This document shows, piece by piece, positions 1 to 64,000 of a DNA stretch of 64,000 nt. Numbering within the stretch: position 1 is the first letter of the stretch; every line of letters starts with the position of its first letter. The notes beneath the pieces are model-generated. The model was given only the letters and a program-made list of their open reading frames with translations. It was not told where the DNA came from and made no database searches. This DNA is from Acidobacteriaceae bacterium. Its GTDB lineage: Bacteria; Acidobacteriota; Terriglobia; Terriglobales; Acidobacteriaceae. The stretch lies in the NCBI GenBank assembly GCA_003140235.1, contig PLJN01000037.1:1-64000 (forward strand). Direction: 5' to 3'. A program made the position numbers and the translations under genes.

Positions 1-185
1 CCCATCGCCCGCTCCATAACTCCTGATGATTCGATTGCCCTTCTGCCTGGAAGTTGCTGAAAATCGCCCCATAAATCGAGGGTTTTGTTCCAAGGATGTT
101 CCAAAGCCCTTGCATTTGTTCTAAAACTTATCTGCAAAGTGTGGGCAAGCTCCGGGCGGGACCGCACCCAACTATCAGAAATAGG

Positions 186-1049
186 TTACGCGAGAGCCTT
201 GCCGTACAGTGCCAGCAGACGGCTCCATGCCTTCTCGGCGTTCGGCTCGCTGTAGACGCCCGAATCCGGCGGACACCAGCCGTGCATGGCCGCGTACACT
301 TCGACTTCCGCGGACAGCCCCGCCTTGTCGAAGGTTTCTTTCATCACGGTCTTTTCGGTGGGGGCTTGCATATCGTCATTTTGCGCAATAGCGACCAGGA
401 ACTGCGCCTTGGTCATCGCGGCCTGAAGATGCGGACTGTCCGGATTAGCGGTCACCAACCCGTTGCCGCCATGGAAGGACGCCACGGCTCCGACGCGGTC
501 CGGCACGGCATAAGCGGTACGAAAGGCCATCGCGCCTCCCATGCAATAACCCTGCGTCCCGATCTTGCGATTCTTGGCAACCGAGGGCTGCTGGTCTAGC
601 CATCCGATGAATGCTTTCGCGTCCGTCACGTGCGTGGTCGCATTCAGACTTTGTGCGAGCGGCAGTAACTGCGGGATCGGAGTCGCCGCGCCCTGAGCCG
701 AGGTCGGAGCCTTCTGGGTTCGATAGAACGGATTCACCACCAGCACCGAGTAGCCCGATTCGGCCAGGCGCTTGCCCATCTGACGGAACGCCGGCCGCAG
801 CCCGAAGATGTCCGGCCAGACCAGAACGCCCGGACCTGTGCCGCTCACCGGATGCACGAAGTAGCAGTCTGCGGTGCCGTCCGGCGTTGTAATGTTCACG
901 TCCGATTCGGCCACTGGCGCCGCGTTGGCGACTCGCGGCAGCAGCATGGCGACGCCCGCTCCCAACAGGACGCCGAATTGCTTCCGTGTCACCAAACCGA
1001 GTGCTTCGTAATCTCGCCGGTCTTTATCAAAATGATCCTGATCGCACAT
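186..1049 (-). CDS. Exported dienelactone hydrolase family protein
   Basis: 287 residues with the alpha/beta-hydrolase fold of dienelactone hydrolases. The nucleophile is Cys169 in GYCMGG, with acid residues at Asp225/226 and His256 in MHGW, which is the Cys-Asp-His triad of the family. The N-terminus (residues about 21-44) has TRK followed by a hydrophobic stretch ending in ANA, so export is likely, although the pair of arginines is not a clean Tat motif. The family hydrolyses small lactones or esters; the real substrate is unknown. It diverges from the + strand aminopeptidase next to it. A second, cytoplasmic member lies at 44.5 kb. Confidence 0.85.
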   Translation of the reverse strand: MCDQDHFDKDRRDYEALGLVTRKQFGVLLGAGVAMLLPRVANAAPVAESDVNITTPDGTADCYFVHPVSGTGPGVLVWPDIFGLRPAFRQMGKRLAESGYSVLVVNPFYRTQKAPTSAQGAATPIPQLLPLAQSLNATTHVTDAKAFIGWLDQQPSVAKNRKIGTQGYCMGGAMAFRTAYAVPDRVGAVASFHGGNGLVTANPDSPHLQAAMTKAQFLVAIAQNDDMQAPTEKTVMKETFDKAGLSAEVEVYAAMHGWCPPDSGVYSEPNAEKAWSRLLALYGKALA

Positions 1050-1388
1050 ACACCCTCCTCATCGCCATCTGGCCGCTTCCTGGAACCAAAGGCGTATCGC
1101 GATATTATACCCGCTTGTGCGCTGGTCCTACCTGGGCCAATCAAGGATTGCTCCGTTGGGCCCTTTGCGCACGCCATTCCCTATGTCCATGATTTGCAGT
1201 GGGCCTTGCGGCGTGTTCAGGCAGAGGAAGTACCTGGACATATCATGGCCGGGCCGACCGCCAGTGGCCGCGGCGGCAGCCACTGCTTGAGCACCGGCGA
1301 CGGGAGCACTATCACCAGCCTGAACCCCCACGCCCCCAGACAAACAGCTATACTGCCCACGATGCCCAACGCCCTGCCCATATCGATC

Positions 1389-2345
1389 ATGAAGGATTCC
1401 GTCACCTGGCTCTACCCTCCCATCGAGCCTTACAACACGGGCCGGCTCCGGGTCTCACCGGTCCACGAGATCTACTTCGAGGAAAGCGGCAACCCCTCTG
1501 GCAAAGCGGTGATTTTTCTGCACGGTGGTCCCGGCGGCGGCTCCGAGCCCAAACAGCGCCGCTTCTTCCACCCCAAAAAATACCGCATCGTGAATTTCGA
1601 CCAGCGCGGCTGCGGCAAGAGCACGCCCTACGCGTCTCTCGAAGCGAACACCACCTGGGACCTCGTCGCCGATATCGAGAAAATCCGCGAGCACCTCGGC
1701 ATTGAGCGCTGGCAGGTGTTTGGCGGATCCTGGGGTTCCACCCTGGCCCTCGCCTATTCCCAAACTCATCCCGATCGCGTCACAGAACTCGTCCTGCGCG
1801 GCATCTTCCTCCTGCGCAAGCAGGAAATCGACTGGTTCTACCAACGCGGTGCTTCGGTCCTCTATCCGGATGCCTGGGAGCCATACCTCAACCACATCCC
1901 CGAAGCAGAGCGCCACGATTTGCTCTCCGCCTACTGCAGCCGTCTTACCAGCGATGACCCGGCCGTGCGGCTCGCGGCTGCGAAGATCTGGAGCGGATGG
2001 GAAGGCGCCACCTCTAAGCTCCTGCCCGATCCCGCCTTCGCCAGCCACTATGAAGAGGATGAGTTCGCCCTCGCCTTCGCACGCATTGAGGCCCACTACT
2101 TCGTCAACAAAGGTTTCTTCGAAAGCGACGACCAATTGTTGTGCAACGCCTCACGCATCCGCCGCATCCCCGGGGTCATCGTGCAGGGCCGTTACGATGT
2201 CGTCTGCCCCATGGAAAGCGCGTGGGCGCTCCACCGTGCGTGGCCCGAAGCCGACCTCATCATCACCCCCGACAGCGGCCACAGCGCTTTCGACCCGCCG
2301 AACAGTCGCGCCCTGGTGGCAGCGACGGATAAATTCGCCGGCTAG
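1389..2345 (+). CDS. pip: Proline iminopeptidase
   Basis: Cytoplasmic alpha/beta-hydrolase peptidase that removes N-terminal proline. The 318-residue product matches the usual family length. Visible are the oxyanion motif HGGPGGG (about residues 45-51), the nucleophile elbow GGSWGS with Ser114, Asp270 in GRYDVV and His298 in DSGHSAF. The reading frame stays open far upstream, but the ATG at 1389 places the LYPPIEPY segment where family members begin; ATG 1362 is the alternative. No good Shine-Dalgarno sequence is visible. It is divergent from the hydrolase at 186-1049. Confidence 0.88.
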   Translation: MKDSVTWLYPPIEPYNTGRLRVSPVHEIYFEESGNPSGKAVIFLHGGPGGGSEPKQRRFFHPKKYRIVNFDQRGCGKSTPYASLEANTTWDLVADIEKIREHLGIERWQVFGGSWGSTLALAYSQTHPDRVTELVLRGIFLLRKQEIDWFYQRGASVLYPDAWEPYLNHIPEAERHDLLSAYCSRLTSDDPAVRLAAAKIWSGWEGATSKLLPDPAFASHYEEDEFALAFARIEAHYFVNKGFFESDDQLLCNASRIRRIPGVIVQGRYDVVCPMESAWALHRAWPEADLIITPDSGHSAFDPPNSRALVAATDKFAG

Positions 2346-2356
2346 CGTCTCTGCCA

Positions 2357-2557
2357 TCGACATACAGCCCATCAGCGAAAAGACATTATTCTAGTGCGCT
2401 CCGTCCCGCTTTGCGGACCGCTTTGCGGGACTGCGCGTAAGCGGCGGCAGTAAGGAGTCAGGGCCTTCTTTCTCTTTCCCAGCCGTCCCGCGCTTGCGGG
2501 GCTGGAGCACCGTTGATTCTTGGAAACGTCTCGTCTGTCCATGTTCCTGTCTGCCCT
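2357..2557 (+). repeat. Intergenic modular repeat, copy R1
   Basis: This is most of the 320-bp gap after pip. It begins GACATACAGCCCATCAGCG, continues AGTGCGCTCCG, a GC-rich hairpin, CGGCGGCAGTAAGGAGTCAGG, CTTCTTTCTCTTTCCCAGC, a second hairpin (CCCGCGCTTGCGGGG) and GGAAACGTCTCGTCTG. The same ordered blocks recur at 4431-4591 plus 6097-6180, partially at 10015-10135, at 52001-52175, and inverted at 4281-4410. No protein reading frame fits it. Confidence 0.8.
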
Positions 2558-2667
2558 GGTTACCAAAACCTACAGCTGGGGCACCGTCTATCGAACACGT
2601 CGAAGGGAAGCAGCGTTTCTTTTCGTTCTATGGATTGCTTGTGTTCTAGCCACTTGAGGAGGTTTCA

Positions 2668-2961
2668 GTGTCACCCAAATCAACGAAGAACGCAGAGGAT
2701 GCTGGAAATGGAGAACTAACCCCACAGGAAGCGCAAGACATTGTTGTCACTAATACTCCCCGTCCGAACAAATTCTCTGGCCCGGATCAACTCCTGAAAG
2801 ACCTCGGAATCTTGGGAGATGCCGAGGTCACCGCTCACAAAGCGGGGATCGTCGCCGATGTGGCGAAGAAAGGTTTGACCATTGATGAAAACGATATTCA
2901 ATCTGGCCCGGGCATCGACGTCGCGACTTGTCGAGACTCGGTCTTGGACAACGCGAATTAG
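2668..2961 (+). CDS. Small protein of unknown function
   Basis: 97 residues from a GTG start preceded by TTGAGGAGGTTTCA, a strong Shine-Dalgarno sequence at good spacing. No family is recognised. The product is polar, with no signal peptide or membrane segment. Its 3' end overlaps the start of the following larger reading frame by about 77 bp in another frame, so the two may be translationally coupled. The alternative is that the two are parts of one gene split by a frameshift, but the downstream frame has its own signal-like sequence. Confidence 0.5.
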   Translation: MSPKSTKNAEDAGNGELTPQEAQDIVVTNTPRPNKFSGPDQLLKDLGILGDAEVTAHKAGIVADVAKKGLTIDENDIQSGPGIDVATCRDSVLDNAN

Positions 2962-4261
2962 CTGCCTTTGGCTGACAATCATCTTTTCCGCCTTGATTGC
3001 GAACAGCCAAGATAATGAATTCGGATTACGAACCGCTCTCGGCAGCGTTCCAGTCCAGAGTGGAACCGTTATCGTACGAGTTTCTACAAAGGGCGATGCT
3101 CCCTCCACAGTCACGGACGCGAATAGCTGGACCGTCCAGATGGCGGAAGCGAGTGGACAAAAGCGCTCAATGAGTGCGCACCCAGATGAAGCCAAGTTCG
3201 ATCGATTTGATCCCGCAACAAAACGCGGTACGGACATCGTCACACTTAGAGTGCCCGTTGAGCGGTTCAACGGCCTGACTCTGGAAGGAGCGTCGTGGAA
3301 CGTTCTCTTCTCAGACGGCAGATACTTGTTGACCGCTTCACAAGCTGATCAGCAGTCTGGCCTGGCAGCGGCGAAATCAAGGGACGATGCTGATTTGTAT
3401 GGAGCGTTTAGCTTTCTTACCGGCGTTGGAACCCACCCAATCTGGATGGTGGATGTGAAGGGAGGATATTCGGAAAGAACGGATAAACTTCCCCTTTTCC
3501 GCAACTTGTTTCCACTTCCGACCATGCGAACCGGCGTTTTCGCGGACGTGCAGATAAATACTGATACGAATGCTCCCGCGGACCGAACTACAATAGATCC
3601 TGATTCCATTCGGGCGTTCTGGAAGATCTTCGGGAACAACCGCATTGGGCACAGGTTTTATTCCCTCGCCTGGGAGATTCAACCGGCAGGCGGCGAATTC
3701 AACCGGTCTAATCCATCAAGTAATTTCATCGCGGGTGGTAAGGTTCAGATGATTACGCTTCCATTCGGCGACCTGCCAATTGACCTTAATCCGATCGTTG
3801 GTTTTGAGACCGGAAAGAATCTCAACAAGCCATCCACACTTTTTAATAACCCAGTAAATCTGAGTAAGTATGACGGAATCGCTCGTCTACTGGCTGGAGC
3901 GGATGCGGACTACTACATATTCCGACGGCCCATTAAGGATGCTAGCGATCCCTATCTGTTTTCATTTAGCGGCTCATGGGTGGCGCGGGTCCCATTTCTT
4001 CCGGAGCCGTTTACGCGATCAACTTTGGTCACGGACAGCACCGGGAAAACCTCGCGCCAAAACCTGGTGGCAGTGCGAGCCAATACTCGGCACAATGTCA
4101 CCGCCGAGTTTAACTGGAACGCGACCAAGCTGCTCGGCTTTCAGGTTGGATACAAGTATGGGTCGCTCCCGCCCCTGTTTGAGTTTGTGGATCACCAAAT
4201 CACGGTAGGCCTTGTTTTCAAAGCGAAGTTTACAAAGTTTCACACCAGTCCGGGATCCTAG
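2885..4261 (+). CDS. Exported protein of unknown function, possible outer-membrane beta-barrel
   Basis: 458 residues. An unusually long basic N-region (about 26 residues) precedes a hydrophobic stretch, CLWLTIIFSALIANS, that looks like a signal peptide. The mature part is rich in short alternating hydrophobic/polar strands (for example VGYKYG, HNVTAEFNWNATK, HQITVGLVFKAKF) and ends in a strand terminating near Phe, which suggests an outer-membrane or surface protein. No family is recognised. ATG 2885 follows AAAGG in AGAAAGGTTTG; TTG 2882 is one codon upstream. It follows the 97-residue gene with overlap. Confidence 0.6.
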   Translation: MKTIFNLARASTSRLVETRSWTTRISCLWLTIIFSALIANSQDNEFGLRTALGSVPVQSGTVIVRVSTKGDAPSTVTDANSWTVQMAEASGQKRSMSAHPDEAKFDRFDPATKRGTDIVTLRVPVERFNGLTLEGASWNVLFSDGRYLLTASQADQQSGLAAAKSRDDADLYGAFSFLTGVGTHPIWMVDVKGGYSERTDKLPLFRNLFPLPTMRTGVFADVQINTDTNAPADRTTIDPDSIRAFWKIFGNNRIGHRFYSLAWEIQPAGGEFNRSNPSSNFIAGGKVQMITLPFGDLPIDLNPIVGFETGKNLNKPSTLFNNPVNLSKYDGIARLLAGADADYYIFRRPIKDASDPYLFSFSGSWVARVPFLPEPFTRSTLVTDSTGKTSRQNLVAVRANTRHNVTAEFNWNATKLLGFQVGYKYGSLPPLFEFVDHQITVGLVFKAKFTKFHTSPGS

Positions 4262-4280
4262 GGGCGCGTCGCTCCCGGCT

Positions 4281-4410
4281 CTTAGTTGCCCAGCACGTCC
4301 CGCTACGGCGCGCAGGATGCGCGACGGAGCGGGTAAGTGCTGGGAACGCAAAAAAACATTTCCGCTCTGCCGAAGGCTGGCTCGGAGTCCGAAGGCGGAG
4401 CGCCCTAAAA
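4281..4410 (-). repeat. Intergenic modular repeat, inverted copy
   Basis: Read on the - strand this stretch starts CATCTTTTTAGGGCGCTCCG and later has GCGTTCCCAGCACTTACCCG, the same ordered blocks as R1 but inverted. It includes a hairpin whose arms are CCCAGCAC and GTGCTGGG. It sits head to head with the + strand copy starting at 4431. Confidence 0.6.
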
Positions 4411-4430
4411 AGATGCTTTCCGCAGCCGGC

Positions 4431-4591
4431 GACATACAGCCCATTAGCGAAAAGGCATTATTCTAGTGTGCTCCGGTTGCGCCTGCGCGCAGGCCGGCGG
4501 CAGCGAGGAGTCAGGACCTTCCTTCTCTTTCCCAGCACTTAGCAATTCCGTCGCGCTGTTGCGCGACCGAATCGCACGTGCTGGGCTACTG
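4431..4591 (+). repeat. Intergenic modular repeat, copy R2 (left part, split by the IS)
   Basis: Begins CGACATACAGCCCATTAGCG and follows R1 nearly base for base through GTGTGCTCCGG and GAGTCAGGACCTTCCTTCTC. It is cut by the IS4-family element and resumes at 6097 with GTCGTCCCGCGCTTGCGGGA and GGGAACGTCTCGTCTGG to about 6180. Confidence 0.75.
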
Positions 4592-6088
4592 CCAATACGG
4601 TTCACTTAAGAACCTCCAAGGCGGCAGCGACATCAAGCGGGCGCAGTTTGCGGGTTCGGCTGTTGCGGATGGCATAACGGCTCATTTTTCGTTTGACCCC
4701 GCGTGGCGTACGGCGACCGAGGCTGCGTTTGACCTTTTCCTGGAGGATTTCCCGCAAGATGGCTTGATGGTAAGCGGCGCGTTCCTCCACAGGGGGAAAT
4801 AACAAACAACGGGAGGTGCCGTTTCAGAACTCGGACCGCATGCACAAACGAGAGTTCATCGGGATCCCGGTCCGCGCTGATGGCCGCTTCATGCATGAAA
4901 GACCGAACGGCAAAATGGAGCATGAGAAACCCATAGAACTCCTGTCGCACTAAGTCCGGCGTTTGACTGCGCAGTACCACCTGCGGGCCACGCAAATGCA
5001 CCTTAAACTCGTCCAAGGCGTTTTCGATTTCCCAGCGCTCATGGTACAAAACAGCCAGTTCGCGAGCCGGAGCTTTCTGTGGATCGAGAATGGTAGTCAC
5101 CAGGCGATACCACGGTTCCGGAGACCGTTTTCCCCGAAGGCGATATTCGATGATCCGCACGGCTATGCGGCGCGATGGATCCTCAGGATGGCGCAGACGG
5201 TCACGACGATTGGGATAAATGTAGCTGAGATAGGACCCATCCGCGAAGCGCTGCGCACAAGCAAACTTCATGCTCCGTTTACCGCGCCACAGCAGATCGG
5301 CTCCGGTTGCTGCCGCCCGCTTCCACAGCGGTCCTCCGGTGAACAGCCGGTCCGCCAAACACAACATTCCTGGTTGCAACTGAGGAATCACTTGCTCGGC
5401 CAGATGTAGCTCACCGCAAGTACAGCTCCCCAGCTGCGAAGCAAACAGCACGTGGGTCCCATTCTCCAATAGAGCCACAAACCGCAATTGCGGGTAAGCA
5501 CTGGCGCCTCGCGACGCAGGAGGGCGTCCGAAAACCCTCGCGTTCTCTTCACTGTCAGCAATATCCAGCGTGCTGCCGTCCAGACTGACCACGCGCCAGT
5601 CTCGGTACCAGGCTCCTTGCGTATGCTTTTCCCCAATCGGTCGCACCACTTCATCGTGGATGGCCTTCATCACTTCCCAGCCCAGCCTTTGCCGCGCTTG
5701 CGTGATGCCCGATTTTCCGGCCACCTGGTACTCCTTCTCGCTCCCCAGCAGCCAGTGCACTCCGGTCAGCAAACAGCGCAACACTTCCCGGCAACTCGCT
5801 TCCATCCAAAGGCCCAACCCCATGACGTAATAGACCATCAGATGTGCTGGCAACTCCCGTTCTCGTTGGCTGGCCTTGCCCATCTGCTGGAGAACCTCCT
5901 TCACCCTGGCTGTCGGATACCTCTTCGCCAGGATTCCCATCGCCAGTTCGTCCGTGATTCGGTTTCCGTTCGGCAGCTGTCTGGATTGACCCAACATAGA
6001 AGTCCCTCCTCCTGCTCACATTAAGCCCAATCACCCGCTTTAACTCTTACCTAGTAAGGTTCATCTCGCCTTAAGTGAACCGTATTGG
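4592..6088 (-). mobile_element. Complete IS4-family insertion sequence
   Basis: 1,497 bp bounded by perfect 19-bp terminal inverted repeats: CCAATACGGTTCACTTAAG at 4592-4610 and its reverse complement at 6070-6088. It is flanked on both sides by the direct repeat GGCTACTG (4584-4591 and 6089-6096), an 8-bp target duplication. It carries one transposase gene on the - strand. The perfect ends, intact gene and identical target duplications indicate a recent, potentially active insertion. Confidence 0.93.
4633..5997 (-). CDS. IS4-family DDE transposase
   Basis: 454 residues with the IS4 catalytic pattern: Asp140 in SLDGSTLD, Asp216 in CLADRLF, and the YREK signature Tyr318-x2-Arg321-x3-Glu325-x6-Lys332 in YHERWEIENALDEFK. 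It catalyses cut-and-paste transposition of the surrounding element. The gene is intact, starts about 90 bp inside the right terminal repeat and stops about 20 bp from the left one. The C-terminal 50 residues are proline/glutamine-rich and probably not catalytic. Confidence 0.93.
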   Translation of the reverse strand: MLGQSRQLPNGNRITDELAMGILAKRYPTARVKEVLQQMGKASQRERELPAHLMVYYVMGLGLWMEASCREVLRCLLTGVHWLLGSEKEYQVAGKSGITQARQRLGWEVMKAIHDEVVRPIGEKHTQGAWYRDWRVVSLDGSTLDIADSEENARVFGRPPASRGASAYPQLRFVALLENGTHVLFASQLGSCTCGELHLAEQVIPQLQPGMLCLADRLFTGGPLWKRAAATGADLLWRGKRSMKFACAQRFADGSYLSYIYPNRRDRLRHPEDPSRRIAVRIIEYRLRGKRSPEPWYRLVTTILDPQKAPARELAVLYHERWEIENALDEFKVHLRGPQVVLRSQTPDLVRQEFYGFLMLHFAVRSFMHEAAISADRDPDELSFVHAVRVLKRHLPLFVISPCGGTRRLPSSHLAGNPPGKGQTQPRSPYATRGQTKNEPLCHPQQPNPQTAPA

Positions 6089-6096
6089 GGCTACTG

Positions 6097-6180
6097 CCAG
6101 TCGTCCCGCGCTTGCGGGACTGGAGTATCGTTGGTCCTTGGGAACGTCTCGTCTGGTTCCGGTTCCCTGTCGTCACCCAA
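6097..6180 (+). repeat. Intergenic modular repeat, copy R2 (right part)
   Basis: Continuation of the copy interrupted by the IS: CCCGCGCTTGCGGGA hairpin, then GGGAACGTCTCGTCTGG, which matches R1 positions about 2485-2537. Confidence 0.7.
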
Positions 6181-6334
6181 CAACAACTAATTCAGTCTCG
6201 GCTTTCCATCATTTTGCAAATGTGAACGTCTCGTATGCATTCATTCCGCTTTTTGACTCTTCCCCTTCTGTTCGCCTATAGTTATGTACAGGAGTTCCCG
6301 ACGGAATCGCGCGGGCGATGACGCGTAAAAGGCG

Positions 6335-7786
6335 ATGGAAACAACGAAATTAGGACGAAACGATCCATGCAGTTGCGGGAGTGGTTTGAAATTTAAGAAG
6401 TGTTGTTTGCCAGGAAGCAGACCCATTGAGGAAAGGATATTGGCGTCAAAAGATTCGCCAGTGTTGACCAGCCTGCAAGAAGCCCCGCCAGAGGTTAGGG
6501 CGAAAGCCATGCGTGTTTTTGAAGAAAAAGAGCGCAAAGAGCAGCTGCGTACAGCCCGCTTTGGCCAAATAAGGCCACAGATATCCCTGACCTCGCAAGG
6601 CCAACGATTGGTCGCGGTTCGCAGTAGAATCTACTATTCGGATAAATGGAAGTTCTTTCCTGATTTCCTGCGTGACTATGTGCCGCAAGTCTTCGGCCTT
6701 GAATGGTGCAAGGCGGAAGCGGCAAAACCAGAAACGGAGCGACATCCGATTATTAGCTGGCGGGCGGTGGGCGCTGCCTACATGAATGCACAACCGGCCC
6801 AGCCGGACGGCAGCCGGGTTGCGCTTCCCTCTGGAGCCTTGGCGGCGTATACATGTTTTGCATATGACCTATATGTGGTGGACGACAATGGCGGCCTTGA
6901 CGCTACACTCTTGGAAAGACTAAAGAATCCAGAGCAGTTCCAGGGCGCACGGCACGAGCTTTTTGCCGAGGCAACTTGCTATCGAGCAGGCTTTACTGTG
7001 CAACACGAAAACGAAAGAGACGTGAGCACTCGCCATGCGGAATTTACTGCAAAACACACTGCAACGGGACAACTTCTATCAGTAGAAGCGAAAAGTAGAC
7101 ACCGCGAAGGCGTGTTAGGTCGGCCGGGGCAAGTAGCAGAAAGGCCATCGTTCACTTTCGCACGTTTAATCAATGATGCTGTGGCCAAGAAGCCATGCCA
7201 GCCGCTTGTTATTTTCTTAGACACCAATCTGCCACACAAATGGGCCGAAAGAGTGCTCACCCGTCAAGCGGGAAATACGCTTTCGCGGCCAGTGAAGGTA
7301 CTATTGGACGAAGTAAACAAGGAGCACAACGGTACAGATCCGTACTGTATGCTTGTTTTTAGTAATCACCCTCATCACTACGCAGTCTACGATTTGGACC
7401 CGCATCAGCACTTGCTTTCCGTCTTAGCGCAAGATCCGAAAGCGAATGTCGTTGCTTTGCGAAGTCTCCACTTAGCTGCCATGTTGTACGGCAATGTTCC
7501 AATGGGATTTTCTATGGAAGAGGGAGACCCTCCGCCTCCTGCCGTTCCTGCGGCGTGGCCGAAGGTTCGATACGACCTCCAAGTTGAGGGAACCGAAGTT
7601 AGGGTTTTGCGGGAGGGAAAGGCCGTGTCCCAAGCGTTTTCAACGACCGACAGAGACCGTCCAAAAGCGCCCAGCAACCTGCACGAGTTTTTGGAAGACA
7701 TCGGCCTCTCTCGTGTTGATGCTCATGCAGTTTGTGCGGCGATTGAAGAGGGTAAGTCGGTCCAAAGCGTCTACGCGAACAAGTAA
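6335..7786 (+). CDS. SEC-C motif protein with a putative PD-(D/E)XK nuclease core
   Basis: 483 residues. The N-terminus is a SEC-C zinc motif, C12-x-C14...C23-C24 in NDPCSCGSGLKFKKCC. Residues about 205-255 read like a restriction-endonuclease-fold core: a helix with Glu209 (HELFAEATCYRAGF), a strand with Glu236 (HAEFTA) and the strand QLLSVEAK carrying Glu251-x-Lys253. The SEC-C part is certain; the nuclease call is inference from spacing and residue type. Glu replaces the usual Asp in the middle position. It is followed by two HEPN-like genes on the same strand and may act with them in RNA or DNA cleavage. Confidence 0.7.
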   Translation: METTKLGRNDPCSCGSGLKFKKCCLPGSRPIEERILASKDSPVLTSLQEAPPEVRAKAMRVFEEKERKEQLRTARFGQIRPQISLTSQGQRLVAVRSRIYYSDKWKFFPDFLRDYVPQVFGLEWCKAEAAKPETERHPIISWRAVGAAYMNAQPAQPDGSRVALPSGALAAYTCFAYDLYVVDDNGGLDATLLERLKNPEQFQGARHELFAEATCYRAGFTVQHENERDVSTRHAEFTAKHTATGQLLSVEAKSRHREGVLGRPGQVAERPSFTFARLINDAVAKKPCQPLVIFLDTNLPHKWAERVLTRQAGNTLSRPVKVLLDEVNKEHNGTDPYCMLVFSNHPHHYAVYDLDPHQHLLSVLAQDPKANVVALRSLHLAAMLYGNVPMGFSMEEGDPPPPAVPAAWPKVRYDLQVEGTEVRVLREGKAVSQAFSTTDRDRPKAPSNLHEFLEDIGLSRVDAHAVCAAIEEGKSVQSVYANK

Positions 7787-7855
7787 CTATGAAACAAGTC
7801 TCCCAAGACGCCTTTGGTGTCGTGAAACGGTGGGAGAGTGGCCCAAAAGGGAAAC

Positions 7856-8371
7856 ATGTCGCAACCGGACAAGTACGCTAAGAACGCCAAAGAATGGCGC
7901 AATTTCGCCAAGATCAATTACAAGGCCGCCGCCACATTGTTCGCATCAGGCAATCCATTTTTCATCTTAGTTGCCGCCACTCTGGGCCACCATGCGCTTG
8001 AAATGTATTTGAAAGCTGCGCTGATATGCTCCGGCATGATCGTTTTCAATCCCGCAAAAGTCGGATCCTTAGACCCCGGTCTAGGGATAAGCGCCAGCGA
8101 TTGCGCGTGGGATCATGCGCTGGCAGCGTTGGCCGAAACCCTAGCGGCAAAGCGCAAGGACTTTGACCTCAGTGCTCCGCTTGGACTTCCTGAATCTGAA
8201 GTGATTACGTTTCCAAAGACTCTGATTGAGGGACTGAAGCTCTTTGATCCATTCTTCTATGAGTTGCGCTATCCACAGGAACTGGCGAACATCGATGGAG
8301 TAAGCGAAGAAGACGGCATGGTCCTGGACAAGTTGGTCGCCTTGATAGAGCCATTCGCGAACCGCCAATAA
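7856..8371 (+). CDS. HEPN-domain-like protein
   Basis: About 171 residues (177 if the ATG at 7838 is used). The helical segment NYKAAATLFASGNPFF followed by GHHALEMYLKAAL is the characteristic first half of HEPN domains (helix, gap, then the A/H-x-x-E-x-x-L-K-A helix). A LRYPQ segment is present in the second half. The RNase motif R-x(4-6)-H is not visible, so this copy may be a non-catalytic, antitoxin-like or nucleotide-binding HEPN. It lies 70 bp after the SEC-C gene and 38 bp before another HEPN-like gene. Confidence 0.65.
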   Translation: MSQPDKYAKNAKEWRNFAKINYKAAATLFASGNPFFILVAATLGHHALEMYLKAALICSGMIVFNPAKVGSLDPGLGISASDCAWDHALAALAETLAAKRKDFDLSAPLGLPESEVITFPKTLIEGLKLFDPFFYELRYPQELANIDGVSEEDGMVLDKLVALIEPFANRQ

Positions 8372-8409
8372 CTAATGATAGAAAAAGCCGGAAACGGAGG
8401 AGAGCACCC

Positions 8410-9240
8410 GTGCCTGACGAAACTTCCGAACGAATCAAAACACTGCTCGCCAGCATTCACACTGAAGCGGAACAGCTTTTGATTGCCAACGAGGTATACG
8501 AGATTTCCAGTTACGGATGGGCAGATCATGATACCCCGGACCCGGATCACGTGGGACATGCCATGTTTCAGGTAAGTCCGCCCTTTCAACCGGATTGGAC
8601 CGCACTTCTCAACGGCGGCCTTGTCAGTTACATCCCAACCATCAAGGATGAAGCCCTATTACGGGCAGGCGAGGACTTTATCGGCACTATGATTTCGGCA
8701 CGGCGTTCCATCGGAATGGCGCTTTGTTGTTCGCTTCTGAGCGACAAGAGCGGCATCAGCGAGGACATTGAGTTTTGGCATGAGTATTCGACCGCGTTGC
8801 AGTGGCTCGATATTGCCTCTGACCGCATACGCGAATTCTTTTTGATGGCCACATTCGGCCAGACTCCAGAGCAGTATTCCAACAAGAAGTATGTCGCGCC
8901 GTTTCATGATGCTTCAAAGAAGGCAACCCACGACAACCGTAACGTTTTAACCAAACTCTCGGAGATTGCAAAACAGATTCGGCTTCACCGCCAATCAAGA
9001 AATTCCATCGTTCATGAAATGGCGACACGAACAGCCCAGCTGAGCCTGGCGATTCTCCATGACCAGCGGCAACGCGGCATTCAAAAAGGCCAGACCACGC
9101 CGCGCCCGGCAACTGGACTGGGCATGGCGGGAGCGCACAACGTCACCTCCGCCATTGAGAAAATGAAAAGCTGGTACAAACATTTAGTGAACGCGAGCAG
9201 CTTGGTTTTTGAATTTGAATATTTCACCAGACCACGTTAG
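8410..9240 (+). CDS. HEPN-like protein with an R-x4-H motif
   Basis: 276 residues, mostly helical, from a GTG start preceded by AACGGAGGAGAGCACCC. Residues 191-206 read RLHRQSRNSIVHEMAT, giving Arg197-Asn-x3-His202, the R-x4-H ribonuclease signature of active HEPN domains. No other domain is recognised, and the assignment rests on this motif plus helical character. Position directly downstream of the SEC-C/nuclease and the other HEPN gene suggests a three-gene functional unit. Role as a toxin or effector RNase is inference. Confidence 0.55.
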   Translation: MPDETSERIKTLLASIHTEAEQLLIANEVYEISSYGWADHDTPDPDHVGHAMFQVSPPFQPDWTALLNGGLVSYIPTIKDEALLRAGEDFIGTMISARRSIGMALCCSLLSDKSGISEDIEFWHEYSTALQWLDIASDRIREFFLMATFGQTPEQYSNKKYVAPFHDASKKATHDNRNVLTKLSEIAKQIRLHRQSRNSIVHEMATRTAQLSLAILHDQRQRGIQKGQTTPRPATGLGMAGAHNVTSAIEKMKSWYKHLVNASSLVFEFEYFTRPR

Positions 9241-9290
9241 CAAAGGCCATCAAGAACACCCACACCTTGATCCCGTGACGAGTTGCGTTT

Positions 9291-9881
9291 ATGATGCTGC
9301 CGCTCATGTCAACCCCTGTGAATAGCCCCGCGTCCTTGCCTCCACCACTCTGGAAGCGTGTCATTATTCGAGCTCTAGTAGGGGGAGCGGCTTGTGGAGT
9401 GGTGGTCTCCATAGCTTTCGGCGGTCTGTACTTTTACACACAACATCCGAAGGAATGGGACAAAAAAGCTGTGCAAGCTGCGACTGTAAAGGCTGTGCCT
9501 CTTAGCCGGTTAAATGACAAGTTTGAAGAGGTGGGTACGGGTGTAGCCTTCACGATTGACCTAGAAAACACTAGGAGTGAGGATATGACGATTTCGCAAT
9601 CCGTGACTATCATGCAAGAGGACAAGGCGTCTCACGCGCTGCACGGCTCATTTCTGAAGCTGGATCGAGATGTGTTCATCCCGTCACACCACGCGGTGAG
9701 TATGTCTCTGGATGCCAGCGACCTTTGCGTGGCTAAGTATGACCCGCAGACTTGCTTCAATACCTACTTCCAGGATGACTCCTACATTGTCTTGCTCGAC
9801 AACTCGCTCAAATACGAGATTCGCATTCCAATGCCCAAGCTCACCATTCCGAGCGGGCAGCGGATCGAGCTACCTAAATAA
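9291..9881 (+). CDS. Single-pass membrane protein of unknown function
   Basis: 196 residues with one transmembrane segment at about residues 28-49 (ALVGGAACGVVVSIAFGGLY), then a periplasmic-looking domain with strand-like stretches and cysteines near residues 143 and 151. A poly-proline tract precedes the membrane segment. No family is recognised. Start candidates are ATG 9291, 9294 and 9306; none has a strong ribosome site. It closes the block with the SEC-C and HEPN genes but a 50-bp gap gives no proof of co-transcription. Confidence 0.5.
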   Translation: MMLPLMSTPVNSPASLPPPLWKRVIIRALVGGAACGVVVSIAFGGLYFYTQHPKEWDKKAVQAATVKAVPLSRLNDKFEEVGTGVAFTIDLENTRSEDMTISQSVTIMQEDKASHALHGSFLKLDRDVFIPSHHAVSMSLDASDLCVAKYDPQTCFNTYFQDDSYIVLLDNSLKYEIRIPMPKLTIPSGQRIELPK

Positions 9882-10689
9882 AACAAAAAAAAACGAGAAC
9901 CTGGAAAACCTGGGGACATCCGAAAATCGATTTTTCACATGTTCCTGTCCCCGGGTTTCCATTGCATTCTTCTGCACTGTCGAAGATTCACATCCTTTAA
10001 GCGATCAACGACAAGCATTTTTAAGCGCGCTCCACTGCGTTACGCGCGGGACCTGCGGCAGCAAGGTGGGGAATTTCTCTCTTCGTTACCCAGCCTTTAG
10101 CAAGTCCGCCGGCTAGGCGCCCGGCGGGCTTGCACAGACTTCGTTTCGCCTTCGGCTCAGTCCGGGATGAATCCCGGACCTCCAATGTTTCTGCTCGCTG
10201 GCGCTGGAGGGGGTTGGAGTTGAGGGTTTCGTCGTCCTTTAGCGTCTTTGAAAAATAGCAATGGGCGTGAGCAAAGAGCAAAGAACCAGGCAAAAATAGA
10301 CCGCTGACCTCTTGGTGACTGGTCTCAACTGCACAGACATTCATTCTGCGTAGCGCTAGGATCAAGACTGATTCGATGGAGCGTATGGCGGCCATGTCCC
10401 TTGTGGAGTGACTGCACACGGTGGCCCGGGCGGACCTTTGCAGTTTGGCCGCCTGGAAGCTGCCCTTGCCGCAAGGCTCCGTTGCTCAGGGCTTTGACTG
10501 AGTATGACCCTGTGTTCAGAGGTACGCCTTCACAGGTATGCCTGGGGCTTTCATTGTGTGGTCTGTTCGTCTGGTCGTTGGTCTCATTGGATCGCCAAGC
10601 GGGCCGCCGGTCTTCGTTCGTTGTTCTTCGTTGTTCGTGCGTCGTTTTTAACGTGCGCCGTTTTTGACGATCCGTCCACCTGTTCCGCG
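9882..10689. other. Gene-free stretch with hairpins and repeat remnants
   Basis: About 800 bp without a convincing gene. It holds an imperfect hairpin around 9901-9958 (CTGGGGACAT against ATGTTCCTGTCCCC), a partial copy of the modular repeat (10015-10135: TTTTTAAGCGCGCTCCAC, CTGCGGCAGCAAGGTGGGGA, GTTACCCAGCC), a hairpin GCAAGTCCGCCGG/CCGGCGGGCTTGC (10100-10133), the palindrome TCCGGGATGAATCCCGGA (10161-10178) and a TTCGTTGTTC-rich low-complexity patch near 10614-10660. The open frames across it have no ribosome sites or family features. Confidence 0.6.
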
Positions 10690-10911
10690 CTAGGCGGACT
10701 CTTTCAGTTCCACTCCGTAGCGTTTGGCGGCAGACTGTATACGCTTCCATGCCGCACGACGTTCCGCCGCCGTAACGTCCTTCACCTGCTTGAAACGCGC
10801 GACCGCGTTGCGCACATGAGACGCGTTTTCCAGCGGCTCCTTGCGTTGTTTGGGAAAAGCGAATTGGGTCGCGGATATCCGATCACGAGCTGGCTTGGTT
10901 AGCTTGGCCAT
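10690..10911 (-). CDS. Conserved small protein (DUF6582-like)
   Basis: 73 residues. The pattern FAFPKQRKEPLENASHVRNA followed by VARF and AAWKRIQSAAKRYGVEL is that of a short conserved family often found in phage or mobile contexts, recalled here as DUF6582. The function is unknown; the protein is basic, soluble and likely nucleic-acid associated (inference). It follows the 69-residue gene by 14 bp, with an AAAGGAGTAAAGAAT ribosome site between them, so the two form a small operon. Confidence 0.7.
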   Translation of the reverse strand: MAKLTKPARDRISATQFAFPKQRKEPLENASHVRNAVARFKQVKDVTAAERRAAWKRIQSAAKRYGVELKESA

Positions 10912-10925
10912 TATTCTTTACTCCT

Positions 10926-11135
10926 TTATTCTTTGCCCTCAGGAGCGTCAGCCGGCAACTGGACGGTCCCGGACTCTGGACCGTGTTGGATGATGGCAGC
11001 TTCCAGCTTCTGGAGCGGCGTCTTGTGGATGGCTTCTTCTCGCGCAGATTCGGCGATGCGCGGCTCATTCATTTCCTTTGTGACGTGGGCGAGTGCCGCC
11101 TGGTTGGATTCGTGCTTCAACTCGTTTTTGTGCAT
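10926..11135 (-). CDS. Small hypothetical protein
   Basis: 69 residues, hydrophilic and helical (HKNELKHESNQAALAHVTKE), no recognised family. It precedes the DUF6582-like gene on the same strand with 14 bp between them. That arrangement and the clean ribosome site of the downstream gene are the main evidence it is real. Confidence 0.5.
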   Translation of the reverse strand: MHKNELKHESNQAALAHVTKEMNEPRIAESAREEAIHKTPLQKLEAAIIQHGPESGTVQLPADAPEGKE

Positions 11136-11563
11136 ACTTCCACGATCTCACGAGTCCAGAGGGATTGCAGGTCAATTTGGATCAGGGCTGAAGAGGCTGT
11201 GATCGGCCCAACCGCGAATTTACGCGAAAATGCGCGAATTGCCTACACTACGTGCCGAGCACACCGGCGGGGGCGCCGGTGCCACATGGGCACGCCCCTG
11301 TTAACCCCCTGTTACGAATGAGCCTGTCCAGGAAGAAAAAGTCCTGGAATGCCGATGGAATCGAGGTTCTGAATGTTGGTGGGGAGCAGAGCGCCGGAAT
11401 TTTCCCTGTTTTTCTCCCGTTAACGGGAATTCATCAGAGCGTGATCCGCGTCGGTTCGAGAACGGTTTACTGCACGAAACAACCACTCGGCCACGGCTTC
11501 TAACCACTTGAATTAACTGGAGGTTAGGTCATAACAAAGGTGTTAATATAGACGCTGAAACCC
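11136..11563. promoter_or_regulatory. Non-coding gap upstream of hpnJ
   Basis: About 430 bp between the divergent small-gene pair and hpnJ. It contains the palindromic element at 11262-11291 and an AT-richer section near 11508-11556 (GTTAATATAG) that may hold the hpnJ promoter. The ribosome site for hpnJ is not obvious. Nothing else is recognised. Confidence 0.4.
11262..11291 (+). repeat. REP-like palindrome, type CACCGGCG
   Basis: CACCGGCG-ggg-gCGCCGGTG followed by CCACATGGGCA. The same palindrome plus tail occurs at 44368-44400 and 55237-55266; a related CACAGCCG form is at 63553-63574. Confidence 0.8.
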
Positions 11564-13057
11564 ATGCCATTAAAAACACTTTTCCTTAATCCGCCGTCCT
11601 TTGAGAACTTTGATGGAGGCGCCAGTTCGCGCTGGCCCGCTACCCGAGAGATTGAGTCCTACTGGTATCCAGTGTGGCTGGCTTACCCGGCAGGAATGCT
11701 GGAAGGCTCGCGCCTGCTGGACGCGCCGCCGCACCACGTGTCCGCCGAAGAGACCATTGAACTGGGCAAGCAGTACGAATTTCTGGTGCTGTTTACCAGT
11801 ACGCCTGGCTTCCCTGGGGACATCCGGCTGGCCACCAAGATGAAAGAGGCGAATCCGGCCCTGAAGATTGCCTTTGTGGGCCCGCATGTGACTACGCTCC
11901 CTGAGCGCTCACTGCAGGAATGCCCGGCGATTGATTTCGTCTGCCGGCGCGAGTTTGATTACACCGTTGTCGATTTTGCCAACGGCAAGCCGCTCTCTGA
12001 GATTCTTGGCATTTCGTATCGCGATGCCAGCGGTAAAGTTGTCCACACGGCCGATCGTGGCGATGCCATGGACCTGGACGCGCTCCCGAACGTCACCGAC
12101 GTTTACTACCGCGATCTCGATGTCCGGCGTTACAACGTTCCGTTTCTGCTTTATCCGTTTGTTTCGCTGTACACCACGCGCGGCTGTCCGGCACAGTGCA
12201 CGTTCTGCTTGTGGCCACAAACTTTGAGTGGACATCCGTGGCGCAAGCGCTCGTCAGATAGCGTCGCGCGAGAGATGGCCCAGGCCAAAGAATACTGGCC
12301 CTGGGTGAACGAATACTTTTTTGACGACGACACGTTCAACATCCAGAAAGCGCGGACCGTGGAGCTTTGCTCCAAGCTGAAGCCGCTGAAGATGACGTGG
12401 TCTTGCACATCGCGCGTGACCACCGACTACGAAACCCTGAAAGCCCAGAAAGAAGCCGGATGCCGGCTGCTGATTGTGGGCTATGAGTCGGGCGATCCGC
12501 AGATTTTGAAGAACATCAAAAAAGGCGCAACCGTGGACCGCGCGCGCCAGTTCACCAAAGACACCAAGAAACTTGGCCTGACTGTCCATGGCGACTTTAT
12601 CCTTGGGCTCCCCGGCGAAACCCGCGAGACCATCCGCACGACCATGGATTTTGCCAAAGAACTTGACGTTGAGACGATCCAGGTCTCACTCGCGCACGCC
12701 TACCCTGGGACCGAGTTGTACGACTATGCCAAGGAGAATGGCTTCATCATCGGAACCGAAAAAATGGTGGACGATGGCGGCCACCAGATCGCGCAAATCG
12801 AATATCCCGGACTGCCACGCGAGCACGTTCTGGAAATGGTGCACAAGTTCTACGACGAATATTACTTCCGTCCGAAAGCCGTTTTCCGCATTGTGAAGAA
12901 AGCGTTCTTCAATAATTCGGAACGCAAACGGCTCTACAAGGAAGCGAAGTCGTTCATGAAACTGCGCGCCGCACGTAACCGCTCCGCCAAAGCCATGCGC
13001 GCCAAAACCGCACAGGACGCGGAAAAAACGGTTGCCGCACAGGTTGCCGGAGACTAA
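11564..13057 (+). CDS. hpnJ: Hopanoid-associated radical SAM protein HpnJ
   Basis: 497 residues. An N-terminal cobalamin-binding-like domain (to about residue 170) is followed by a radical SAM core with C208-x3-C212-x2-C215 in RGCPAQCTFC and the GDFILGLPGET segment. It matches HpnJ closely in layout and length (slightly long, with a basic Ala/Lys-rich C-terminal tail). In Burkholderia HpnJ is needed, with HpnI and HpnK, for the cyclitol-ether head group of bacteriohopanetetrol; HpnI and HpnK are not in this window. It is the first gene of a short + strand unit facing the hopanoid operon. Confidence 0.88.
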   Translation: MPLKTLFLNPPSFENFDGGASSRWPATREIESYWYPVWLAYPAGMLEGSRLLDAPPHHVSAEETIELGKQYEFLVLFTSTPGFPGDIRLATKMKEANPALKIAFVGPHVTTLPERSLQECPAIDFVCRREFDYTVVDFANGKPLSEILGISYRDASGKVVHTADRGDAMDLDALPNVTDVYYRDLDVRRYNVPFLLYPFVSLYTTRGCPAQCTFCLWPQTLSGHPWRKRSSDSVAREMAQAKEYWPWVNEYFFDDDTFNIQKARTVELCSKLKPLKMTWSCTSRVTTDYETLKAQKEAGCRLLIVGYESGDPQILKNIKKGATVDRARQFTKDTKKLGLTVHGDFILGLPGETRETIRTTMDFAKELDVETIQVSLAHAYPGTELYDYAKENGFIIGTEKMVDDGGHQIAQIEYPGLPREHVLEMVHKFYDEYYFRPKAVFRIVKKAFFNNSERKRLYKEAKSFMKLRAARNRSAKAMRAKTAQDAEKTVAAQVAGD

Positions 13058-13059
13058 GA

Positions 13060-13506
13060 GTGACCCTGCGCAAGTATCTGGTCCTTCTTGCGGTCATGCT
13101 GTTCGGAGGCGCTGGAGACGTTTTGCTGAAGCGCGGCATGAAAGATTTTGGCCCGGTAGACTTGCACAATCTTCCACACTTGGTATCTGCGCTGGCTAAT
13201 CCCTGGATTCTGATTGGGATCATCTGCCTGACCGGGTTCTTTGCGTCATATCTCACAGCGCTTTCCTGGGCCGATTTGACGTATGTTCTTCCCGCAACAG
13301 CCATGGGATACGTGGTGATCGCTGTGCTCTCGAAGTATTTTCTACAAGAGCACATCAGCGAATGGCGTTGGGCCGGCATTCTGCTGATCAGCTGCGGCGT
13401 AGGCTGGGTCACGCGCGGTCCCGCACTCACGAAGCGCGAATCATCGAAGGCGATTATTCCTGAGGCGCTTATTTCAGAAAACCAGGAGCAGCATGAAATC
13501 GCTTGA
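13060..13506 (+). CDS. Half-size EamA/SMR-type membrane transporter subunit 1
   Basis: 148 residues with four predicted membrane helices, the size of one EamA repeat. The GTG start lies two bases after the hpnJ stop. Motifs such as GAGDVLLKRGMKDFG and FFASYLTALSWADLTYVLPA are typical of the drug/metabolite transporter superfamily. Its 3' end overlaps the next gene by 14 bp, and that gene encodes a second half. The pair resembles ArnE/ArnF, which form a heterodimeric lipid-linked sugar flippase; a role in moving a hopanoid or a head-group precursor across the membrane is inference from location. Confidence 0.75.
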   Translation: MTLRKYLVLLAVMLFGGAGDVLLKRGMKDFGPVDLHNLPHLVSALANPWILIGIICLTGFFASYLTALSWADLTYVLPATAMGYVVIAVLSKYFLQEHISEWRWAGILLISCGVGWVTRGPALTKRESSKAIIPEALISENQEQHEIA

Positions 13507-13873
13507 ACTGTGGTCCGCGATTGCCTTGATGGTGCTGGCTTCGAGCGCCGGCGACGTCATACTCTCCAGCGCGATGAAGCGAATCGGCGATCTCGGCGAA
13601 TTGCGCGCGCGCCACGGCCTGGTCGCGGTGATCACCCGGGTGATTAGTGACAAACAATTTCTTCTCGCGCTGACGTGCATGACGCTCGCATTCTTCAGCC
13701 TGCTCACAGCGCTTTCCTGGGGCGATGCAAGTCTGGTGGCGCCGGCTTCCGCGTCTCTTACTTTTTTGGTAAGCGCGGTGATGGCCAAGGTCTTCCTAAA
13801 AGAAGACGTGGACCGACGCCGCTGGGTTTCTGCCGCGCTCGTTTGCATTGGCGTGGCCCTCCTGACGCAGTAG
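13493..13873 (+). CDS. Half-size EamA/SMR-type membrane transporter subunit 2
   Basis: 126 residues, four predicted helices. It shares with its upstream partner the pattern AGDVILSSAMKRIGDLG and FFSLLTALSWGDASLVAPAS. The 14-bp overlap implies coupled translation and probably a heterodimer. The stop codon lies one base from the end of convergent hpnE, so the two operons end tail to tail with no room for a conventional terminator. Confidence 0.75.
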   Translation: MKSLELWSAIALMVLASSAGDVILSSAMKRIGDLGELRARHGLVAVITRVISDKQFLLALTCMTLAFFSLLTALSWGDASLVAPASASLTFLVSAVMAKVFLKEDVDRRRWVSAALVCIGVALLTQ

Positions 13874-13874
13874 G

Positions 13875-15281
13875 TTAGCGCAGCAACAATTTCATCAGTC
13901 CTGTTGACGGCAGGTTCGCAACTAGAAACTTTTGCGGCATGCCAGCGACTGTGGTTAGTGCTTCGGCTGCAAGATAGCCGCTGCGAATCGCGCCTTCCAT
14001 GGTTGCAGGCCAGCCGGAAGCAGTCCAGTCGCCGGCGAGAAAGATATTCGACCAAGGAGTTTTCGCCTCAGGGCGATACTGGTCAAGACCTGGGAGGATC
14101 GAATACGTCGCGTAGACTTCTTTGATCACTGCGGCTTTGACGAGTTTGGCTTCTTTGACAATCGGAAAGAATTCCGCAAGCTCGCGCTGTGCCAGTTCGA
14201 GAATTTCTTCGCGCGATTTCTGGACCAGTAATTTCGACGCGCTGACAACCAGTTCCATGTAGCTTCCCGGGTCGTCGCGTTTTGCTGTTTCCAGAAATTT
14301 GGATTTCTGGAACATCCATTGAATGGTGCGGTCGAGCAACACCGCGTGCGGAAGCGGCGTGATCTCACGGTCAAACCACAAATGAATTCCCGTGATGGAC
14401 GACGACTCAAAGTGGCTCAGCTCTTGCTTCAGTGGCTCGGCCAGTGCGTCCACGGGAAGCAGCGCCGCAGCGTTTTGGAATGGCGCGGCCAGAACCGCGA
14501 AATCAAACTCCTGCTCGCCGGCGCTGGTGGTGATCGCAACGCGCTGCTGCCGTTGATTAACGGCAGTCACGGAAGCGCGCAACAACACGTCTCCGCCACG
14601 CGCGCGAATGTATTCGATCGCGCTGCTGTACAGATCAGAAAGCGGCACGCTGGGAATGCCCATCCGTCCGGCTGCTGCCGATTTCAGAAACGACTCGCGA
14701 AACACCTGAAACGCATAGCGAACAGAAATACGGTGCAGGTCTTCGTTCAGGGCGCTGACCAGTACGACCTTCCAGAAATGTTCGATGGCTCGCTGTGTCT
14801 GTCCGTGGCGCAGCAACCACGCCTGGAAGTTTTCTGGGGAATCGTCGGGCAGCGGCCCTCGGGCCATGACCGCGAAGGCGCGAGCAATCGCGAGTTTGTC
14901 GCGCAGAGAAAGCACAGAGGCCATCAGAAAAGACGGCATGCTATGAAACGGCGCGGGCAGGAATGACGACTTGATCTTGCTCGATTTACCACCTGGCTCC
15001 ATGAACACCAATTCATCGAACCAGCGGATTTTGCCGGTGACTCCAAGCCGCTCGTAGAATTGGACGAGGTTAGTGCAGCAGCCTAGAAGCACGTGCTGAC
15101 AGTTGTCCACAACTTCGCCCGTTCCCGGATGTTCATACGAAGAAGCGCGGCCGCCAACGTAAGGCCGGCGTTCGAACACAGTCACACGCAATCCGGCATC
15201 AGCGAGGGCGCAGCCGGCTGCAAGTCCGGCGAGTCCGCCGCCGATGACGGCCACGGTTTTTGACTGAGAAGGATCGGTCAT
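13875..15281 (-). CDS. hpnE: Hydroxysqualene dehydroxylase HpnE
   Basis: FAD-dependent amine-oxidase-like protein of 468 residues that reduces hydroxysqualene to squalene. The N-terminus has the dinucleotide-binding motif VIGGGLAGLAAGCALADAG and the ERRPYVGGRASS segment; the C-terminus has NIFLAGDWT. The frame is open upstream, but ATG 15281 overlaps the hpnD stop as ATGA and removes a spurious N-terminal extension. Last gene of the - strand hopanoid operon. Confidence 0.92.
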   Translation of the reverse strand: MTDPSQSKTVAVIGGGLAGLAAGCALADAGLRVTVFERRPYVGGRASSYEHPGTGEVVDNCQHVLLGCCTNLVQFYERLGVTGKIRWFDELVFMEPGGKSSKIKSSFLPAPFHSMPSFLMASVLSLRDKLAIARAFAVMARGPLPDDSPENFQAWLLRHGQTQRAIEHFWKVVLVSALNEDLHRISVRYAFQVFRESFLKSAAAGRMGIPSVPLSDLYSSAIEYIRARGGDVLLRASVTAVNQRQQRVAITTSAGEQEFDFAVLAAPFQNAAALLPVDALAEPLKQELSHFESSSITGIHLWFDREITPLPHAVLLDRTIQWMFQKSKFLETAKRDDPGSYMELVVSASKLLVQKSREEILELAQRELAEFFPIVKEAKLVKAAVIKEVYATYSILPGLDQYRPEAKTPWSNIFLAGDWTASGWPATMEGAIRSGYLAAEALTTVAGMPQKFLVANLPSTGLMKLLLR

Positions 15282-16177
15282 GTAAGACGAAGCAGGAATC
15301 CCCGGCACAGTACAGCCAGCTTTTCCCATGTACTGAGCCGTATGCGTTCCGTGATCACATCATAATTCCGTTCGGCGATTTTCTTCAGGAGACGGCTGTA
15401 GATTTCCACCAGCACCCAGAGCGCCGCGCGGCTGTCTGGGTCGATCAGTTCCATGAGCCACTTCGCTGATTCGTAGTAACGCCGGGCGCGGTCCGCCTCG
15501 AATTCGAGGATGGGCTTGAGTTGCTCCGGTTTGGTTTCTCCAGCCAATGCCGCCAGAGTGAGTTGCTGCGGACTAAGCTGAAAACGCTGCAAGTCTTCTT
15601 CCGGAAGATAAATGCGGCCCATGCCGGAATCTTCCTTGACGTCGCGAATGATGTTGGTGAGCTGGAAGGCCAGTCCGCAATCTTCGGCCAGCAGTTCCGC
15701 TTTGGGATCTTCGTAGCCAAAGATGTAGATGCACACCAGCCCCACAACGGAAGCGACGTAGTAGCAATACTGATGCAAGTCCTCAAAAGTGCGGCAAATC
15801 ACGGCGGGAGCATCGGGCGAAGCCGCGATGTCCAGGTCCATGCTGGTTCCGTGCACCAGTTGCTCGAATAGGTTGATGGGAATCTTGAAATGTTTTTGCG
15901 CGTCAGCCACGGCCATCAGCACGGGATCGTCGGTGGATTTTCCGGCGAAGACCGCTTTGGCTGCGTCGAGCCAGTCGTTCAGGCGTTGTCGTTTTTCCTG
16001 GCTACCCAATTCGGGGCCATCAGAGATGTCGTCCGCGTGGCGCATGAACGCGTACACAGCACAGAATGCGTTTCGCTTGTCGGATGGGAGGACGACAAAG
16101 CCGTAGTAGAAATTTTTGGCCGAGCGCCGTGCGATTCCCCGGCAAACGGAATAGGCATGCGCGAGCTGTTGGTTCAC
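15278..16177 (-). CDS. hpnD: Presqualene diphosphate synthase HpnD
   Basis: 299 residues of the squalene/phytoene synthase family. Joins two farnesyl diphosphates to presqualene diphosphate. The two Asp-rich metal motifs are visible: DDISD at residues 49-53 and QLTNIIRDVKED at 172-183. Start and stop overlap the neighbouring hpnC and hpnE by 4 bp each (ATGA), so translation of hpnC-hpnD-hpnE is coupled. Confidence 0.93.
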   Translation of the reverse strand: MNQQLAHAYSVCRGIARRSAKNFYYGFVVLPSDKRNAFCAVYAFMRHADDISDGPELGSQEKRQRLNDWLDAAKAVFAGKSTDDPVLMAVADAQKHFKIPINLFEQLVHGTSMDLDIAASPDAPAVICRTFEDLHQYCYYVASVVGLVCIYIFGYEDPKAELLAEDCGLAFQLTNIIRDVKEDSGMGRIYLPEEDLQRFQLSPQQLTLAALAGETKPEQLKPILEFEADRARRYYESAKWLMELIDPDSRAALWVLVEIYSRLLKKIAERNYDVITERIRLSTWEKLAVLCRGFLLRLT

Positions 16178-17115
16178 AGTAGCTTGCCCACCGCGGCCCG
16201 GGCCACCAGCCAGAGTTTGCGGGGCTTGGAGATGACGGGCCTTCGTTCCAGTACGTCAAAGCGCTGGCGTTCAATGGCGTTCAGTATTTCCTGTCCGCCT
16301 CGGCTGAACAGCTCCAGATCAACCGCGAGTTCGCGATTGACGATTTTGACCAGCGGCGCGCCGCGGTCAAACCACTCACGGGCCCGCTGGACTTCGAACT
16401 TCATCATCTCTAGGAACTGCGGAGTGGCGCGACGCTCGGCGATGTCGTCTGCTGTGGTTCCAAAGCGGCGTAGATCTTCGAGTGGGACATAGATGCGGCC
16501 TTTGCCATAGTCGACAGCAACATCCTGCCAGAAGTTGGCGAGTTGCAACGCGGTGCAAGTGTAATCGGACAATTGCTGGCGCTCAGCATCGCTGTAGCCG
16601 CAGAGGTACAGAACAAGATGGCCCACAGGATTGGCGGAATAGCGGCAATACGCGAGGACATCATTAAACGTCTCAAACCGCGTGACTGTCTGGTCCTGGC
16701 GAAAGGCAATCAGAAGGTCAGAGAGCTCATGCTGAGGAATACTGAACTGGCGCACCGTCTCGGCCAGCGCCACGAATACCGGATGTCGCGGACTACCGTG
16801 ATAGCAAGCGTCCAGTTCGGCTTCCCACTGGTCCAGAAGGTCGAGTGATTGCTGAGCATTTCCGACTTCATCGCCCAGATCGTCCGAAATCCGGCAGTAC
16901 GAGTAAACGTTGTAGAAGTGCTGGCGCAACCGCGCAGGCAGGAACCAGGTTGCAACGGAAAAATTTTCGTAATGACTGCTGGCCAATCGCTGGCAATAGG
17001 CCTGCGCTTCCGCAAGCGATGGAGCCAGTTCAGGAATGCGATACGATTCCGGCAGCGCGTTCCATCCCAGAGACTTCACGGCAACGGAAGCGGCGTTGGT
17101 GGGCGATGCCGACAT
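16174..17115 (-). CDS. hpnC: Hydroxysqualene synthase HpnC
   Basis: 313-residue squalene/phytoene synthase homologue that converts presqualene diphosphate to hydroxysqualene. It has the HYENF-like SHYENFSVATWFLP segment characteristic of HpnC, RISDDLGDE as first Asp-rich motif and NFWQDVAVDYGKGRIYVP as second. Its stop overlaps the hpnD start. It follows the alcohol dehydrogenase gene with a 5-bp gap. Confidence 0.92.
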   Translation of the reverse strand: MSASPTNAASVAVKSLGWNALPESYRIPELAPSLAEAQAYCQRLASSHYENFSVATWFLPARLRQHFYNVYSYCRISDDLGDEVGNAQQSLDLLDQWEAELDACYHGSPRHPVFVALAETVRQFSIPQHELSDLLIAFRQDQTVTRFETFNDVLAYCRYSANPVGHLVLYLCGYSDAERQQLSDYTCTALQLANFWQDVAVDYGKGRIYVPLEDLRRFGTTADDIAERRATPQFLEMMKFEVQRAREWFDRGAPLVKIVNRELAVDLELFSRGGQEILNAIERQRFDVLERRPVISKPRKLWLVARAAVGKLL

Positions 17116-17120
17116 GGTCC

Positions 17121-18179
17121 TCAGTGGCCGGGGATAATCGCGGTCTTGATCTGGTTGCCGCGGTCCAGCATTTGCTGCAAGACCTGTTTCAGTTTGGAGA
17201 GCGGCGCTTCACCCGTGATGTAGTCGGTGCTCTTGATTTTCTTTTCCATAATCAGGGAGAACGCCTTGCGCACGGTCTGCGGCGTGTGATGGAACGTGGC
17301 CTTCATGGTGATTTCAGAATAATGGAGACGATTGGTGTCCAATTCAACTTTGGTGCCACTGGCGCATCCGCCAAAGAAGTTCACGACTCCGCCGCGGCGC
17401 ACCATGTCCACGGCCCACTGCCAGGTCTGCGGACGGCCCACGGCTTCAATGACCGTGTCCGGACCGCGCCCTTCCGTCAGGCCAATGACAGCTTGTACCG
17501 GATCTTTCACTTTGCTGAGGTGCACAACGTCATCCGCACCAAAGCGTTTAGCCGCGGCAACTTGTTCATCGCGCTTGACCACGGAAATCACATTGCATCC
17601 AGCAAGTTTTGCAACCTGCACCAGCATCAACCCCAGCGGTCCAGCGCCAATAATGGCAACGGTGTCACCAATGTCGGCGCCCGTCTCCTGCAGTCCGCGG
17701 ATGGCGCAGGCCAAAGGCTCGGTCATGGCAGCGGACTCAAAACTAACGTCGTCCGGTAGCGCCAGCATATTGGCTTCGACAATGCGGCGCGGAATCTTGA
17801 TGTATTCGGCATAGGCGCCATTGTTGAACAGAAGATCTTCACAGATATTTTCCTGACGACGCAGGCAATAGAAACAGGAACCACAAGGAGCGGAATTCAG
17901 TGCGACAACCTTCATGCCTTTGCGAAAATCGCGCACGCCGGGGCCAACTTCGGCGACAACGCCGGAGAGCTCGTGACCGAACAGTGCCGGCGGCACAATC
18001 ATGCGCGCGTGATATCCACGCTGGAAAACCTTCAGGTCTGTCCCACAGGTCAGGGCAACGTTCACCTTCACCAGCACTTCTCCCGAATCGAGCACGGGGA
18101 TCGGGACCTGTTCAATTTTCACGTCCTCTTTACCGTAGAGGACCGCCGCTGTCATTTGTCGTTTCAATTTTTCTGCCAC
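17121..18179 (-). CDS. Zinc-dependent medium-chain alcohol dehydrogenase 1 in the hopanoid operon
   Basis: 352 residues. Catalytic-zinc Cys in CGTDLK, GHELSG for the zinc His/Glu pair, four structural-zinc cysteines in CGSCFYCLRRQENIC, and the NAD(P)-binding GAGPLGLMLVQ. Sorbitol/threonine dehydrogenase-like. The 16-bp overlap with the preceding dehydrogenase and tight spacing to hpnC put it firmly in the operon. A role in oxidising or reducing a hopanoid side-chain or head-group hydroxyl is inference; it is not one of the classical Hpn proteins. Confidence 0.85.
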   Translation of the reverse strand: MAEKLKRQMTAAVLYGKEDVKIEQVPIPVLDSGEVLVKVNVALTCGTDLKVFQRGYHARMIVPPALFGHELSGVVAEVGPGVRDFRKGMKVVALNSAPCGSCFYCLRRQENICEDLLFNNGAYAEYIKIPRRIVEANMLALPDDVSFESAAMTEPLACAIRGLQETGADIGDTVAIIGAGPLGLMLVQVAKLAGCNVISVVKRDEQVAAAKRFGADDVVHLSKVKDPVQAVIGLTEGRGPDTVIEAVGRPQTWQWAVDMVRRGGVVNFFGGCASGTKVELDTNRLHYSEITMKATFHHTPQTVRKAFSLIMEKKIKSTDYITGEAPLSKLKQVLQQMLDRGNQIKTAIIPGH

Positions 18180-19279
18180 TCCATTCCAGGTTGTATGACC
18201 ACCTTCATTGAATCGGGGCCCGGATTCGCCGCCAACTGCAAAGCTTCCACCGCGCGCTGTAGCGGAAAGCGATGTGTAATCAGCCGTGCAAAATCAATCT
18301 CGCCACTGAACACCAGGCGTACGGTGTCGTCTTGCAGGTCCACCGAAGCGCTATACGATCCCATTAACGTTCTCTCATCGACGCAAACCGCAGCCGGATC
18401 AATAGCGACTTCGCCACGCTGCGTCTGAGCAAATAACATGATCCTGCCGCCGGGTCTTGCGGCGTCCATCGCGGGACGAATCAGGCTGTTGCCGGCAGTG
18501 GCCAGAATCACGGCATCTGCGCCACGACCTTCGGTCAATTCCCGAACTTTCGCCAGCGGATCAGCCTCAGCCGCGTTCACGCTGTGGCCGAGCCCGTAGC
18601 TCCTACCTATTGTAAGCCGTTGAGGATACAAATCGGAAGTTACTACCGTCGCACCCGTCCGGCTGGCCAGGACCGCCAGCATGATGCCAATAGGCCCCTG
18701 TCCGATGACCAAAACCGTCTCATCGCGCTGGAGCCCAAGGGCGTAAATGGCCTTCAAACAAGTGTTTACCGGCTCAATAAAGGAAGCCTGCTCGTAGGAG
18801 ACCGAATCTGGGATTTTAACCAGTCCGCGGCGGACGATCCAGTCCATTACCCGGACATACTCGGCAAATCCACCTCCGCTGGGCTCAAAACCGGCCGTGA
18901 CACCGACCTTCTTATATACCGGACATTGGGCAAAAACCTTGTGGCGGCAGTAATAGCACTCGCCGCAGGGTATGTGATGAAAAACCATCACCCGATCTCC
19001 GATCTGGAAGTCTTTGACTCCCTGGCCTACGGCAACAATCTGGCCGGCGGTTTCATGGCCAAAAATCCTGGGCGCGGAGTGTGAGCCGGTGGCGATCTTC
19101 TTTAGATCTGTGCCGCAGATGCCACAAGTGTGGACCCGAATCAGGACTTCGCCGATTCCGATCTGAGGAACCGGCGCCTGTTCCAAACGCACATCCTGCT
19201 TGCCGTGATACACGGCAGCCTGCATGGACTGCGGAATTGCGTCAGAGTCGTTTCCGGTTTTTTGAGTTGCCGTTTGCAT
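18164..19279 (-). CDS. Zinc-dependent medium-chain alcohol dehydrogenase 2 in the hopanoid operon
   Basis: 371 residues. HTCGICGTDLKK carries the catalytic-zinc Cys, GHETAG the second-shell His/Glu, CGECYYCRHKVFAQC the structural-zinc site, and GQGPIGIMLAVLA the cofactor site. It resembles its downstream neighbour in layout, suggesting paralogues with sequential or heteromeric roles. It ends 16 bp into that gene and starts 9 bp after hpnG. Substrate unknown. Confidence 0.85.
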   Translation of the reverse strand: MQTATQKTGNDSDAIPQSMQAAVYHGKQDVRLEQAPVPQIGIGEVLIRVHTCGICGTDLKKIATGSHSAPRIFGHETAGQIVAVGQGVKDFQIGDRVMVFHHIPCGECYYCRHKVFAQCPVYKKVGVTAGFEPSGGGFAEYVRVMDWIVRRGLVKIPDSVSYEQASFIEPVNTCLKAIYALGLQRDETVLVIGQGPIGIMLAVLASRTGATVVTSDLYPQRLTIGRSYGLGHSVNAAEADPLAKVRELTEGRGADAVILATAGNSLIRPAMDAARPGGRIMLFAQTQRGEVAIDPAAVCVDERTLMGSYSASVDLQDDTVRLVFSGEIDFARLITHRFPLQRAVEALQLAANPGPDSMKVVIQPGMEWQKN

Positions 19280-19288
19280 TAGTCAGCT

Positions 19289-19981
19289 CTAACTCGTTGG
19301 CACATTCTTCGCGAGCCAGCCGCAAAGTGCCCGTGTCGCGCGTTTCGTATTCTGGGCCAGGGCAATGGTCTTGCCCCAATACCAAGGGCGAATACTAACC
19401 CAAAAAACGAATTTTCCAGTCTGAAAATTGCCTTGTGTGTCCACAAACTTATTCAGAGGTAGCATCTGAAAATCCGACTCGTCAGAGATCGCTTTCACGC
19501 AGCGAAACGTAATTTGCTCCTGCTGCGCCACTTTGGCCACTCCCGCGGCTTCCATATCTACAGCAAGCGCATGGAAGCGTTCCACCAAACCGGCCCTGGC
19601 ATCTTTCGATTCAGCAATTTCACTCGCACTCACCAGAATGCCGCCCCCGACCATCTCCGCCCCAAAGACACTGCGATATTCGGACCCGCTGGCTGCGTCC
19701 ACAGTAACGTTTGGCGTGATAACGCTGCCCACTTTCAAACTGCGAATCAACGCTCCGGCAAGCCCGGCCGAAATCAACATCTGCGGCCGAAACTTTGCTA
19801 CCACTGCGTTGGCCGCCAACTCCGACCGCGTGCAGCCAATGCCGCCCGCTACGGCGATAATGCCGTCTTTCTCATAGAGCCGGAAAGTTCCGCTATTCTG
19901 ACTTAGTACTATTTGATTCCAACCACGGACCCAGGGTTGTAATTCACGTTCCAGCGCAGCAATGACGGCAACTTTGCTCAT
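19289..19981 (-). CDS. hpnG: Hopanoid-associated nucleoside phosphorylase HpnG
   Basis: 230 residues of the purine nucleoside phosphorylase/MTAN family. HpnG removes adenine from adenosylhopane to give ribosylhopane or its phosphate. Visible are the N-terminal strand KVAVIAALERELQP, GGIGCTRSELAA, ISAGLAGAL and VDMEAAGVAKVA with the family Glu. ATG 19981 overlaps the hpnA stop by 4 bp; the longer upstream frame is rejected on that basis. Confidence 0.88.
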   Translation of the reverse strand: MSKVAVIAALERELQPWVRGWNQIVLSQNSGTFRLYEKDGIIAVAGGIGCTRSELAANAVVAKFRPQMLISAGLAGALIRSLKVGSVITPNVTVDAASGSEYRSVFGAEMVGGGILVSASEIAESKDARAGLVERFHALAVDMEAAGVAKVAQQEQITFRCVKAISDESDFQMLPLNKFVDTQGNFQTGKFVFWVSIRPWYWGKTIALAQNTKRATRALCGWLAKNVPTS

Positions 19982-20997
19982 GCTCCGGCCGTGGCAATCT
20001 GGCCTGCCGCTTCCACGTAGCCGTGCGTTTGAAACCAATTGATCGCCCGGCGCAGTGCATCCTGCACTGGAAGGACTTTGTATCCCAGTTCGCGTTCTGC
20101 TTTAGCCGATGAAGCAAACATCTTCTTGCGGCCCATCTTTACGGCGTCAACGGTAGCGCGGGGCTCTTTGCCACGAAGCGTCCCTGTGATGAACTGGTCG
20201 AACACTGCAAACCCCATCGCCACAGCATGGGGAACTCTCATCGTCGGTGATGGCAATCCCGTGAGTGCAGACAGCTTGTCTAATATCTGCTTCAACGTCA
20301 GGTCCTCGCCGCCCAGAATGTAGCGTTCACCGGGAATCGCTTTCTCCATGGCCAGCAGATGCCCGCGAGCGACTTCGTTGGCGTCAGCCAGATTCAAGCC
20401 TGTGTCCACGTAAGCGGGAAACTTTCGATTGAGAAAATCAACGATGATTCTTCCGGTGGGCGTAGGCTTGATGTCCATTTCGCCAATCGGCGTTGTGGGA
20501 TTGACCACCACCACGTTGGCTCCGCTCTTCCCTGCTTCCAACGCAACCTGCTCTGCCATGAACTTGGAGCGCTTGTAGTGGCCGACCATATCACTGAGAG
20601 ATACAGGGGAGCTCTCGTCGGCAACGTGGCCTTCTTTCGTGAATCCCATAGTCGCCACCGAACTGGTGCAGATCACGCGGCGCACTCCACTCTGCTGCGC
20701 GGCGCTGATGATGGCCCGCGTGCCTTCCACGTTCGCTCGATACATTTCGTCAGGATCGCGGACCCACAGCCGGTAGTCGGCCGCAACGTGAAAGACAAAC
20801 TCACAGCCCGACATGGATTTCTTCAGCGACTGAGGCTCGCGCAGGTCGCCCGTGACCCGATCAGCCTTCAAGTCAGCGATGTTGTCCATACGGCTGGTGG
20901 AGCGGACCAGCAGGCGTAAATCTGCACCCTGGCCAGCAAGCGCACGCGCTACGTGACTGCCGACGAACCCGGTGGCTCCTGTGATGAAGACTTTCAT
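19978..20997 (-). CDS. hpnA: Hopanoid-associated NAD-dependent sugar epimerase/dehydrogenase HpnA
   Basis: 339 residues, extended short-chain dehydrogenase. N-terminal Rossmann motif TGATGFVGSHVARAL, catalytic YKRSK (Tyr-x3-Lys) after the ICTSSVATMG Ser strand. Named HpnA from its recurrent link to hopanoid loci; the precise reaction is not settled. ATGA overlap with hpnG downstream. The 5' side is separated from the next upstream operon gene by a 147-bp gap containing a large inverted repeat. Confidence 0.88.
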   Translation of the reverse strand: MKVFITGATGFVGSHVARALAGQGADLRLLVRSTSRMDNIADLKADRVTGDLREPQSLKKSMSGCEFVFHVAADYRLWVRDPDEMYRANVEGTRAIISAAQQSGVRRVICTSSVATMGFTKEGHVADESSPVSLSDMVGHYKRSKFMAEQVALEAGKSGANVVVVNPTTPIGEMDIKPTPTGRIIVDFLNRKFPAYVDTGLNLADANEVARGHLLAMEKAIPGERYILGGEDLTLKQILDKLSALTGLPSPTMRVPHAVAMGFAVFDQFITGTLRGKEPRATVDAVKMGRKKMFASSAKAERELGYKVLPVQDALRRAINWFQTHGYVEAAGQIATAGA

Positions 20998-21006
20998 AGA
21001 GGTTTT

Positions 21007-21139
21007 ATCCCGAGCGACAGCGAGGGATCCCTATGGCCGAGAATAGTCTCCAGGTAAAGAGATCGCAGTTGCCGCTTCAAACTTGTTCTCAGAAACGAGA
21101 CCCTTCAGGATCATAGGGTTCCCTCGCTACGCTCGGGAT
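21007..21139. repeat. Long imperfect inverted repeat between hpnA and its upstream gene
   Basis: Arms ATCCCGAGCGACAGCGAGGG (then ATCCCTATG) at 21007-21035 and CATAGGGTT then CCCTCGCTACGCTCGGGAT at 21112-21139 can fold into a hairpin with a 76-bp loop region. Same architecture as the element at 55280-55410. Its position inside the operon could reduce transcription of distal genes or stabilise the upstream message (inference). Confidence 0.8.
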
Positions 21140-21144
21140 GTTGG

Positions 21145-21597
21145 CTAAGAAAGCGCTTCTGGCTCAATCCTGATGTTTTTCTCACCCGACTGTTTCTTTT
21201 CCCAGTACTTCTTGACCCAGGCTTCCCAGCTCTTGCCCGCTGCCGGATCGCGGTCGGAAAATTTCAGCGCGGCGATTTCGGCATACGGCACCACAATTTT
21301 CTGGTTGGAATCCTTCGGCAGCAGGCGGACAACCGACTCGATTAAGGTCCGGCCCGTGCGTCGATCAAAAATGTAGCCTTCGATCGTGGTACCGTCTTTG
21401 CGTGTGATGATCACGTCGCCGCGATAGTCGAACGCTTTTTCCAGTGCGCTGCGGACTTCCTCTTCGCTGGCCAGCTCAGGCACCCAGCCTTCTAGCTTCT
21501 CGTGCGCGAATCCCGGGACTACTTCAAGCGTGTCGGGGTCTTTGGCCAGCAACGCCGGATCTTCCACGGCTTGTCGTCCATTGGCGGAGCCGCTCAT
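21145..21597 (-). CDS. Conserved hypothetical protein in the hopanoid operon
   Basis: 150 residues, soluble, no signal peptide. The central part (DYRGDVIITRKDGTTIEGYI, later RLLPKD and IVVPYAEIAALKFSDRD) looks like a small beta-barrel, Sm/PRC-like fold, but no family is assigned with confidence. ATG 21597 overlaps the hpnH stop by 4 bp, which indicates coupled translation and a linked role. Confidence 0.75.
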   Translation of the reverse strand: MSGSANGRQAVEDPALLAKDPDTLEVVPGFAHEKLEGWVPELASEEEVRSALEKAFDYRGDVIITRKDGTTIEGYIFDRRTGRTLIESVVRLLPKDSNQKIVVPYAEIAALKFSDRDPAAGKSWEAWVKKYWEKKQSGEKNIRIEPEALS

Positions 21598-22730
21598 ATT
21601 GTTGACACCGTTTCTTCGAGGTGCGCGGGAGATTCCGCAATTTGCACCAGCGGATTGTAGCTGTGCACCGGACGGGTCGTTTCGTTCAGCATCTGGAGAG
21701 CTTCTTCATCTTTGTAGGTGCCGCTGAATACAGACGCTTTGACCATGGCGAAGAACCCGCGGAGCGAACCGAAGCCATCATCGACGGAGGAAGCTTCATA
21801 GCCGCTATGCACCATGCAGTTCGCGCATTTCGGATTGCCCGACTCCGTCCCGTAATTCTGCCACTCGGTAGCCGCCATCAGTTCTTTGAAAGTATCGGCA
21901 TAGCCATCCTGCAGCAGATAACAAGGCTTCTGCCAGCCAAACAGGTTATATGTGGGCATGCCCCACGGCGTGCAGGCATAATCGCGTTTGCCCATCAGGA
22001 ATTCTGGAAACAGCGGCGACATATTAAAACGCCAGCTTTTCTTGCGGTTCGACAGAATGGCGCGGAACATGCGCCGCGTGCGTGCACGGCCGAGAAAATG
22101 TTTCTGGTCCGGCGCTTTGTCGTACGAATAGCCAGGCGAAAGCATCATGCCCTCGACGCCGAGGTCCATCATTTCGTCAAAGAAAGCGCGCACGCTATTC
22201 GGATCAGCGCCGTCAAAGAGCGTGGTGTTGGTGGTGACGCGGAAACCGCGCTTCAAAGCCTTGCGTATGCCTTCCATCGCCAGGTCGTAGCCGCCTTCAC
22301 GGCAGACAGAAAAATCGTGGTGGTCGCGCTGGCCGTCCATGTGTACGGAGAACGTCAGATACTTGCTCGGTTTGAAGAGGTCGAGCTTCTCTTTGAGCAG
22401 CAGCGCATTGGTGCACAGGTAAATGTATTTCTTGCGCGCGACCAGGCCTTCCACAATCTTATCGATCTGGGAATGCATGAGCGGCTCGCCGCCAGGAATG
22501 CTGACGGTAGGCACGCCGCATTCTTCCACGGCGCGGAAACACTCTTCGGGCGTAAGTTCTTTCTTCAGGATGTGGGCCGGATATTGGATCTTGCCGCATC
22601 CGGCGCAAGCCAGATTGCAGCGGAAGAGCGGCTCCAGCATCAGCACGAGCGGATAGCGCTTGCGACCCGCGAGCTTTTGTTTGACTACGTAGCTCGCGAC
22701 CGTCCACATCTGTGAAATAGGTACTGGCAA
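21594..22730 (-). CDS. hpnH: Adenosyl-hopene transferase HpnH (radical SAM)
   Basis: 378 residues. Radical SAM cluster site CNLACAGC (C-x3-C-x2-C) near residue 38, followed by SIPGGEPLMH. HpnH adds the 5'-deoxyadenosyl group to diploptene to form adenosylhopane, the first step of side-chain extension. A C-terminal CANCMVHSGYE segment is typical of the family. It lies 99 bp after shc, with a twin-palindrome element in the gap, and overlaps the next gene by 4 bp. Confidence 0.93.
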   Translation of the reverse strand: MPVPISQMWTVASYVVKQKLAGRKRYPLVLMLEPLFRCNLACAGCGKIQYPAHILKKELTPEECFRAVEECGVPTVSIPGGEPLMHSQIDKIVEGLVARKKYIYLCTNALLLKEKLDLFKPSKYLTFSVHMDGQRDHHDFSVCREGGYDLAMEGIRKALKRGFRVTTNTTLFDGADPNSVRAFFDEMMDLGVEGMMLSPGYSYDKAPDQKHFLGRARTRRMFRAILSNRKKSWRFNMSPLFPEFLMGKRDYACTPWGMPTYNLFGWQKPCYLLQDGYADTFKELMAATEWQNYGTESGNPKCANCMVHSGYEASSVDDGFGSLRGFFAMVKASVFSGTYKDEEALQMLNETTRPVHSYNPLVQIAESPAHLEETVSTI

Positions 22731-22751
22731 AATTCCTCCAACGTTCTCTAG

Positions 22752-22807
22752 CCGGGGCTAAAGCCCCGGATTCTTGTTCAACTCTTTTCACGGCCCTGAA
22801 GGGCCGT
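22752..22807. repeat. Twin palindrome element between shc and hpnH
   Basis: Two short perfect palindromes: CCGGGGCTaaAGCCCCGG (22752-22769) and ACGGCCCTgaAGGGCCGT (22790-22807), 20 bp apart. The same two-palindrome layout is at 53254-53305. Confidence 0.8.
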
Positions 22808-22829
22808 TCTTCCACCGATCTGCGCACCG

Positions 22830-24836
22830 TTAGCCGCGCTGATACCCCGGGCTGCTTTCACGACCATCCAGCGCCGAGAACTTTTGCGCATACGTGGAAA
22901 GCGCAATCAACGGGAAATAGTCGCGATACAGGTGATACGCGAGATAAAAGACCCGCGGGAATCCCGTACCGGTGTATTCGTCTTCGTCCCAGTGGCCATC
23001 GGCCCGCTGCTTTTCCAGAAGATACAAAATACCGCGCTGAACGGACTCGCTGCGCGTGTCGCCGCCGGCCAGCAGGCCCATAATCGCCCACGCCGTTTGT
23101 GACGGAGTGCTGGGACCAATGCCGCGCGCGGTAGGATCGTCATACGATCCGCAGCTTTCGCCCCAACCGCCATCAGGGTTCTGGACCATGCGCAACCACT
23201 CCGCCCCTTGCTGGACGTAAGGCTCATGCAGGTCCACACCCATGGCTTCCAGACCGCGCAGAACTTGCATGGTGCCGTAAATGTAATTCACGCCCCAGCG
23301 TCCGAACCACGAACCATCCGGCTCCTGCTGGCTCAGGATGAACTTGATCGCTTTCTTTACTCGCGGATCATCTTGGGTGCAGCCATACGCGGCCAGCATT
23401 TCCAGGACGCGGCCTGTGATGTCCACGGTCGGCGGATCGAGCATGGCGTTGTGATCGGCAAAAGGAACTTGCTGGAAGACCATGCGCGTATTGTCTTTAT
23501 CGAACGACGCCCAGCCGCCGTTCTTGCACTGCATGGCAAAGATCCAATCAATAGCGCGTGTGGATACCTGGTGCTGATAGCGTTCGCGCGGATTGTCAAC
23601 TTTATCCAGGCCCAGCAGGACCATGGCGGAGTCATCCACGTCAGGGTAAAACTCGTTATTGAATTCGAAGTACCAACCGCCGGGAGCAACATTGCGGACT
23701 TTCACCGCCCAGTCGCCCTTCTGGCGTACTTCCTTGGTCAGCAGCCAGTCAGCAGCTTTGATCATTCGCGGATCGGACTTGGAGACGCCGCTCTCGCCCA
23801 AAGCAAATACGGCGTAGGCTGTGTCCCACACCGGCGATATCGCGGGTTGCATGCGGAAGCTCGGCTCGGAGATGCCGGGAATGCCGGGCTCTTCAATGCC
23901 CAGCTTTTCAAATTCATCCAACGCGCGGATTACCTGCGGATCGTCGGTGGAATACCCAAGGCAGCGCAACGCGATGATGGAATTCAGAATGCCGGGATAG
24001 ATGGCGCCCAGGCCATCCGACATTTCAAAACGTTCCAGCATCCATTTTTCGGCTTTCTTCAATGCCAGAGTGCGCAACGGCCGTATGTGGAAACGTTCGC
24101 AGAAATGTCCCAGGCGGTTCAGCACCAGAAAGAAATTGCGCCAGGAGATGAACGTCTTGTTCCACTTGAGATGCAGGTTCTTGGCGTGGCGTCCATCAGT
24201 GAACAACTCATCAATGCACATTTCCGCGGGTAGCTTTTTCAGCGGCTTCTTGGCATAAGCAATCGAGAGCGGCACCAGGATGGCCCGCGACCAAGAGGAA
24301 ATCTCGTAGATGTTGAACCAAAACCAGTTCGGGAACAGGACGATTTCCGGCGGAACAAAGGGAACAGCCTCCCAGTCATACTGACCGAGAAAGCAAAGAT
24401 AGATTTTGGTGAACGTGTTGCACTCGGTAACGCCGCCCAGTTGCAGGATGACGGCGCGAGCACGCTCGAGCACTGGATGGTCCGGCTTGTAGCCCATCAG
24501 CTTGAGCGCAAAGTAAGCCTTGACGGACGCGCTGACGTTGGAAGCACCGTGACCGTAAATCGGCCAGCCACCGTCTTGATTTTGATGACGCAGGATCTCC
24601 GGCACCGCCCGCTGCATGCGGCCGAGGTTTCCCGTACCCAGGAGCGTGTGAATGATGATGTAGTCGGATTCCAGCGTGGTGTCGGCTTCCAGCTCGCCGC
24701 ACCAGTATCCGTCCTCACGCTGCTGCGCGAACAGGTAGTCGCGCGCCTGTTCCATGCCGTGAGTCACACGGCCCAGCAGGTCATCAATTTTTCCGAACAG
24801 CATTTGTGCGGGATGCCGTCCGACCTTCTCGCTCAT
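22830..24836 (-). CDS. shc: Squalene-hopene cyclase
   Basis: 668 residues; cyclises squalene to hopene/diplopterol at the inner membrane. The catalytic D-x-D-D motif is D399-V-D401-D402 in YPDVDDSAM. Several QW repeats are visible (QREDGYWCGE, QNQDGGWPIYG, CKNGGWASFD, QEPDGSWFGRWG, QNPDGGWGES, QRADGHWDEDE). Full length for the family. It starts 3 bp after the ispH stop. Confidence 0.96.
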   Translation of the reverse strand: MSEKVGRHPAQMLFGKIDDLLGRVTHGMEQARDYLFAQQREDGYWCGELEADTTLESDYIIIHTLLGTGNLGRMQRAVPEILRHQNQDGGWPIYGHGASNVSASVKAYFALKLMGYKPDHPVLERARAVILQLGGVTECNTFTKIYLCFLGQYDWEAVPFVPPEIVLFPNWFWFNIYEISSWSRAILVPLSIAYAKKPLKKLPAEMCIDELFTDGRHAKNLHLKWNKTFISWRNFFLVLNRLGHFCERFHIRPLRTLALKKAEKWMLERFEMSDGLGAIYPGILNSIIALRCLGYSTDDPQVIRALDEFEKLGIEEPGIPGISEPSFRMQPAISPVWDTAYAVFALGESGVSKSDPRMIKAADWLLTKEVRQKGDWAVKVRNVAPGGWYFEFNNEFYPDVDDSAMVLLGLDKVDNPRERYQHQVSTRAIDWIFAMQCKNGGWASFDKDNTRMVFQQVPFADHNAMLDPPTVDITGRVLEMLAAYGCTQDDPRVKKAIKFILSQQEPDGSWFGRWGVNYIYGTMQVLRGLEAMGVDLHEPYVQQGAEWLRMVQNPDGGWGESCGSYDDPTARGIGPSTPSQTAWAIMGLLAGGDTRSESVQRGILYLLEKQRADGHWDEDEYTGTGFPRVFYLAYHLYRDYFPLIALSTYAQKFSALDGRESSPGYQRG

Positions 24837-24839
24837 GGC

Positions 24840-25808
24840 TTACTCCACCGCAGCTGGGGCCGCGGCAATGGCTTCCACGATTTCCGGCGGCAGACCAAAC
24901 CGGACGTTTTCCGGCATGACCTCCACCTCGCGGATGTTGGTAAACCCTTTTTGCTGGAGAAACTCCACTGCCTGCTCCACGAGAACTTCCGGAGCAGAAG
25001 CGCCGGCGGTGAGGCTGACAGTCTTCACGCCCTCCAGCCACTCGGGCCGTATGTCATTCGCGGTATCAATCAAATAAGAAGGCGTGCCCAGGTTGGTGGA
25101 AACTTCCACCAACCGGTTGGAGTTGGAGCTGTTCTCCGATCCAACCACCAGCAGCAGGTCGGCCTGATGCGCCACGTCTTTCACCGCGGTCTGGCGGTTC
25201 TGCGTGGCATAGCAGATATCCTGCGCGTGCGGGCCTTCGATCAAAGGAAACTTTTTGCGCAGCGCTGCGATCACATCCTGAGTTTCATCCAGGCTGAGCG
25301 TGGTCTGCGTAATATACGCGACGCGCGTGGGATCGGGAACTTCCAGATACTCCACTTCTTCCGGACTGCCCACGACCTGCGTGACGTCCGGGGCCTCGCC
25401 TAGCGTGCCGATGACTTCATCATGGTCGCGATGGCCGATCAGAATAATGCTGTAGCCGCCGTTGGCGTACTTCACAGCTTCCACGTGGACTTTGGTCACC
25501 AGAGGACAAGTTGCGTCAATGATGCGCAGGTCGCGCAGCTTGCTCGCTTCACGCACTGTGGGCGAAACGCCGTGGGCGCTGTAAATCAGCCGCTGGCCGT
25601 CCGGGACTTCATAGACTTCGTCTACGAAAATGGCGCCCTTGGCTTTCAGTTCTTCCACCACATAGCGGTTGTGAACGATCTCTTTGCGCACATAGATCGG
25701 CGGGCCGAAGGCGTCCAGCGCAATGCGGACAATATCAATGGCACGCACAACCCCGGCGCAAAAACCCCGGGGCTTCAGGAGCAGTAAAGTCTTGGCTTCT
25801 TCAGGCAT
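24840..25808 (-). CDS. ispH: 4-hydroxy-3-methylbut-2-enyl diphosphate reductase IspH
   Basis: About 322 residues; last enzyme of the MEP pathway, an iron-sulfur reductase that makes isopentenyl and dimethylallyl diphosphate. The three cluster cysteines lie in RGFCAGV, DATCPLV and DICYATQNRQ. SENSSNSNRL and TAGASAPE are also conserved. ATG 25808 is preferred over 25826, which only adds MYNSAH. It heads the - strand operon and delivers precursors to squalene synthesis. Confidence 0.94.
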   Translation of the reverse strand: MPEEAKTLLLLKPRGFCAGVVRAIDIVRIALDAFGPPIYVRKEIVHNRYVVEELKAKGAIFVDEVYEVPDGQRLIYSAHGVSPTVREASKLRDLRIIDATCPLVTKVHVEAVKYANGGYSIILIGHRDHDEVIGTLGEAPDVTQVVGSPEEVEYLEVPDPTRVAYITQTTLSLDETQDVIAALRKKFPLIEGPHAQDICYATQNRQTAVKDVAHQADLLLVVGSENSSNSNRLVEVSTNLGTPSYLIDTANDIRPEWLEGVKTVSLTAGASAPEVLVEQAVEFLQQKGFTNIREVEVMPENVRFGLPPEIVEAIAAAPAAVE

Positions 25809-25966
25809 GTGTGCAGAATTATACATTTTGGGGGCTCAATTTAGTCACCTAAGTTTAACCGATCGTTAACGTGGGGACGAAGGTAAGCCATTGAAAGAGC
25901 GAGATTTAGCATTGATTGGTGGAATCTGGCGGTAAAGGGGACGAGAGACGAGAATCTCGCAGCCTT

Positions 25967-26287
25967 TTAGGCGGATAGCTTTGCGCCCGCAGGCTGCACT
26001 TCGCTCCCAATCCGAGCGCCGATCCGGTCTTCCGCAACTTCCAGATCGTACGCAGTCTGAAGATTCAGCCAGAACCGGGGGGTTGTGTTGAAATACTGGC
26101 CCAAGCGGATGGCGGTGTCTGCTGTGATTGCCCGCCGCTCATGAATGACTTCTGCGATTCGGGTCGCTGACACCCGCAGTGCCGTCGCAAGACGGTGCGC
26201 CGTTAGCCCCAGCGGCTTCAAGTAATCTTCCCGCAGAATCTCGCCGGGATGGATCGGCGGCAATTTTTGAGACGCACGCTTTGTCAT
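25967..26287 (-). CDS. higA: HigA-type addiction-module antitoxin (XRE family), no visible partner
   Basis: 106 residues. IHPGEILREDYLKPLGLTA followed by an HTH (LATALRVSATRIAEVIHERR) and FWLNLQTAYDLE are hallmarks of HigA. HigA normally follows a small HigB RNase gene, but the 47 bp upstream and the adjoining membrane gene leave no room for one. It may be a solitary regulator or the remnant of a toxin-antitoxin locus. Confidence 0.85.
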   Translation of the reverse strand: MTKRASQKLPPIHPGEILREDYLKPLGLTAHRLATALRVSATRIAEVIHERRAITADTAIRLGQYFNTTPRFWLNLQTAYDLEVAEDRIGARIGSEVQPAGAKLSA

Positions 26288-26334
26288 GGCCCCTGCTTAA
26301 AGTAGCAGTCCGATACAGGTTATACCGATTAAGC

Positions 26335-26784
26335 TCACCTCGAATCGTGGCGCACGGCCAGCGCAATCGGCAGCCCCACTAGGAACATATGTCCGATCGG
26401 CCCAGTGACGAGCGTAGCCATGGTGAATTGACTTTTTGCCGCAGCCGAGAGCGGGACCACAACAAAATACATAAAAAGAAAAACTGCTTCTCCATAAAGC
26501 AGCCCGGCGAGAACCGCCCGCTCGGTCATGAAACCAAGCCAGCGGCTGGCAGTGTAATAGACTGCCGCCGCCGAAAAAGCGATGAAAAAATGCAACGCGA
26601 GGCCGAGGACAGCGATTGCCGTGCCACCCTGCATAGCCTTGGGGCCGAGCAGGCCGCTGGCAATATGACGCAGGATCATGACCGGCCTGGTTCCCATCAG
26701 GCCCCAGGCGATGAAGGCCTGAGTGATGTCCAGGACGCCGCAAGCCAGACCACCCCAGAAGATAGCAAGAAAAACTTTGGCCAT
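26335..26784 (-). CDS. Small integral membrane protein of unknown function
   Basis: 149 residues with about four membrane helices (VFLAIFWGGLACGVLDI, IAVLGLALHFFIAFSAAA, AGLLYGEAVFLFMYFVVVP, GPIGHMFLVGLPIALAV). ATG 26784 follows CGGGAGAATTCCTT, a good ribosome site, so the 23-residue upstream extension is rejected. Similar to unannotated small membrane proteins in many soil bacteria; no function known. Confidence 0.75.
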   Translation of the reverse strand: MAKVFLAIFWGGLACGVLDITQAFIAWGLMGTRPVMILRHIASGLLGPKAMQGGTAIAVLGLALHFFIAFSAAAVYYTASRWLGFMTERAVLAGLLYGEAVFLFMYFVVVPLSAAAKSQFTMATLVTGPIGHMFLVGLPIALAVRHDSR

Positions 26785-26849
26785 AAGGAATTCTCCCGTT
26801 CCCTCAGGGTGACTGATCCGCGCCCATCCGCGCAAATCTGCGGTAGGCA

Positions 26850-28547
26850 TCACGCATTTGTCTTCAGCAATTGCTCCGCGTGCTGGCGGGAAGTCTCGGT
26901 CAGCTTGGCGCCGCTCAACATGCGGGCAACTTCTTCTGTTCTCTGACTGGCATCGAGCAGGCGGACTTTGGTTCTGGTGCGGCCAGCAGACTCCAGTTTC
27001 TCGATCAGATAATGATGGTCTGCAAAAGATGCGATCTGGGGCAGGTGCGTCACGCAGAGCACCTGGTTGGCTTTGGCCAGGGACTTTAATTTCTGGCCAA
27101 CGGCTTCCGCCGCGCGTCCGCCGATACCGGAATCGATTTCATCAAAGACCAAAGTGCGCTGTATGCCAGCCTTTGCTTGTTTTCCAATCTCGATGGTCGC
27201 TTTGAGCGCCAGCATCACGCGGGAAAGTTCACCGCCGGAAGCAATCTGCTCCACTGGCTTCAGCGGCTCGCCGGGATTGGTGGAGATAAGATACGTCACG
27301 GTATCAAAGCCGGTGGCAGTCCAGTTGGCCGGACCGTCCGCCCCGGAGACTTCGATCTTGAAGTGCGACTTCATCGCCAACTGGTTGATCTCCGCTTCCA
27401 CCAGTTTTTGCAATTCCTTGGCAGCAGCGTAACGCCGCTTGGAGACCGCCTGCGCAGCAGCAAGATATGCAGCAGCGGCAACGGCGAACTGCTTCTGCAG
27501 ATCGCGCGTGATCTCTTCTCTGTTCTCGATCTCGTCGAGTTTGCGGGCGACGTCTTCACCGTACGAAATAATGTGATCGACCGTCTGCCCGTACTTGCGC
27601 TTCAAAAGGTCGAGCAGCGCCAGCCGGTCTTCAACCTGGGCCAGGCGTTCGGGAGAAGCATCAATGGCTTCAGCATAATCACGCGCGGTCGCGCTGACGT
27701 CTTCGATGGCGGCCTTCGCGCTTTGCAACGACGTGAGCGCTTCCTGAAACTTGGCATCAAAGCGCGCCAGCTCTTCCAGATGCTTGCGGGCCGCAGAAAG
27801 GTCAGCCAGCGCGGATGAGTCCGCTTCGTACAACAATTCGTAAGCGGCCATCGCTCCGGTGTAGAGTTTCTCTGCGTTGGCCAGGACGCGCTTCTCTGTT
27901 TCCAGCTTGAGATCTTCTCCCGGCTGGAGATTAGCGGATTCGATTTCTTTTTTCTGGAAGCTCCACAAGTCAACCATACGCAGCCGATCTTGCTCGTCGC
28001 GTTCTATCTCCGCCAGACGATCGCGGACCGCGGCCCAGGCAGCGTACTTTTCCGCGAGCGCTTGCAGGTTATTGGCGCCTGCAGCTTTATGCTGAGAGCA
28101 GAAGCTATCCAGAAGTTCCAGGCGGGCAGCCGCATCGAACGCCAGAATGGTTTCATTCTGCGCATGCACCGACGCCAGCGCGGGCGCAAGCTGCCGCAGC
28201 AGTCCGACTGTAGCTGGCTGGTTGTTCACAAACACGCGTCCCTTGCCGCCGCCGGCAATCTCGCGCTTCACGATGATGTGGTTGCCTTCCGGCTCGATAC
28301 CGTTGTCTTCTAGAATTCGCTTGAGCGCCGGCTCATCCGCTTCAAACACGCCGCTGACCATGGCTTTGTCTGCGCCGTGGCGAATCATTTCGGTGGAAGC
28401 CTTGTCGCCTAGAAGGAGCGACATGGCGTCAATCAGAATGGACTTGCCCGCGCCAGTTTCGCCGGTAAGCAGGTTCAGCCCCGGCGCAAACTCGACAGTG
28501 AGGCTGTCAATCACCGCATAGTTTTCGACTCGCAGCTCCAGCAGCAC
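26850..28547 (-). CDS. recN: DNA repair protein RecN
   Basis: About 565 residues of an SMC-like ATPase used in double-strand break repair. Walker A GETGAGKSILIDA at the N-terminus, long coiled-coil middle (about residues 150-370), ABC signature ASGGELSRVMLALK and Walker B VFDEIDSGIGG near the C-terminus. GTG 28547 follows CGAAAGG; TTG 28553 is the alternative. Single gene, convergent with nothing nearby. Confidence 0.95.
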   Translation of the reverse strand: MLLELRVENYAVIDSLTVEFAPGLNLLTGETGAGKSILIDAMSLLLGDKASTEMIRHGADKAMVSGVFEADEPALKRILEDNGIEPEGNHIIVKREIAGGGKGRVFVNNQPATVGLLRQLAPALASVHAQNETILAFDAAARLELLDSFCSQHKAAGANNLQALAEKYAAWAAVRDRLAEIERDEQDRLRMVDLWSFQKKEIESANLQPGEDLKLETEKRVLANAEKLYTGAMAAYELLYEADSSALADLSAARKHLEELARFDAKFQEALTSLQSAKAAIEDVSATARDYAEAIDASPERLAQVEDRLALLDLLKRKYGQTVDHIISYGEDVARKLDEIENREEITRDLQKQFAVAAAAYLAAAQAVSKRRYAAAKELQKLVEAEINQLAMKSHFKIEVSGADGPANWTATGFDTVTYLISTNPGEPLKPVEQIASGGELSRVMLALKATIEIGKQAKAGIQRTLVFDEIDSGIGGRAAEAVGQKLKSLAKANQVLCVTHLPQIASFADHHYLIEKLESAGRTRTKVRLLDASQRTEEVARMLSGAKLTETSRQHAEQLLKTNA

Positions 28548-28642
28548 CGGCAAAGCCTTTCGTTAGGAATTCAGCGCAGGATAGCACACCGCGCAGGCAT
28601 AAATTCCACAAGCCTGCCCGGCGCCGGCCCCCGACTTTTCAA

Positions 28643-28673
28643 TGTAGCACATAGATAACAATCTTGTGCTACA
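28643..28673. promoter_or_regulatory. Operator-like inverted repeat of the PIN toxin-antitoxin pair
   Basis: Perfect 8-bp inverted repeat TGTAGCAC (28643-28650) and GTGCTACA (28666-28673) with a 15-bp spacer, overlapping a -10-like TACAAT at 28670-28675 and ending 8 bp before the antitoxin ATG. Such placement is typical of autorepression by an antitoxin; binding is inference. Confidence 0.65.
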
Positions 28674-28681
28674 ATAATGTC

Positions 28682-28975
28682 ATGGCACAATCTGCAAAGA
28701 AGAAACCCGCTGCGTCCGCGCCTCGATCGACCCGGCTGCAAGACGTTTTGACGATCGCGGCCCAGAGCGGACTGCTGCGCGGGACCCGCACTAAAGTAGT
28801 CCGCGGACGCATGCCGGAAGCGCTGGTTGCCCGCGCCAAAGCGCGTACGGGCATCAAGTCGGATACCGGACTCATCCAGATGGCGCTGGCGAACCTCGCT
28901 GTTGCGGACGACTATGTAGATTGGTTGCTCTCCCAACGCGGCATGGTCCCCAAAGACCTGAATCTGGAGTTTTGA
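28682..28975 (+). CDS. Putative antitoxin of a PIN-domain module
   Basis: 97 residues, basic N-terminus with an Ala/Lys-rich segment, then TKVVRGRMPEALVARAKART and TGLIQMALANLAVADDYVDW, which resembles a ribbon-helix-helix-like DNA-binding antitoxin (strand MPEALVARAK then helix). It sits 16 bp ahead of a PIN-domain gene and has an inverted-repeat operator just upstream. ATG 28682 is chosen; an upstream ATG at 28664 would lie inside the operator. Confidence 0.65.
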   Translation: MAQSAKKKPAASAPRSTRLQDVLTIAAQSGLLRGTRTKVVRGRMPEALVARAKARTGIKSDTGLIQMALANLAVADDYVDWLLSQRGMVPKDLNLEF

Positions 28976-28991
28976 GCCAAGCCGGCACTTC

Positions 28992-29555
28992 ATGAACTCT
29001 GAGTTCAAAGACATTCTGCGCCGAATTAAGCCAGACAAGCGCCGCGAGCAATTGAGACCCCGGCCGAAATCACAGCTTCATTTCATTGGGCCGTCGTGGG
29101 AGAAACATGCCAAGCTTCTGTATGACACCACTGTGTACATCGACATACTGCAGGCACGCTTCCCAAGGGACGCCGAACTGGTCTTGCATGCCGCTGAGGC
29201 CTGGCACTCGACGGTGACCAGCGCAGAGTTGGCATTGCTCTGCGGACATCTTGATCCAGGCCATCCCGGAACGCGTGCGGTCGTAGAGCAAGTAGTTGCA
29301 ATCATCGGACGGAGGCCGGCCCATCGTACTCTCACACCGGACCGCCAAATATGGCTTGATGCAGGGGTACTGGCAGGCACGCTCAGCCGATTACAACAAT
29401 ATGGTCCGGCGGACAGGCGGCGTGTTCTGAATGACGCGCTTTTGTTTTCGACCGCACGCAAACACGGCCTCACTGTACTCACTCGCAACTTTGGCGATTT
29501 TGATCTGCTGCAGCAGATTGATCCCGTGGGACGCATTCTCTTTTACAGTATCTGA
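28992..29555 (+). CDS. PIN-domain toxin (predicted ribonuclease)
   Basis: 187 residues. PIN residues visible: LLYDTTVYIDIL (first Asp), TVTSAELALL (Glu), and LNDALLFSTARKHGLTVLTRNFGDFDLL (Asp in NDAL and NFGDFD). VapC-like endoribonuclease of a type II toxin-antitoxin pair. It has an N-terminal 40-residue basic extension (RRIKPDKRREQLRPRPKSQL) not found in minimal VapC. Target RNA unknown. Confidence 0.8.
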   Translation: MNSEFKDILRRIKPDKRREQLRPRPKSQLHFIGPSWEKHAKLLYDTTVYIDILQARFPRDAELVLHAAEAWHSTVTSAELALLCGHLDPGHPGTRAVVEQVVAIIGRRPAHRTLTPDRQIWLDAGVLAGTLSRLQQYGPADRRRVLNDALLFSTARKHGLTVLTRNFGDFDLLQQIDPVGRILFYSI

Positions 29556-29567
29556 CGCCGAACCAAT

Positions 29568-30323
29568 CTACCGCGCCTCCGCCCGCTTCGCGATGGCCCG
29601 CAGCCACTCCCGGCGAATCAGCGCGCTGCCTGGATAGATCACCCGCCAATAGGCAGCAAAGCGGCGGCGGGCTTTCGCGTTCGTGGCATAGACACGCGTC
29701 TCGGTCGTGACGATGCATTCGCCTGGCCCGGCGTCTTCCACCAGAAAGTTGATTGTCGCCACTGCGAATCCGGGTTGGGTCAATAACAACTTGAAGCGCT
29801 CCGATGTGCGCTCGCCCGTGGGCTTCCACCCTCTTGGAGAACCCACCAGCGAACCCAGCACAAGCTCGTGGTTTGGCTCTTCAGCCAGAACAAGAAATGA
29901 CGTTCGTGCAGCCACATCAAGAATCGGCTTCTGCTCGGGCATGTTCAAGATGCTCTCCGGCCCACTCCGGCCGAAGCGGCGAACCCATACCAGCGTGCGG
30001 AAGAAATGGATCTCATCCGCCGTCACCAGCTTGATCGCACGATAAGCTTGCTCCTTTGATGCCTTGACGCGGATGGAGTGAAATTCGCTGAACTGGTACA
30101 CCGGCATGAACTGGTCAAGTTGCGTGCGCGGCGCGGCAACGCGCATGTCGCTCGCGGGAAGCAGCGCGCCAATCACGGCGACTACGAGTCCAGCGAGCAC
30201 CACAATGAGACCTTGGCGTCGAGTATGAATCGCAAGAAAGACCAGCGGCTTCGTCACCGAGATCACGCCGACAAAAGCGGCGATCAGTCCGAGATACACC
30301 ACGACCACACTCAACATGCGCAC
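29568..30323 (-). CDS. Membrane-anchored protein of unknown function with SRPBCC-like domain
   Basis: 251 residues. Two N-terminal membrane helices (LSVVVVYLGLIAAFVGVISV and GLIVVLAGLVVAVIGALL), then a soluble domain with SIRVKASKEQAYRAIKLVTADE and an ETRVY strand near the end, a pattern reminiscent of the polyketide-cyclase/SRPBCC fold. The fold call is tentative. Convergent with the PIN toxin and divergent from tolQ. Confidence 0.55.
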   Translation of the reverse strand: MRMLSVVVVYLGLIAAFVGVISVTKPLVFLAIHTRRQGLIVVLAGLVVAVIGALLPASDMRVAAPRTQLDQFMPVYQFSEFHSIRVKASKEQAYRAIKLVTADEIHFFRTLVWVRRFGRSGPESILNMPEQKPILDVAARTSFLVLAEEPNHELVLGSLVGSPRGWKPTGERTSERFKLLLTQPGFAVATINFLVEDAGPGECIVTTETRVYATNAKARRRFAAYWRVIYPGSALIRREWLRAIAKRAEAR

Positions 30324-30422
30324 TATCGTACTCCCTCAATCTCCTGCTTCGCCCGCCCGTTGACGCCACAACTCCATGATGTTACGGTCAAAGAGTGAAC
30401 TGAACAGAGGCGCTGACTTGCA

Positions 30423-31115
30423 ATGATGATAATGATAAAGACATCTTTGGTTGGCTCTTTCATTGGCGGGGAGATCGTATCCCTGATTCGCGAAACCGGG
30501 CCAGTGGCCCAGGCCGTTCTGGTGATTCTTCTGTTTTTCAGCGTTCTCTCCTGGTCCATTATTCTTTCCAAATGGTCATCGCTACGCCGGGCGCGGGTGC
30601 AGAGCGCGCGCTTCTTGCGTGCATTCCGCAAAGCGCAGCGCCTTCAGGACGTGGCCGCGGTCTCGGAGCAATTCAATCCCAGCCCGCTGGTGCCTGTGTT
30701 TGAGAACGGCTACAACGAACTCAAGCGACAGGGGACGCGCAACATTACCGCCGTACACCGCGCCACGCAGATCGCCGCTTCCGAAGAGTTGACGCGCCTG
30801 GAACGCCGCCTGACTTGGCTGGCGACCACGGGCGCGATCACGCCGTTCATTGGGCTATTTGGGACAGTCTGGGGCATCATTGACGCTTTTCACGGACTGG
30901 GCAATGCCGGCGCTGCCACTCTCCGCGCAGTCGCTCCGGGAATTTCTGAAGCGCTCATCACCACGGCTGCCGGATTGTTCGCGGCCATCCCGGCGGTGAT
31001 TGCGTATAACCAGTTCACGCAGCGCATGCGCGAGTTTGCCGCGCGCATGGATGACTTCTCCCTGGAACTGTTGAACATGATTGAGCGAGGCGGCCCAGGC
31101 ACGGAGGGGCGCTGA
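30423..31115 (+). CDS. tolQ: MotA/TolQ/ExbB proton channel protein (TolQ)
   Basis: 230 residues, three membrane helices (AQAVLVILLFFSVLSWSIIL near residue 30, GAITPFIGLFGTVWGIIDAF near 140, AAGLFAAIPAVIAYNQF near 180). Inner-membrane part of the proton-driven Tol motor that keeps the outer membrane attached during division. The stop and the tolR ATG share one base (TGATG). First of a six-gene Tol-Pal operon. Confidence 0.92.
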   Translation: MMIMIKTSLVGSFIGGEIVSLIRETGPVAQAVLVILLFFSVLSWSIILSKWSSLRRARVQSARFLRAFRKAQRLQDVAAVSEQFNPSPLVPVFENGYNELKRQGTRNITAVHRATQIAASEELTRLERRLTWLATTGAITPFIGLFGTVWGIIDAFHGLGNAGAATLRAVAPGISEALITTAAGLFAAIPAVIAYNQFTQRMREFAARMDDFSLELLNMIERGGPGTEGR

Positions 31116-31537
31116 TGGCCTTTACCAACGCCCGCGGCCGCACGCAAACATCACTTTCTGAAATCAACATCACACCGTTGGTGGACGTGGTCTTGGTGCT
31201 GCTGATTATCTTTATGCTCACCGCGCCGGTGTTGCAGTCCGGGATTGAAGTCTCCGTTCCCAAGACCCGCACCGTCAAGGAGATCGCGGACGAGCGTTTG
31301 GTCATCACCATCAACAGCAAGCAGGAAGTGTTTCTGGGCAATGATCCGATTAACATCAATGACATTGCAAACCAGTTGCGACGGAAGATTCGCGATCCGA
31401 AGGGGCAGTCGATTTATGTCCGGGCCGATGAAAACGTTCCCTTTGGCGCGTTTGCAACGGTGATGGATGCCGTAAAGAGTACCGGCATCACGAACGTAAG
31501 TATCGTGACCCAGCCGATTCAGCAGGGCAAGAAATAG
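31115..31537 (+). CDS. tolR: ExbD/TolR biopolymer transport protein (TolR)
   Basis: 140 residues with one membrane helix (TPLVDVVLVLLIIFMLTAPVL, containing the channel Asp) after INITP, then a periplasmic domain with IYVRADENVPFG. Works with TolQ to couple proton flow to TolA movement. Confidence 0.92.
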   Translation: MAFTNARGRTQTSLSEINITPLVDVVLVLLIIFMLTAPVLQSGIEVSVPKTRTVKEIADERLVITINSKQEVFLGNDPININDIANQLRRKIRDPKGQSIYVRADENVPFGAFATVMDAVKSTGITNVSIVTQPIQQGKK

Positions 31538-31571
31538 AAAGCATTCGCCGGAAGGTTGACGGAAACTGAAG

Positions 31572-32354
31572 ATGATGCGCGCCGACATCTTCGAAGAAAG
31601 AGAAGGATGGACAGGGCCTGTGGCCATGTCCGTGGGCTTCCATCTGCTTTTGGCGGCGGTCATCTTTTTTGTTGGCTACCTGGGCTTTGCGTCCGGCACC
31701 AACTGGGGCGCAGATAGTGCTGGAGGCCCCACCGGTGACGCGATGAGCGCCACTCTTGTCAGCTCTGCCGGTGTTCCGCTGCCCCAGCCGCAGACGCCGA
31801 CAGAGAACATTGTCGCCACCGAAAATAAAGGCATCACACAGTCGGTCCCACAGGTGGCGATTGAAGACAAGAGCGTCGTCCCTATTCCCGACAAAGACGT
31901 GAAACACAGGATCGACAAAATTCCTTCACCGCCGGCGCATAACCGTCCACAACCCATCACCAATCCGCCGAACGTGATTGCCTACGGTGAAGGCGGACCG
32001 GTGAGCGGCCCTTACGGTGCGTTCTCGACCGCCCATATTAAAGGTGGATTTAATTTTCAGGGTGGCGGAGACTTCGGCAGCCGATATGGCTGGTACGTGC
32101 AGGTTGTGAACAATAAAGTATCGAACAACTGGTACACGGTGGAAATTGGCCCCAACGCTGTCGGGCATCGCGTGTATATTCTTTTTGACATTCAGCCGGA
32201 CGGCACACCCAGCAACGCCCGCATCGAACAGTCCAGTGGCATTCCCGCGCTGGACCAGTCGGCAGTCAGGGCAATCCAGCGCATTGATGGCTTTGGGCCC
32301 ACGCCCTCTCATGGCAGGGTTTCGGTAGAATTCTGGTTCGATTATCAGAGGTAA
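31572..32354 (+). CDS. TonB/TolA-like energy-transducing protein
   Basis: 260 residues. N-terminal membrane anchor (GPVAMSVGFHLLLAAVIFFV), a proline-rich central stretch, a Gly-rich linker, and a TonB-type C-terminal domain (VYILFDIQPDGTPSNARIEQ, then ALDQSAVRAIQ and FWFDYQR). In this operon it takes the place of TolA; by sequence it is closer to TonB, so either name could be used. Confidence 0.85.
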   Translation: MMRADIFEEREGWTGPVAMSVGFHLLLAAVIFFVGYLGFASGTNWGADSAGGPTGDAMSATLVSSAGVPLPQPQTPTENIVATENKGITQSVPQVAIEDKSVVPIPDKDVKHRIDKIPSPPAHNRPQPITNPPNVIAYGEGGPVSGPYGAFSTAHIKGGFNFQGGGDFGSRYGWYVQVVNNKVSNNWYTVEIGPNAVGHRVYILFDIQPDGTPSNARIEQSSGIPALDQSAVRAIQRIDGFGPTPSHGRVSVEFWFDYQR

Positions 32355-32362
32355 GCAGACCC

Positions 32363-33700
32363 ATGTTGAAAGCAGCTTGGAAAAACTCCACACTCTTATT
32401 GATATTGCTGGCCGCGTCACTGGCGCCAGCTTCGGCACAAGACTGGATTCGCACCGGCACCAATCGCGGCGCGCCCATCCGTTTGGCTGTCCCTGATTTC
32501 CGGTCCGCCAACGCTGAACCGCAGACTGCTCCACTCAACCAGGTGTTCAACCAGACACTGTGGACTGATCTGGACAACTCCGGCATTTTCGAAATGGTAT
32601 CCAAAAGCTTCTATCCCATGCTGATGCCGGGCCGGCCCACCGAAATGAATTTGGACGCATGGGGCAATCCTCCGCCCAACGCGGCCATGGTGGCCTTTGG
32701 AAATCTGGGCGTGAGCAATGGCCGAGTGGCTGTTCAGGGCTGGCTGTTTGATACCAAGAATTCGGCTTCGCCTCAGGTGCTGGGAAAGCAATACAACGAG
32801 GAAGCCAACGCGGACAATGCCCGACTGATCGCCCATCGCTTTGCCGATGAAATCATCTTCCGCCTCGGCGGAGGCATACCGGGCGTGGCCGAAACGAAGA
32901 TTTATTACATCAGCGCACGGGGCGGACACAAGGAAGTCTGGGCCATGGATTATGACGGCGCAGGCCAGCACCAGCTCACGCATCTGGGCTCGGTCGCCCT
33001 TTCGCCGCGGGTCTCGCCCGACAATTCCCGCGTGGCCTTCAGCGGGCTGGGCGCCAGTTCATGGCAGATCATGATGTACTCGCTCGATCTGGGCCGGCTG
33101 GTTACCTTCCGGCAGTTTGGCGGCAGCAATTATTCCCCTGCCTGGTCGTCCGACGGAACAAAAATTGCCCTGGCTTCTTCCATGGGTACGGGATCTTCAG
33201 AAATCTACATGGCAGACGCTTCCGGAGGAGAGCCCAAGCGCCTGACGGCCGGAAAGACAGATATTTCTCCGGTCTTCAATCCTAAGACCAATACCCAAAT
33301 TGCCTTCGTCAGCGGACGAGGCGGCCTGCCCCAGATTTACACCATGGATGTGGACGGCAGTAATTTGCAGAAAGTCACCGACCAGGGCTATGCGGTTTCG
33401 CCCTCGTGGTCGCCCAACGGGCTGTTGCTGGCCTTTGCCTGGACCCGCCATTATGGCCCCGGCCTCCCCGGCGGACAGGATATTTATCTTATGGATATCG
33501 CATCACGACAGTTTGTACAATTGACGCATGATGCCGGCAAGAATGACTTCCCCTCGTGGTCACCGGACGGGCGTCACATTGTTTTCCAGTCCACCCGCGC
33601 GGGCGGCGAACAGATCTGGACCATGCTGGCCGACGGAACGCACCAGCAGCAACTCACCCGTGAAGGCAGGAATTCGCAACCCAATTGGAGTTTTAAATAA
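32363..33700 (+). CDS. tolB: Tol-Pal system beta-propeller protein TolB
   Basis: 445 residues. Signal peptide (LLLILLAASLAPASAQ), N-terminal domain, then WD40-like PD40 repeats recognisable by YISARGG, FSGLG, PAWSSDG, PSWSPNG and PSWSPDGRHIVFQS. Periplasmic partner of Pal. It follows the TonB/TolA-like gene by 8 bp. Confidence 0.93.
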   Translation: MLKAAWKNSTLLLILLAASLAPASAQDWIRTGTNRGAPIRLAVPDFRSANAEPQTAPLNQVFNQTLWTDLDNSGIFEMVSKSFYPMLMPGRPTEMNLDAWGNPPPNAAMVAFGNLGVSNGRVAVQGWLFDTKNSASPQVLGKQYNEEANADNARLIAHRFADEIIFRLGGGIPGVAETKIYYISARGGHKEVWAMDYDGAGQHQLTHLGSVALSPRVSPDNSRVAFSGLGASSWQIMMYSLDLGRLVTFRQFGGSNYSPAWSSDGTKIALASSMGTGSSEIYMADASGGEPKRLTAGKTDISPVFNPKTNTQIAFVSGRGGLPQIYTMDVDGSNLQKVTDQGYAVSPSWSPNGLLLAFAWTRHYGPGLPGGQDIYLMDIASRQFVQLTHDAGKNDFPSWSPDGRHIVFQSTRAGGEQIWTMLADGTHQQQLTREGRNSQPNWSFK

Positions 33701-33765
33701 ATTTTTCTGGTTTCAAATTTAAGCTCAGGCGAGTACACTCGCATTGTTTTTTGGGAGGACATGAA

Positions 33766-34503
33766 GTGAACCACCGCACGAGAAACCTGACCCTCATCCT
33801 GATATCTTTGTTTTTTCTGGTGCTGATCACCGGCTGCGGCAAAAAGAAGGAGCCGCCTAGACCGCAAGAGCCACCGGAGATTAAATCCGTAACGGCTGCT
33901 CTGTCAGCCAGTCCCGCCTCGATTGAGCGCGGCCAATCCTCAACCCTGACCTGGAACACCGAGAATGCGGACCAAGTGACCCTGGACGGCCGGGCCGTGG
34001 ATGCCAATGGCTCCAGGAACGTTTCGCCCGCACGGACCACCACGTTCCACCTGGTCGCCATCGGTAAAGGCGGCACGCGGCAAGCTGACGCCACAGTTAC
34101 CGTGACCGAGCCGCCGACAGCCGACATAACGCCGCCGGCAATTACGCTCACCGACGAACAAATTTTTGCTCAAAACGTGACCGACATTTACTTCGACTAC
34201 GACCGATACGATCTGCGTCCACAGTCGCAGCAGGCGCTGGCCACGGCGGCGCGGGCCATCAGCCAGCACCCAAATTGGAGAGTTCGCATCGAAGGCAATT
34301 GCGACGACCGCGGGTCTACCGAGTACAACCTGACTCTGGGTGAAAACCGCGCCAGAGCGGCCAAGGACGCTTTGATCCAGGCCGGGGTCAGTGCCGACCG
34401 GCTCCAAACCATCAGCTATGGCAAGGAGAAGCCGGCTTGCACCGAAGCCACCGAGGATTGCTGGCAGCGGAACCGCCGCGACCACTTCGTATTGATCCAC
34501 TAG
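33766..34503 (+). CDS. pal: Peptidoglycan-associated lipoprotein Pal with an inserted Ig-like domain
   Basis: 245 residues from GTG 33766, which follows TTGGGAGGACATGAA; the upstream TTG lies in the ribosome site. Lipobox LITGC with Cys24. Residues about 45-120 (SASPASIERGQSSTLTWNTE, then ARTTTFHLVA and TVTVTE) form a bacterial Ig-like domain not present in standard Pal. The C-terminal OmpA domain has YFDYDRYDLRP, EGNCDDRGSTEYNLTLGENRA and NRRDHF, which binds diaminopimelate peptidoglycan. Confidence 0.9.
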   Translation: MNHRTRNLTLILISLFFLVLITGCGKKKEPPRPQEPPEIKSVTAALSASPASIERGQSSTLTWNTENADQVTLDGRAVDANGSRNVSPARTTTFHLVAIGKGGTRQADATVTVTEPPTADITPPAITLTDEQIFAQNVTDIYFDYDRYDLRPQSQQALATAARAISQHPNWRVRIEGNCDDRGSTEYNLTLGENRARAAKDALIQAGVSADRLQTISYGKEKPACTEATEDCWQRNRRDHFVLIH

Positions 34504-34556
34504 CAACTCACGCCGGACGGGCCAGGTCCCGTCCGGCGCAAAACGAGTCATACGCT

Positions 34557-35441
34557 ATGAAAAAATCCATTATTCCCGCTACGCTCGCTCTCGCCGTGTT
34601 CACGCTGTTTGTGGCCCAGCCGGCACACGCAGGCACCAAAGAACAGCTCATTCAACTCCAGACCACGGTCGAGATCCTTCAGGCCAACATGGCAAGAATG
34701 CAGCAGTCTCTCGACGAACGTATGGGCGCCATGAAAGACCTGATGACCCAGCAGTCCGAGAGCATCTCGAAAATGAACTCGTCCGTGCAAAGCCTGCAAA
34801 GGACGTTGGGCCAGCAAAACACAGACGCCGCCACCAAGGTGGACCAGCTCTCCGGACAAGTTCAGGCCCTGCATGATTCGGTGGACGAACTCAAGGCCCG
34901 CCTGGCCCGAACCACCCGACAACTCGACGACATACAAGCGGCCCTGCAAAACATCAACAACCCGCCACCCGGCCAGACGCCCGGCATACCAACTGGCGCT
35001 CAGAACCAGGCTCCCCCTCCGGACACCCTCTACAACAGCGCGCTGGGAGATTTCAACGGTGGCAAAAATGATCTGGCGGCGCAGGAGTTCGCACAGTATT
35101 TGCAGTTCTACGGCAACACAGACCGCGCAGGCAATGCACAGTTCTATCTGGGGGAGATCGACTATCGCCGCGGCAGCTTTCAGGCGGCCATTGCGGACTA
35201 CAACAAAGTGCTGGACCAATACCCAGGCGGAAACAAAGACGCCGGTGCGCGTCTTAAGAAAGGCTTCGCTCTGCTGGAACTAGGGCAGCGCGATGCCGGA
35301 GTGAAAGAACTGCGTAATTTGATCACACGTTATCCGAAAAGTCCGGAAGCTGCACAGGCCAGGGACCGTCTCAACAAATTGGGGGTCGCTGGCGCGGCCT
35401 CCAATGGCCACTTCGCAAAACCTTCCCCGCGGCACCAGTAA
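34557..35441 (+). CDS. cpoB: Tol-Pal system periplasmic coordinator CpoB (YbgF)
   Basis: 294 residues. Signal peptide MKKSIIPATLALAVFTLFVA ending in AHA, a coiled-coil from about residue 25 to 135, a Pro-rich linker, and TPR repeats from about residue 165 (LYNSALGDFNGGKNDLAAQE; AQFYLGEIDYRRGSFQAAIA; ARLKKGFALLELGQRDAGVK). Links Tol function with cell-wall synthesis. ATG 34557 gives the signal peptide; the longer frame does not. Confidence 0.9.
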   Translation: MKKSIIPATLALAVFTLFVAQPAHAGTKEQLIQLQTTVEILQANMARMQQSLDERMGAMKDLMTQQSESISKMNSSVQSLQRTLGQQNTDAATKVDQLSGQVQALHDSVDELKARLARTTRQLDDIQAALQNINNPPPGQTPGIPTGAQNQAPPPDTLYNSALGDFNGGKNDLAAQEFAQYLQFYGNTDRAGNAQFYLGEIDYRRGSFQAAIADYNKVLDQYPGGNKDAGARLKKGFALLELGQRDAGVKELRNLITRYPKSPEAAQARDRLNKLGVAGAASNGHFAKPSPRHQ

Positions 35442-35452
35442 GTCCCTACTTT

Positions 35453-35779
35453 TTACTTTCCTTCTTCCTTCTTTAGTCCTAACTCTCTCAGACAATACCG
35501 AATTTCCTGCGCCATCTCGGTAATCCGCATACCTTCTTGCACCATCAGCTTGCAGGAAAGCGCGGCGCGCACTTGTGTGCCTTCGCCCAGATCAAAACTT
35601 ACGCGGCAATACTGGCATTCTTCGTTCCAGCAGAAACGTCCGCACGCAACTTCCTCCGGTGAAAGATACTGCATGGCCCGCAGAAGCATGTTGCCTTCCG
35701 GGACTTCGAATTCCTTGCCCGCAAGGGTGATCTTGACGAGTTTGTCATACGGCCGAAATATCAGCGCCGGAATGGACAT
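35453..35779 (-). CDS. 2Fe-2S ferredoxin-like protein
   Basis: 108 residues. A beta-grasp start (KLVKITLAGKEFEVPEGNML) and cysteines in CGRFCWNEECQYC with a further Cys in LSCKL are consistent with a plant-type [2Fe-2S] cluster, though the spacing C-x3-C-x4-C-x2-C is compressed. Possibly an electron carrier. It converges on cpoB with 11 bp between stops. Confidence 0.7.
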   Translation of the reverse strand: MSIPALIFRPYDKLVKITLAGKEFEVPEGNMLLRAMQYLSPEEVACGRFCWNEECQYCRVSFDLGEGTQVRAALSCKLMVQEGMRITEMAQEIRYCLRELGLKKEEGK

Positions 35780-35843
35780 GGTGCAATTCTAGAGCATTCG
35801 GCGCAGATCAAATGCACCGCGATGCCGAAACGCAGATCGAATT

Positions 35844-36539
35844 CTACGTGAGCAACTGCGCAACTACCGCACGGACATGGATGCGCGTCGTATCCAGAAA
35901 CGGAACTCCTTGACGTGCAGTCTCGCGCAGGATCAGCGGAAGCTCCGTTCCGCCCAGAATCAATGCTTCGATGCGCTCCTGCTCGATCATTTTGTCAGCA
36001 ATCGCCAGGAGCGCGTCGTGGGTCGCCGGCAGGAAAACGTTCTTGAGCAGTTCATTGACGTACTTGTCGTGCACGTAAGCTTGATCACTCTGCGCCGGCA
36101 GGACAATCGAAATTCCTTCGCGGGAAAACACATTCTGATAAAAACCGGCCTGCATGGTGAAGCGGGTGCCGAACAAACCGGCTCTCTTCAAACCCAGGGC
36201 CTTGGCCGCGTCGCATGTGGCTTGCACAATACTGATCAGCGGAATGGATGATCGCTGTTGAACTTCATCAAAAACAATATGCGGAGTATTCGCCGCCAGC
36301 ACCGCGAAATCAGCGCCAGCGCGAGAGAGCCGTTGCACTTCGCTTGCCAGGTAATCGGTCAACTGCACGAGCTCTTTATCCGCAACCAGGCCCAGCACCT
36401 TCTTGACATCGATACTGTTGATGATGATCGAGGGAGCGGTCCCGTCCGGCACTTCTTCGCGATAACAGGCGAAGATCTGCCGGTAGTACTCGATTGTTGA
36501 TTCCGGTCCGACCCCGCCGATGATGCCGACTGTTTTCAA
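35844..36539 (-). CDS. Aspartate/glutamate racemase homologue lacking both catalytic cysteines
   Basis: About 231 residues. The start TTG 36539 gives MKTVGIIGGVGPESTIEYYR; an ATG at 36605 adds 22 non-conserved residues. Family motifs are present but altered: AANTPH (residues 82-87) where a Cys or Thr-N-T is expected, and GGTEL (196-200) where GCTE is expected, so positions 83 and 197 are Ala and Gly. Classical two-cysteine racemisation is therefore unlikely. It may be a lyase, isomerase or binding protein. Divergent from the fluoride riboswitch. Confidence 0.8.
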   Translation of the reverse strand: MKTVGIIGGVGPESTIEYYRQIFACYREEVPDGTAPSIIINSIDVKKVLGLVADKELVQLTDYLASEVQRLSRAGADFAVLAANTPHIVFDEVQQRSSIPLISIVQATCDAAKALGLKRAGLFGTRFTMQAGFYQNVFSREGISIVLPAQSDQAYVHDKYVNELLKNVFLPATHDALLAIADKMIEQERIEALILGGTELPLILRETARQGVPFLDTTRIHVRAVVAQLLT

Positions 36540-36603
36540 CGCAAGCTCACTTTCATTCTTTGATTCCCGGCGCTCTTTTCTTGTAGCATAAATGAAGACG
36601 TAC

Positions 36604-36672
36604 AAGGCGATGGAGTTCGCCTTTAACCGCCGTTACGGCTGATGACTCCTACAAATCTTTCGTAGGAGTTCG
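36604..36672 (+). ncRNA. Fluoride riboswitch with ribosome-site-sequestering hairpin
   Basis: The sequence GGCGATGGAGTTCGCC, then TTTAACCGCCGTTACGGC and TGATGACTCCTAC, matches the crcB motif consensus (GGNGAUGG, UUCGCC, UAACC, UGAUGACUCCUAC). The 3' ACTCCTAC pairs with GTAGGAGT, which contains the crcB ribosome site. Expected action: fluoride binding frees the site and allows CrcB synthesis. Confidence 0.92.
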
Positions 36673-36674
36673 CC

Positions 36675-37049
36675 ATGCTGCAAGGCTTGCTGCTCGTGAT
36701 GTTAGGTGGCGCTCTGGGCGCCGCTGCTCGTTATCTGATCACTCATTTTTCCTCACAACAGACTCATCACCAGGGCTTTCCCTACGGAACGCTGGCGGTC
36801 AATGTGATTGGTTCTTTTGTTGTGGGCTTTGTTCTGACCTGGTCGGAAGACCACTCGCATGATCGCTGGCGGCTGCTTCTGGCAACAGGATTCTGCGGCG
36901 GTTTCACCACGTTCTCAGCTTTTGCCTACGAATCCATGAAGTACTGGCATGGCGGCCAACTGCTCCTGCTGGCCCTAAATGTGGGCTTGAATAATTTTCT
37001 GTCTTTTCTCGCCGTGCTGTGCGGGATTGCGGCGCACAAAACACATTGA
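36675..37049 (+). CDS. crcB: Fluoride ion channel CrcB/Fluc
   Basis: 124 residues, four membrane helices. Characteristic segments: GGALGAAARYLI, GTLAVNVIGSFVVGF (with the pore Asn) and GFCGGFTTFSAFAYE. Works as a dual-topology dimer exporting fluoride. Controlled by the riboswitch immediately upstream, which covers its ribosome site GTAGGAG. Confidence 0.95.
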   Translation: MLQGLLLVMLGGALGAAARYLITHFSSQQTHHQGFPYGTLAVNVIGSFVVGFVLTWSEDHSHDRWRLLLATGFCGGFTTFSAFAYESMKYWHGGQLLLLALNVGLNNFLSFLAVLCGIAAHKTH

Positions 37050-37084
37050 TGCGGTGCATACCGTCCTCTCGGTTCAAGAACGGT

Positions 37085-37230
37085 GACGTAGAAGACGTGG
37101 CACTGCCACGTCTCACTGTGCAATTCTCGATTACGCTCTCGTTGGCGAGGACCGGAAGCGGTTGCACTTGGTCCCGACTTGTGTCGCCCGCTCGAAGAGT
37201 GAGACGCGGCAGTGCCGCGTCTCTACGTTG
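37085..37230. repeat. Pair of inverted palindromic repeats (BIME-like)
   Basis: GACGTAGAAGACGTGGCACT... (37085-37120) and an inverted copy ending GCCGCGTCTCTACG (37197-37230). Each is itself a palindrome (AGACGTGGCACTGCCACGTCT; GAGACGCGGCAGTGCCGCGTCTC), and the two are inverted relative to each other, 76 bp apart. It fills the gap between crcB and korB. Confidence 0.85.
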
Positions 37231-37279
37231 AATTTCTTGCGCGGCGGCGGTTCGTTGTAGTGCACTCGGTAGAATCGGC

Positions 37280-38320
37280 CTACCGCAGGGACTCCATGAT
37301 TTCGTCCAATGTCTGTTTCGGCGGACGCACACGGTCCTGCGGCAATTTGGCCAGCGGTTCGTCGACCACGTTCAGTAGATCAATAAAGCTCGGCGCTTTG
37401 GTGTTGACGTAAAACACACCAGTCAACATCTCACCTTTTTCGTGCGACTCCGCCAGAAGATGCATGGCGCCGACCTTGCTGGTGGCATCGTATTCGCGGG
37501 CCAGTTTGCGCAAGCGTAGCTCTGAGCCGTCATGCATGCGGACTGTGGTGGTGGTACCGGGATCGTAATCGACTTCAATATTTTCAAAGCTGGGAACAAA
37601 ACCGATTTCCTGGATTGGCTCGTCGTGGTCTTTGGAATACTTGTAGGACTTCGTTGAGCCCTCATGGTCATTGAATGTGACGCACGGGGAAATCACGTCA
37701 ATCATCACCGTGCCACGATGTGCGACCGCGGCTTTGAGCAGCGTAAGCAGTTGCCGCTTGTCTCCGGAAAAAGAACGCGCCACAAATGTCGCGCCGAGCT
37801 GGATCGCCAGGGCGCAGGTATCAATGGGAGGAAGATCATTGATCACGCCGGTCTTCAGCTTGGAGCCGAGGTCGGCGGTCGCGGAGAATTGACCTTTGGT
37901 CAGGCCGTAAACACCGTTGTCTTCGATGATGTAGATGATGGGCAGATTGCGCCTCATCAAGTGAATAAACTGCCCAATACCGATAGAAGCCGTGTCGCCG
38001 TCACCGGTAACGCCCAGGAGCACAAGCTTGTGGTTGGCTAGTGCAACGCCGGTGGCGACCGAGGGCATGCGTCCGTGTACCGTATTAAAACCATGGGCGC
38101 GGTTCATGAAATATGCGGGGCTCTTGGACGAACACCCAATCCCTGAGAGTTTGGCCACGTTCTCCGGACGAACGCCCATTTCGTACATGGCGTCAATGAT
38201 CCGCTCTGAAATGGCGTTATGGCCGCAGCCGGCGCACAGTGTGGTTTTGCCTCCGCGGTAGTCCACCACAGCAAGACCAACATGATTTGTTTTCGGCGCG
38301 GGCGTTGTCGTCGCTGACAT
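37280..38320 (-). CDS. korB: 2-oxoacid:ferredoxin oxidoreductase beta subunit (KorB)
   Basis: 346 residues. Thiamine diphosphate-binding subunit with TLCAGCGHNAISERI, GIGCSSKSP, GRMPSVATGVALAN and the metal/ThDP motif GVTGDGDTASIGIGQ...EDNGVYGLTKGQ. Together with KorA it forms acyl-CoA from 2-oxoglutarate or a related 2-oxoacid and reduces ferredoxin. It follows korA by 3 bp. Confidence 0.92.
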   Translation of the reverse strand: MSATTTPAPKTNHVGLAVVDYRGGKTTLCAGCGHNAISERIIDAMYEMGVRPENVAKLSGIGCSSKSPAYFMNRAHGFNTVHGRMPSVATGVALANHKLVLLGVTGDGDTASIGIGQFIHLMRRNLPIIYIIEDNGVYGLTKGQFSATADLGSKLKTGVINDLPPIDTCALAIQLGATFVARSFSGDKRQLLTLLKAAVAHRGTVMIDVISPCVTFNDHEGSTKSYKYSKDHDEPIQEIGFVPSFENIEVDYDPGTTTTVRMHDGSELRLRKLAREYDATSKVGAMHLLAESHEKGEMLTGVFYVNTKAPSFIDLLNVVDEPLAKLPQDRVRPPKQTLDEIMESLR

Positions 38321-38323
38321 TTC

Positions 38324-40165
38324 TTACCTGCCTTCCTGGGCGATGATTTCTTGCGTGAGTGACCGCGCGTCTACCGGCAGTCCGTTGTAGTGGCGCACGC
38401 TGCGGAGTTTCACGATCTGTTCCGCTGCTATGTCGAGTTTGAGCAGTTCGAACATTTGGCCATCGCGGTTTTGCTCGACAACGTAAATGCGGTCGTGGTC
38501 TTTGATGAAGTCATGCACGCTTGGATTGAACGGATAAGCGCGCAAGCGCAGGTATTCGACTTCCACATCGAACTCCTGGCGAAGTTGGTCGTATGCTTCA
38601 ATCATGGCCCAATGCGTGGTGCCATAGGCAATCACGCCGATTTTTGACGCGACTTTGGTTTCCTTTACCGGGCCCGGAATAAAGTGGCGCGCGGTTTCAA
38701 ATTTTCTACTCAGGCGGTCAAGATTATTCACGTAGTCGTTCGGACGTTCGCTGTACTGCGCTTTTTCGTTGTGTCCGCTGCCGCGGGTGAAATACGCCGC
38801 CGCCGGATGATTGGTGCCCGGCAACGTGCGGTACGGTATGCCATCGCCGTCAACGTCTTTGTAGCGGCCAAAGCTGCCGAGCCGTTTCAGATCGTCTTCA
38901 CTCAACACTTTGCCCCGGTTGATGGGCGCTTCCGGATAAACAAAAGGATCAGCCATCCAGTTATTCATGCCCAGATCCAGATCGGACATGACAAACACGG
39001 GCGTCTGGAATTTTTCCGCGATCTCAAAAGCCTCCATCGCCATGCTGTAGCACTCCTCGACTGAAGATGGAAGCAGCAGAATGTGTTTAGTGTCGCCGTG
39101 CGAGAGGAAGGCACACGCCAAAATGTCGCCCTGCATAGTGCGCGTGGGCAAGCCGGTCGAAGGACCGACTCGCTGAATGTCGAAGATCACTCCGGGAATC
39201 TCAGCGTAGTAGCCAAGGCCCACAAACTCGGCCATCAGCGAAATGCCGGGCCCGGCGGTCGACGTCATGGACCGCGCTCCTGCCCAGCCTGCTCCAAACA
39301 CCATTCCGGCCGCGGCCAGTTCGTCCTCAGCCTGGACCACGGCAAACGTTGCCTTGCCATCCGGACCAATGCGGTATTGCTTCAGGTAATCGATGAGTTG
39401 CTCAACCAAAGACGACGAGGGCGTAATCGGATACCACGTCACCACAGTGACGCCGGCAAACATGCATCCCAGAGCGGCGGCGGCATTGCCGTCAATGATG
39501 AGTTTGCCCGTGTTTGCGTTCATCCGCGCGACATGGAACGGAGTCTGCGCGGTGAACGTTGCCTTGGCATAATCATGGCCCGCGTGAATGGCGGCTGTAT
39601 TCAGCTCTGCGGCCTTTTTCTTTTTGGCGAAGTGCTTGACCAGTGCCTTCTCGGACTCCTCAAGATCAATCCCCAGCAACGCATCTACCACTCCGACATA
39701 AATCATGTTCTTAACGAGCCGCCGCAGCTTGGCTTCCGGGCAAACCGGCCCCACCAGCTTGTCAAACGGCACAGGATAAAACGTGATGTCCTGGCGCAAT
39801 GCGGAAAGATTCAGCGGCTCATCGTAAACACACACGGCGCCTGGCGGAAGCGACAGTACGTCCTCTTGCGCGGTTTCCGCGTTCATTGCCACCAGAAAAT
39901 CGATTTCCTTCTTGCGGGCGATGTAGCCATCTTTGCTGGCCCGGATGGTGTACCAGGTCGGCAGGCCGGCAATGTTGGACGGGAAAAGGTTCTTGCCAGA
40001 GACCGGCACGCCCATTTGAAAGATGCTGCGCAGCAAAACCGTGTTGGCAGACTGCGAGCCGGACCCGTTCACAGTAGCCACTTGAATGCTGAAATCGTTC
40101 ACAATCCGGTCGCGGCCGGGGGCCTGCGCGGTGCTGTCTTGTATGGTTAGGTCAACTGTCGCCAT
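38324..40165 (-). CDS. korA: 2-oxoacid:ferredoxin oxidoreductase alpha subunit with fused gamma domain (KorA)
   Basis: 613 residues. The N-terminal 200 residues form the gamma domain (GSGSQSANTVLLRSIFQMGV, then LLGIDLEESEKALVKHF), followed by the alpha domain (NAAAALGCMFAGVTVVTWYP, SSSLVEQL, TSTAGPGISLMAEFVGL, GDILACAFLSHGDTKHILLL, SDLDLGMNNWM). This fused form is the common KorA type. A CRP/FNR-like site and -10 box lie upstream. Confidence 0.93.
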   Translation of the reverse strand: MATVDLTIQDSTAQAPGRDRIVNDFSIQVATVNGSGSQSANTVLLRSIFQMGVPVSGKNLFPSNIAGLPTWYTIRASKDGYIARKKEIDFLVAMNAETAQEDVLSLPPGAVCVYDEPLNLSALRQDITFYPVPFDKLVGPVCPEAKLRRLVKNMIYVGVVDALLGIDLEESEKALVKHFAKKKKAAELNTAAIHAGHDYAKATFTAQTPFHVARMNANTGKLIIDGNAAAALGCMFAGVTVVTWYPITPSSSLVEQLIDYLKQYRIGPDGKATFAVVQAEDELAAAGMVFGAGWAGARSMTSTAGPGISLMAEFVGLGYYAEIPGVIFDIQRVGPSTGLPTRTMQGDILACAFLSHGDTKHILLLPSSVEECYSMAMEAFEIAEKFQTPVFVMSDLDLGMNNWMADPFVYPEAPINRGKVLSEDDLKRLGSFGRYKDVDGDGIPYRTLPGTNHPAAAYFTRGSGHNEKAQYSERPNDYVNNLDRLSRKFETARHFIPGPVKETKVASKIGVIAYGTTHWAMIEAYDQLRQEFDVEVEYLRLRAYPFNPSVHDFIKDHDRIYVVEQNRDGQMFELLKLDIAAEQIVKLRSVRHYNGLPVDARSLTQEIIAQEGR

Positions 40166-40511
40166 GAGTTAGTTTTTCCGTTGTTCGGCCCGTAACGCGA
40201 TTTGACACCTCATCCTCAGATCCATTACTCAGTGTGGTTAGCAACATTATAATAAAACAGTGCCTGAATCAGCTGTGACCGGGATCACGGTAGACCAAGA
40301 TGGCGAGTTCCACGTGTCATCTTGAGTGCTCGAGCCCGGGCCAGGGCTTTTTCCACCCGAACAGCTGTAACTAACTGGAACCATTCGATTTCCGGTTTTC
40401 AGGACAAGAATTCTAAAATTGCAGTGAACCCACAGAATTGTGGTAGTTTCACACAAGAGCACTTTATAAACTGCCGATGTGTGCAGCAGTGCTCCGGTGG
40501 AACCAGGAAAC
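40166..40511. promoter_or_regulatory. Divergent regulatory gap upstream of korA
   Basis: 346 bp without a gene. Minus-strand -10 hexamer TATAAT at 40251-40246 with no clear -35, and TGTGACCGGGATCACG (40274-40289), which fits the CRP/FNR-family pattern TGTGA-N6-TCACR. The centre at 40281.5 lies about 41.5 bp before the start point predicted from the -10 box. On the other side GAACCAGGAAAC is the ribosome site of the gene at 40512. Confidence 0.6.
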
Positions 40512-40913
40512 ATGATTCGCAAAGCCAAAGACGACTTCCAAGGACGCACGCTGGCGGCGTTGCCAACTCTTTTGGAAAAACTGGCCTACATTTGCTCTCT
40601 ACAGACCCCGGAAGGCAAGTACGAGCATTGGGGTCTGACCCGGACATTTGGTGAAGCACCGGCGCAAGAGGCGATCGGCGCTGCCCATGCTGAAACTGCC
40701 GCTGAACTGACCCGGCTGCCTGTCCGCGAAATCTACCGTGAGCTGTTGAACGCCATGGAAAATCCCATGAACGCGGAGGCCCTGAAGCCGAATTCCTTCG
40801 TGTTGAAAGCGCCTGTCAAGGACGACGGCCTTCTTTCGGCTCACCTTCAGTTGATTCAGAATTCCCTTGCTTCCCTGCTGCAGCAGATACCTCCCGATGG
40901 TCCAGCCGCATAG
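40512..40913 (+). CDS. Conserved hypothetical protein
   Basis: 133 residues, soluble, no family recognised. IRKAKDDFQGRTLAALPTLL near the N-terminus and LTRLPVREIYRELLNAMENP in the middle suggest an all-helical protein. ATG 40512 has CAGGAAAC upstream, better than 40479. The last 98 bp overlap the 3' end of the convergent regulator gene, a fairly long antisense overlap. Confidence 0.65.
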   Translation: MIRKAKDDFQGRTLAALPTLLEKLAYICSLQTPEGKYEHWGLTRTFGEAPAQEAIGAAHAETAAELTRLPVREIYRELLNAMENPMNAEALKPNSFVLKAPVKDDGLLSAHLQLIQNSLASLLQQIPPDGPAA

Positions 40914-41712
40914 CCACGCCAACCACCTGACCCAGTACCTCAGCCTCGGACGGATGTTTGAGGATCCGCGTATGCACCGGTGAAAGCGGATGCGGCTGCA
41001 GAATGATCTCCGCTTTCTTCATCGAGCACCAGCAGCAAACGTAGCCGTCCCGGGTCTCTACAAAATAAATTGGCCGCTCATACTCGGACCGCCACATGCC
41101 TTCCTCCACTTTGGTGCGCGATTCATCCACTTGAATGAACGACCCCGGCAGCAACAGCGGATACATTGTCATGTCTTCCGAACCAACATAGCCGTACGTG
41201 TAATTCCCGCGAGAGAACTCATACACATACCGCAGCGGAACAACGCCCCAGTGCTGGATCATGCGGCCGAGATTTGCGGTGGTCCGGCTGTCAAAACTGG
41301 GGTCCAGTTTCACCGGGATCAGCACTTCCTCGGCTTCCGGAGGCATTTCCACAATACTGGTCTTCGAGGGGCTGGGGACAGCGAAGTCAGTTCCCGCGGC
41401 CCGCAGATCGATGCCGTAGAACTCAAGCAGGTCGGTTAAAGGAGTGCGGTAGATGAGCGAAAGGACATAAAGCCGGTAGATGCTCGGCATCACGCCCTTG
41501 GTTTCAATGTCCGAAAGACGGCTGGGATTGGTGATGAACTCTTCAATGCCACGGGCCTGCGCCAGAGCGGCGCTGGAATCTTCCACGTCCCGCAGGGTGA
41601 GGCCGAGCCGGTACCGGATTTCGCGCAGCTTCTTGCCGGCTGAGAGCACTATATCCGCCTGAGGACTACGGGTTTCAATGTCCGGGAATGAACCGGAACC
41701 CGAGGCCCTCAC
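40816..41712 (-). CDS. XRE-family transcriptional regulator with a long C-terminal domain
   Basis: 298 residues. N-terminal HTH at about residues 24-85 (LSAGKKLREIRYRLGLTLRD... RLSDIETKGVMPSIYRLYVL). The C-terminal half (SFIQVDESRTKVEEGMWR, PIYFVETRDGYVCCWCSM) resembles the S24/LexA-like beta fold used in phage-repressor-type regulators, but no Ser-Lys dyad is obvious. Target genes unknown; it converges on the 40512 gene. Confidence 0.75.
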   Translation of the reverse strand: MRASGSGSFPDIETRSPQADIVLSAGKKLREIRYRLGLTLRDVEDSSAALAQARGIEEFITNPSRLSDIETKGVMPSIYRLYVLSLIYRTPLTDLLEFYGIDLRAAGTDFAVPSPSKTSIVEMPPEAEEVLIPVKLDPSFDSRTTANLGRMIQHWGVVPLRYVYEFSRGNYTYGYVGSEDMTMYPLLLPGSFIQVDESRTKVEEGMWRSEYERPIYFVETRDGYVCCWCSMKKAEIILQPHPLSPVHTRILKHPSEAEVLGQVVGVAMRLDHREVSAAAGKQGNSESTEGEPKEGRRP

Positions 41713-41965
41713 CGGGCCCGTCCCCGATGACGCAGCTTCGCCTGCTCCAGGTTGATGACCGTGCGGACCGCATATCCGCCATTCACTTTTCCCTCCACAC
41801 TAAGAGCTTGCAGCCACAGAATTCCCAAGACTCGGAAGTCGCGGCCAGCGCATCCAGAAACTGTGGCGTTCTCGTTCAGATACAAATTCCCAAAATGAAA
41901 AATCCGATGCGGCTCCGAGGGGGTATCACTGGTAATGTATCACCGAACCCGGAACGCGCGTGAGC

Positions 41966-43030
41966 CTAATTTCGGCACGAAGCCATCACCAACTCAACTT
42001 CCGACCTCTGCGCAGCCGTCAGCGGCAGCAAAGGCAGTCGCGGAGCGCCGCCGTAATAGCCGTTGATGTCCATGGCGTACTTGATGGCCGCGATTCCCAG
42101 TTCTGAAACCACGCGCTTGGACGCAGCGCCAATGCTTTCCTGCTTCGCTCGCGCCAACTGGAGGTCGTTGTCTTTCCACGCTGCATAAATCTCAAAACAA
42201 ATCGTGGGAGCGGGCGCTGCCAGGGCCAGCACCGCGCCACTGGCGCCCGTCTCGAACGATGCCAGAATCGTTGGCGCTGCGCCCACCAATACCTGGAAAC
42301 CAACTTCCTTGGTACGCGTTTTCAACTTCGGCTTGGCGACGGTTTGTGTTGCCGCCTCACCGCCGCTGGTTCCGCCGACTGTCACCAACTGGTTGCCGTT
42401 CCCTTCATGCGAAGCGGCTGGAGTTGCAGCCATCCGTGCCGTCACCGCCTGAAAGACCTCGGTAACCGTGGCTGTCCGCTTGATGTTCTTCGTGCCCTGG
42501 ACCATGGCCGTAACTTTCTCCACGTTTCCGCTGGATTCCTTGATACCAATAATGTTGGGATGCTCGGCCAGCGCGCAAATCACTTCAAGCGGCAGATCGT
42601 ACGCGGTAAATGGCGGCACCGTGTAGAGCAGGACAGGCAACGGTGATCGGTCAGCCACCGTCCGGTAAAACGTGAGCATGGCTTCCGGCTTCATCTGCGG
42701 ACGATAAAAGTGCGGTGTGCGCACCAGGGCCACGTCGTACATCAGCTTCGCGGCGTATTCGGTGAGCCGCAGGGTTTCCTGTACGGACTCCGCGCCGGTC
42801 CCGGCGATCAGCACCTTGTCCGGCGACGCAACTTCCGCCGTAATGCGCAGCACTTCGCGACGCTCTTCGTCACTCAGCATTACCGCTTCGCCGGTGGATC
42901 CCAGCGCCACCAGGCCGGCAATCGGGGTACGCGAATAGCGGTCAACATTGTGTTCGATTTTCTTGTAATAGACCGCCCCATCCGAGTAGAAGGGCGTGGT
43001 CATGGCCGGGAAAATCCCCTGTAACAGCAT
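41966..43030 (-). CDS. DapA-family (dihydrodipicolinate synthase/N-acetylneuraminate lyase) protein with insertion
   Basis: 354 residues, TIM-barrel aldolase. The Schiff-base Lys164 is in IIGIKESSGN, GSTGEA is at 44-49, and Tyr136 in LLYTVPP takes the place of the DapA tyrosine. Residues about 184-243 are an Ala/Thr/Gly-rich insertion absent from normal members, between beta6 and beta7. Without it the length fits the family. Whether it makes dihydrodipicolinate or splits another keto-acid cannot be told. Single gene. Confidence 0.8.
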   Translation of the reverse strand: MLLQGIFPAMTTPFYSDGAVYYKKIEHNVDRYSRTPIAGLVALGSTGEAVMLSDEERREVLRITAEVASPDKVLIAGTGAESVQETLRLTEYAAKLMYDVALVRTPHFYRPQMKPEAMLTFYRTVADRSPLPVLLYTVPPFTAYDLPLEVICALAEHPNIIGIKESSGNVEKVTAMVQGTKNIKRTATVTEVFQAVTARMAATPAASHEGNGNQLVTVGGTSGGEAATQTVAKPKLKTRTKEVGFQVLVGAAPTILASFETGASGAVLALAAPAPTICFEIYAAWKDNDLQLARAKQESIGAASKRVVSELGIAAIKYAMDINGYYGGAPRLPLLPLTAAQRSEVELVMASCRN

Positions 43031-43796
43031 GTTGCTATTTTAATCACAGGAGTACAAAAGCGTCTCATGTGGACCGGCCGAAAAAAACACCTCCCAGTTC
43101 CCAATTCCTAAAGGACGACGGGTTTGCCTCCGATCACGGCGATCCGGGGCCCCCCCTGGCCCCCCCGGTGTCACCCCACTCCACCCCATTTGGCGTGACT
43201 TCCACCCCCAGGGGTCGACCCCACTCGACCCCACGCGAAGGCAGTTTTGGATGTTCCCGATCACGGCGATGAACGGATCTCGGCGATTTTGGGGTGCCCC
43301 CCCTTCATTTGACACTCTTGTTGAAAACAAAAGGGGTTATCGATTTCGACCCTTGGGTCACCCGGTCGAAGCCTTGGATCGACCAGATACTTAACCACCG
43401 GTTACCAAATACTGGTTTTTCTATTTTTCAAAGATCGTTCTGTGGTCCGCCTGGGCGGGCCTGATTTCTGTGTTTTTGGCCTTTGCTTTTTCCGCTGAGA
43501 AACTATGAGAAAATACATTTGCGAAACCTCTGCCTATTTTGGAGAAGATTTCCATTGCAGGCTGAGGGTCAGGAATCCTCTCTCCAGAGCGCCCATGACA
43601 ATTTCACGCCGCGAACGACCCCTGTTTTTTGGGCGGCCATGCCTTACCGTGACGAGATTCCTGCCAATTCGTCAAAAACAGCCAAACCTTCAACCACAGC
43701 ACGACACCTTGTTACCGGGGAACCACCAGTTTAGAATCTCGCTGACAAATCTCTGCTAATCCTCAAACACCGGAGCAGAGAAAGAAGGAGATCACC
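43031..43796. other. Non-coding, C-rich stretch
   Basis: About 760 bp. The first 300 bp hold several C-runs (GGGGCCCCCCCTGGCCCCCCCGG, CTCCACCCCATTTGG, CGACCCCACTCGACCCCACG, GGTGCCCCCCCTTC) and two copies of CCGATCACGGCGAT (43132-43143 and 43258-43270). The rest is AT-richer with no convincing gene: two overlapping open frames at 43483-43759 lack ribosome sites and family features. Confidence 0.6.
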
Positions 43797-44306
43797 ATGT
43801 TTTTCAGCAAACCATCAGTTCGTTCAAGGTTTCTTGCGGTGACGTGTGTTGTGGTCGCGGCAATACCGGCCCTGGCGGCGCTGGCAGCGATGGAAGGTAC
43901 GATATCAGTGCAAGGTAGCAGGCAGGGAGCTTTCAAAAGCGCCCACGTGCTCGAAGTACACACTTCGATTGTTTCACCCCGCGACCCGCAGTCTAAAATG
44001 GACACCGGCCGGCGCCAACACCAACCGATTGTGATTGTTAAGGAAATAGACGCCGACTCATCCAGGTACATGAAGGCCCTTACGTCCAATGAACTCCTCA
44101 CACAGGTCGTGATTGAGTTTAAAGGTCCTCAGGGAAAGTCCCCTCGCACCCTCAAACTAGTAGACGCACTGATCACCGGAATCAAGAGAGTGCGGCGCGC
44201 CGGCGGGACGGGCGAGAACGAGGAAATCTCGTTCACCTACCGCGAAATCGAGTGGACCTATGTCAACGGCTCGAAGAGCGCCCAAGACGCATGGGATGCA
44301 AAATAG
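43797..44306 (+). CDS. Secreted Hcp-like (type VI secretion Hcp1 family) protein
   Basis: 169 residues with a strong ribosome site (AGAAAGAAGGAGATCACC). N-terminal signal peptide (FLAVTCVVVAAIPALAALAA). The mature part follows the Hcp pattern: GTISVQGSRQG, VLEVHTSIVSPRDP, GRRQHQPIVIVKEIDADSSR, LVDALITGIK and FTYREIEWTYVNG. Hcp normally forms type VI tubes and has no signal peptide; no other type VI genes are present. Likely an extracellular or periplasmic ring protein. Confidence 0.82.
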   Translation: MFFSKPSVRSRFLAVTCVVVAAIPALAALAAMEGTISVQGSRQGAFKSAHVLEVHTSIVSPRDPQSKMDTGRRQHQPIVIVKEIDADSSRYMKALTSNELLTQVVIEFKGPQGKSPRTLKLVDALITGIKRVRRAGGTGENEEISFTYREIEWTYVNGSKSAQDAWDAK

Positions 44307-44367
44307 TTCTGCGCAGTGGGCTTCGTCAGGTAACGAACCGCGGGATGCCACCTGCGGCCCAGCCAGA

Positions 44368-44400
44368 CACCGGCGAGGGCGCCGGTGCCACACGGACATG
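44368..44400 (+). repeat. REP-like palindrome, type CACCGGCG
   Basis: CACCGGCG-agg-gCGCCGGTG followed by CCACACGGACATG, matching the elements at 11262 and 55237. Confidence 0.8.
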
Positions 44401-44453
44401 ACGCGCACGCCGGGAAAGCCGGAGCGTTGTACCATTCGCCAACGGAGGATCCC

Positions 44454-45131
44454 ATGGGAAAAATGATCGAATTCAACCGTCCCGACGGTAAGACCTGCCC
44501 CGGCTACCTGGCAACAGCCAACTACGACGCAGACGCAACCCTGCCCGGCTTCGTCGTGATCCAGGAGTATTGGGGACTCAACGATCAAATCAAGAAAACA
44601 GCCGACCGTCTCGCCGAAGCCGGCTACCGCGCGCTGGTGCCAGACCTCTACCGCGGTAAAGTAGCCACCGCCGCAGACGAGGCCAGCTACATGATGACCA
44701 ACCTCAACTTTCCCGACGCCGCCGAGCAGGACATCCGCGGGGCCGTGCAATACCTCAAACAGACATCGAAGAAAGTCGCCATCGGCGGATTCTGCATGGG
44801 CGGCGCGCTAACACTCCTCGCCGCCACGCGCGTCCCGGAGATGGACGCCGGCGCTTGCTTCTATGGCATTCTGCCAGCCGAAGTCATCGATCCCAAAACC
44901 ATCACGCTCCCGCTCATCTGCCACTTCGCTAACCAGGACGATTGGTGTACGCCCGCGAAAGTGAATGAACTGGAAGCCGCGCTCAAGCAGTCGAAGTCAA
45001 AATTCGAGTTGTATCGTTATGACGCGCATCATGCCTTCATGAACGAGTCTCGCCCTGAGGTGTACGATGCGCAGAGCGCTAAGACAGCGTGGGAGAGGAC
45101 GATCAAGTTCTTGGACCAAGCGCTCGCATAG
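44454..45131 (+). CDS. Dienelactone hydrolase family protein
   Basis: 225 residues, cytoplasmic. The Cys nucleophile is in GGFCMGG, the acid Asp in FANQDDWCTP and the His in DAHHAFMNE. Starts at ATG 44454, after AACGGAGGATCCC; the upstream extension has no conserved residues. Closely related to the exported homologue at 186-1049 in motif layout; acts on small lactones or esters. Confidence 0.88.
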   Translation: MGKMIEFNRPDGKTCPGYLATANYDADATLPGFVVIQEYWGLNDQIKKTADRLAEAGYRALVPDLYRGKVATAADEASYMMTNLNFPDAAEQDIRGAVQYLKQTSKKVAIGGFCMGGALTLLAATRVPEMDAGACFYGILPAEVIDPKTITLPLICHFANQDDWCTPAKVNELEAALKQSKSKFELYRYDAHHAFMNESRPEVYDAQSAKTAWERTIKFLDQALA

Positions 45132-45225
45132 CTGCAAGTGCGACCGCTTGGCCCATAGAGACTTCGGCTCCTCTGAGTTCCCGTCCAGACGAATCTTTTT
45201 AAGCGACAACTGACAACCGAAATTC

Positions 45226-45801
45226 TTAATAAAGGCTCTTACAGTCGTCGACCTGCTTGCCTGCAGACGGCTGATTTGGGTTTTGACTTATCACGTTTAC
45301 CACTGGAGCGCCTTTCTGAAATGCAGGATAGTTCAAGGAGAAAAGCGGCGGTGAGCTACTGTTGGGAAGAGCTGTGACCAGCGCTACTACATAAACGCCC
45401 GGCTTGGATGAGGTGCCCGATGGAACTGGTTGTGGCCCCGCAACTGCGGCGAATGGCCCGGCTATATTGGTTGTTAGGTACATATCAACCGCTTGTTCTT
45501 GCACTCCGCCTTTGGCTGTCAACTTTGAAGGATCAAAATCGAACTCCAACTTTGATCCCGTGTTGTCAACTGAATCGATCTCGAATTTTGCATAAAAGGC
45601 AGGCGGGGCAACCGCATGGAAGGTACCGATTTGGTCCGTATACTGCCCGCACACGCCGATCTGGTGAAAGGTGATCACAGCTATGTTCGTGTCACAGCCG
45701 TTCAAGGGTACCAGGATCAGCAGGGCTACGATGCTCCAAGTCAAACGAGAGCGAAGGCATTTGTACATCGCGGATTTGATTCTGAATTTTCGTCTTTTCA
45801 T
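45226..45801 (-). CDS. Lipoprotein of unknown function
   Basis: 191 residues (179 from the internal ATG at 45765). A hydrophobic stretch TWSIVALLILVPLNGC ends in a lipobox (L-N-G-C). The mature part has four cysteines and strand-rich sequence (YAKFEIDSVDNTGSKLEFDF). No family recognised. AAAGGAACACACAA lies upstream of the first ATG. Confidence 0.6.
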   Translation of the reverse strand: MKRRKFRIKSAMYKCLRSRLTWSIVALLILVPLNGCDTNIAVITFHQIGVCGQYTDQIGTFHAVAPPAFYAKFEIDSVDNTGSKLEFDFDPSKLTAKGGVQEQAVDMYLTTNIAGPFAAVAGPQPVPSGTSSKPGVYVVALVTALPNSSSPPLFSLNYPAFQKGAPVVNVISQNPNQPSAGKQVDDCKSLY

Positions 45802-46107
45802 TTGTGTGTTCCTTTCTCTTTGTGAGGAGATAAAGCTCGAGGTCTTCCGATCTGTACCGGTCCCGCCGACAACCCCGACGCCAAGTGTTCTCTTTAGGTA
45901 TAGTGAGGTTCGGTGTCAGATCGTTACATTGAGAGTCCAGAACAAAGGAAGGGGCGGACGCCTTCGATAAGAGCGCAGGCCTGAATGAAGCACGGGCTAT
46001 CCGCCCGCGCGACAGTGAGCAGACGTTCCGGCTAGGGAGCCCCTGATCTTGACTTTTCCAGGCCATCCGGTAAGGATAAGAAAAACATCGGAAAGGAGAG
46101 CCAACCC
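45802..46107. other. Gap between the lipoprotein and antitoxin genes
   Basis: About 300 bp. No gene is seen. The last part contains GAAAGGAGAGCCAACCC, the ribosome site of the antitoxin at 46108. Confidence 0.4.
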
Positions 46108-46356
46108 ATGACCATAACCCTGGACTTAAATCTTGAAGTGGAGAAGAGTCTCTCGGCACAAGCACAGGAACGTGGCGTCTCACTGTCCGATTATCTTCAG
46201 GAGATCGTAACCCGTAAGGCCCGGCTTTCCGTTCCCTCGCCATCCGCAACCACGGCGAACAATTTGTCCGACCTGCTTCTGAACTCCCCGTTTGCGGGAG
46301 CGAACCTCAATCTGGAACGTTCTCAAGATTATCCGCGTTCGGCTGAGCTTGAATGA
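46108..46356 (+). CDS. VapB-type antitoxin (partner toxin decayed)
   Basis: 82 residues. The start MTITLDLNLEVEKSLSAQAQ, followed by VSLSDYLQEIVTR, is the N-terminal half of ribbon-helix-helix-like antitoxins of PIN toxins. A strong ribosome site (AAAGGAGAG) precedes it. The final TGA overlaps an ATG for a PIN-like reading frame (ATGA), the usual antitoxin-toxin overlap, but that frame is broken. Confidence 0.75.
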   Translation: MTITLDLNLEVEKSLSAQAQERGVSLSDYLQEIVTRKARLSVPSPSATTANNLSDLLLNSPFAGANLNLERSQDYPRSAELE

Positions 46357-46445
46357 ACGGGTTTCCTGATCGATACAGACGTTTTGTCGGAATACAACCG
46401 GCCCGGCCGGCCAACTATTTGTTTTGTTCCACTGGCGAAACGGTG
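46353..46445 (+). pseudogene. Frameshifted, truncated VapC/PIN toxin remnant
   Basis: From ATG 46353 the sequence would read MNGFLIDTDVLSEYNRPGRP if one extra T in GGGTTTCCTG is ignored. This is the typical first strand of a PIN toxin, with its catalytic Asp. The remaining two thirds of the domain are missing before the next gene remnant. Confidence 0.75.
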
Positions 46446-46495
46446 CGCCACCGACGATGGACGGACAAAACACCTCGATAACAGGCGGTAGGAAT

Positions 46496-47380
46496 ATGCA
46501 GAAAAAGCGCAGGTCACCGAGACGACGCGAGCAGAAACGACCCGCGAATCTTCATCGGTTCTTCCGCCGAGGGACTGGAGGTAGCAAGAGCACTGCAATC
46601 CGCGCTCTACTATGAGGCCGAGCCAGTCATATGGGCCAGGGCGTATTCGGGCTTTCCGGGGGAACTCTTGAAACCCTTGTAGAAGAATGCCGCAACTTCG
46701 ATTTTGCAGTCTTTGTTCTCTCCGCCGACGACTTCGTCCAAAGGAGAGGACAGCACGGGAACGCTCCACGCGACAACGTGCTTTTCGAGCTAGGGTTGTT
46801 CATGGGTCAACTAGGCCGTGACCGAACATTCTTCGTTCACTGTCTAGCCGACCACCTCCTACTGCCGACGGATTTGGCCGGAGTTACTCCAGCATCCTAT
46901 CTGCTCCCGAGTGAGCCCCGCTACATCCATGCAGCGCTCAGTGCAGCAACCTCCCCAATACTTGCAACCGTACAAAGGCTTGGCCCTCGCCCCACGGGAG
47001 GAAGCCAAGCGAATTCGCTGCCCAAGGAGCTAACTGAGCTTCGCGCGCAAGTCGCCGAGATGCGTATTACTCTGTCATCGTTCGCAGTATACGCACAGGC
47101 GCTACCCTCCAGAGAAGGCAGTGCTGAGACCAGAAAAAGAAAACCTCTAGATAGAAAGGCATTAAGAGTCTTGGCAGGGACTTGGAAAGAAGAGCCAAGC
47201 GATTCCGTGGCTTGGTGCACTCTGGAGGGTAGCAAGCCACGTTTCCTATACTGTTTTCTAGGTGACGGCACCCCGACGGGGGAATATTACGACTGGAAGA
47301 GAACCGGCAATGTCCTTTCGGGCAAGTTCAGATGGTTTGAGAGCAAGGACATACACGGGTATGCCTGGTTTGGGTATTAA
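46496..47380 (+). pseudogene. Frame-disrupted TIR-like nucleotide-binding effector
   Basis: The long frame from 46631 gives 249 residues with VFGLSGGTLETLVEECRNFD, FAVFVLSADDF, RDNVLFELGLFMGQLGRDR and LLPTDLAGVTPASY, the signature of predicted TIR-like nucleotide-binding (CAP12/PF10137-type) proteins. The missing first strand, RIFIGSSAEGLEVARALQSA, is present upstream from about 46545 in another frame, and frames switch at about 46635 by one missing base. A second frame change is needed to reach ATG 46496. The C-terminal 110 residues (SDSVAWCTLEGSKPRFLYCF) are an additional beta-rich domain. Probably inactive, unless the 46631 frame is used alone. Confidence 0.75.
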
Positions 47381-47466
47381 TATAGTTGCCGCATCAGAGA
47401 GTTTTCCCGCTCATTTTTCCTGATTTTGATTGTCTCAGGATTCCCCTACGGGATATGATTGTGTTT

Positions 47467-47649
47467 ATGAAGGCTGAAGCCCCTCTACACCCGCCCGGAG
47501 AAACCGAGTTTGAGCGATTCTCTAATCTGACCAAGCGGGTTTTATCCGTGCCATATTCGGAAATTCAGAGTCAGGTAAAAGCGGAGAAAAAGCAACGCGC
47601 CCGCAAAAAGGAAAAGCGGGCTAAGAAGCTGTCCGCTTCCCCCGCTTAA
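47467..47649 (+). CDS. Small basic protein, possible antitoxin-like
   Basis: 60 residues from ATG 47467 (ATG 47455 adds four). FERFSNLTKRVLSVPYSEIQ followed by a Lys/Arg-rich tail resembles a common short family in Acidobacteria and others with FxxLxxxxLxVPxxEI, often annotated as antitoxin-like or hypothetical. No partner toxin is adjacent. Confidence 0.5.
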   Translation: MKAEAPLHPPGETEFERFSNLTKRVLSVPYSEIQSQVKAEKKQRARKKEKRAKKLSASPA

Positions 47650-47669
47650 TCCTACCGTACATTTTTATT

Positions 47670-48662
47670 TTAGAACGGCTCCGCTTCGACTCGTAAGGTC
47701 TTTCCCGTCACTTCATCAAACGTGAGCCGTTTACCAACTATCTGCGATACTGCTAGCCTGAAGCGCTCAAAATCGGTGACGGGCATTTCGCGGTTGCCGC
47801 GATTGTTGTAACGGAACGTCTGCTCATCCAAGTACCGGAACAAATGAAACGGTTCAACGCTGACATACGTTCCATTTATGCCACGCTTCAAGAGACTCCA
47901 AAAGTTTTCCAGCCCGTTCGTGTGGACTTTGCCGCGAACGTACTCGACCGCATGGTCTACAACTTTGTGCGCGTATTCAGACGCCAGACCTTCATACGAG
48001 AGTAGGAAGTCGCTGTATAGAGCGCTCCCCGCTTGCACGTGCTGTTTCACTTCGGCCTGAATGGTTTTCTTTTTCCTGTCAGGAATGACAGCGGTACGGA
48101 CTTTGCTATGCGTACCTTTGTCGGAATCGCCACGCTCAAGAATGCCCATAACAGCGGTCTTGCCTTGCGTCCCGGTTCCCGTGATGCGCCGTTTCTTTAC
48201 GTCAATGTGCATGTTACGCGCCTTACCGCCGATGAAAGTTTCGTCCGCTTCGCACTCGCCAGTCATCAATTCAAGAGTACCGCTGCGAAAGGCTTTGCGA
48301 ATTCTGTGCATCATGAACCATGCGGATTTTTGTGTGACGCCGATATCGCGCCCGACTTCGTAGCTGCTTTTCCCGTTCTTGTCATTGGCCAGCATCCACA
48401 TTGCCGCAAGCCACTTATCAAGGCCAATGGGCGAGTCCTCGAAGATCGTACCGACCTTGACGCTGAATTGCCGATGGTCATGTGTGCTCTTGCATTGCCA
48501 CTTGCGGCGATTGGCAAGGAACCGCGCATCGGTGCGGCCACACTTCGGACATACAACGCCATCCGGCCACCGCTGGGACACCACGAAATTAAGGCAGTTG
48601 TCGGGGTTGCTAAAATACAGGATCGCTTCTTGCAGCGTTTCGGGTTGGTTCATGTTGTCCAT
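47670..48662 (-). CDS. IS1595-family transposase
   Basis: 330 residues. N-terminal zinc ribbon (CPKCGRTDARFL... WQCKS), helical region, then the ISXO2-like DDE domain: GECEADETFIGGKARNMH (first Asp/Glu), LYSDFLLSYEGL (second Asp) and VHTNGLENFWSLLKRGINGTY (the IS1595 Asn/Glu). No terminal inverted repeats or target duplication could be found within 100 bp either side, so the element ends are undefined. Confidence 0.9.
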   Translation of the reverse strand: MDNMNQPETLQEAILYFSNPDNCLNFVVSQRWPDGVVCPKCGRTDARFLANRRKWQCKSTHDHRQFSVKVGTIFEDSPIGLDKWLAAMWMLANDKNGKSSYEVGRDIGVTQKSAWFMMHRIRKAFRSGTLELMTGECEADETFIGGKARNMHIDVKKRRITGTGTQGKTAVMGILERGDSDKGTHSKVRTAVIPDRKKKTIQAEVKQHVQAGSALYSDFLLSYEGLASEYAHKVVDHAVEYVRGKVHTNGLENFWSLLKRGINGTYVSVEPFHLFRYLDEQTFRYNNRGNREMPVTDFERFRLAVSQIVGKRLTFDEVTGKTLRVEAEPF

Positions 48663-48798
48663 GAACCAAGATTACGCTTATTCGTTTGATGCGTCAAGCG
48701 GATGATGTTTTGGTTGCACCTGTAAAGCAATGAAAACAATGATGTTACAAATGTGGAAAATAAATCAGTTCTATATCTACGCGGGATAGAAAGCAAAT

Positions 48799-48966
48799 GG
48801 CCTTTCGCCAATTTATCGTTGACGAAAGGCCACTAAAAGGTGAATAATAACTCTCGTTAGGCCGAAAGAGAGGTGCTCACCATGGTTAAACATGCCGACC
48901 ATGGCTTATAGCCTAGGTCGCTTCTAACATCGGCTCCTGTTCACAGCAGGAGCCGAAGGTTTTTAA
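48799..48966 (+). ncRNA. Candidate structured RNA with terminal hairpin
   Basis: Five successive stems with little between them. GGCCTTTCG/CGAAAGGCC (48799-48807 with 48823-48831). GGTGA/TCACC (48839-48843 with 48877-48881) enclosing CTCTC/GAGAG (48851-48855 with 48868-48872). CCATGG/CCATGG (48880-48885 with 48899-48904). CGGCTCCTG/CAGGAGCCG (48931-48939 with 48947-48955) followed by a T-run at 48960-48964, terminator-like. No match to a known RNA class is recognised. The AT-rich surroundings differ from the rest of the window. Confidence 0.45.
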
Positions 48967-48976
48967 AAATCCCCTC

Positions 48977-49023
48977 ACAAGTTAGCAAACTCAAACTCGC
49001 GAGTCTGCTTACAAGTTAGCAAA
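48977..49023. repeat. Short direct and inverted repeats, operator-like
   Basis: Direct repeat ACAAGTTAGCAAA at 48977-48989 and 49011-49023. Between them the perfect palindrome ACTCGCGAGT (48995-49004). GTTAGCAAACTC and GAGTCTGCTTAC also form an imperfect inverted repeat. Could be an operator or the end of a mobile segment. Confidence 0.5.
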
Positions 49024-49071
49024 ATAATTGCCGAGCGTCAACGATAAGCCAAAGAATCGGGGAATTGCGCA

Positions 49072-49359
49072 ATGTTACTAAAGTACATGTACCAATGGAC
49101 AGGGCGAACAGACAGTGAAAAATCGTGCCGTCTGCCGTCTCACCGTAAGACATTACCCTTTGATGCTACACCTATATTGACGCCCTGGTTTGAGATAGTT
49201 GGGGAGAATCAACTTCGCGGTGGGTGGTGGATGCACGGAGCGGTTCCGAAACATCTTGTATCGAAGTTACCCCACGTTCCAAATATGGTGCCTTCAGAAT
49301 GGAACAAAGTTAGTGCGTCCGTCGATGCCAAAGCCCAGACCTACTTCGTGAAGCCCTAA
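49072..49359 (+). CDS. Small hypothetical protein
   Basis: 95 residues with six Trp and no recognised family (TPWFEIVGENQLRGGWWMHG). No clear ribosome site. It lies in an AT-rich stretch between the structured region and the TcmP pair. It may be a real accessory gene or chance. Confidence 0.35.
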   Translation: MLLKYMYQWTGRTDSEKSCRLPSHRKTLPFDATPILTPWFEIVGENQLRGGWWMHGAVPKHLVSKLPHVPNMVPSEWNKVSASVDAKAQTYFVKP

Positions 49360-49411
49360 CGAAAAAATGTAGATCTCCGAAATACCAGCACTTAATAGCG
49401 AGTGCCCTGAA

Positions 49412-50314
49412 TCAAAATGCAAGCGAATTCTGCACTTCTTTTGGAAGAGCACGCACAGCCTGATGATGGGCGCGAACCATCAGCGCCGGAGCTTCTTCAT
49501 GGTCGGAGGCATGGATCATGTAATACATGATTCTGTTGCCCTTTTGCTTGTCGAAGATCGGGTAGGCAGCAGCATGACGGTATCCCAGTTCTTCCTCAAA
49601 GCGCTTTCGCACGGTCTCGGCGATCTGGAAGGCGGTTTCTTTTTTCAGGCTCCGCCAATTGTCATTCCCCCACCAATTCCGCATCGTATCCACGTGGCGA
49701 ATTCCGGAGAAGGCACGATGCAGCCAACCGACCCCAAGAAAGTAGAGCAATTCAATTTTATTGTGCGGAGGCGTCTTGTAATCAGCCAGTTTCTTCACGG
49801 TAGCCCAGTGGCATTCAAATGTTCTCTGGTCCAACAAGCAAAAAGTTGCTTCCTTCTGCGTGATCTTGCCTGTGGCCAATATTGCATCGACATTGACGTT
49901 GAAATCACCAGGCCAGACTTCAATGTTCCGATAGAGCTTCCTCCCTCTGCGGTCGCGCGGTTCCGGCTGTTCCGCCACGAGCTTCTCCAATGCTCGAACA
50001 CCTTTTTTTGTCAGTTCGCATAGAAAGATGTGGCGAAGCCACTTGGGCTCACTTTCGAGTACCAGCGCAGCAGCCCACGCGTCTGGCTGGTCATGATACT
50101 GAGGACCAGCGAAGCCGTCGATATATGCTCCATTGTGGGTGACTTGTACAAAGAAGTAGAGATATTTCTGGATGAATTTTGCTTTGTGTTCTGTCCAGAT
50201 TGACTGAGAAACTCTCTTGTATCTCCTGACCTTCTTCTTGTCAGCGGGCGTGAGGTCTGGGAAAAGTGGAGCGGTATCCACGTCGGATTCGCCTTGCAGC
50301 TTGCGCCGGTTCAT
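49412..50314 (-). CDS. tcmP: Three-Cys-motif partner protein TcmP
   Basis: 300 residues. KYLYFFVQVTHNGAYIDGFA, GPQYHDQPDAWAAALVLESE and ATFCLLDQRTFECHWATVKK are features of the TcmP family, which has a methyltransferase-like core (YIDGFAGPG-type motif, here YIDGFAGPQ) and almost always accompanies a three-Cys radical-SAM-like partner. Its stop is at 49412; its start overlaps the partner stop by 4 bp. Function unknown. Confidence 0.85.
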   Translation of the reverse strand: MNRRKLQGESDVDTAPLFPDLTPADKKKVRRYKRVSQSIWTEHKAKFIQKYLYFFVQVTHNGAYIDGFAGPQYHDQPDAWAAALVLESEPKWLRHIFLCELTKKGVRALEKLVAEQPEPRDRRGRKLYRNIEVWPGDFNVNVDAILATGKITQKEATFCLLDQRTFECHWATVKKLADYKTPPHNKIELLYFLGVGWLHRAFSGIRHVDTMRNWWGNDNWRSLKKETAFQIAETVRKRFEEELGYRHAAAYPIFDKQKGNRIMYYMIHASDHEEAPALMVRAHHQAVRALPKEVQNSLAF

Positions 50315-51114
50315 CTTGCGTCTGCCAATTGAACTCCTAACAGGGCCGCAATCGCTTTTCGTTTCGATGGGGGGGGCATCGTATTTCTGCTAGTGATCGG
50401 AAATTCATCAAATGTACGATCCTGCAAATGCCGGCCTGCTTTGTGTTTGCGTACACCGCCCCACTGCTTAAAAAAGAACGGAACCTCGTACATACGGCAG
50501 TAATGAAGGACGTTGAGTGCCCATGATTCCTGCATCGGCCGGGCTCCCGGTCCGCTTTCTCCGCCCACAATGACCCAGTTAATGTGCGAGAAATCCAATG
50601 TTCCTAAATCTTCAAGGAGTGGTTCCACCGAAAGAAATTTTACGGCGGCGGGCGTTTGCCGCAAATGCTCGATACGCGGCTTACCGTGTTTGATATTTTC
50701 GACGCTTACACCCCACCAAATGTGTGGCGCCCCGGCCGCAAATCGAAGTGCGCCGTTTAGGAGCTTTTTTAGACGATCTGAGCGCTTCGTAAGGAGTTGG
50801 TAGGTGTGCCAGTTGGCCTCCATCATGACTTTGGCAATCTGGATGATGAACGCATCAGGCACTTCAGGATGAAACAGATCGCTCATTGAATTAACAAACA
50901 CCATCCTCGATGATGTCCACGAGAATGGCTCCAGAACCTTATCCCAGACCAACCGGATATCGAACCCTCGCTCGTAGGGGTGTCCTTTAACGCCTCGGAA
51001 CCTCTCAGCGAATGCCTCGGCGTAACAGTGCTTGCACCCCGGGCTGATCTTGGTACAACCGCGCACTGGATTCCACGTTGTATCAGTCCATTCGATTTTT
51101 GTGTTCGTAGCCAT
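50311..51114 (-). CDS. Phage Gp37/Gp68-type three-Cys-motif protein (DUF5131)
   Basis: 267 residues. Starts TKIEWTDTTWNPVRGC followed by C20-x6-C27-x2-C30 in GCTKISPGCKHCYAEAF, a radical-SAM-like [4Fe-4S] pattern with six-residue spacing. FVNSMSDLFHPEVPDAFI, QLLTKRSDRL, WWGVSVEN and VIVGGESGPGARPM are the family's conserved blocks. Four-bp overlap with tcmP shows a two-gene operon. Related proteins occur in phages and mobile islands; reaction unknown. Confidence 0.9.
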   Translation of the reverse strand: MATNTKIEWTDTTWNPVRGCTKISPGCKHCYAEAFAERFRGVKGHPYERGFDIRLVWDKVLEPFSWTSSRMVFVNSMSDLFHPEVPDAFIIQIAKVMMEANWHTYQLLTKRSDRLKKLLNGALRFAAGAPHIWWGVSVENIKHGKPRIEHLRQTPAAVKFLSVEPLLEDLGTLDFSHINWVIVGGESGPGARPMQESWALNVLHYCRMYEVPFFFKQWGGVRKHKAGRHLQDRTFDEFPITSRNTMPPPSKRKAIAALLGVQLADAR

Positions 51115-51218
51115 GGCTAATTGGGCCTACATTGTAACTCGCACCACGATTAAGCACCCTATCGTATTCGCCTTGTGTTCGCTTTTTATTTTACCATAAT
51201 GCATTTGACGGAACCAAA

Positions 51219-51473
51219 TTGTCGCGGGAAGAGGCTGCAGAGGCGGGCGGGATCAGCCCCAATTTTTTAGGCCAGGTAGAGCGCGGCGAGAGCGAACCCG
51301 GCCTACAATCGATCTTCAGCATCGCTAAAGGCCTGCGACTTTCTCCCTGCGCTCTTCTTACGGACAAAGAGGAAGATCCCAATCTGCTCAAGAAGACCCA
51401 GCAACTGGTAGCGAATGCCACTCCCGACCAGCTCACGTTGCTGTACCGCATCGCCAAAGTAATCGTGGGATAA
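51219..51473 (+). pseudogene. N-terminally truncated XRE-family HTH protein
   Basis: 84 residues from a TTG. LSREEAAEAGGISPNFLGQV, then ERGESEPGLQSIFSIAKGL, is helices 2-5 of an XRE domain, but the usual first helix before it is absent: no in-frame ATG or GTG precedes it, and the nearby ATG at 51199 is in another frame. Probably a remnant, or a very short repressor started at TTG. It diverges from the DUF5131 gene. Confidence 0.5.
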
Positions 51474-51499
51474 ACGGGCGTGGCCCGTCCATCAAGAAT

Positions 51500-52003
51500 T
51501 CATTTCAACGAAACAATCACCAGACCGCTTTTGGGATCGGGTCGCGCGGGGATGAATTGTGGCGGACCGCCGTCACTCGGCAAGTAGACTGACCTGGAGG
51601 GAGAGTCCGGCTTGTAGCGGATGGGAAGGCTGTCGCCTTCCATACTTTTCGCTACCTCGCTAGCCGTGAGCCAATCGTAAGTCCAGGGTTCCCCTTCCGC
51701 CTCGCCGGAGTAGGTATCGCCATCCACGTGATACGTGTAGAAGAGAACCGGCTTCCAGCCGAGACGCCTTCCCGACTCGGAGTCTACCGCCTCCTCCGCC
51801 TTGGCCCTGTCAATGATAGCCTCGGCTCTCGGCCATGATTGCGTCCAGCGCGAAAAAAAGTAATTCAGACAGCGTTGCCACCATGAGTCAAACGGCGGGT
51901 GAAGAAGATCCAGAAATGCGGGCTGCCGGATAGGGACCATGGCCATAATCTTACTCTGTATCCTTCGGATCACAGCGGCATTTTCAGAGGCGGCGGAAGG
52001 CAT
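51500..52003 (-). CDS. Hypothetical protein, DUF3592-like
   Basis: 167 residues. SWPRAEAIIDRAKAEEA, WKPVLFYTYHVDGDTYSGEA and SLPIRYKPDSPSRSVYLP match the general layout of DUF3592 proteins (W-x-x-A...Y-x-Y-x-V-x-G-x-x-Y-x-G...Y-x-P-x-x-P). Usual members have membrane helices, which this lacks. The first ATG lies inside the adjacent repeat, so ATG 51946 (MAMVPIRQP) is a plausible alternative. Confidence 0.6.
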   Translation of the reverse strand: MPSAASENAAVIRRIQSKIMAMVPIRQPAFLDLLHPPFDSWWQRCLNYFFSRWTQSWPRAEAIIDRAKAEEAVDSESGRRLGWKPVLFYTYHVDGDTYSGEAEGEPWTYDWLTASEVAKSMEGDSLPIRYKPDSPSRSVYLPSDGGPPQFIPARPDPKSGLVIVSLK

Positions 52004-52175
52004 TTGTTAGCGCGCTCCGCCTTTCGGCTGCGCGCGGACCTCCACCCCATCACGCCAAAAGCGGGCGCGCTGGGGACCCCGGGGCCTGCGGCGCAAGGAA
52101 TTAAACTTTTTCGTTCCTTACCCTCTGCCGCCCGCTTTGCGGGCTGGTGCATTGCTGGTTCGAGTGTCTCGCCAA
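52001..52175 (+). repeat. Intergenic modular repeat, copy R4
   Basis: CATTTGTTAGCGCGCTCCG, hairpin CCTTTCGGCTGCG, GCCTGCGGCGCAAGGAATT, CTTTTTCGTTCCTTACCC, hairpin CCCGCTTTGCGGGCTGG, then TTCGAGTGTCTCGCC. Same block order as R1 at 2357-2557. Confidence 0.65.
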
Positions 52176-52479
52176 CCTTGAGGTCCGCTAGGGTCTGTGC
52201 CGGGGACAAACTCGTATGGCACAGCCGCCGGGGTCCCCGGCAATCCCGGTTTTGGCTTGCTGGGGGTGGAGGTGCCTCGGCTGTGCTCGTGGCGCTGGAT
52301 TCAGCCAGGTTTTTTGCGACTTGAAATCATTTTCTATTGTGAGATTTGTATCAGGGCGCGGAAAACATCTCTTCCTTTCTGCCCTGAGCATAGTCGAATG
52401 GGCTGGAGCGCAGCCCGCAAGGCGGGAGCAGCGACAAAGCAAAAGCAATTCTTCCCCTATTGCTTTCCGCCTGGACGGC
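52176..52479. repeat. Further non-coding palindromes after R4
   Basis: Between R4 and the next gene. ATGGCACAGCCGCC (52216-52229) and GGTGCCTCGGCTGTGCT (52271-52287) face each other around a 40-bp GC-rich spacer containing CCGGGGTCCCCGG. They resemble the CACAGCCG palindrome at 63553. The remainder has no gene. Confidence 0.55.
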
Positions 52480-53172
52480 TCAGCGTGGGGCTCGCCGTCC
52501 AAACAGCGCTTCCGCAGCTTTACATTCGTCCGTCTCGCAGGGCGGCAGATCGGGTCTGGCGCCGTCAAACTGAATGTTGCCGCACGCGTGTTTGACGTTC
52601 TCGTCCGTTGCATTGGCTGGAATCGAAGTGCATCGCTTAGACAGATACTGCGTCAGAGCAGCGATCCGCCGGTTGAGATCGTTCATCACCGCGTCGTTGT
52701 GTTTCTTCCTGGCGGCCCACGCGTCCGTGTCCTTGGTGAGTTGCGCCTGGGCCCTGGCCAGCTCTCCTTTGTCAGCCAGCAGCTTTTTGCCGGCCGCCTC
52801 GATCCTGTCTGTTTCCGTATTGATCCTGGCAATCACTGGATTGCAGCGGGCGACCAGCGCAGTATCCGTAGTCTTCTGGCCGGGTCGGCAGCCGCTGTTT
52901 AACGCTGCCCGTTTTGCTGCCTCGTTCGCATCATTGTCCATGCTCCATTCCGTCGCTTTGGTCTTCAGGTCCTTGTCGGTCTTTTGGTTCTTCACGGCCT
53001 GAGCGTCCAGTTTCGGCTTTTCTGCCTCGATGGTCTTCTGCTCCACCGTCATGTCCCCCAGCTTTTTCTGTTGCGCCAGCTTTTCCTTGATCATGTCCTC
53101 CAGATTGACAGTATCGGCCAGCACGGTTGCAGCGGAAAAAACCACCAACCCTGCGAGTGTAAAGATTTTCAT
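52480..53172 (-). CDS. Secreted coiled-coil protein of unknown function
   Basis: 230 residues from ATG 53172, which follows AGAAGGAGGCATGGC. Signal peptide MKIFTLAGLVVFSAATVLA, then a long charged helical stretch (about residues 25-190) with NTETDRIEAAGKKLLADKGE, and six cysteines in the C-terminal 90 residues. No family recognised. Periplasmic location is inferred. Confidence 0.7.
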   Translation of the reverse strand: MKIFTLAGLVVFSAATVLADTVNLEDMIKEKLAQQKKLGDMTVEQKTIEAEKPKLDAQAVKNQKTDKDLKTKATEWSMDNDANEAAKRAALNSGCRPGQKTTDTALVARCNPVIARINTETDRIEAAGKKLLADKGELARAQAQLTKDTDAWAARKKHNDAVMNDLNRRIAALTQYLSKRCTSIPANATDENVKHACGNIQFDGARPDLPPCETDECKAAEALFGRRAPR

Positions 53173-53253
53173 GCCATGCCTCCTTCTTAAGCGCGGGCGA
53201 TATCGCGACATCATCCTAACTAATGAGTGACCTGAACGGCAAAATCGTTACAG

Positions 53254-53305
53254 GCGCTAAAGCGCACGCTATGAATGAAATCTTTACGCGGCCATCAATG
53301 GCCGC
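53254..53305. repeat. Twin palindrome element
   Basis: GCGCTaaAGCGC (53254-53265) and GCGGCCATcaATGGCCGC (53288-53305), the same two-palindrome layout as 22752-22807. Confidence 0.75.
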
Positions 53306-53395
53306 TCTTTCACGCTTCTGCACCACTCACACTTCATCATTCTGTGAAACGAATCTGCCTCCTCCGTCACTATATAGACGGAAGGAAATAACTCA

Positions 53396-53763
53396 ATGAC
53401 AGATAAACCCGGTGGCGCGCAACAACAGTTTGAAGCGCTCACGACTCCGCCAACCACTTGAACCAGCTTCGGACCCAACTTGCCCAGGCGCAAGAACGGC
53501 ATACATCGCTACTCAACGAAGTCCTGGATGCCGTTGAAGGCGATCCGTCGCAGCTGTCGTTTGGAATCGTCCATCAGAAGAAAACGGTAGCCGAAGGTCC
53601 TTTGAACAAACAAACGCTCGAGATGCTTCGAGCGGTCGGCGGCGCAATGGCACACATAGCACCTGGCGAAGGCGCTGGCTGTCCCGACAGAGTCGGCTGC
53701 GCCAATATCGGACAACTTGGGTACACATGCTTCTACCTGTGCAAGACCGTGAAGTTTGGGTGA
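53396..53763 (+). pseudogene. Small hypothetical gene, apparently split by a frameshift
   Basis: ATG 53396 follows GGAAGGAAATAACTC, a fair ribosome site, and reads MTDKPGGAQQQFEALTTPPT before a stop at about 53459. The adjoining frame, which would start at TTG 53458, continues with NQLRTQLAQAQERHTSLLNE for 101 residues and ends with a Cys-rich segment (CPDRVGCANIGQLGYTCFYL). One base shift joins them. No family recognised. Confidence 0.4.
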
Positions 53764-53923
53764 TGAATACGTAGCGCACAGTGCCTTCTGTTGATGGGTA
53801 CGGCCGCTTGCACAACGAGCTCCGTCTTAAGCTCTGCGGCAGATTAGGAAGCAAAAAAACGGGAGTCCATCCGAGCTTTGAGAATGTTTGCCCTGCGAAA
53901 AAGGCGGGTGGAACACCGGACGG

Positions 53924-55168
53924 TCACAAAAGGGCGGCTATGGTCCTCTCCACCGTCACTTCCTTTCCGCCACGGTCGAGGATGATGGTTTTTGTTTCAC
54001 CCGGCCGACCACGCAGAGCGCTCAATACGTCGGCTAAGGTCGCCCCTTTCACTTCCCAATTGCCGATGCGCACGAGCTTATCTCCCACCTCGACGCCCTG
54101 GACCGTGTCCTTGCCATCGCGCCTGACCACGCCGCCGATGATGTAGCTGCCATCGGGGCGAGCGCCAACGATCACGCCAACCGTGTCGAGATCGTGCTCG
54201 TCCACGTCGCTGCCCTTTTCGAGATACGTCACTCCATGCGCATAATCTATCTCCACGCGAAATGCCCGCAGCACATTGCCGGCAATCGCGCCCACGATGG
54301 GCGCCGGCATCATGTTCGACATCCCCTTTTCGAAGATACCCGCCGGCCGTGACACAACGCCCATGCCGTGCAAATTAAATGTGCCCCAGTGCATTTCCGG
54401 GATGCGAAACATCTCGGCTTTGGCATCGAATGACCCGCCAATCATGTTCGCGGCGCCCGCAGCGCCGGTGCAGTGCGGCCATTCGGGATGAGCGGCACGC
54501 CACTGGGCAAGGACCGTCTCCGAGATCATGGTATAAGCCGCGCCGGTGTCGAGAAGAAAACCATACTTTTCCCCGTCCAACGCCACTTCAATACGCGGGA
54601 AGCCGGACTTTTCTCCAATGGGTGACGGCACCGCAGTTCCGCGGTGTTTCAGCACACCAAGCTGCGCCATGGTGAATTCGCGTGCCGGGTAATCGAATAC
54701 CACGTCGTACTTTCGCAGCACACGCGCCGGTAGAAAGCCCTCGGCGCCGCTTCCTGGAGTGAACTCGCCTTGCGATCCCACAGGTACGACAACCGACACT
54801 CCCGTAAGATCGAGCGGCATCCCGCCGATACGGACCTTCGGAGCGATTACCATCTCGACGCGTCTGCCTTTGTCGTTTACCACCGGTCCGGAGCGTTTCA
54901 GTCCTAAGTCGCCTTTGAGCGATTCCGAGAGAATCATTGAACCGCCGCCGGAATCGACCTGGAAGCGGGCCTTGCGGAGCGAGCCGTCGGCACGCGCAAC
55001 GGTCAAATTGACGAAAACGCGGTTGTCTTGTAAATCGATTGGCACGGTGCCGGACTTCGCCGTTTCTGCAGGCTGTCCATTCCCGTTTCCCTGACTTACC
55101 GCGCGTGGCGCGGCGACGGATGCCATTAGCGCAACTGCACAGCAAAGAACAACGGAGCGGAGACGCAT
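53924..55168 (-). CDS. Exported retropepsin-like aspartyl protease with PDZ domain
   Basis: 414 residues from ATG 55168, which follows GAAAGGAATATGC. Signal peptide VVLCCAVALMASVAA. Two protease lobes with active-site motifs VDSGGGSMIL and LDTGAAYTMI, then a C-terminal PDZ domain (about residues 320-400: VRRDGKDTVQGVEVGDKLVR and IGNWEVKGATL). Bacterial proteins of this type are single chains; whether the first lobe is active is unclear, because it has Asp-Ser-Gly. Substrate unknown. Confidence 0.85.
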   Translation of the reverse strand: MRLRSVVLCCAVALMASVAAPRAVSQGNGNGQPAETAKSGTVPIDLQDNRVFVNLTVARADGSLRKARFQVDSGGGSMILSESLKGDLGLKRSGPVVNDKGRRVEMVIAPKVRIGGMPLDLTGVSVVVPVGSQGEFTPGSGAEGFLPARVLRKYDVVFDYPAREFTMAQLGVLKHRGTAVPSPIGEKSGFPRIEVALDGEKYGFLLDTGAAYTMISETVLAQWRAAHPEWPHCTGAAGAANMIGGSFDAKAEMFRIPEMHWGTFNLHGMGVVSRPAGIFEKGMSNMMPAPIVGAIAGNVLRAFRVEIDYAHGVTYLEKGSDVDEHDLDTVGVIVGARPDGSYIIGGVVRRDGKDTVQGVEVGDKLVRIGNWEVKGATLADVLSALRGRPGETKTIILDRGGKEVTVERTIAALL

Positions 55169-55236
55169 GCATATTCCTTTCAGAACGTCATTTTGTTTGG
55201 AAATCATAATAACAACCGAACGGCACGAGGTTAACC

Positions 55237-55266
55237 CACCGGCGGGGGCGCCGGTGCCACATGGGC
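55237..55266 (+). repeat. REP-like palindrome, type CACCGGCG
   Basis: CACCGGCG-ggg-gCGCCGGTG followed by CCACATGGGCA, identical to the element at 11262-11291. Confidence 0.85.
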
Positions 55267-55279
55267 ATGGGCCAGGACT

Positions 55280-55410
55280 CTTGTCATTCCGAACGTAGTG
55301 AGGAATCTGCTTTCTTTCGGGCTTTAAGAATGTGCATGTAGACAGACAATCTCCACTCGCAGCGGAAAGCAGATTCCTCCCCTTCGCAAGCTCAGGGTCG
55401 GAATGACAAG
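55280..55410. repeat. Long imperfect hairpin repeat
   Basis: Outer arms CTTGTCATTCCGA (55280-55292) and TCGGAATGACAAG (55398-55410); inner arms GGAATCTGCTTTC (55302-55314) and GAAAGCAGATTCC (55365-55377). Same style as the element at 21007-21139. Confidence 0.85.
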
Positions 55411-55540
55411 AACTTAGAGATTCTTCACTACGCCTGATTCCCTACTGCGCCTAATGAACAAACATGTAAGCCACGGGGAGAGGGTTGTCCTTCTGATCAC
55501 AGTTTTCATGCTCGGGCGAAAGGCATTTTTTAAGCCACGA

Positions 55541-55660
55541 CTAATGCCTTCCGTGCATCGCCAGCAGCCAGCGCCACAGTGGCCCGCTGCCAAACCACAC
55601 GATCGCGGCGACGCCTAACACCACAACAGCAATCAGGACGAACGATTTTTTTTTATTCAT
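55541..55660 (-). CDS. 39-residue membrane peptide coupled to the ABC permease
   Basis: Product MNKKKSFVLIAVVVLGVAAI, then VWFGSGPLWRWLLAMHGRH: three lysines, one membrane helix, Trp-rich end. The ATG is 4 bp after the permease stop, with GAG in TATGAGTGAAC as a weak ribosome site, so it is probably expressed by coupling. Its start codons contain a run of nine A/T pairs. No family recognised. May be an accessory subunit. Confidence 0.55.
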   Translation of the reverse strand: MNKKKSFVLIAVVVLGVAAIVWFGSGPLWRWLLAMHGRH

Positions 55661-55664
55661 AAGT

Positions 55665-58055
55665 TCACTCATAAGCAAGCGCCTCCCGCACAGTGATTTG
55701 TGACGCCGACCGCGCCGGCATAAAACTGGCTACCGCAGAGAAGATAACGGACACGGCAAGCCAAATAAACAAGCCCTGAAGTTGAAACGAAAAGTCCAGT
55801 TTGGTATGGAACGCCAGCCTGACCAGCGCGTCGCCCAGGAGCTTGCTGACCGGCCAGGCGGCAAGCGCGGCGAGCGCCCAGCTCAGCACTCCGACTGCTA
55901 CACCCTCTGTGACAATGATGAGCCAAACCGTCGAGGGCCTGGCGCCAATGGCGCGTATTACTCCTATTTCCCGGCGGCGTTCCATCACGTTCAGACTCAT
56001 GGTGGTTGCCAGCCCCAGGCCGCCCACTACCACGAGGATGCCCGACATGACCACCAGGAACACATAGATCATCAGCATGTGCGCATCAACACCAACGCGC
56101 ATGTCAGCTTTCGCGTTGCTGCCCAGAACGCGCACGCCTTCCCGTTGCAGGTTGCGTTCAAGATTGTCCTTGACGGAGTTGACGGACGCTGCGTCGGTCG
56201 AGTCCAAAGCCAGAAAGGCGGTGTTACGCATTCCCGGATGGCGTTGCTCTTTATCCATGAAAGCCTGCGGGATATAGGCGCCGGCAGGAGGAAAAGGCTC
56301 TCGCGCAATGCCGACCACGCGCCACGAAGTCAGATCGGGTCCGATGCGGAAAGATATGGTGTTCCCCACTTTCATCTCCGGCGACTTTGCCGCCAGCACC
56401 GTGTTGACCACGATGGCATCAACGTCGCCGGGCAGCAGATCACGGCCTTCGGCAATGTCCAGTTTGAGCATCTTTGTGTTGGACGGCACGGCATCCACAA
56501 AGAAGCGTTCACCATCCAGTGTGCTGGCGCCGGGACGCGGCGGGAGTATTCCCTGTGCGTTGAACCAGCTTTCACTGCGGACCACACTTGGTATGTTCTT
56601 GAGGGCGCGTTCGATCTTATCCGACGGGTACGCGTCTCCGAAGACCACGGTTAAGTCGTACTTCTTGGAAGCGAACCACTGGTCGAGAGTTTGGATCAGT
56701 GAGGCCCGGACGTTGATGGCCGACATGAAGAAGATGCCTCCGGCGGCCAGAGTCATCAGCGTCAGCGCCAGGCGCGTGCGCCGCCGGAAACTATTGCGAA
56801 TGGCCAGCAGGAGCGGGCGCGACATTCCTCCGATCCCCGCAAGCATGCGGTCGAACACGCTGGAGCCAAACGTGTTGCGCGAGACTCCAAAGTCGGCGAG
56901 CGCTTCGCGAACTGAAATCGCGCTGCCTTTCCAAACCGGCCACGCCGCAGCCAAAAGCGGGACCACCAGCCCCACGGCGACGGCCCACAGGTAAACCCAC
57001 AGCGGCACGGTAAAACTGGTGATATCGAAATTGAGCAGAGCTGCCAGGGGACCGCACAGAGCGCGACTGCCTAGAATACCCAAAGGAAGAGCAATACAAA
57101 GAGCGGCGATTCCCAGCAGCAGCGCCTGGCTAAAGTAAATCCGGGCTACTTGCCAGCGTGTCCCGCCAATCGCTTTCATCACTCCGATTTGCCGGACCTG
57201 CGAAGCCATCATGCCCATGAGCAGATTCACTACAAGAATTCCGCTCAGAATCAATACAAAGAAACCGAAGGTGGACATGGCCAGCAGCATGACGCCCATA
57301 AGGTCGGCGTGCGGGTGCTTGCCGGGAGGAGGAATATCCACGTCGTGAACGGTGTGGCCGCGGCTTTCCATCAGCTTCTTTACGTCCTGGGCGACGGAGC
57401 GAATGTGTTTTTCGTTAAACCGGTTTTCCGCGACTACGATGTTCAACTGGTTCAGATCGAGTGGTTCGCCCAGCCGGGCAAGCGTGTCCAATGTGATGTA
57501 GCCGTACACGCAGTTCTCCATGCGCGCCTGGGGCTGGCCAACATCATGCACGCCGCCGGTCACGTGCAGTGTCTGTTCCTTCCCTTTGCCGATCCTGATC
57601 GTCACGGTGTCGCCGATCTTCGCACGGGCCACCTGAAATGCGTCCCGCTCAATCAGTATTTCTCCAGTGGCTGGAGGCCACGCGCCGTGCTCCGGCACCA
57701 GCTTGTTGAGGCGGATATTGCCAAAGTCCTTCACCACAAAGATCCCCAGAACGCGCCACGCGGCCGGCCCAGTCCTGATGCGGGCCCACAGGGTTCTTCG
57801 TGGCTCCGCATCGCTCACATCGCGGTCAGCGAGCACAGCGGAGATCAGAGCGTCATCAATGGCGTCCGTGTGCAAAGTGGCTGAGGCCGGGTTCGTTGCG
57901 AGATAGCCTTCATTGATTGCGCGCGTCAGGACCGCGTAGCTGGAGAGCACCGCGGCAAACGCTGCAAGCCCAATCGCAATCGCCAGCACCACCAGGACTG
58001 TCCGAGTGCTCTCCTGCCAGAAATCACGAATGGCTTTTTGCCAGGGTGCGGTCAT
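55665..58055 (-). CDS. FtsX-family ABC transporter permease
   Basis: 796 residues, two FtsX domains. N-terminal helix (LVVLAIAIGLAAFAAVLSSY), periplasmic region, helices at about residues 250-390 (VMLLAMSTFGFFVLILSGIL etc.), a second periplasmic region, and three C-terminal helices (residues 670-796). MacB/LolE-like layout with RREIGVIRAIGARPSTV typical of the family. Pairs with the ATPase upstream, which it overlaps by 4 bp. Exports or extracts a lipid, peptide or drug; which is not known. Confidence 0.88.
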   Translation of the reverse strand: MTAPWQKAIRDFWQESTRTVLVVLAIAIGLAAFAAVLSSYAVLTRAINEGYLATNPASATLHTDAIDDALISAVLADRDVSDAEPRRTLWARIRTGPAAWRVLGIFVVKDFGNIRLNKLVPEHGAWPPATGEILIERDAFQVARAKIGDTVTIRIGKGKEQTLHVTGGVHDVGQPQARMENCVYGYITLDTLARLGEPLDLNQLNIVVAENRFNEKHIRSVAQDVKKLMESRGHTVHDVDIPPPGKHPHADLMGVMLLAMSTFGFFVLILSGILVVNLLMGMMASQVRQIGVMKAIGGTRWQVARIYFSQALLLGIAALCIALPLGILGSRALCGPLAALLNFDITSFTVPLWVYLWAVAVGLVVPLLAAAWPVWKGSAISVREALADFGVSRNTFGSSVFDRMLAGIGGMSRPLLLAIRNSFRRRTRLALTLMTLAAGGIFFMSAINVRASLIQTLDQWFASKKYDLTVVFGDAYPSDKIERALKNIPSVVRSESWFNAQGILPPRPGASTLDGERFFVDAVPSNTKMLKLDIAEGRDLLPGDVDAIVVNTVLAAKSPEMKVGNTISFRIGPDLTSWRVVGIAREPFPPAGAYIPQAFMDKEQRHPGMRNTAFLALDSTDAASVNSVKDNLERNLQREGVRVLGSNAKADMRVGVDAHMLMIYVFLVVMSGILVVVGGLGLATTMSLNVMERRREIGVIRAIGARPSTVWLIIVTEGVAVGVLSWALAALAAWPVSKLLGDALVRLAFHTKLDFSFQLQGLFIWLAVSVIFSAVASFMPARSASQITVREALAYE

Positions 58056-58759
58056 CGGCGGGCCTCGGGTACTGCTGCGGGAGTGGATGCCGTGGCGGCT
58101 ACCAAACCGCCGTCCGCCACTTCGACTTTCCGGTCAACCAGGCGGGTGATGTCGCGTTCGTGTGTGGCAATCACCACCGTTGTGCCCGAACTCGCCATTG
58201 TCCGAAGGAGGTCAAGCACGGCTCCGGCCGTTACGGAATCAAGGTTGCCCGTAGGCTCGTCGGCAAGAACGACCGGTGGATCGTTGGCCAGCGCGCGGGC
58301 AATAGCCACCCGCTGTTGCTCGCCGCCAGAAAGAGCCGATGGCAGTTTGTCTGCCTGCGGCGCCACGCCAACACGGTCCAGCAGATCGAGAGCGCGCTTG
58401 CGGCGTTCACGTGGTGGGAACGTCCGACAGAAGTCCATCGGCAACATCACGTTTTCCGCGGACGTCAGCGTGGGCAGCAACTGGAAAAATTGAAATACAA
58501 ATCCCACCTTGCGGCCGCGCCAGACGGCGAGCTGCGTTTCCGTCAACTCCTGCAGCGCCGCGCCGGCGACCGTTACGCTTCCTGATGAGGGGTGATCGAT
58601 GCCGCCCAGGAGGTTGAGCAGTGTAGATTTGCCGCTGCCGGATTTGCCGACGATGGCTACAAACTCGCCAGCTTTAATTTCCAGATCGATGCCGCGGAGC
58701 GCGGAGAACGTTCCCGCCGGGGTCTGGTATGTTTTGGTAACGCGCTGTAATGAGATCAT
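58052..58759 (-). CDS. ABC transporter ATP-binding protein (LolD/MacB type)
   Basis: 235 residues from ATG 58759; the longer frame upstream is not conserved. Walker A GKSGSGKST, Q-loop VFQFFQLLPTLT, signature LSGGEQQRVAIARAL, Walker B VVLADEPTGNLD and H-loop IATHERD. ATGA overlap with the permease gene. Divergent from the TetR regulator, which probably controls it. Confidence 0.93.
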   Translation of the reverse strand: MISLQRVTKTYQTPAGTFSALRGIDLEIKAGEFVAIVGKSGSGKSTLLNLLGGIDHPSSGSVTVAGAALQELTETQLAVWRGRKVGFVFQFFQLLPTLTSAENVMLPMDFCRTFPPRERRKRALDLLDRVGVAPQADKLPSALSGGEQQRVAIARALANDPPVVLADEPTGNLDSVTAGAVLDLLRTMASSGTTVVIATHERDITRLVDRKVEVADGGLVAATASTPAAVPEARR

Positions 58760-58875
58760 AATGTTCACGTGTTGTTCAGTTTCACCTGGGATGCAACTGC
58801 AATGTAAAGGTGATACGCGGATAAGTCGAGGAACGTTCGCCCACAAGACCCCGATAACGAACAGAGAGGCACCGA

Positions 58876-59535
58876 ATGTCCAGAAACGAACACGCGCGGA
58901 AGGGCGCCTCCCGTCCGGCGAAGCGAAAAACCGACCAGCGCATCGTGCGTACGCGCGACCGGCTGGGCGACGCAATCATTCAACTCATCCAGGAAAAACC
59001 GTTTGACTCCGTCACAGTGCAGGATGTTCTAGATCGCGCCGGCGTGGGAAGGTCGACGTTCTATGTCCACTACAGCGATAAGGACGACCTGTTCATCAGC
59101 GACGTGGAAGAGGGTCTCGGGATGATGGCGACGGCGCTCTCACGGAACAAAGACAAGTCAGACCGAATTTTCCCGGTACGCGAGTTTTTCGCCCACGTCG
59201 CCGACGTCAAGCGCTTCTACGCGGCTCTGGTCGAATCCGGCAAGATCAACGATATTTGGGAACTCGCTCAGGGCCTGTTTGCCCGAGGAATCGCAGAAAG
59301 GCTCGCCGAAATACCGCGGGCGCGTGGACTTGACCGCGCACGGCGCGCGGCCCTGGGGCAGGCACACGCGGGCGCTTTGATCTCATTGCTCAAATGGTGG
59401 CTCGATCAAAGCAAGCGCGAATCGCCGGAGCACATGGACGAGCTTTATCACAGCATGGTCTGGTCGGGCGTCAATGCGGGCGCCAGCCAGACGACTCCGG
59501 CAGCGTCGTCATCAGCGATGCGCAAGCGGATGTGA
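58876..59535 (+). CDS. TetR-family transcriptional regulator
   Basis: 219 residues. TetR HTH at about residues 27-75 (RLGDAIIQLIQEKPFDSVTV, VQDVLDRAGVGRSTFYVHYSDKDDLF) and an alpha-helical ligand domain with a YgiV/TetR_C-like layout. It is divergent from the ABC exporter with a 116-bp gap, the classical arrangement for autoregulated exporter control. The ligand is unknown, and no operator palindrome stands out. Confidence 0.88.
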   Translation: MSRNEHARKGASRPAKRKTDQRIVRTRDRLGDAIIQLIQEKPFDSVTVQDVLDRAGVGRSTFYVHYSDKDDLFISDVEEGLGMMATALSRNKDKSDRIFPVREFFAHVADVKRFYAALVESGKINDIWELAQGLFARGIAERLAEIPRARGLDRARRAALGQAHAGALISLLKWWLDQSKRESPEHMDELYHSMVWSGVNAGASQTTPAASSSAMRKRM

Positions 59536-59628
59536 CATTCGGACCTGAAGTGTCTCTCGATATGCTCTGCTGTTCTTCGCTATTGCTCATTGCTGGTACA
59601 CATACGCTATGCTTACACCCGGCACCCA

Positions 59629-61212
59629 ATGATCAATCCACTCGAGCGCCTGAAGACACTCATCAATTCCAGTACTCCCATCATTGTGCTGGAAACGCTC
59701 GAGGAGAAGCGCGCCATCAGCATGGTGCGGATGGTATGCGGGCAACTCCATCTCCCGCTTTTTGAATGGAGTATTGCCAACGGCCTGGTACGAAGCGGCA
59801 GTTCGGGACCACTGAACGCACCGCCCCAGACGATGGCGCACCCGATCGGTCTGAGCGAACAGGCGCCCGCGCTGATCGCGAATACGCGGGAACCGGCCCA
59901 GGTGCTGGCCCATCTGGAAACCATGTCGATTGATACGGTCGTCATTCTTAAGGACTTTCACCGTCACATGGACGATCCGATCGTGGTGCGGCGGCTGCGC
60001 GATGTTGGCCAGAAATTCTGCTGTCCGCGCCGGACTTTGGTCCTTACCGGACCGTCCATCGAAGTGCCGCCCGAACTCGCCAGTCTGGTTGAGTACGTTG
60101 AGTTGCCGCTGCCCGACGCAGCGCGGCTGCTCCAGATAGTAGACGACACCTTCGAGCGCCTGTGCTGGCAGCGCACTTTGAAACGCACGCTGGACTCTGC
60201 CGGGGAACATACTCTGGCGAATAATCTGCGCGGATTGACGGAAGAAGAAGCCGAGCGGTCCTTGTCACAAGCGGTGTTGGCCCGGGGCGCTCTGTGTCCC
60301 GAGGTGGTCACCGACGTCTTGGACGAAAAGAAGAGTCTGCTGCGGCACTCCGGCATGCTGGAGTTCATTGATGTCTCCGACAATTTCGGCAGCATTGGCG
60401 GACTGGAAAATCTGAAGCGCTGGCTCGAGCAGCGCCGCGGCGCATGGGAGCAACCGGCGCGCGATTTCGGACTGGAACCGCCCCGCGGAGTGATCATCAT
60501 GGGCGTGCAAGGCTGCGGCAAGAGCCTTTGCGCGCGGGCCATTGCCGGAGAGTGGAAGCTGCCGCTGGTCAAGTGCGATACCGCCGCACTCTTTGACAAG
60601 TACGTCGGCGGCACGGAAAAACATATCAAAAGACTTTTTCAGGTGTGCGAAGAACTCGCGCCCGCCGTGCTGTGGATTGACGAAATGGAAAAAGTCTTCG
60701 CCGGCAGCGAGCCGGGATCGGCATCATCGGACGCCGGCGTCTCTGCGCGCCTGCTGGGATCGTTCCTCTCATGGATGCAGGACCGCACGGCGCCGGTATT
60801 TATCGTCGCGACTTCCAATAATGTAACGGCGCTGCCTCCGGAGTTGATCCGCAAAGGCCGCTTCGACGAACTGTTCTTTGTTGACCTGCCGAATACTTCA
60901 GAGCGGCGCGCGATCCTCGCTCTTCACTTGTCCCGGCATAAGCAGAACCCGGCAGCTTTCGATCTCGACAAACTCGCAGCCGCAACCGAAGGCTATTCCG
61001 GAGCGGAACTCGACGCTGCTGTGCAAACAGCCATGTATGCGTCGTTCTCAACCAAGAAACCGGTAAACACCGAAGCAGTGCTGCAAGCTTTGCATTGCAC
61101 TGTTCCTCTTTCGACCACCCGCGCGGAAGAGATTCAAGCTTTGCGCCAGTGGGCGCAACACCGGGCCGTGCCGGCGTCATTACCAGAGAGTGAGCATGGC
61201 GACGGAAGGTAG
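59629..61212 (+). CDS. Ycf46-like AAA ATPase
   Basis: 527 residues. N-terminal degenerate AAA region (residues about 1-170) with RRTLVLTGPS but no Walker A. The C-terminal AAA domain has Walker A GVQGCGKSLCARAIA, pore-loop-like KCDTAALFDKYVGGTEKH, Walker B AVLWIDEMEKVF, sensor VFIVATSNNV and RKGRFDELFFVDLP. This two-part layout is that of Ycf46. ATG 59629 is chosen over TTG 59590. Its 3' end overlaps the next gene by 17 bp. Confidence 0.88.
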   Translation: MINPLERLKTLINSSTPIIVLETLEEKRAISMVRMVCGQLHLPLFEWSIANGLVRSGSSGPLNAPPQTMAHPIGLSEQAPALIANTREPAQVLAHLETMSIDTVVILKDFHRHMDDPIVVRRLRDVGQKFCCPRRTLVLTGPSIEVPPELASLVEYVELPLPDAARLLQIVDDTFERLCWQRTLKRTLDSAGEHTLANNLRGLTEEEAERSLSQAVLARGALCPEVVTDVLDEKKSLLRHSGMLEFIDVSDNFGSIGGLENLKRWLEQRRGAWEQPARDFGLEPPRGVIIMGVQGCGKSLCARAIAGEWKLPLVKCDTAALFDKYVGGTEKHIKRLFQVCEELAPAVLWIDEMEKVFAGSEPGSASSDAGVSARLLGSFLSWMQDRTAPVFIVATSNNVTALPPELIRKGRFDELFFVDLPNTSERRAILALHLSRHKQNPAAFDLDKLAAATEGYSGAELDAAVQTAMYASFSTKKPVNTEAVLQALHCTVPLSTTRAEEIQALRQWAQHRAVPASLPESEHGDGR

Positions 61213-63016
61213 CTCCAGGGACAATCCCATCGCGGCGGCATCAGCGCCCGCTGCCGAGTACTCGCGCCGGTTGGCGGCAAGAGAGACCGAAGGCCGCAGG
61301 TTGCACCAACAACATGTTTGGCTCGGCAATGCGCGGCTGCTTGCCTTGCTGGGGATCATCGCGCTCTGCTGGAAGACCGGAAAAACCGGGGTGCCCTCAC
61401 TCTATTGGCTGGTTGTCGCCGTGCTGGTTTTTGTCTGGCTTGGCGTCTGGCACGGCCGGACCATCCGGGCCAGGGACCGGGCGAGGCGAGCAGCGAATTT
61501 TTATCGCCGTGGTATGGCGCGGGTAGAAGACCGCTGGATGGGGAGCGGTGAGAGTGGACAGGAATTTAAAGCTCCCGACCACTTGTACGCCGACGATCTC
61601 GATATTCTGGGCGAAGCCAGCCTGTTTCAACTGCTTTGTACGGCGCGCACCCGCATGGGAAAAACCTGCCTGGCCGCATGGCTTCTGGTTCCCGCCGGGC
61701 CGGAGGAAGTCCAACAACGGCAGCTGGCCGTCGAGGAATTAGCCGCAAAACTGGACCTGAGAGAAGACCTGGCGGTGACCGGGGCGAGCGAACAGATCAG
61801 CGCGGACGGAGACCAACTGGCCCTCTGGGTAAAAAACGAGGCAGAGCTGAACTATCGCCGCTGGTGGATTGGGACGCTGCTATTGGTGGCACTGAGCATC
61901 TCGGCGCTGGTCTATGGATTCTGGGGAAACTGGGCGCCGTTTGTTCTGACTCTCATCATTAACGCAATCGTCACATTCACAGTACGACGCCGGCTCACGC
62001 GGGTGTTCAGCGGAGTGGATGAAGCCTGCAAGAACCTGGACGTGCTCGCTCATCTTCTGAAGCGAATTGAAACAGAGCCGTGTAAAGCGCCGCGACTGTG
62101 CGCCCTCCAGACCGCATTGATTGCGGGCGATCTGCGGGCCTCGGAATGCATCGCCCGGCTCGCGAAGCTTTCGGACCTTGTGGATTCAAGGGACAACATG
62201 ATCGTGAAAGCCCTGGACGTGCCACTGCTCTACTCAATCCAGGTGGGCTTTGCCCTCAGCCGATGGAGACATCGCTACAGCGCTGGAGTTGCCGCCTGGC
62301 TGGACAGCATCGCCCAGATCGAAGCCCTTGCGTCTTTGGGCGCATACAAGTTTGAACATCCCGAAGACCCGTTCCCTGAATTCGTCGCCGCCGAAACGCC
62401 GTGCTTCGAGGGTGTGGCGCTGGGCCATCCTCTTTTGCCTGCTGCCAGTTCGGTATCCAATGACCTCACTTTGGGTGGACGCAACCACGTGCTGCTGGTC
62501 AGTGGGTCCAATATGTCCGGGAAAAGCACGCTCTTGCGCGTGGTCGGCACGAACGCTGTACTGGCGATGATGGGAGCGCCCGTCCGGGCGCAAAGCCTGC
62601 GCCTTTCACCGCTGGCCCTGGGCGCCGCGATGAGGGTGTCCGACTCACTGCAAAAAGGTGTTTCTCACTTCTATGCGGAGATCAGCCGCATACGCCAGGT
62701 GGTCGAGCTCTCGTCCAGGACCCCCACGCTGTTTCTTTTCGATGAGATATTGCAAGGCACGAATTCTCATGATCGCCGCGTTGGCGCGGAGGGCGTTCTC
62801 CGCGCGTTCATCGCTCATGGCTCGCTAGGCCTGGTGACTACACACGATCTTGCGCTTACCTCGCTGACAGAAGTTTTTCCCGAGCGCGTGCGCAACGTCC
62901 ACTTTCAGGAGAAATTCGATTCCGGAAAGCTCCATTTCGACTACCGCCTCCGCGAAGGAGTCGTGACCACGAGCAATGGCATTGAGCTCATGAAATCCAT
63001 CGGGCTGGAAGTTTAG
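61196..63016 (+). CDS. Membrane-anchored MutS-like protein
   Basis: 606 residues. Two hydrophobic pairs, at about 38-76 (LLALLGIIALCWKTG, VAVLVFVWLGVW) and 220-260 (TLLLVALSISALVYGFWGNW), replace the mismatch-recognition domain. The C-terminal MutS ATPase has SGSNMSGKSTLLRVVG (Walker A), HFYAEISRIRQVV, LFLFDEILQGTNSHDR (Walker B) and GLVTTHDLAL. Such membrane MutS family members occur in Acidobacteria and Bacteroidetes; their role is unknown. ATG 61196 follows GAGAGTGAGC; the AAA gene overlaps it. Confidence 0.88.
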   Translation: MATEGSSRDNPIAAASAPAAEYSRRLAARETEGRRLHQQHVWLGNARLLALLGIIALCWKTGKTGVPSLYWLVVAVLVFVWLGVWHGRTIRARDRARRAANFYRRGMARVEDRWMGSGESGQEFKAPDHLYADDLDILGEASLFQLLCTARTRMGKTCLAAWLLVPAGPEEVQQRQLAVEELAAKLDLREDLAVTGASEQISADGDQLALWVKNEAELNYRRWWIGTLLLVALSISALVYGFWGNWAPFVLTLIINAIVTFTVRRRLTRVFSGVDEACKNLDVLAHLLKRIETEPCKAPRLCALQTALIAGDLRASECIARLAKLSDLVDSRDNMIVKALDVPLLYSIQVGFALSRWRHRYSAGVAAWLDSIAQIEALASLGAYKFEHPEDPFPEFVAAETPCFEGVALGHPLLPAASSVSNDLTLGGRNHVLLVSGSNMSGKSTLLRVVGTNAVLAMMGAPVRAQSLRLSPLALGAAMRVSDSLQKGVSHFYAEISRIRQVVELSSRTPTLFLFDEILQGTNSHDRRVGAEGVLRAFIAHGSLGLVTTHDLALTSLTEVFPERVRNVHFQEKFDSGKLHFDYRLREGVVTTSNGIELMKSIGLEV

Positions 63017-63036
63017 GCGTTCCAGGAAGGACCGTT

Positions 63037-63447
63037 TCAGTCTTGTACCAGCCAATTCACCGCTTCGTCGCGGGAAGGAAACAGTGGAATCCGGCGGTTG
63101 GAAAAAGCCTGCACGCCTTCATAGATCAAGGCTTGCAGTCCGCTGATGCCGGTGACTGCGGCGCGCCTCACATAGGGCGCGTTGGCGGCGACCCGGGATT
63201 TGAGCACCGCAACCGACTCCTGGTCAAAGCTGGTGCCGGAAACGTCGTTCAGCGTGAGCACGGAATTGGGCAGCTGGCGGGAGATGATGCGATGTCCTTC
63301 TTCCACCACCAGTTTCAGCATGGCGACGTCGCAGTTGCTGTAATCGATTAACAACACCTGCTGGTCCCTATGCTCAATAAAGCGCACACGCGCAGCCGCA
63401 GCCGGATGGTCGGGTGACATCTGCGCTAGTCCAATTGGGGCAGCCAT
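63037..63447 (-). CDS. STAS/SpoIIAA-like protein
   Basis: 136 residues (127 from ATG 63420). IDYSNCDVAMLKLVVEEGHR, SVLTLNDVSGTSFDQESVAV and RRAAVTGISGLQALIYEGVQ, followed by FPSRDEAVNWLVQD, follow the alternating strand/helix layout of STAS-like proteins. No partner kinase or phosphatase is adjacent. Convergent with the MutS-like gene. Confidence 0.7.
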   Translation of the reverse strand: MAAPIGLAQMSPDHPAAAARVRFIEHRDQQVLLIDYSNCDVAMLKLVVEEGHRIISRQLPNSVLTLNDVSGTSFDQESVAVLKSRVAANAPYVRRAAVTGISGLQALIYEGVQAFSNRRIPLFPSRDEAVNWLVQD

Positions 63448-63552
63448 GTGATCACTTTAACGTGGAACGCGGAAATGCAATAGATAACTGAAGTAAGCGG
63501 GAGTTAATCAGGCTGATACCCCGGGGCAACAGTCAGGTGACCCCCGGCGAAA

Positions 63553-63574
63553 CACAGCCGAGGCGGCTGTGCCA
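63553..63574 (+). repeat. REP-like palindrome, type CACAGCCG
   Basis: CACAGCCG-ag-GCGGCTGTG followed by CCATATG, a variant of the CACCGGCG element. It lies in the leader of the Smr-domain gene. Confidence 0.7.
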
Positions 63575-63613
63575 TATGATGGTAAACTAGGCCACTGGCG
63601 TACACTCAACATC

Positions 63614-63970
63614 ATGTCCCGAAAACCTGCGCCTATCAAAGTGATCAATCTGGAAGAGGGTATGCCGCGCGTGGAAGAAGCGCGGTTGCGGATGCAACAC
63701 GAGCTGCATGTCGCGCGGGAACAAAGCTACAAGGCGGTGAAACTGGTCCACGGTTACGGCTCCAGCGGCACAGGCGGCGTGCTGCGTGTGGAGTTGCAGA
63801 AAGAACTGCAGCGGCTTGCTCACATCGGAACCGTCAAGGCAATCATTGCCGGAGAAAACTGGCGCATCTCCGATGAAGCTACGTGGGAATTGCTGAAACG
63901 ATTTCCCGAATGGAAACAGGATTCGGACATGGGGAGAAACAATAAGGGGATTTCGATTGTGATTTTATAA
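63614..63970 (+). CDS. Smr-domain protein
   Basis: 118 residues from ATG 63614. The small MutS-related domain is clear: INLEEGMPRVEEARLRMQHE, KAVKLVHGYGSSGTGGVLRV with the H-G-x-G motif, and LAHIGTVKAIIAGENWRIS. Smr domains are nicking endonucleases or nucleic-acid binding units; this is a solo Smr. ATG 63569 is 15 codons upstream and follows CATATG of the repeat, so it is less likely. Confidence 0.88.
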   Translation: MSRKPAPIKVINLEEGMPRVEEARLRMQHELHVAREQSYKAVKLVHGYGSSGTGGVLRVELQKELQRLAHIGTVKAIIAGENWRISDEATWELLKRFPEWKQDSDMGRNNKGISIVIL

Positions 63971-64000
63971 AACCTTACCGCTGATTACGCTGACCCGGCC

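Follow-up and report, generated by a model that had tools for sequence, protein, structure and literature searches.

Between an IS1595 transposase gene and a TcmP-DUF5131 mobile gene pair lies a short, AT-rich intergenic stretch (48799–49023 of the window, that is, of the whole 64,000-nt stretch of DNA analyzed here), which raises the question of whether it encodes a structured RNA, possibly one belonging to a mobile neighbor, or acts as control DNA. An earlier note had described it as a structured non-coding segment, and this structure is real: every hairpin, terminator, and repeat named there is present (Table 1). Our analysis suggests that the stretch is most likely a local promoter-operator-terminator region, from which a short orphan RNA may be transcribed.

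Table 1. Positions of the features in and around the intergenic stretch (window coordinates)
Feature	Position	Strand	Remarks
IS1595 transposase	47670–48662	−	Neighbor of the segment
Hairpin H1 (palindrome)	48798–48807/48823–48832	none	TGGCCTTTCG...CGAAAGGCCA; 10 bp plus inner 4 bp
12-mer TTATCGTTGACG, copy 1	48813–48824	+	Last six bases form the −35 of P1
Putative promoter P1	48819–48848	+	TTGACG - 18 - AATAAT; consensus match only
Hairpin H2	48839–48843/48877–48881	none	GGTGA/TCACC; inner CTCTC/GAGAG at 48851–48855/48868–48872
Candidate small RNA, ~109 nt	48855–48963	+	Prediction, P1 start to terminator
Hairpin H4	48897–48900/48916–48919		Inner 48903–48906/48910–48913
Intrinsic terminator	48930–48963	+	Stem 48930–48941/48945–48956, then AGG and TTTTT
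Direct repeat, copy 1 (operator-like)	48974–48989	none	CTCACAAGTTAGCAAA
Direct repeat, copy 2	49008–49023	none	CTTACAAGTTAGCAAA; covers the −10 of P2
Putative promoter P2, facing P1	49013–49041	−	TTGACG - 17 - TAACTT; consensus match only
12-mer TTATCGTTGACG, copy 2 (inverted)	49036–49047	−	Includes the −35 of P2
ORF95 (orphan, 95 aa)	49072–49359	+	GGGGA Shine-Dalgarno-like site; weakly coding-like
TcmP-DUF5131 mobile pair	49412–51114		PADLOC PDC-M41; TIGR04474, PF07505

The minimum free energy (MFE) of positions 48790–48975 was −69.9 kcal/mol, against a mean of −43.95 kcal/mol for shuffled sequences (z = −6.5), and none of 200 shuffles folded as low. An exact 10-bp hairpin stem recurred in only 0.5% of 1000 shuffles of 48700–49072, and a CCATGG pair is located between H2 and H4. 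When 48797–48968 was folded, the z-score was −6.0 on the plus strand and −7.9 on the minus strand; in other words, the minus strand folds equally well or better. The middle (48836–48925) by itself gave z = −2.2, near chance. With the middle so close to chance and the minus strand a match for the plus strand, the signal is mostly that of the H1 palindrome and the terminator. A strong intergenic z-score can arise in this way from one palindrome and a terminator, and therefore the score alone cannot be read as a structured RNA. Several other segments of the window (e.g., at 21007, 25087, and 37087) were more structured than 48799–49023 in a whole-window scan of MFE corrected for base composition. 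The top segment for its composition, 21000–21145, corresponds to a long inverted repeat with imperfect arms (CCCGAGCG...CGCTCGGG).

These values bear directly on the reading of the earlier note, a single longer structured non-coding RNA of ~170–180 nt on the plus strand, with H1, H2, H4, and the terminator as its helices. The z-score of −6.5, helix probabilities near 1, and the clean terminator at the end are consistent with such an RNA, but no good plus-strand promoter was seen upstream of 48799, the near-chance middle and the equally good minus strand speak against it, and no homologue in which covariation might show was found in the genomes searched. We therefore regard the longer RNA as rather unlikely.

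A terminal stem with a T-run had been reported with a length of 9 bp; both are present on the plus strand, but the stem has 12 pairs, including one G-U. Our data support a non-coding, regulatory segment that includes a terminator. H1 read on the minus strand is weakly terminator-like as well, with the stem followed by TTTGCTTTCTAT. The stretch could be ordinary DNA between genes that holds two terminators unrelated to each other, one on the plus strand for rightward transcripts and H1 for the leftward TcmP-DUF5131 operon, the rest being chance and operator repeats. The concentration of the fold signal in H1 and the terminator, the scoring of minus-strand H1 as a terminator with 16 pairs and a T-rich tail, and the absence of conservation all agree with this; however, H1 lies ~580 bp beyond the tcmP stop with a poor T-tract, and this reading would leave unexplained an inverted pair of 12-mers that is unique and has −10 boxes at the correct spacing. 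We consider it doubtful, to the same degree as the longer RNA.

This 12-mer pair was overlooked in the earlier note. The sequence TTATCGTTGACG occurs only twice in the 4.9-Mb genome assembly (~89% complete), and both copies lie at this locus and face each other at a distance of 211 bp; a distant 12-nt inverted repeat arose in 0.5% of 1000 shuffles of 48700–49072. The paired direct and inverted operator-like repeats reported after the terminator were also found: two 16-nt copies, identical at 15 of 16 positions with a 34-bp period, enclose the 10-bp palindrome ACTCGCGAGT. An exact 13-nt close direct repeat appeared in 0% of 1000 shuffles of 48700–49072. Each 12-mer copy supplies a TTGACG followed, at a suitable spacing, by a −10-like box. 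Among the 56 TTGACG sites on the two strands of the 64-kb window, P1 ranked first and P2 third, the second being a promoter-like site directly upstream of the IS1595 transposase gene. Local shuffles equaled the −10 score of P1 in 2.2% of cases and that of P2, whose −10 box is mediocre, in 6.7%. H1 overlaps the −35 of P1, and the best-scoring promoter-like site in 48690–49075 falls inside H1/H2. Because the pattern had been noticed before it was tested, the promoter and 12-mer statistics are suggestive and no proof. We infer promoter activity of P1 and P2 only from post-hoc consensus matches in AT-rich DNA.

Our best explanation, to which we assign a probability of about 0.38, is a compact intergenic control region with two facing sigma70-like promoters on a shared 12-bp element, together with operator-like repeats. 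Each promoter would be built around one copy of TTATCGTTGACG, which contains its −35 box. P1 would transcribe rightward to give a terminated RNA of ~109 nt, whereas P2 would transcribe leftward to give a transcript antisense to the P1 RNA, possibly with a weak end at H1. A regulator acting on the shared 12-bp element, on the CAAGTTAGCAAA repeats, or on both would couple the two promoters.

A strong terminator lies 80–110 bp downstream of P1, and the segment probably makes a small RNA of ~110 bases, as judged from its sequence. In the predicted fold of the 109-nt candidate, a closing stem GUUAG/CUAAC (48856–48860/48924–48928) surrounds three small hairpins, followed by the terminator; this stem has a probability of ~0.6 and begins at the second base of an RNA starting at 48855. 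The candidate gave z = −4.4 with the terminator and −1.95, near chance, without it. When transcription was assumed to start upstream, the closing stem was lost and H2 formed in its place in the predicted fold; the same DNA can therefore be read either as the H1/H2 hairpins or as the 109-nt RNA. If P1 sets the start, H1 and H2 would be promoter/operator DNA outside the RNA, and H2, which sits over the −10/+1 of P1, is either a DNA symmetry or a piece of a longer RNA. Against the control-region explanation stand the ~60% probability of the closing stem, the near-chance fold once the terminator is removed, the competition from H2 if the start is upstream, and the fact that no relative with a recurring arrangement was seen.

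As the earlier note had stated, no known RNA family was recognized: none of 4227 Rfam families matched 48660–49420 at the gathering threshold, and matches such as the L31 leader (18.9 vs. 35) and Histone3 (18.1 vs. 34) were sub-threshold. The sole gathering-level match in the window was a fluoride riboswitch (36597–36658, 66 bits), which lies directly upstream of an ORF for a CrcB-like membrane protein (36675–37049), a textbook arrangement. A blastn search with the segment against its own genome, 60 relatives, plasmids, phages, and E. coli yielded no homologue, only 25–27-nt chance matches at query positions 40–66. Covariance models of 172 nt (R1) and 109 nt (R2), each built from a single sequence so that distant relatives could be missed, were then run on 396 genomes of the phylum (Acidobacteriota) plus 9 of the genus (R1) and on 399 genomes of the class (R2). 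They gave only weak matches of 16.7–21.2 bits, against self scores of 226.6 and 140.3, which we treated as chance. Exact-pattern scans of viral contigs gave three matches, which from their context we took to be chance matches in DNA that looks coding. As the hundreds of related genomes searched contained nothing similar, the function of the segment is unproven. If it is transcribed, it would represent a small RNA specific to its lineage, with convergent promoters arranged as a pair, in a phylum that has received little study.

Downstream of the control region, ORF95 is a neighbor of the unit and a possible target. A protein search of 299 class genomes and other collections found no relatives of it, and Pfam, NCBIfam, PADLOC, and PHROGs gave no family match; its AlphaFold model (pLDDT 48) was too poor for a fold search, and the protein is not hydrophobic by eye. 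A minus-strand ORF of 45 aa (49016–49153), antisense to ORF95, has a hydrophobic middle and an AAGG before its ATG, and is probably due to chance.

The order of promoter, structured leader, terminator, ribosome-binding site (GGGGA), and ORF on one strand, together with the weakly coding-like frame of ORF95, would suit an attenuator-type leader, in which transcription from P1 halts at the terminator unless a signal permits read-through. However, inspection by eye revealed no anti-terminator pairing that convinced us, P2 and the operator repeats intervene between the terminator and ORF95, and ORF95 is without relatives, so that we find an attenuator improbable.

Alternatively, ORF95 could be under antisense control in the manner of type I toxin-antitoxin systems, which consist of an antisense RNA and a small hydrophobic toxin. 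The loop of H1 together with its 3′ arm (UUAUCGUUGACG) could pair with 49036–49047, just upstream of ORF95, through a 12-nt complementarity that is perfect and unique in the genome, and 49044–49051 also matches the H4 loop region over 8 nt. Yet the paired −35 elements explain the same 12 nt equally well, the orphan ORF95 does not look like a small hydrophobic peptide, and the H1 loop would lie outside the RNA if P1 is the real start; we judge this mechanism highly unlikely. It would likewise be a long shot to propose a new small-RNA control module, in which convergent promoters under one 12-bp operator produce the 109-nt RNA and its antisense to control ORF95 as an unrecognized toxin or defense protein in a defense island.

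As to the left-hand neighbor, the earlier suggestion of a transposon end is not supported. The IS1595 transposase group has 17 matching stretches in this genome, including the copy described here, and no locus fetched for the other IS1595-type transposases contains the segment. Nor were terminal inverted repeats located for this copy; the search for its ends gave only a 7-bp repeat, CGGGATA, at 47449 and at 48782, no more than chance would produce. A transposon end or a mini-element tied to this copy might still be imagined from the adjoining transposase and from the GCCAA outside both inverted 12-mers (one base out of register), which resembles a mini-element with a target duplication. However, one H1 arm would then fall outside and the other inside the element, the segment is single copy in the genome, and the other IS1595 transposase loci examined show no similarity, making such an origin extremely unlikely. 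A small ORF (47467–47649, from an internal ATG of 47386–47649) is convergent to the IS1595 transposase gene. DNA matches show its 3′ part to be conserved beside two further IS1595 transposases of this genome, so that it is likely an accessory ORF of this IS group. A TIR-domain gene (46431–47380, CAP12/Pycsar effector-like) appears frameshifted, its N-terminal IFIGSSAEGLEVA part being in a different frame from the rest, which would reflect a pseudogene or an assembly error.

As to the right-hand neighbor, the earlier note had proposed the RNA part of a mobile or defense element, which our data do not support: neither the 172-nt nor the 109-nt model found a credible relative. The TcmP-DUF5131 pair has relatives in other phyla, and both models failed to detect the RNA at 14 loci with TcmP relatives. 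In a Granulicella locus whose TcmP is 66% identical, 4 kb beyond tcmP are kept without the RNA, and beyond the pair there is an ORF that by eye resembles DarG. At two others of the 14 loci (L017 and L018), the flank is too short for a presence/absence call. The pair is a neighbor of the segment and no partner. The literature searched contained no mention of DUF5131. Upstream of the DUF5131 gene, an XRE-type helix-turn-helix (HTH) ORF (51219–51473) starts within its HTH domain, at position 10 of the 55 positions of the profile, and its start is therefore probably truncated or frameshifted. In a member of the genus whose ORF list was viewed, the flanking hydrolase has a homologue with 85% identity, and nothing corresponding to the island was recognized in the portion of the list inspected.

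In all likelihood the segment is a regulatory region of the ordinary kind, with a small-RNA candidate that is a singleton. A retron msr-msd would have an adjacent reverse transcriptase, and none was found among the neighboring ORFs scanned (46108–51473). Membership in an IS1595 element likewise found no support, the single-copy segment not being repeated with the transposase copies fetched. The adjacent genes (49412–51114) belong to a PDC-M41 pair, but relatives of this pair elsewhere have no detectable copy of the RNA (0/14 loci), and membership of the RNA in that system is not supported. Type III toxin-antitoxin systems of the ToxIN kind carry tandem RNA repeats upstream of a terminator and a ToxN-family toxin. 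The order of structured RNA, terminator, and small ORF, as well as a direct repeat of period 34, is shared here; however, the repeats follow the terminator and comprise only two 16-nt copies, and ORF95 matches no toxin or other family, so that this assignment was also rejected. Convergent-promoter antisense control regions are known, for example, from the pAD1 par locus and plasmid copy-control RNAs. No toxin peptide, replication gene, or homologue was recognized for the present segment, but it resembles those regions in having two facing putative promoters, a short terminated RNA as predicted, operator-like repeats, and a common sequence at both starts.
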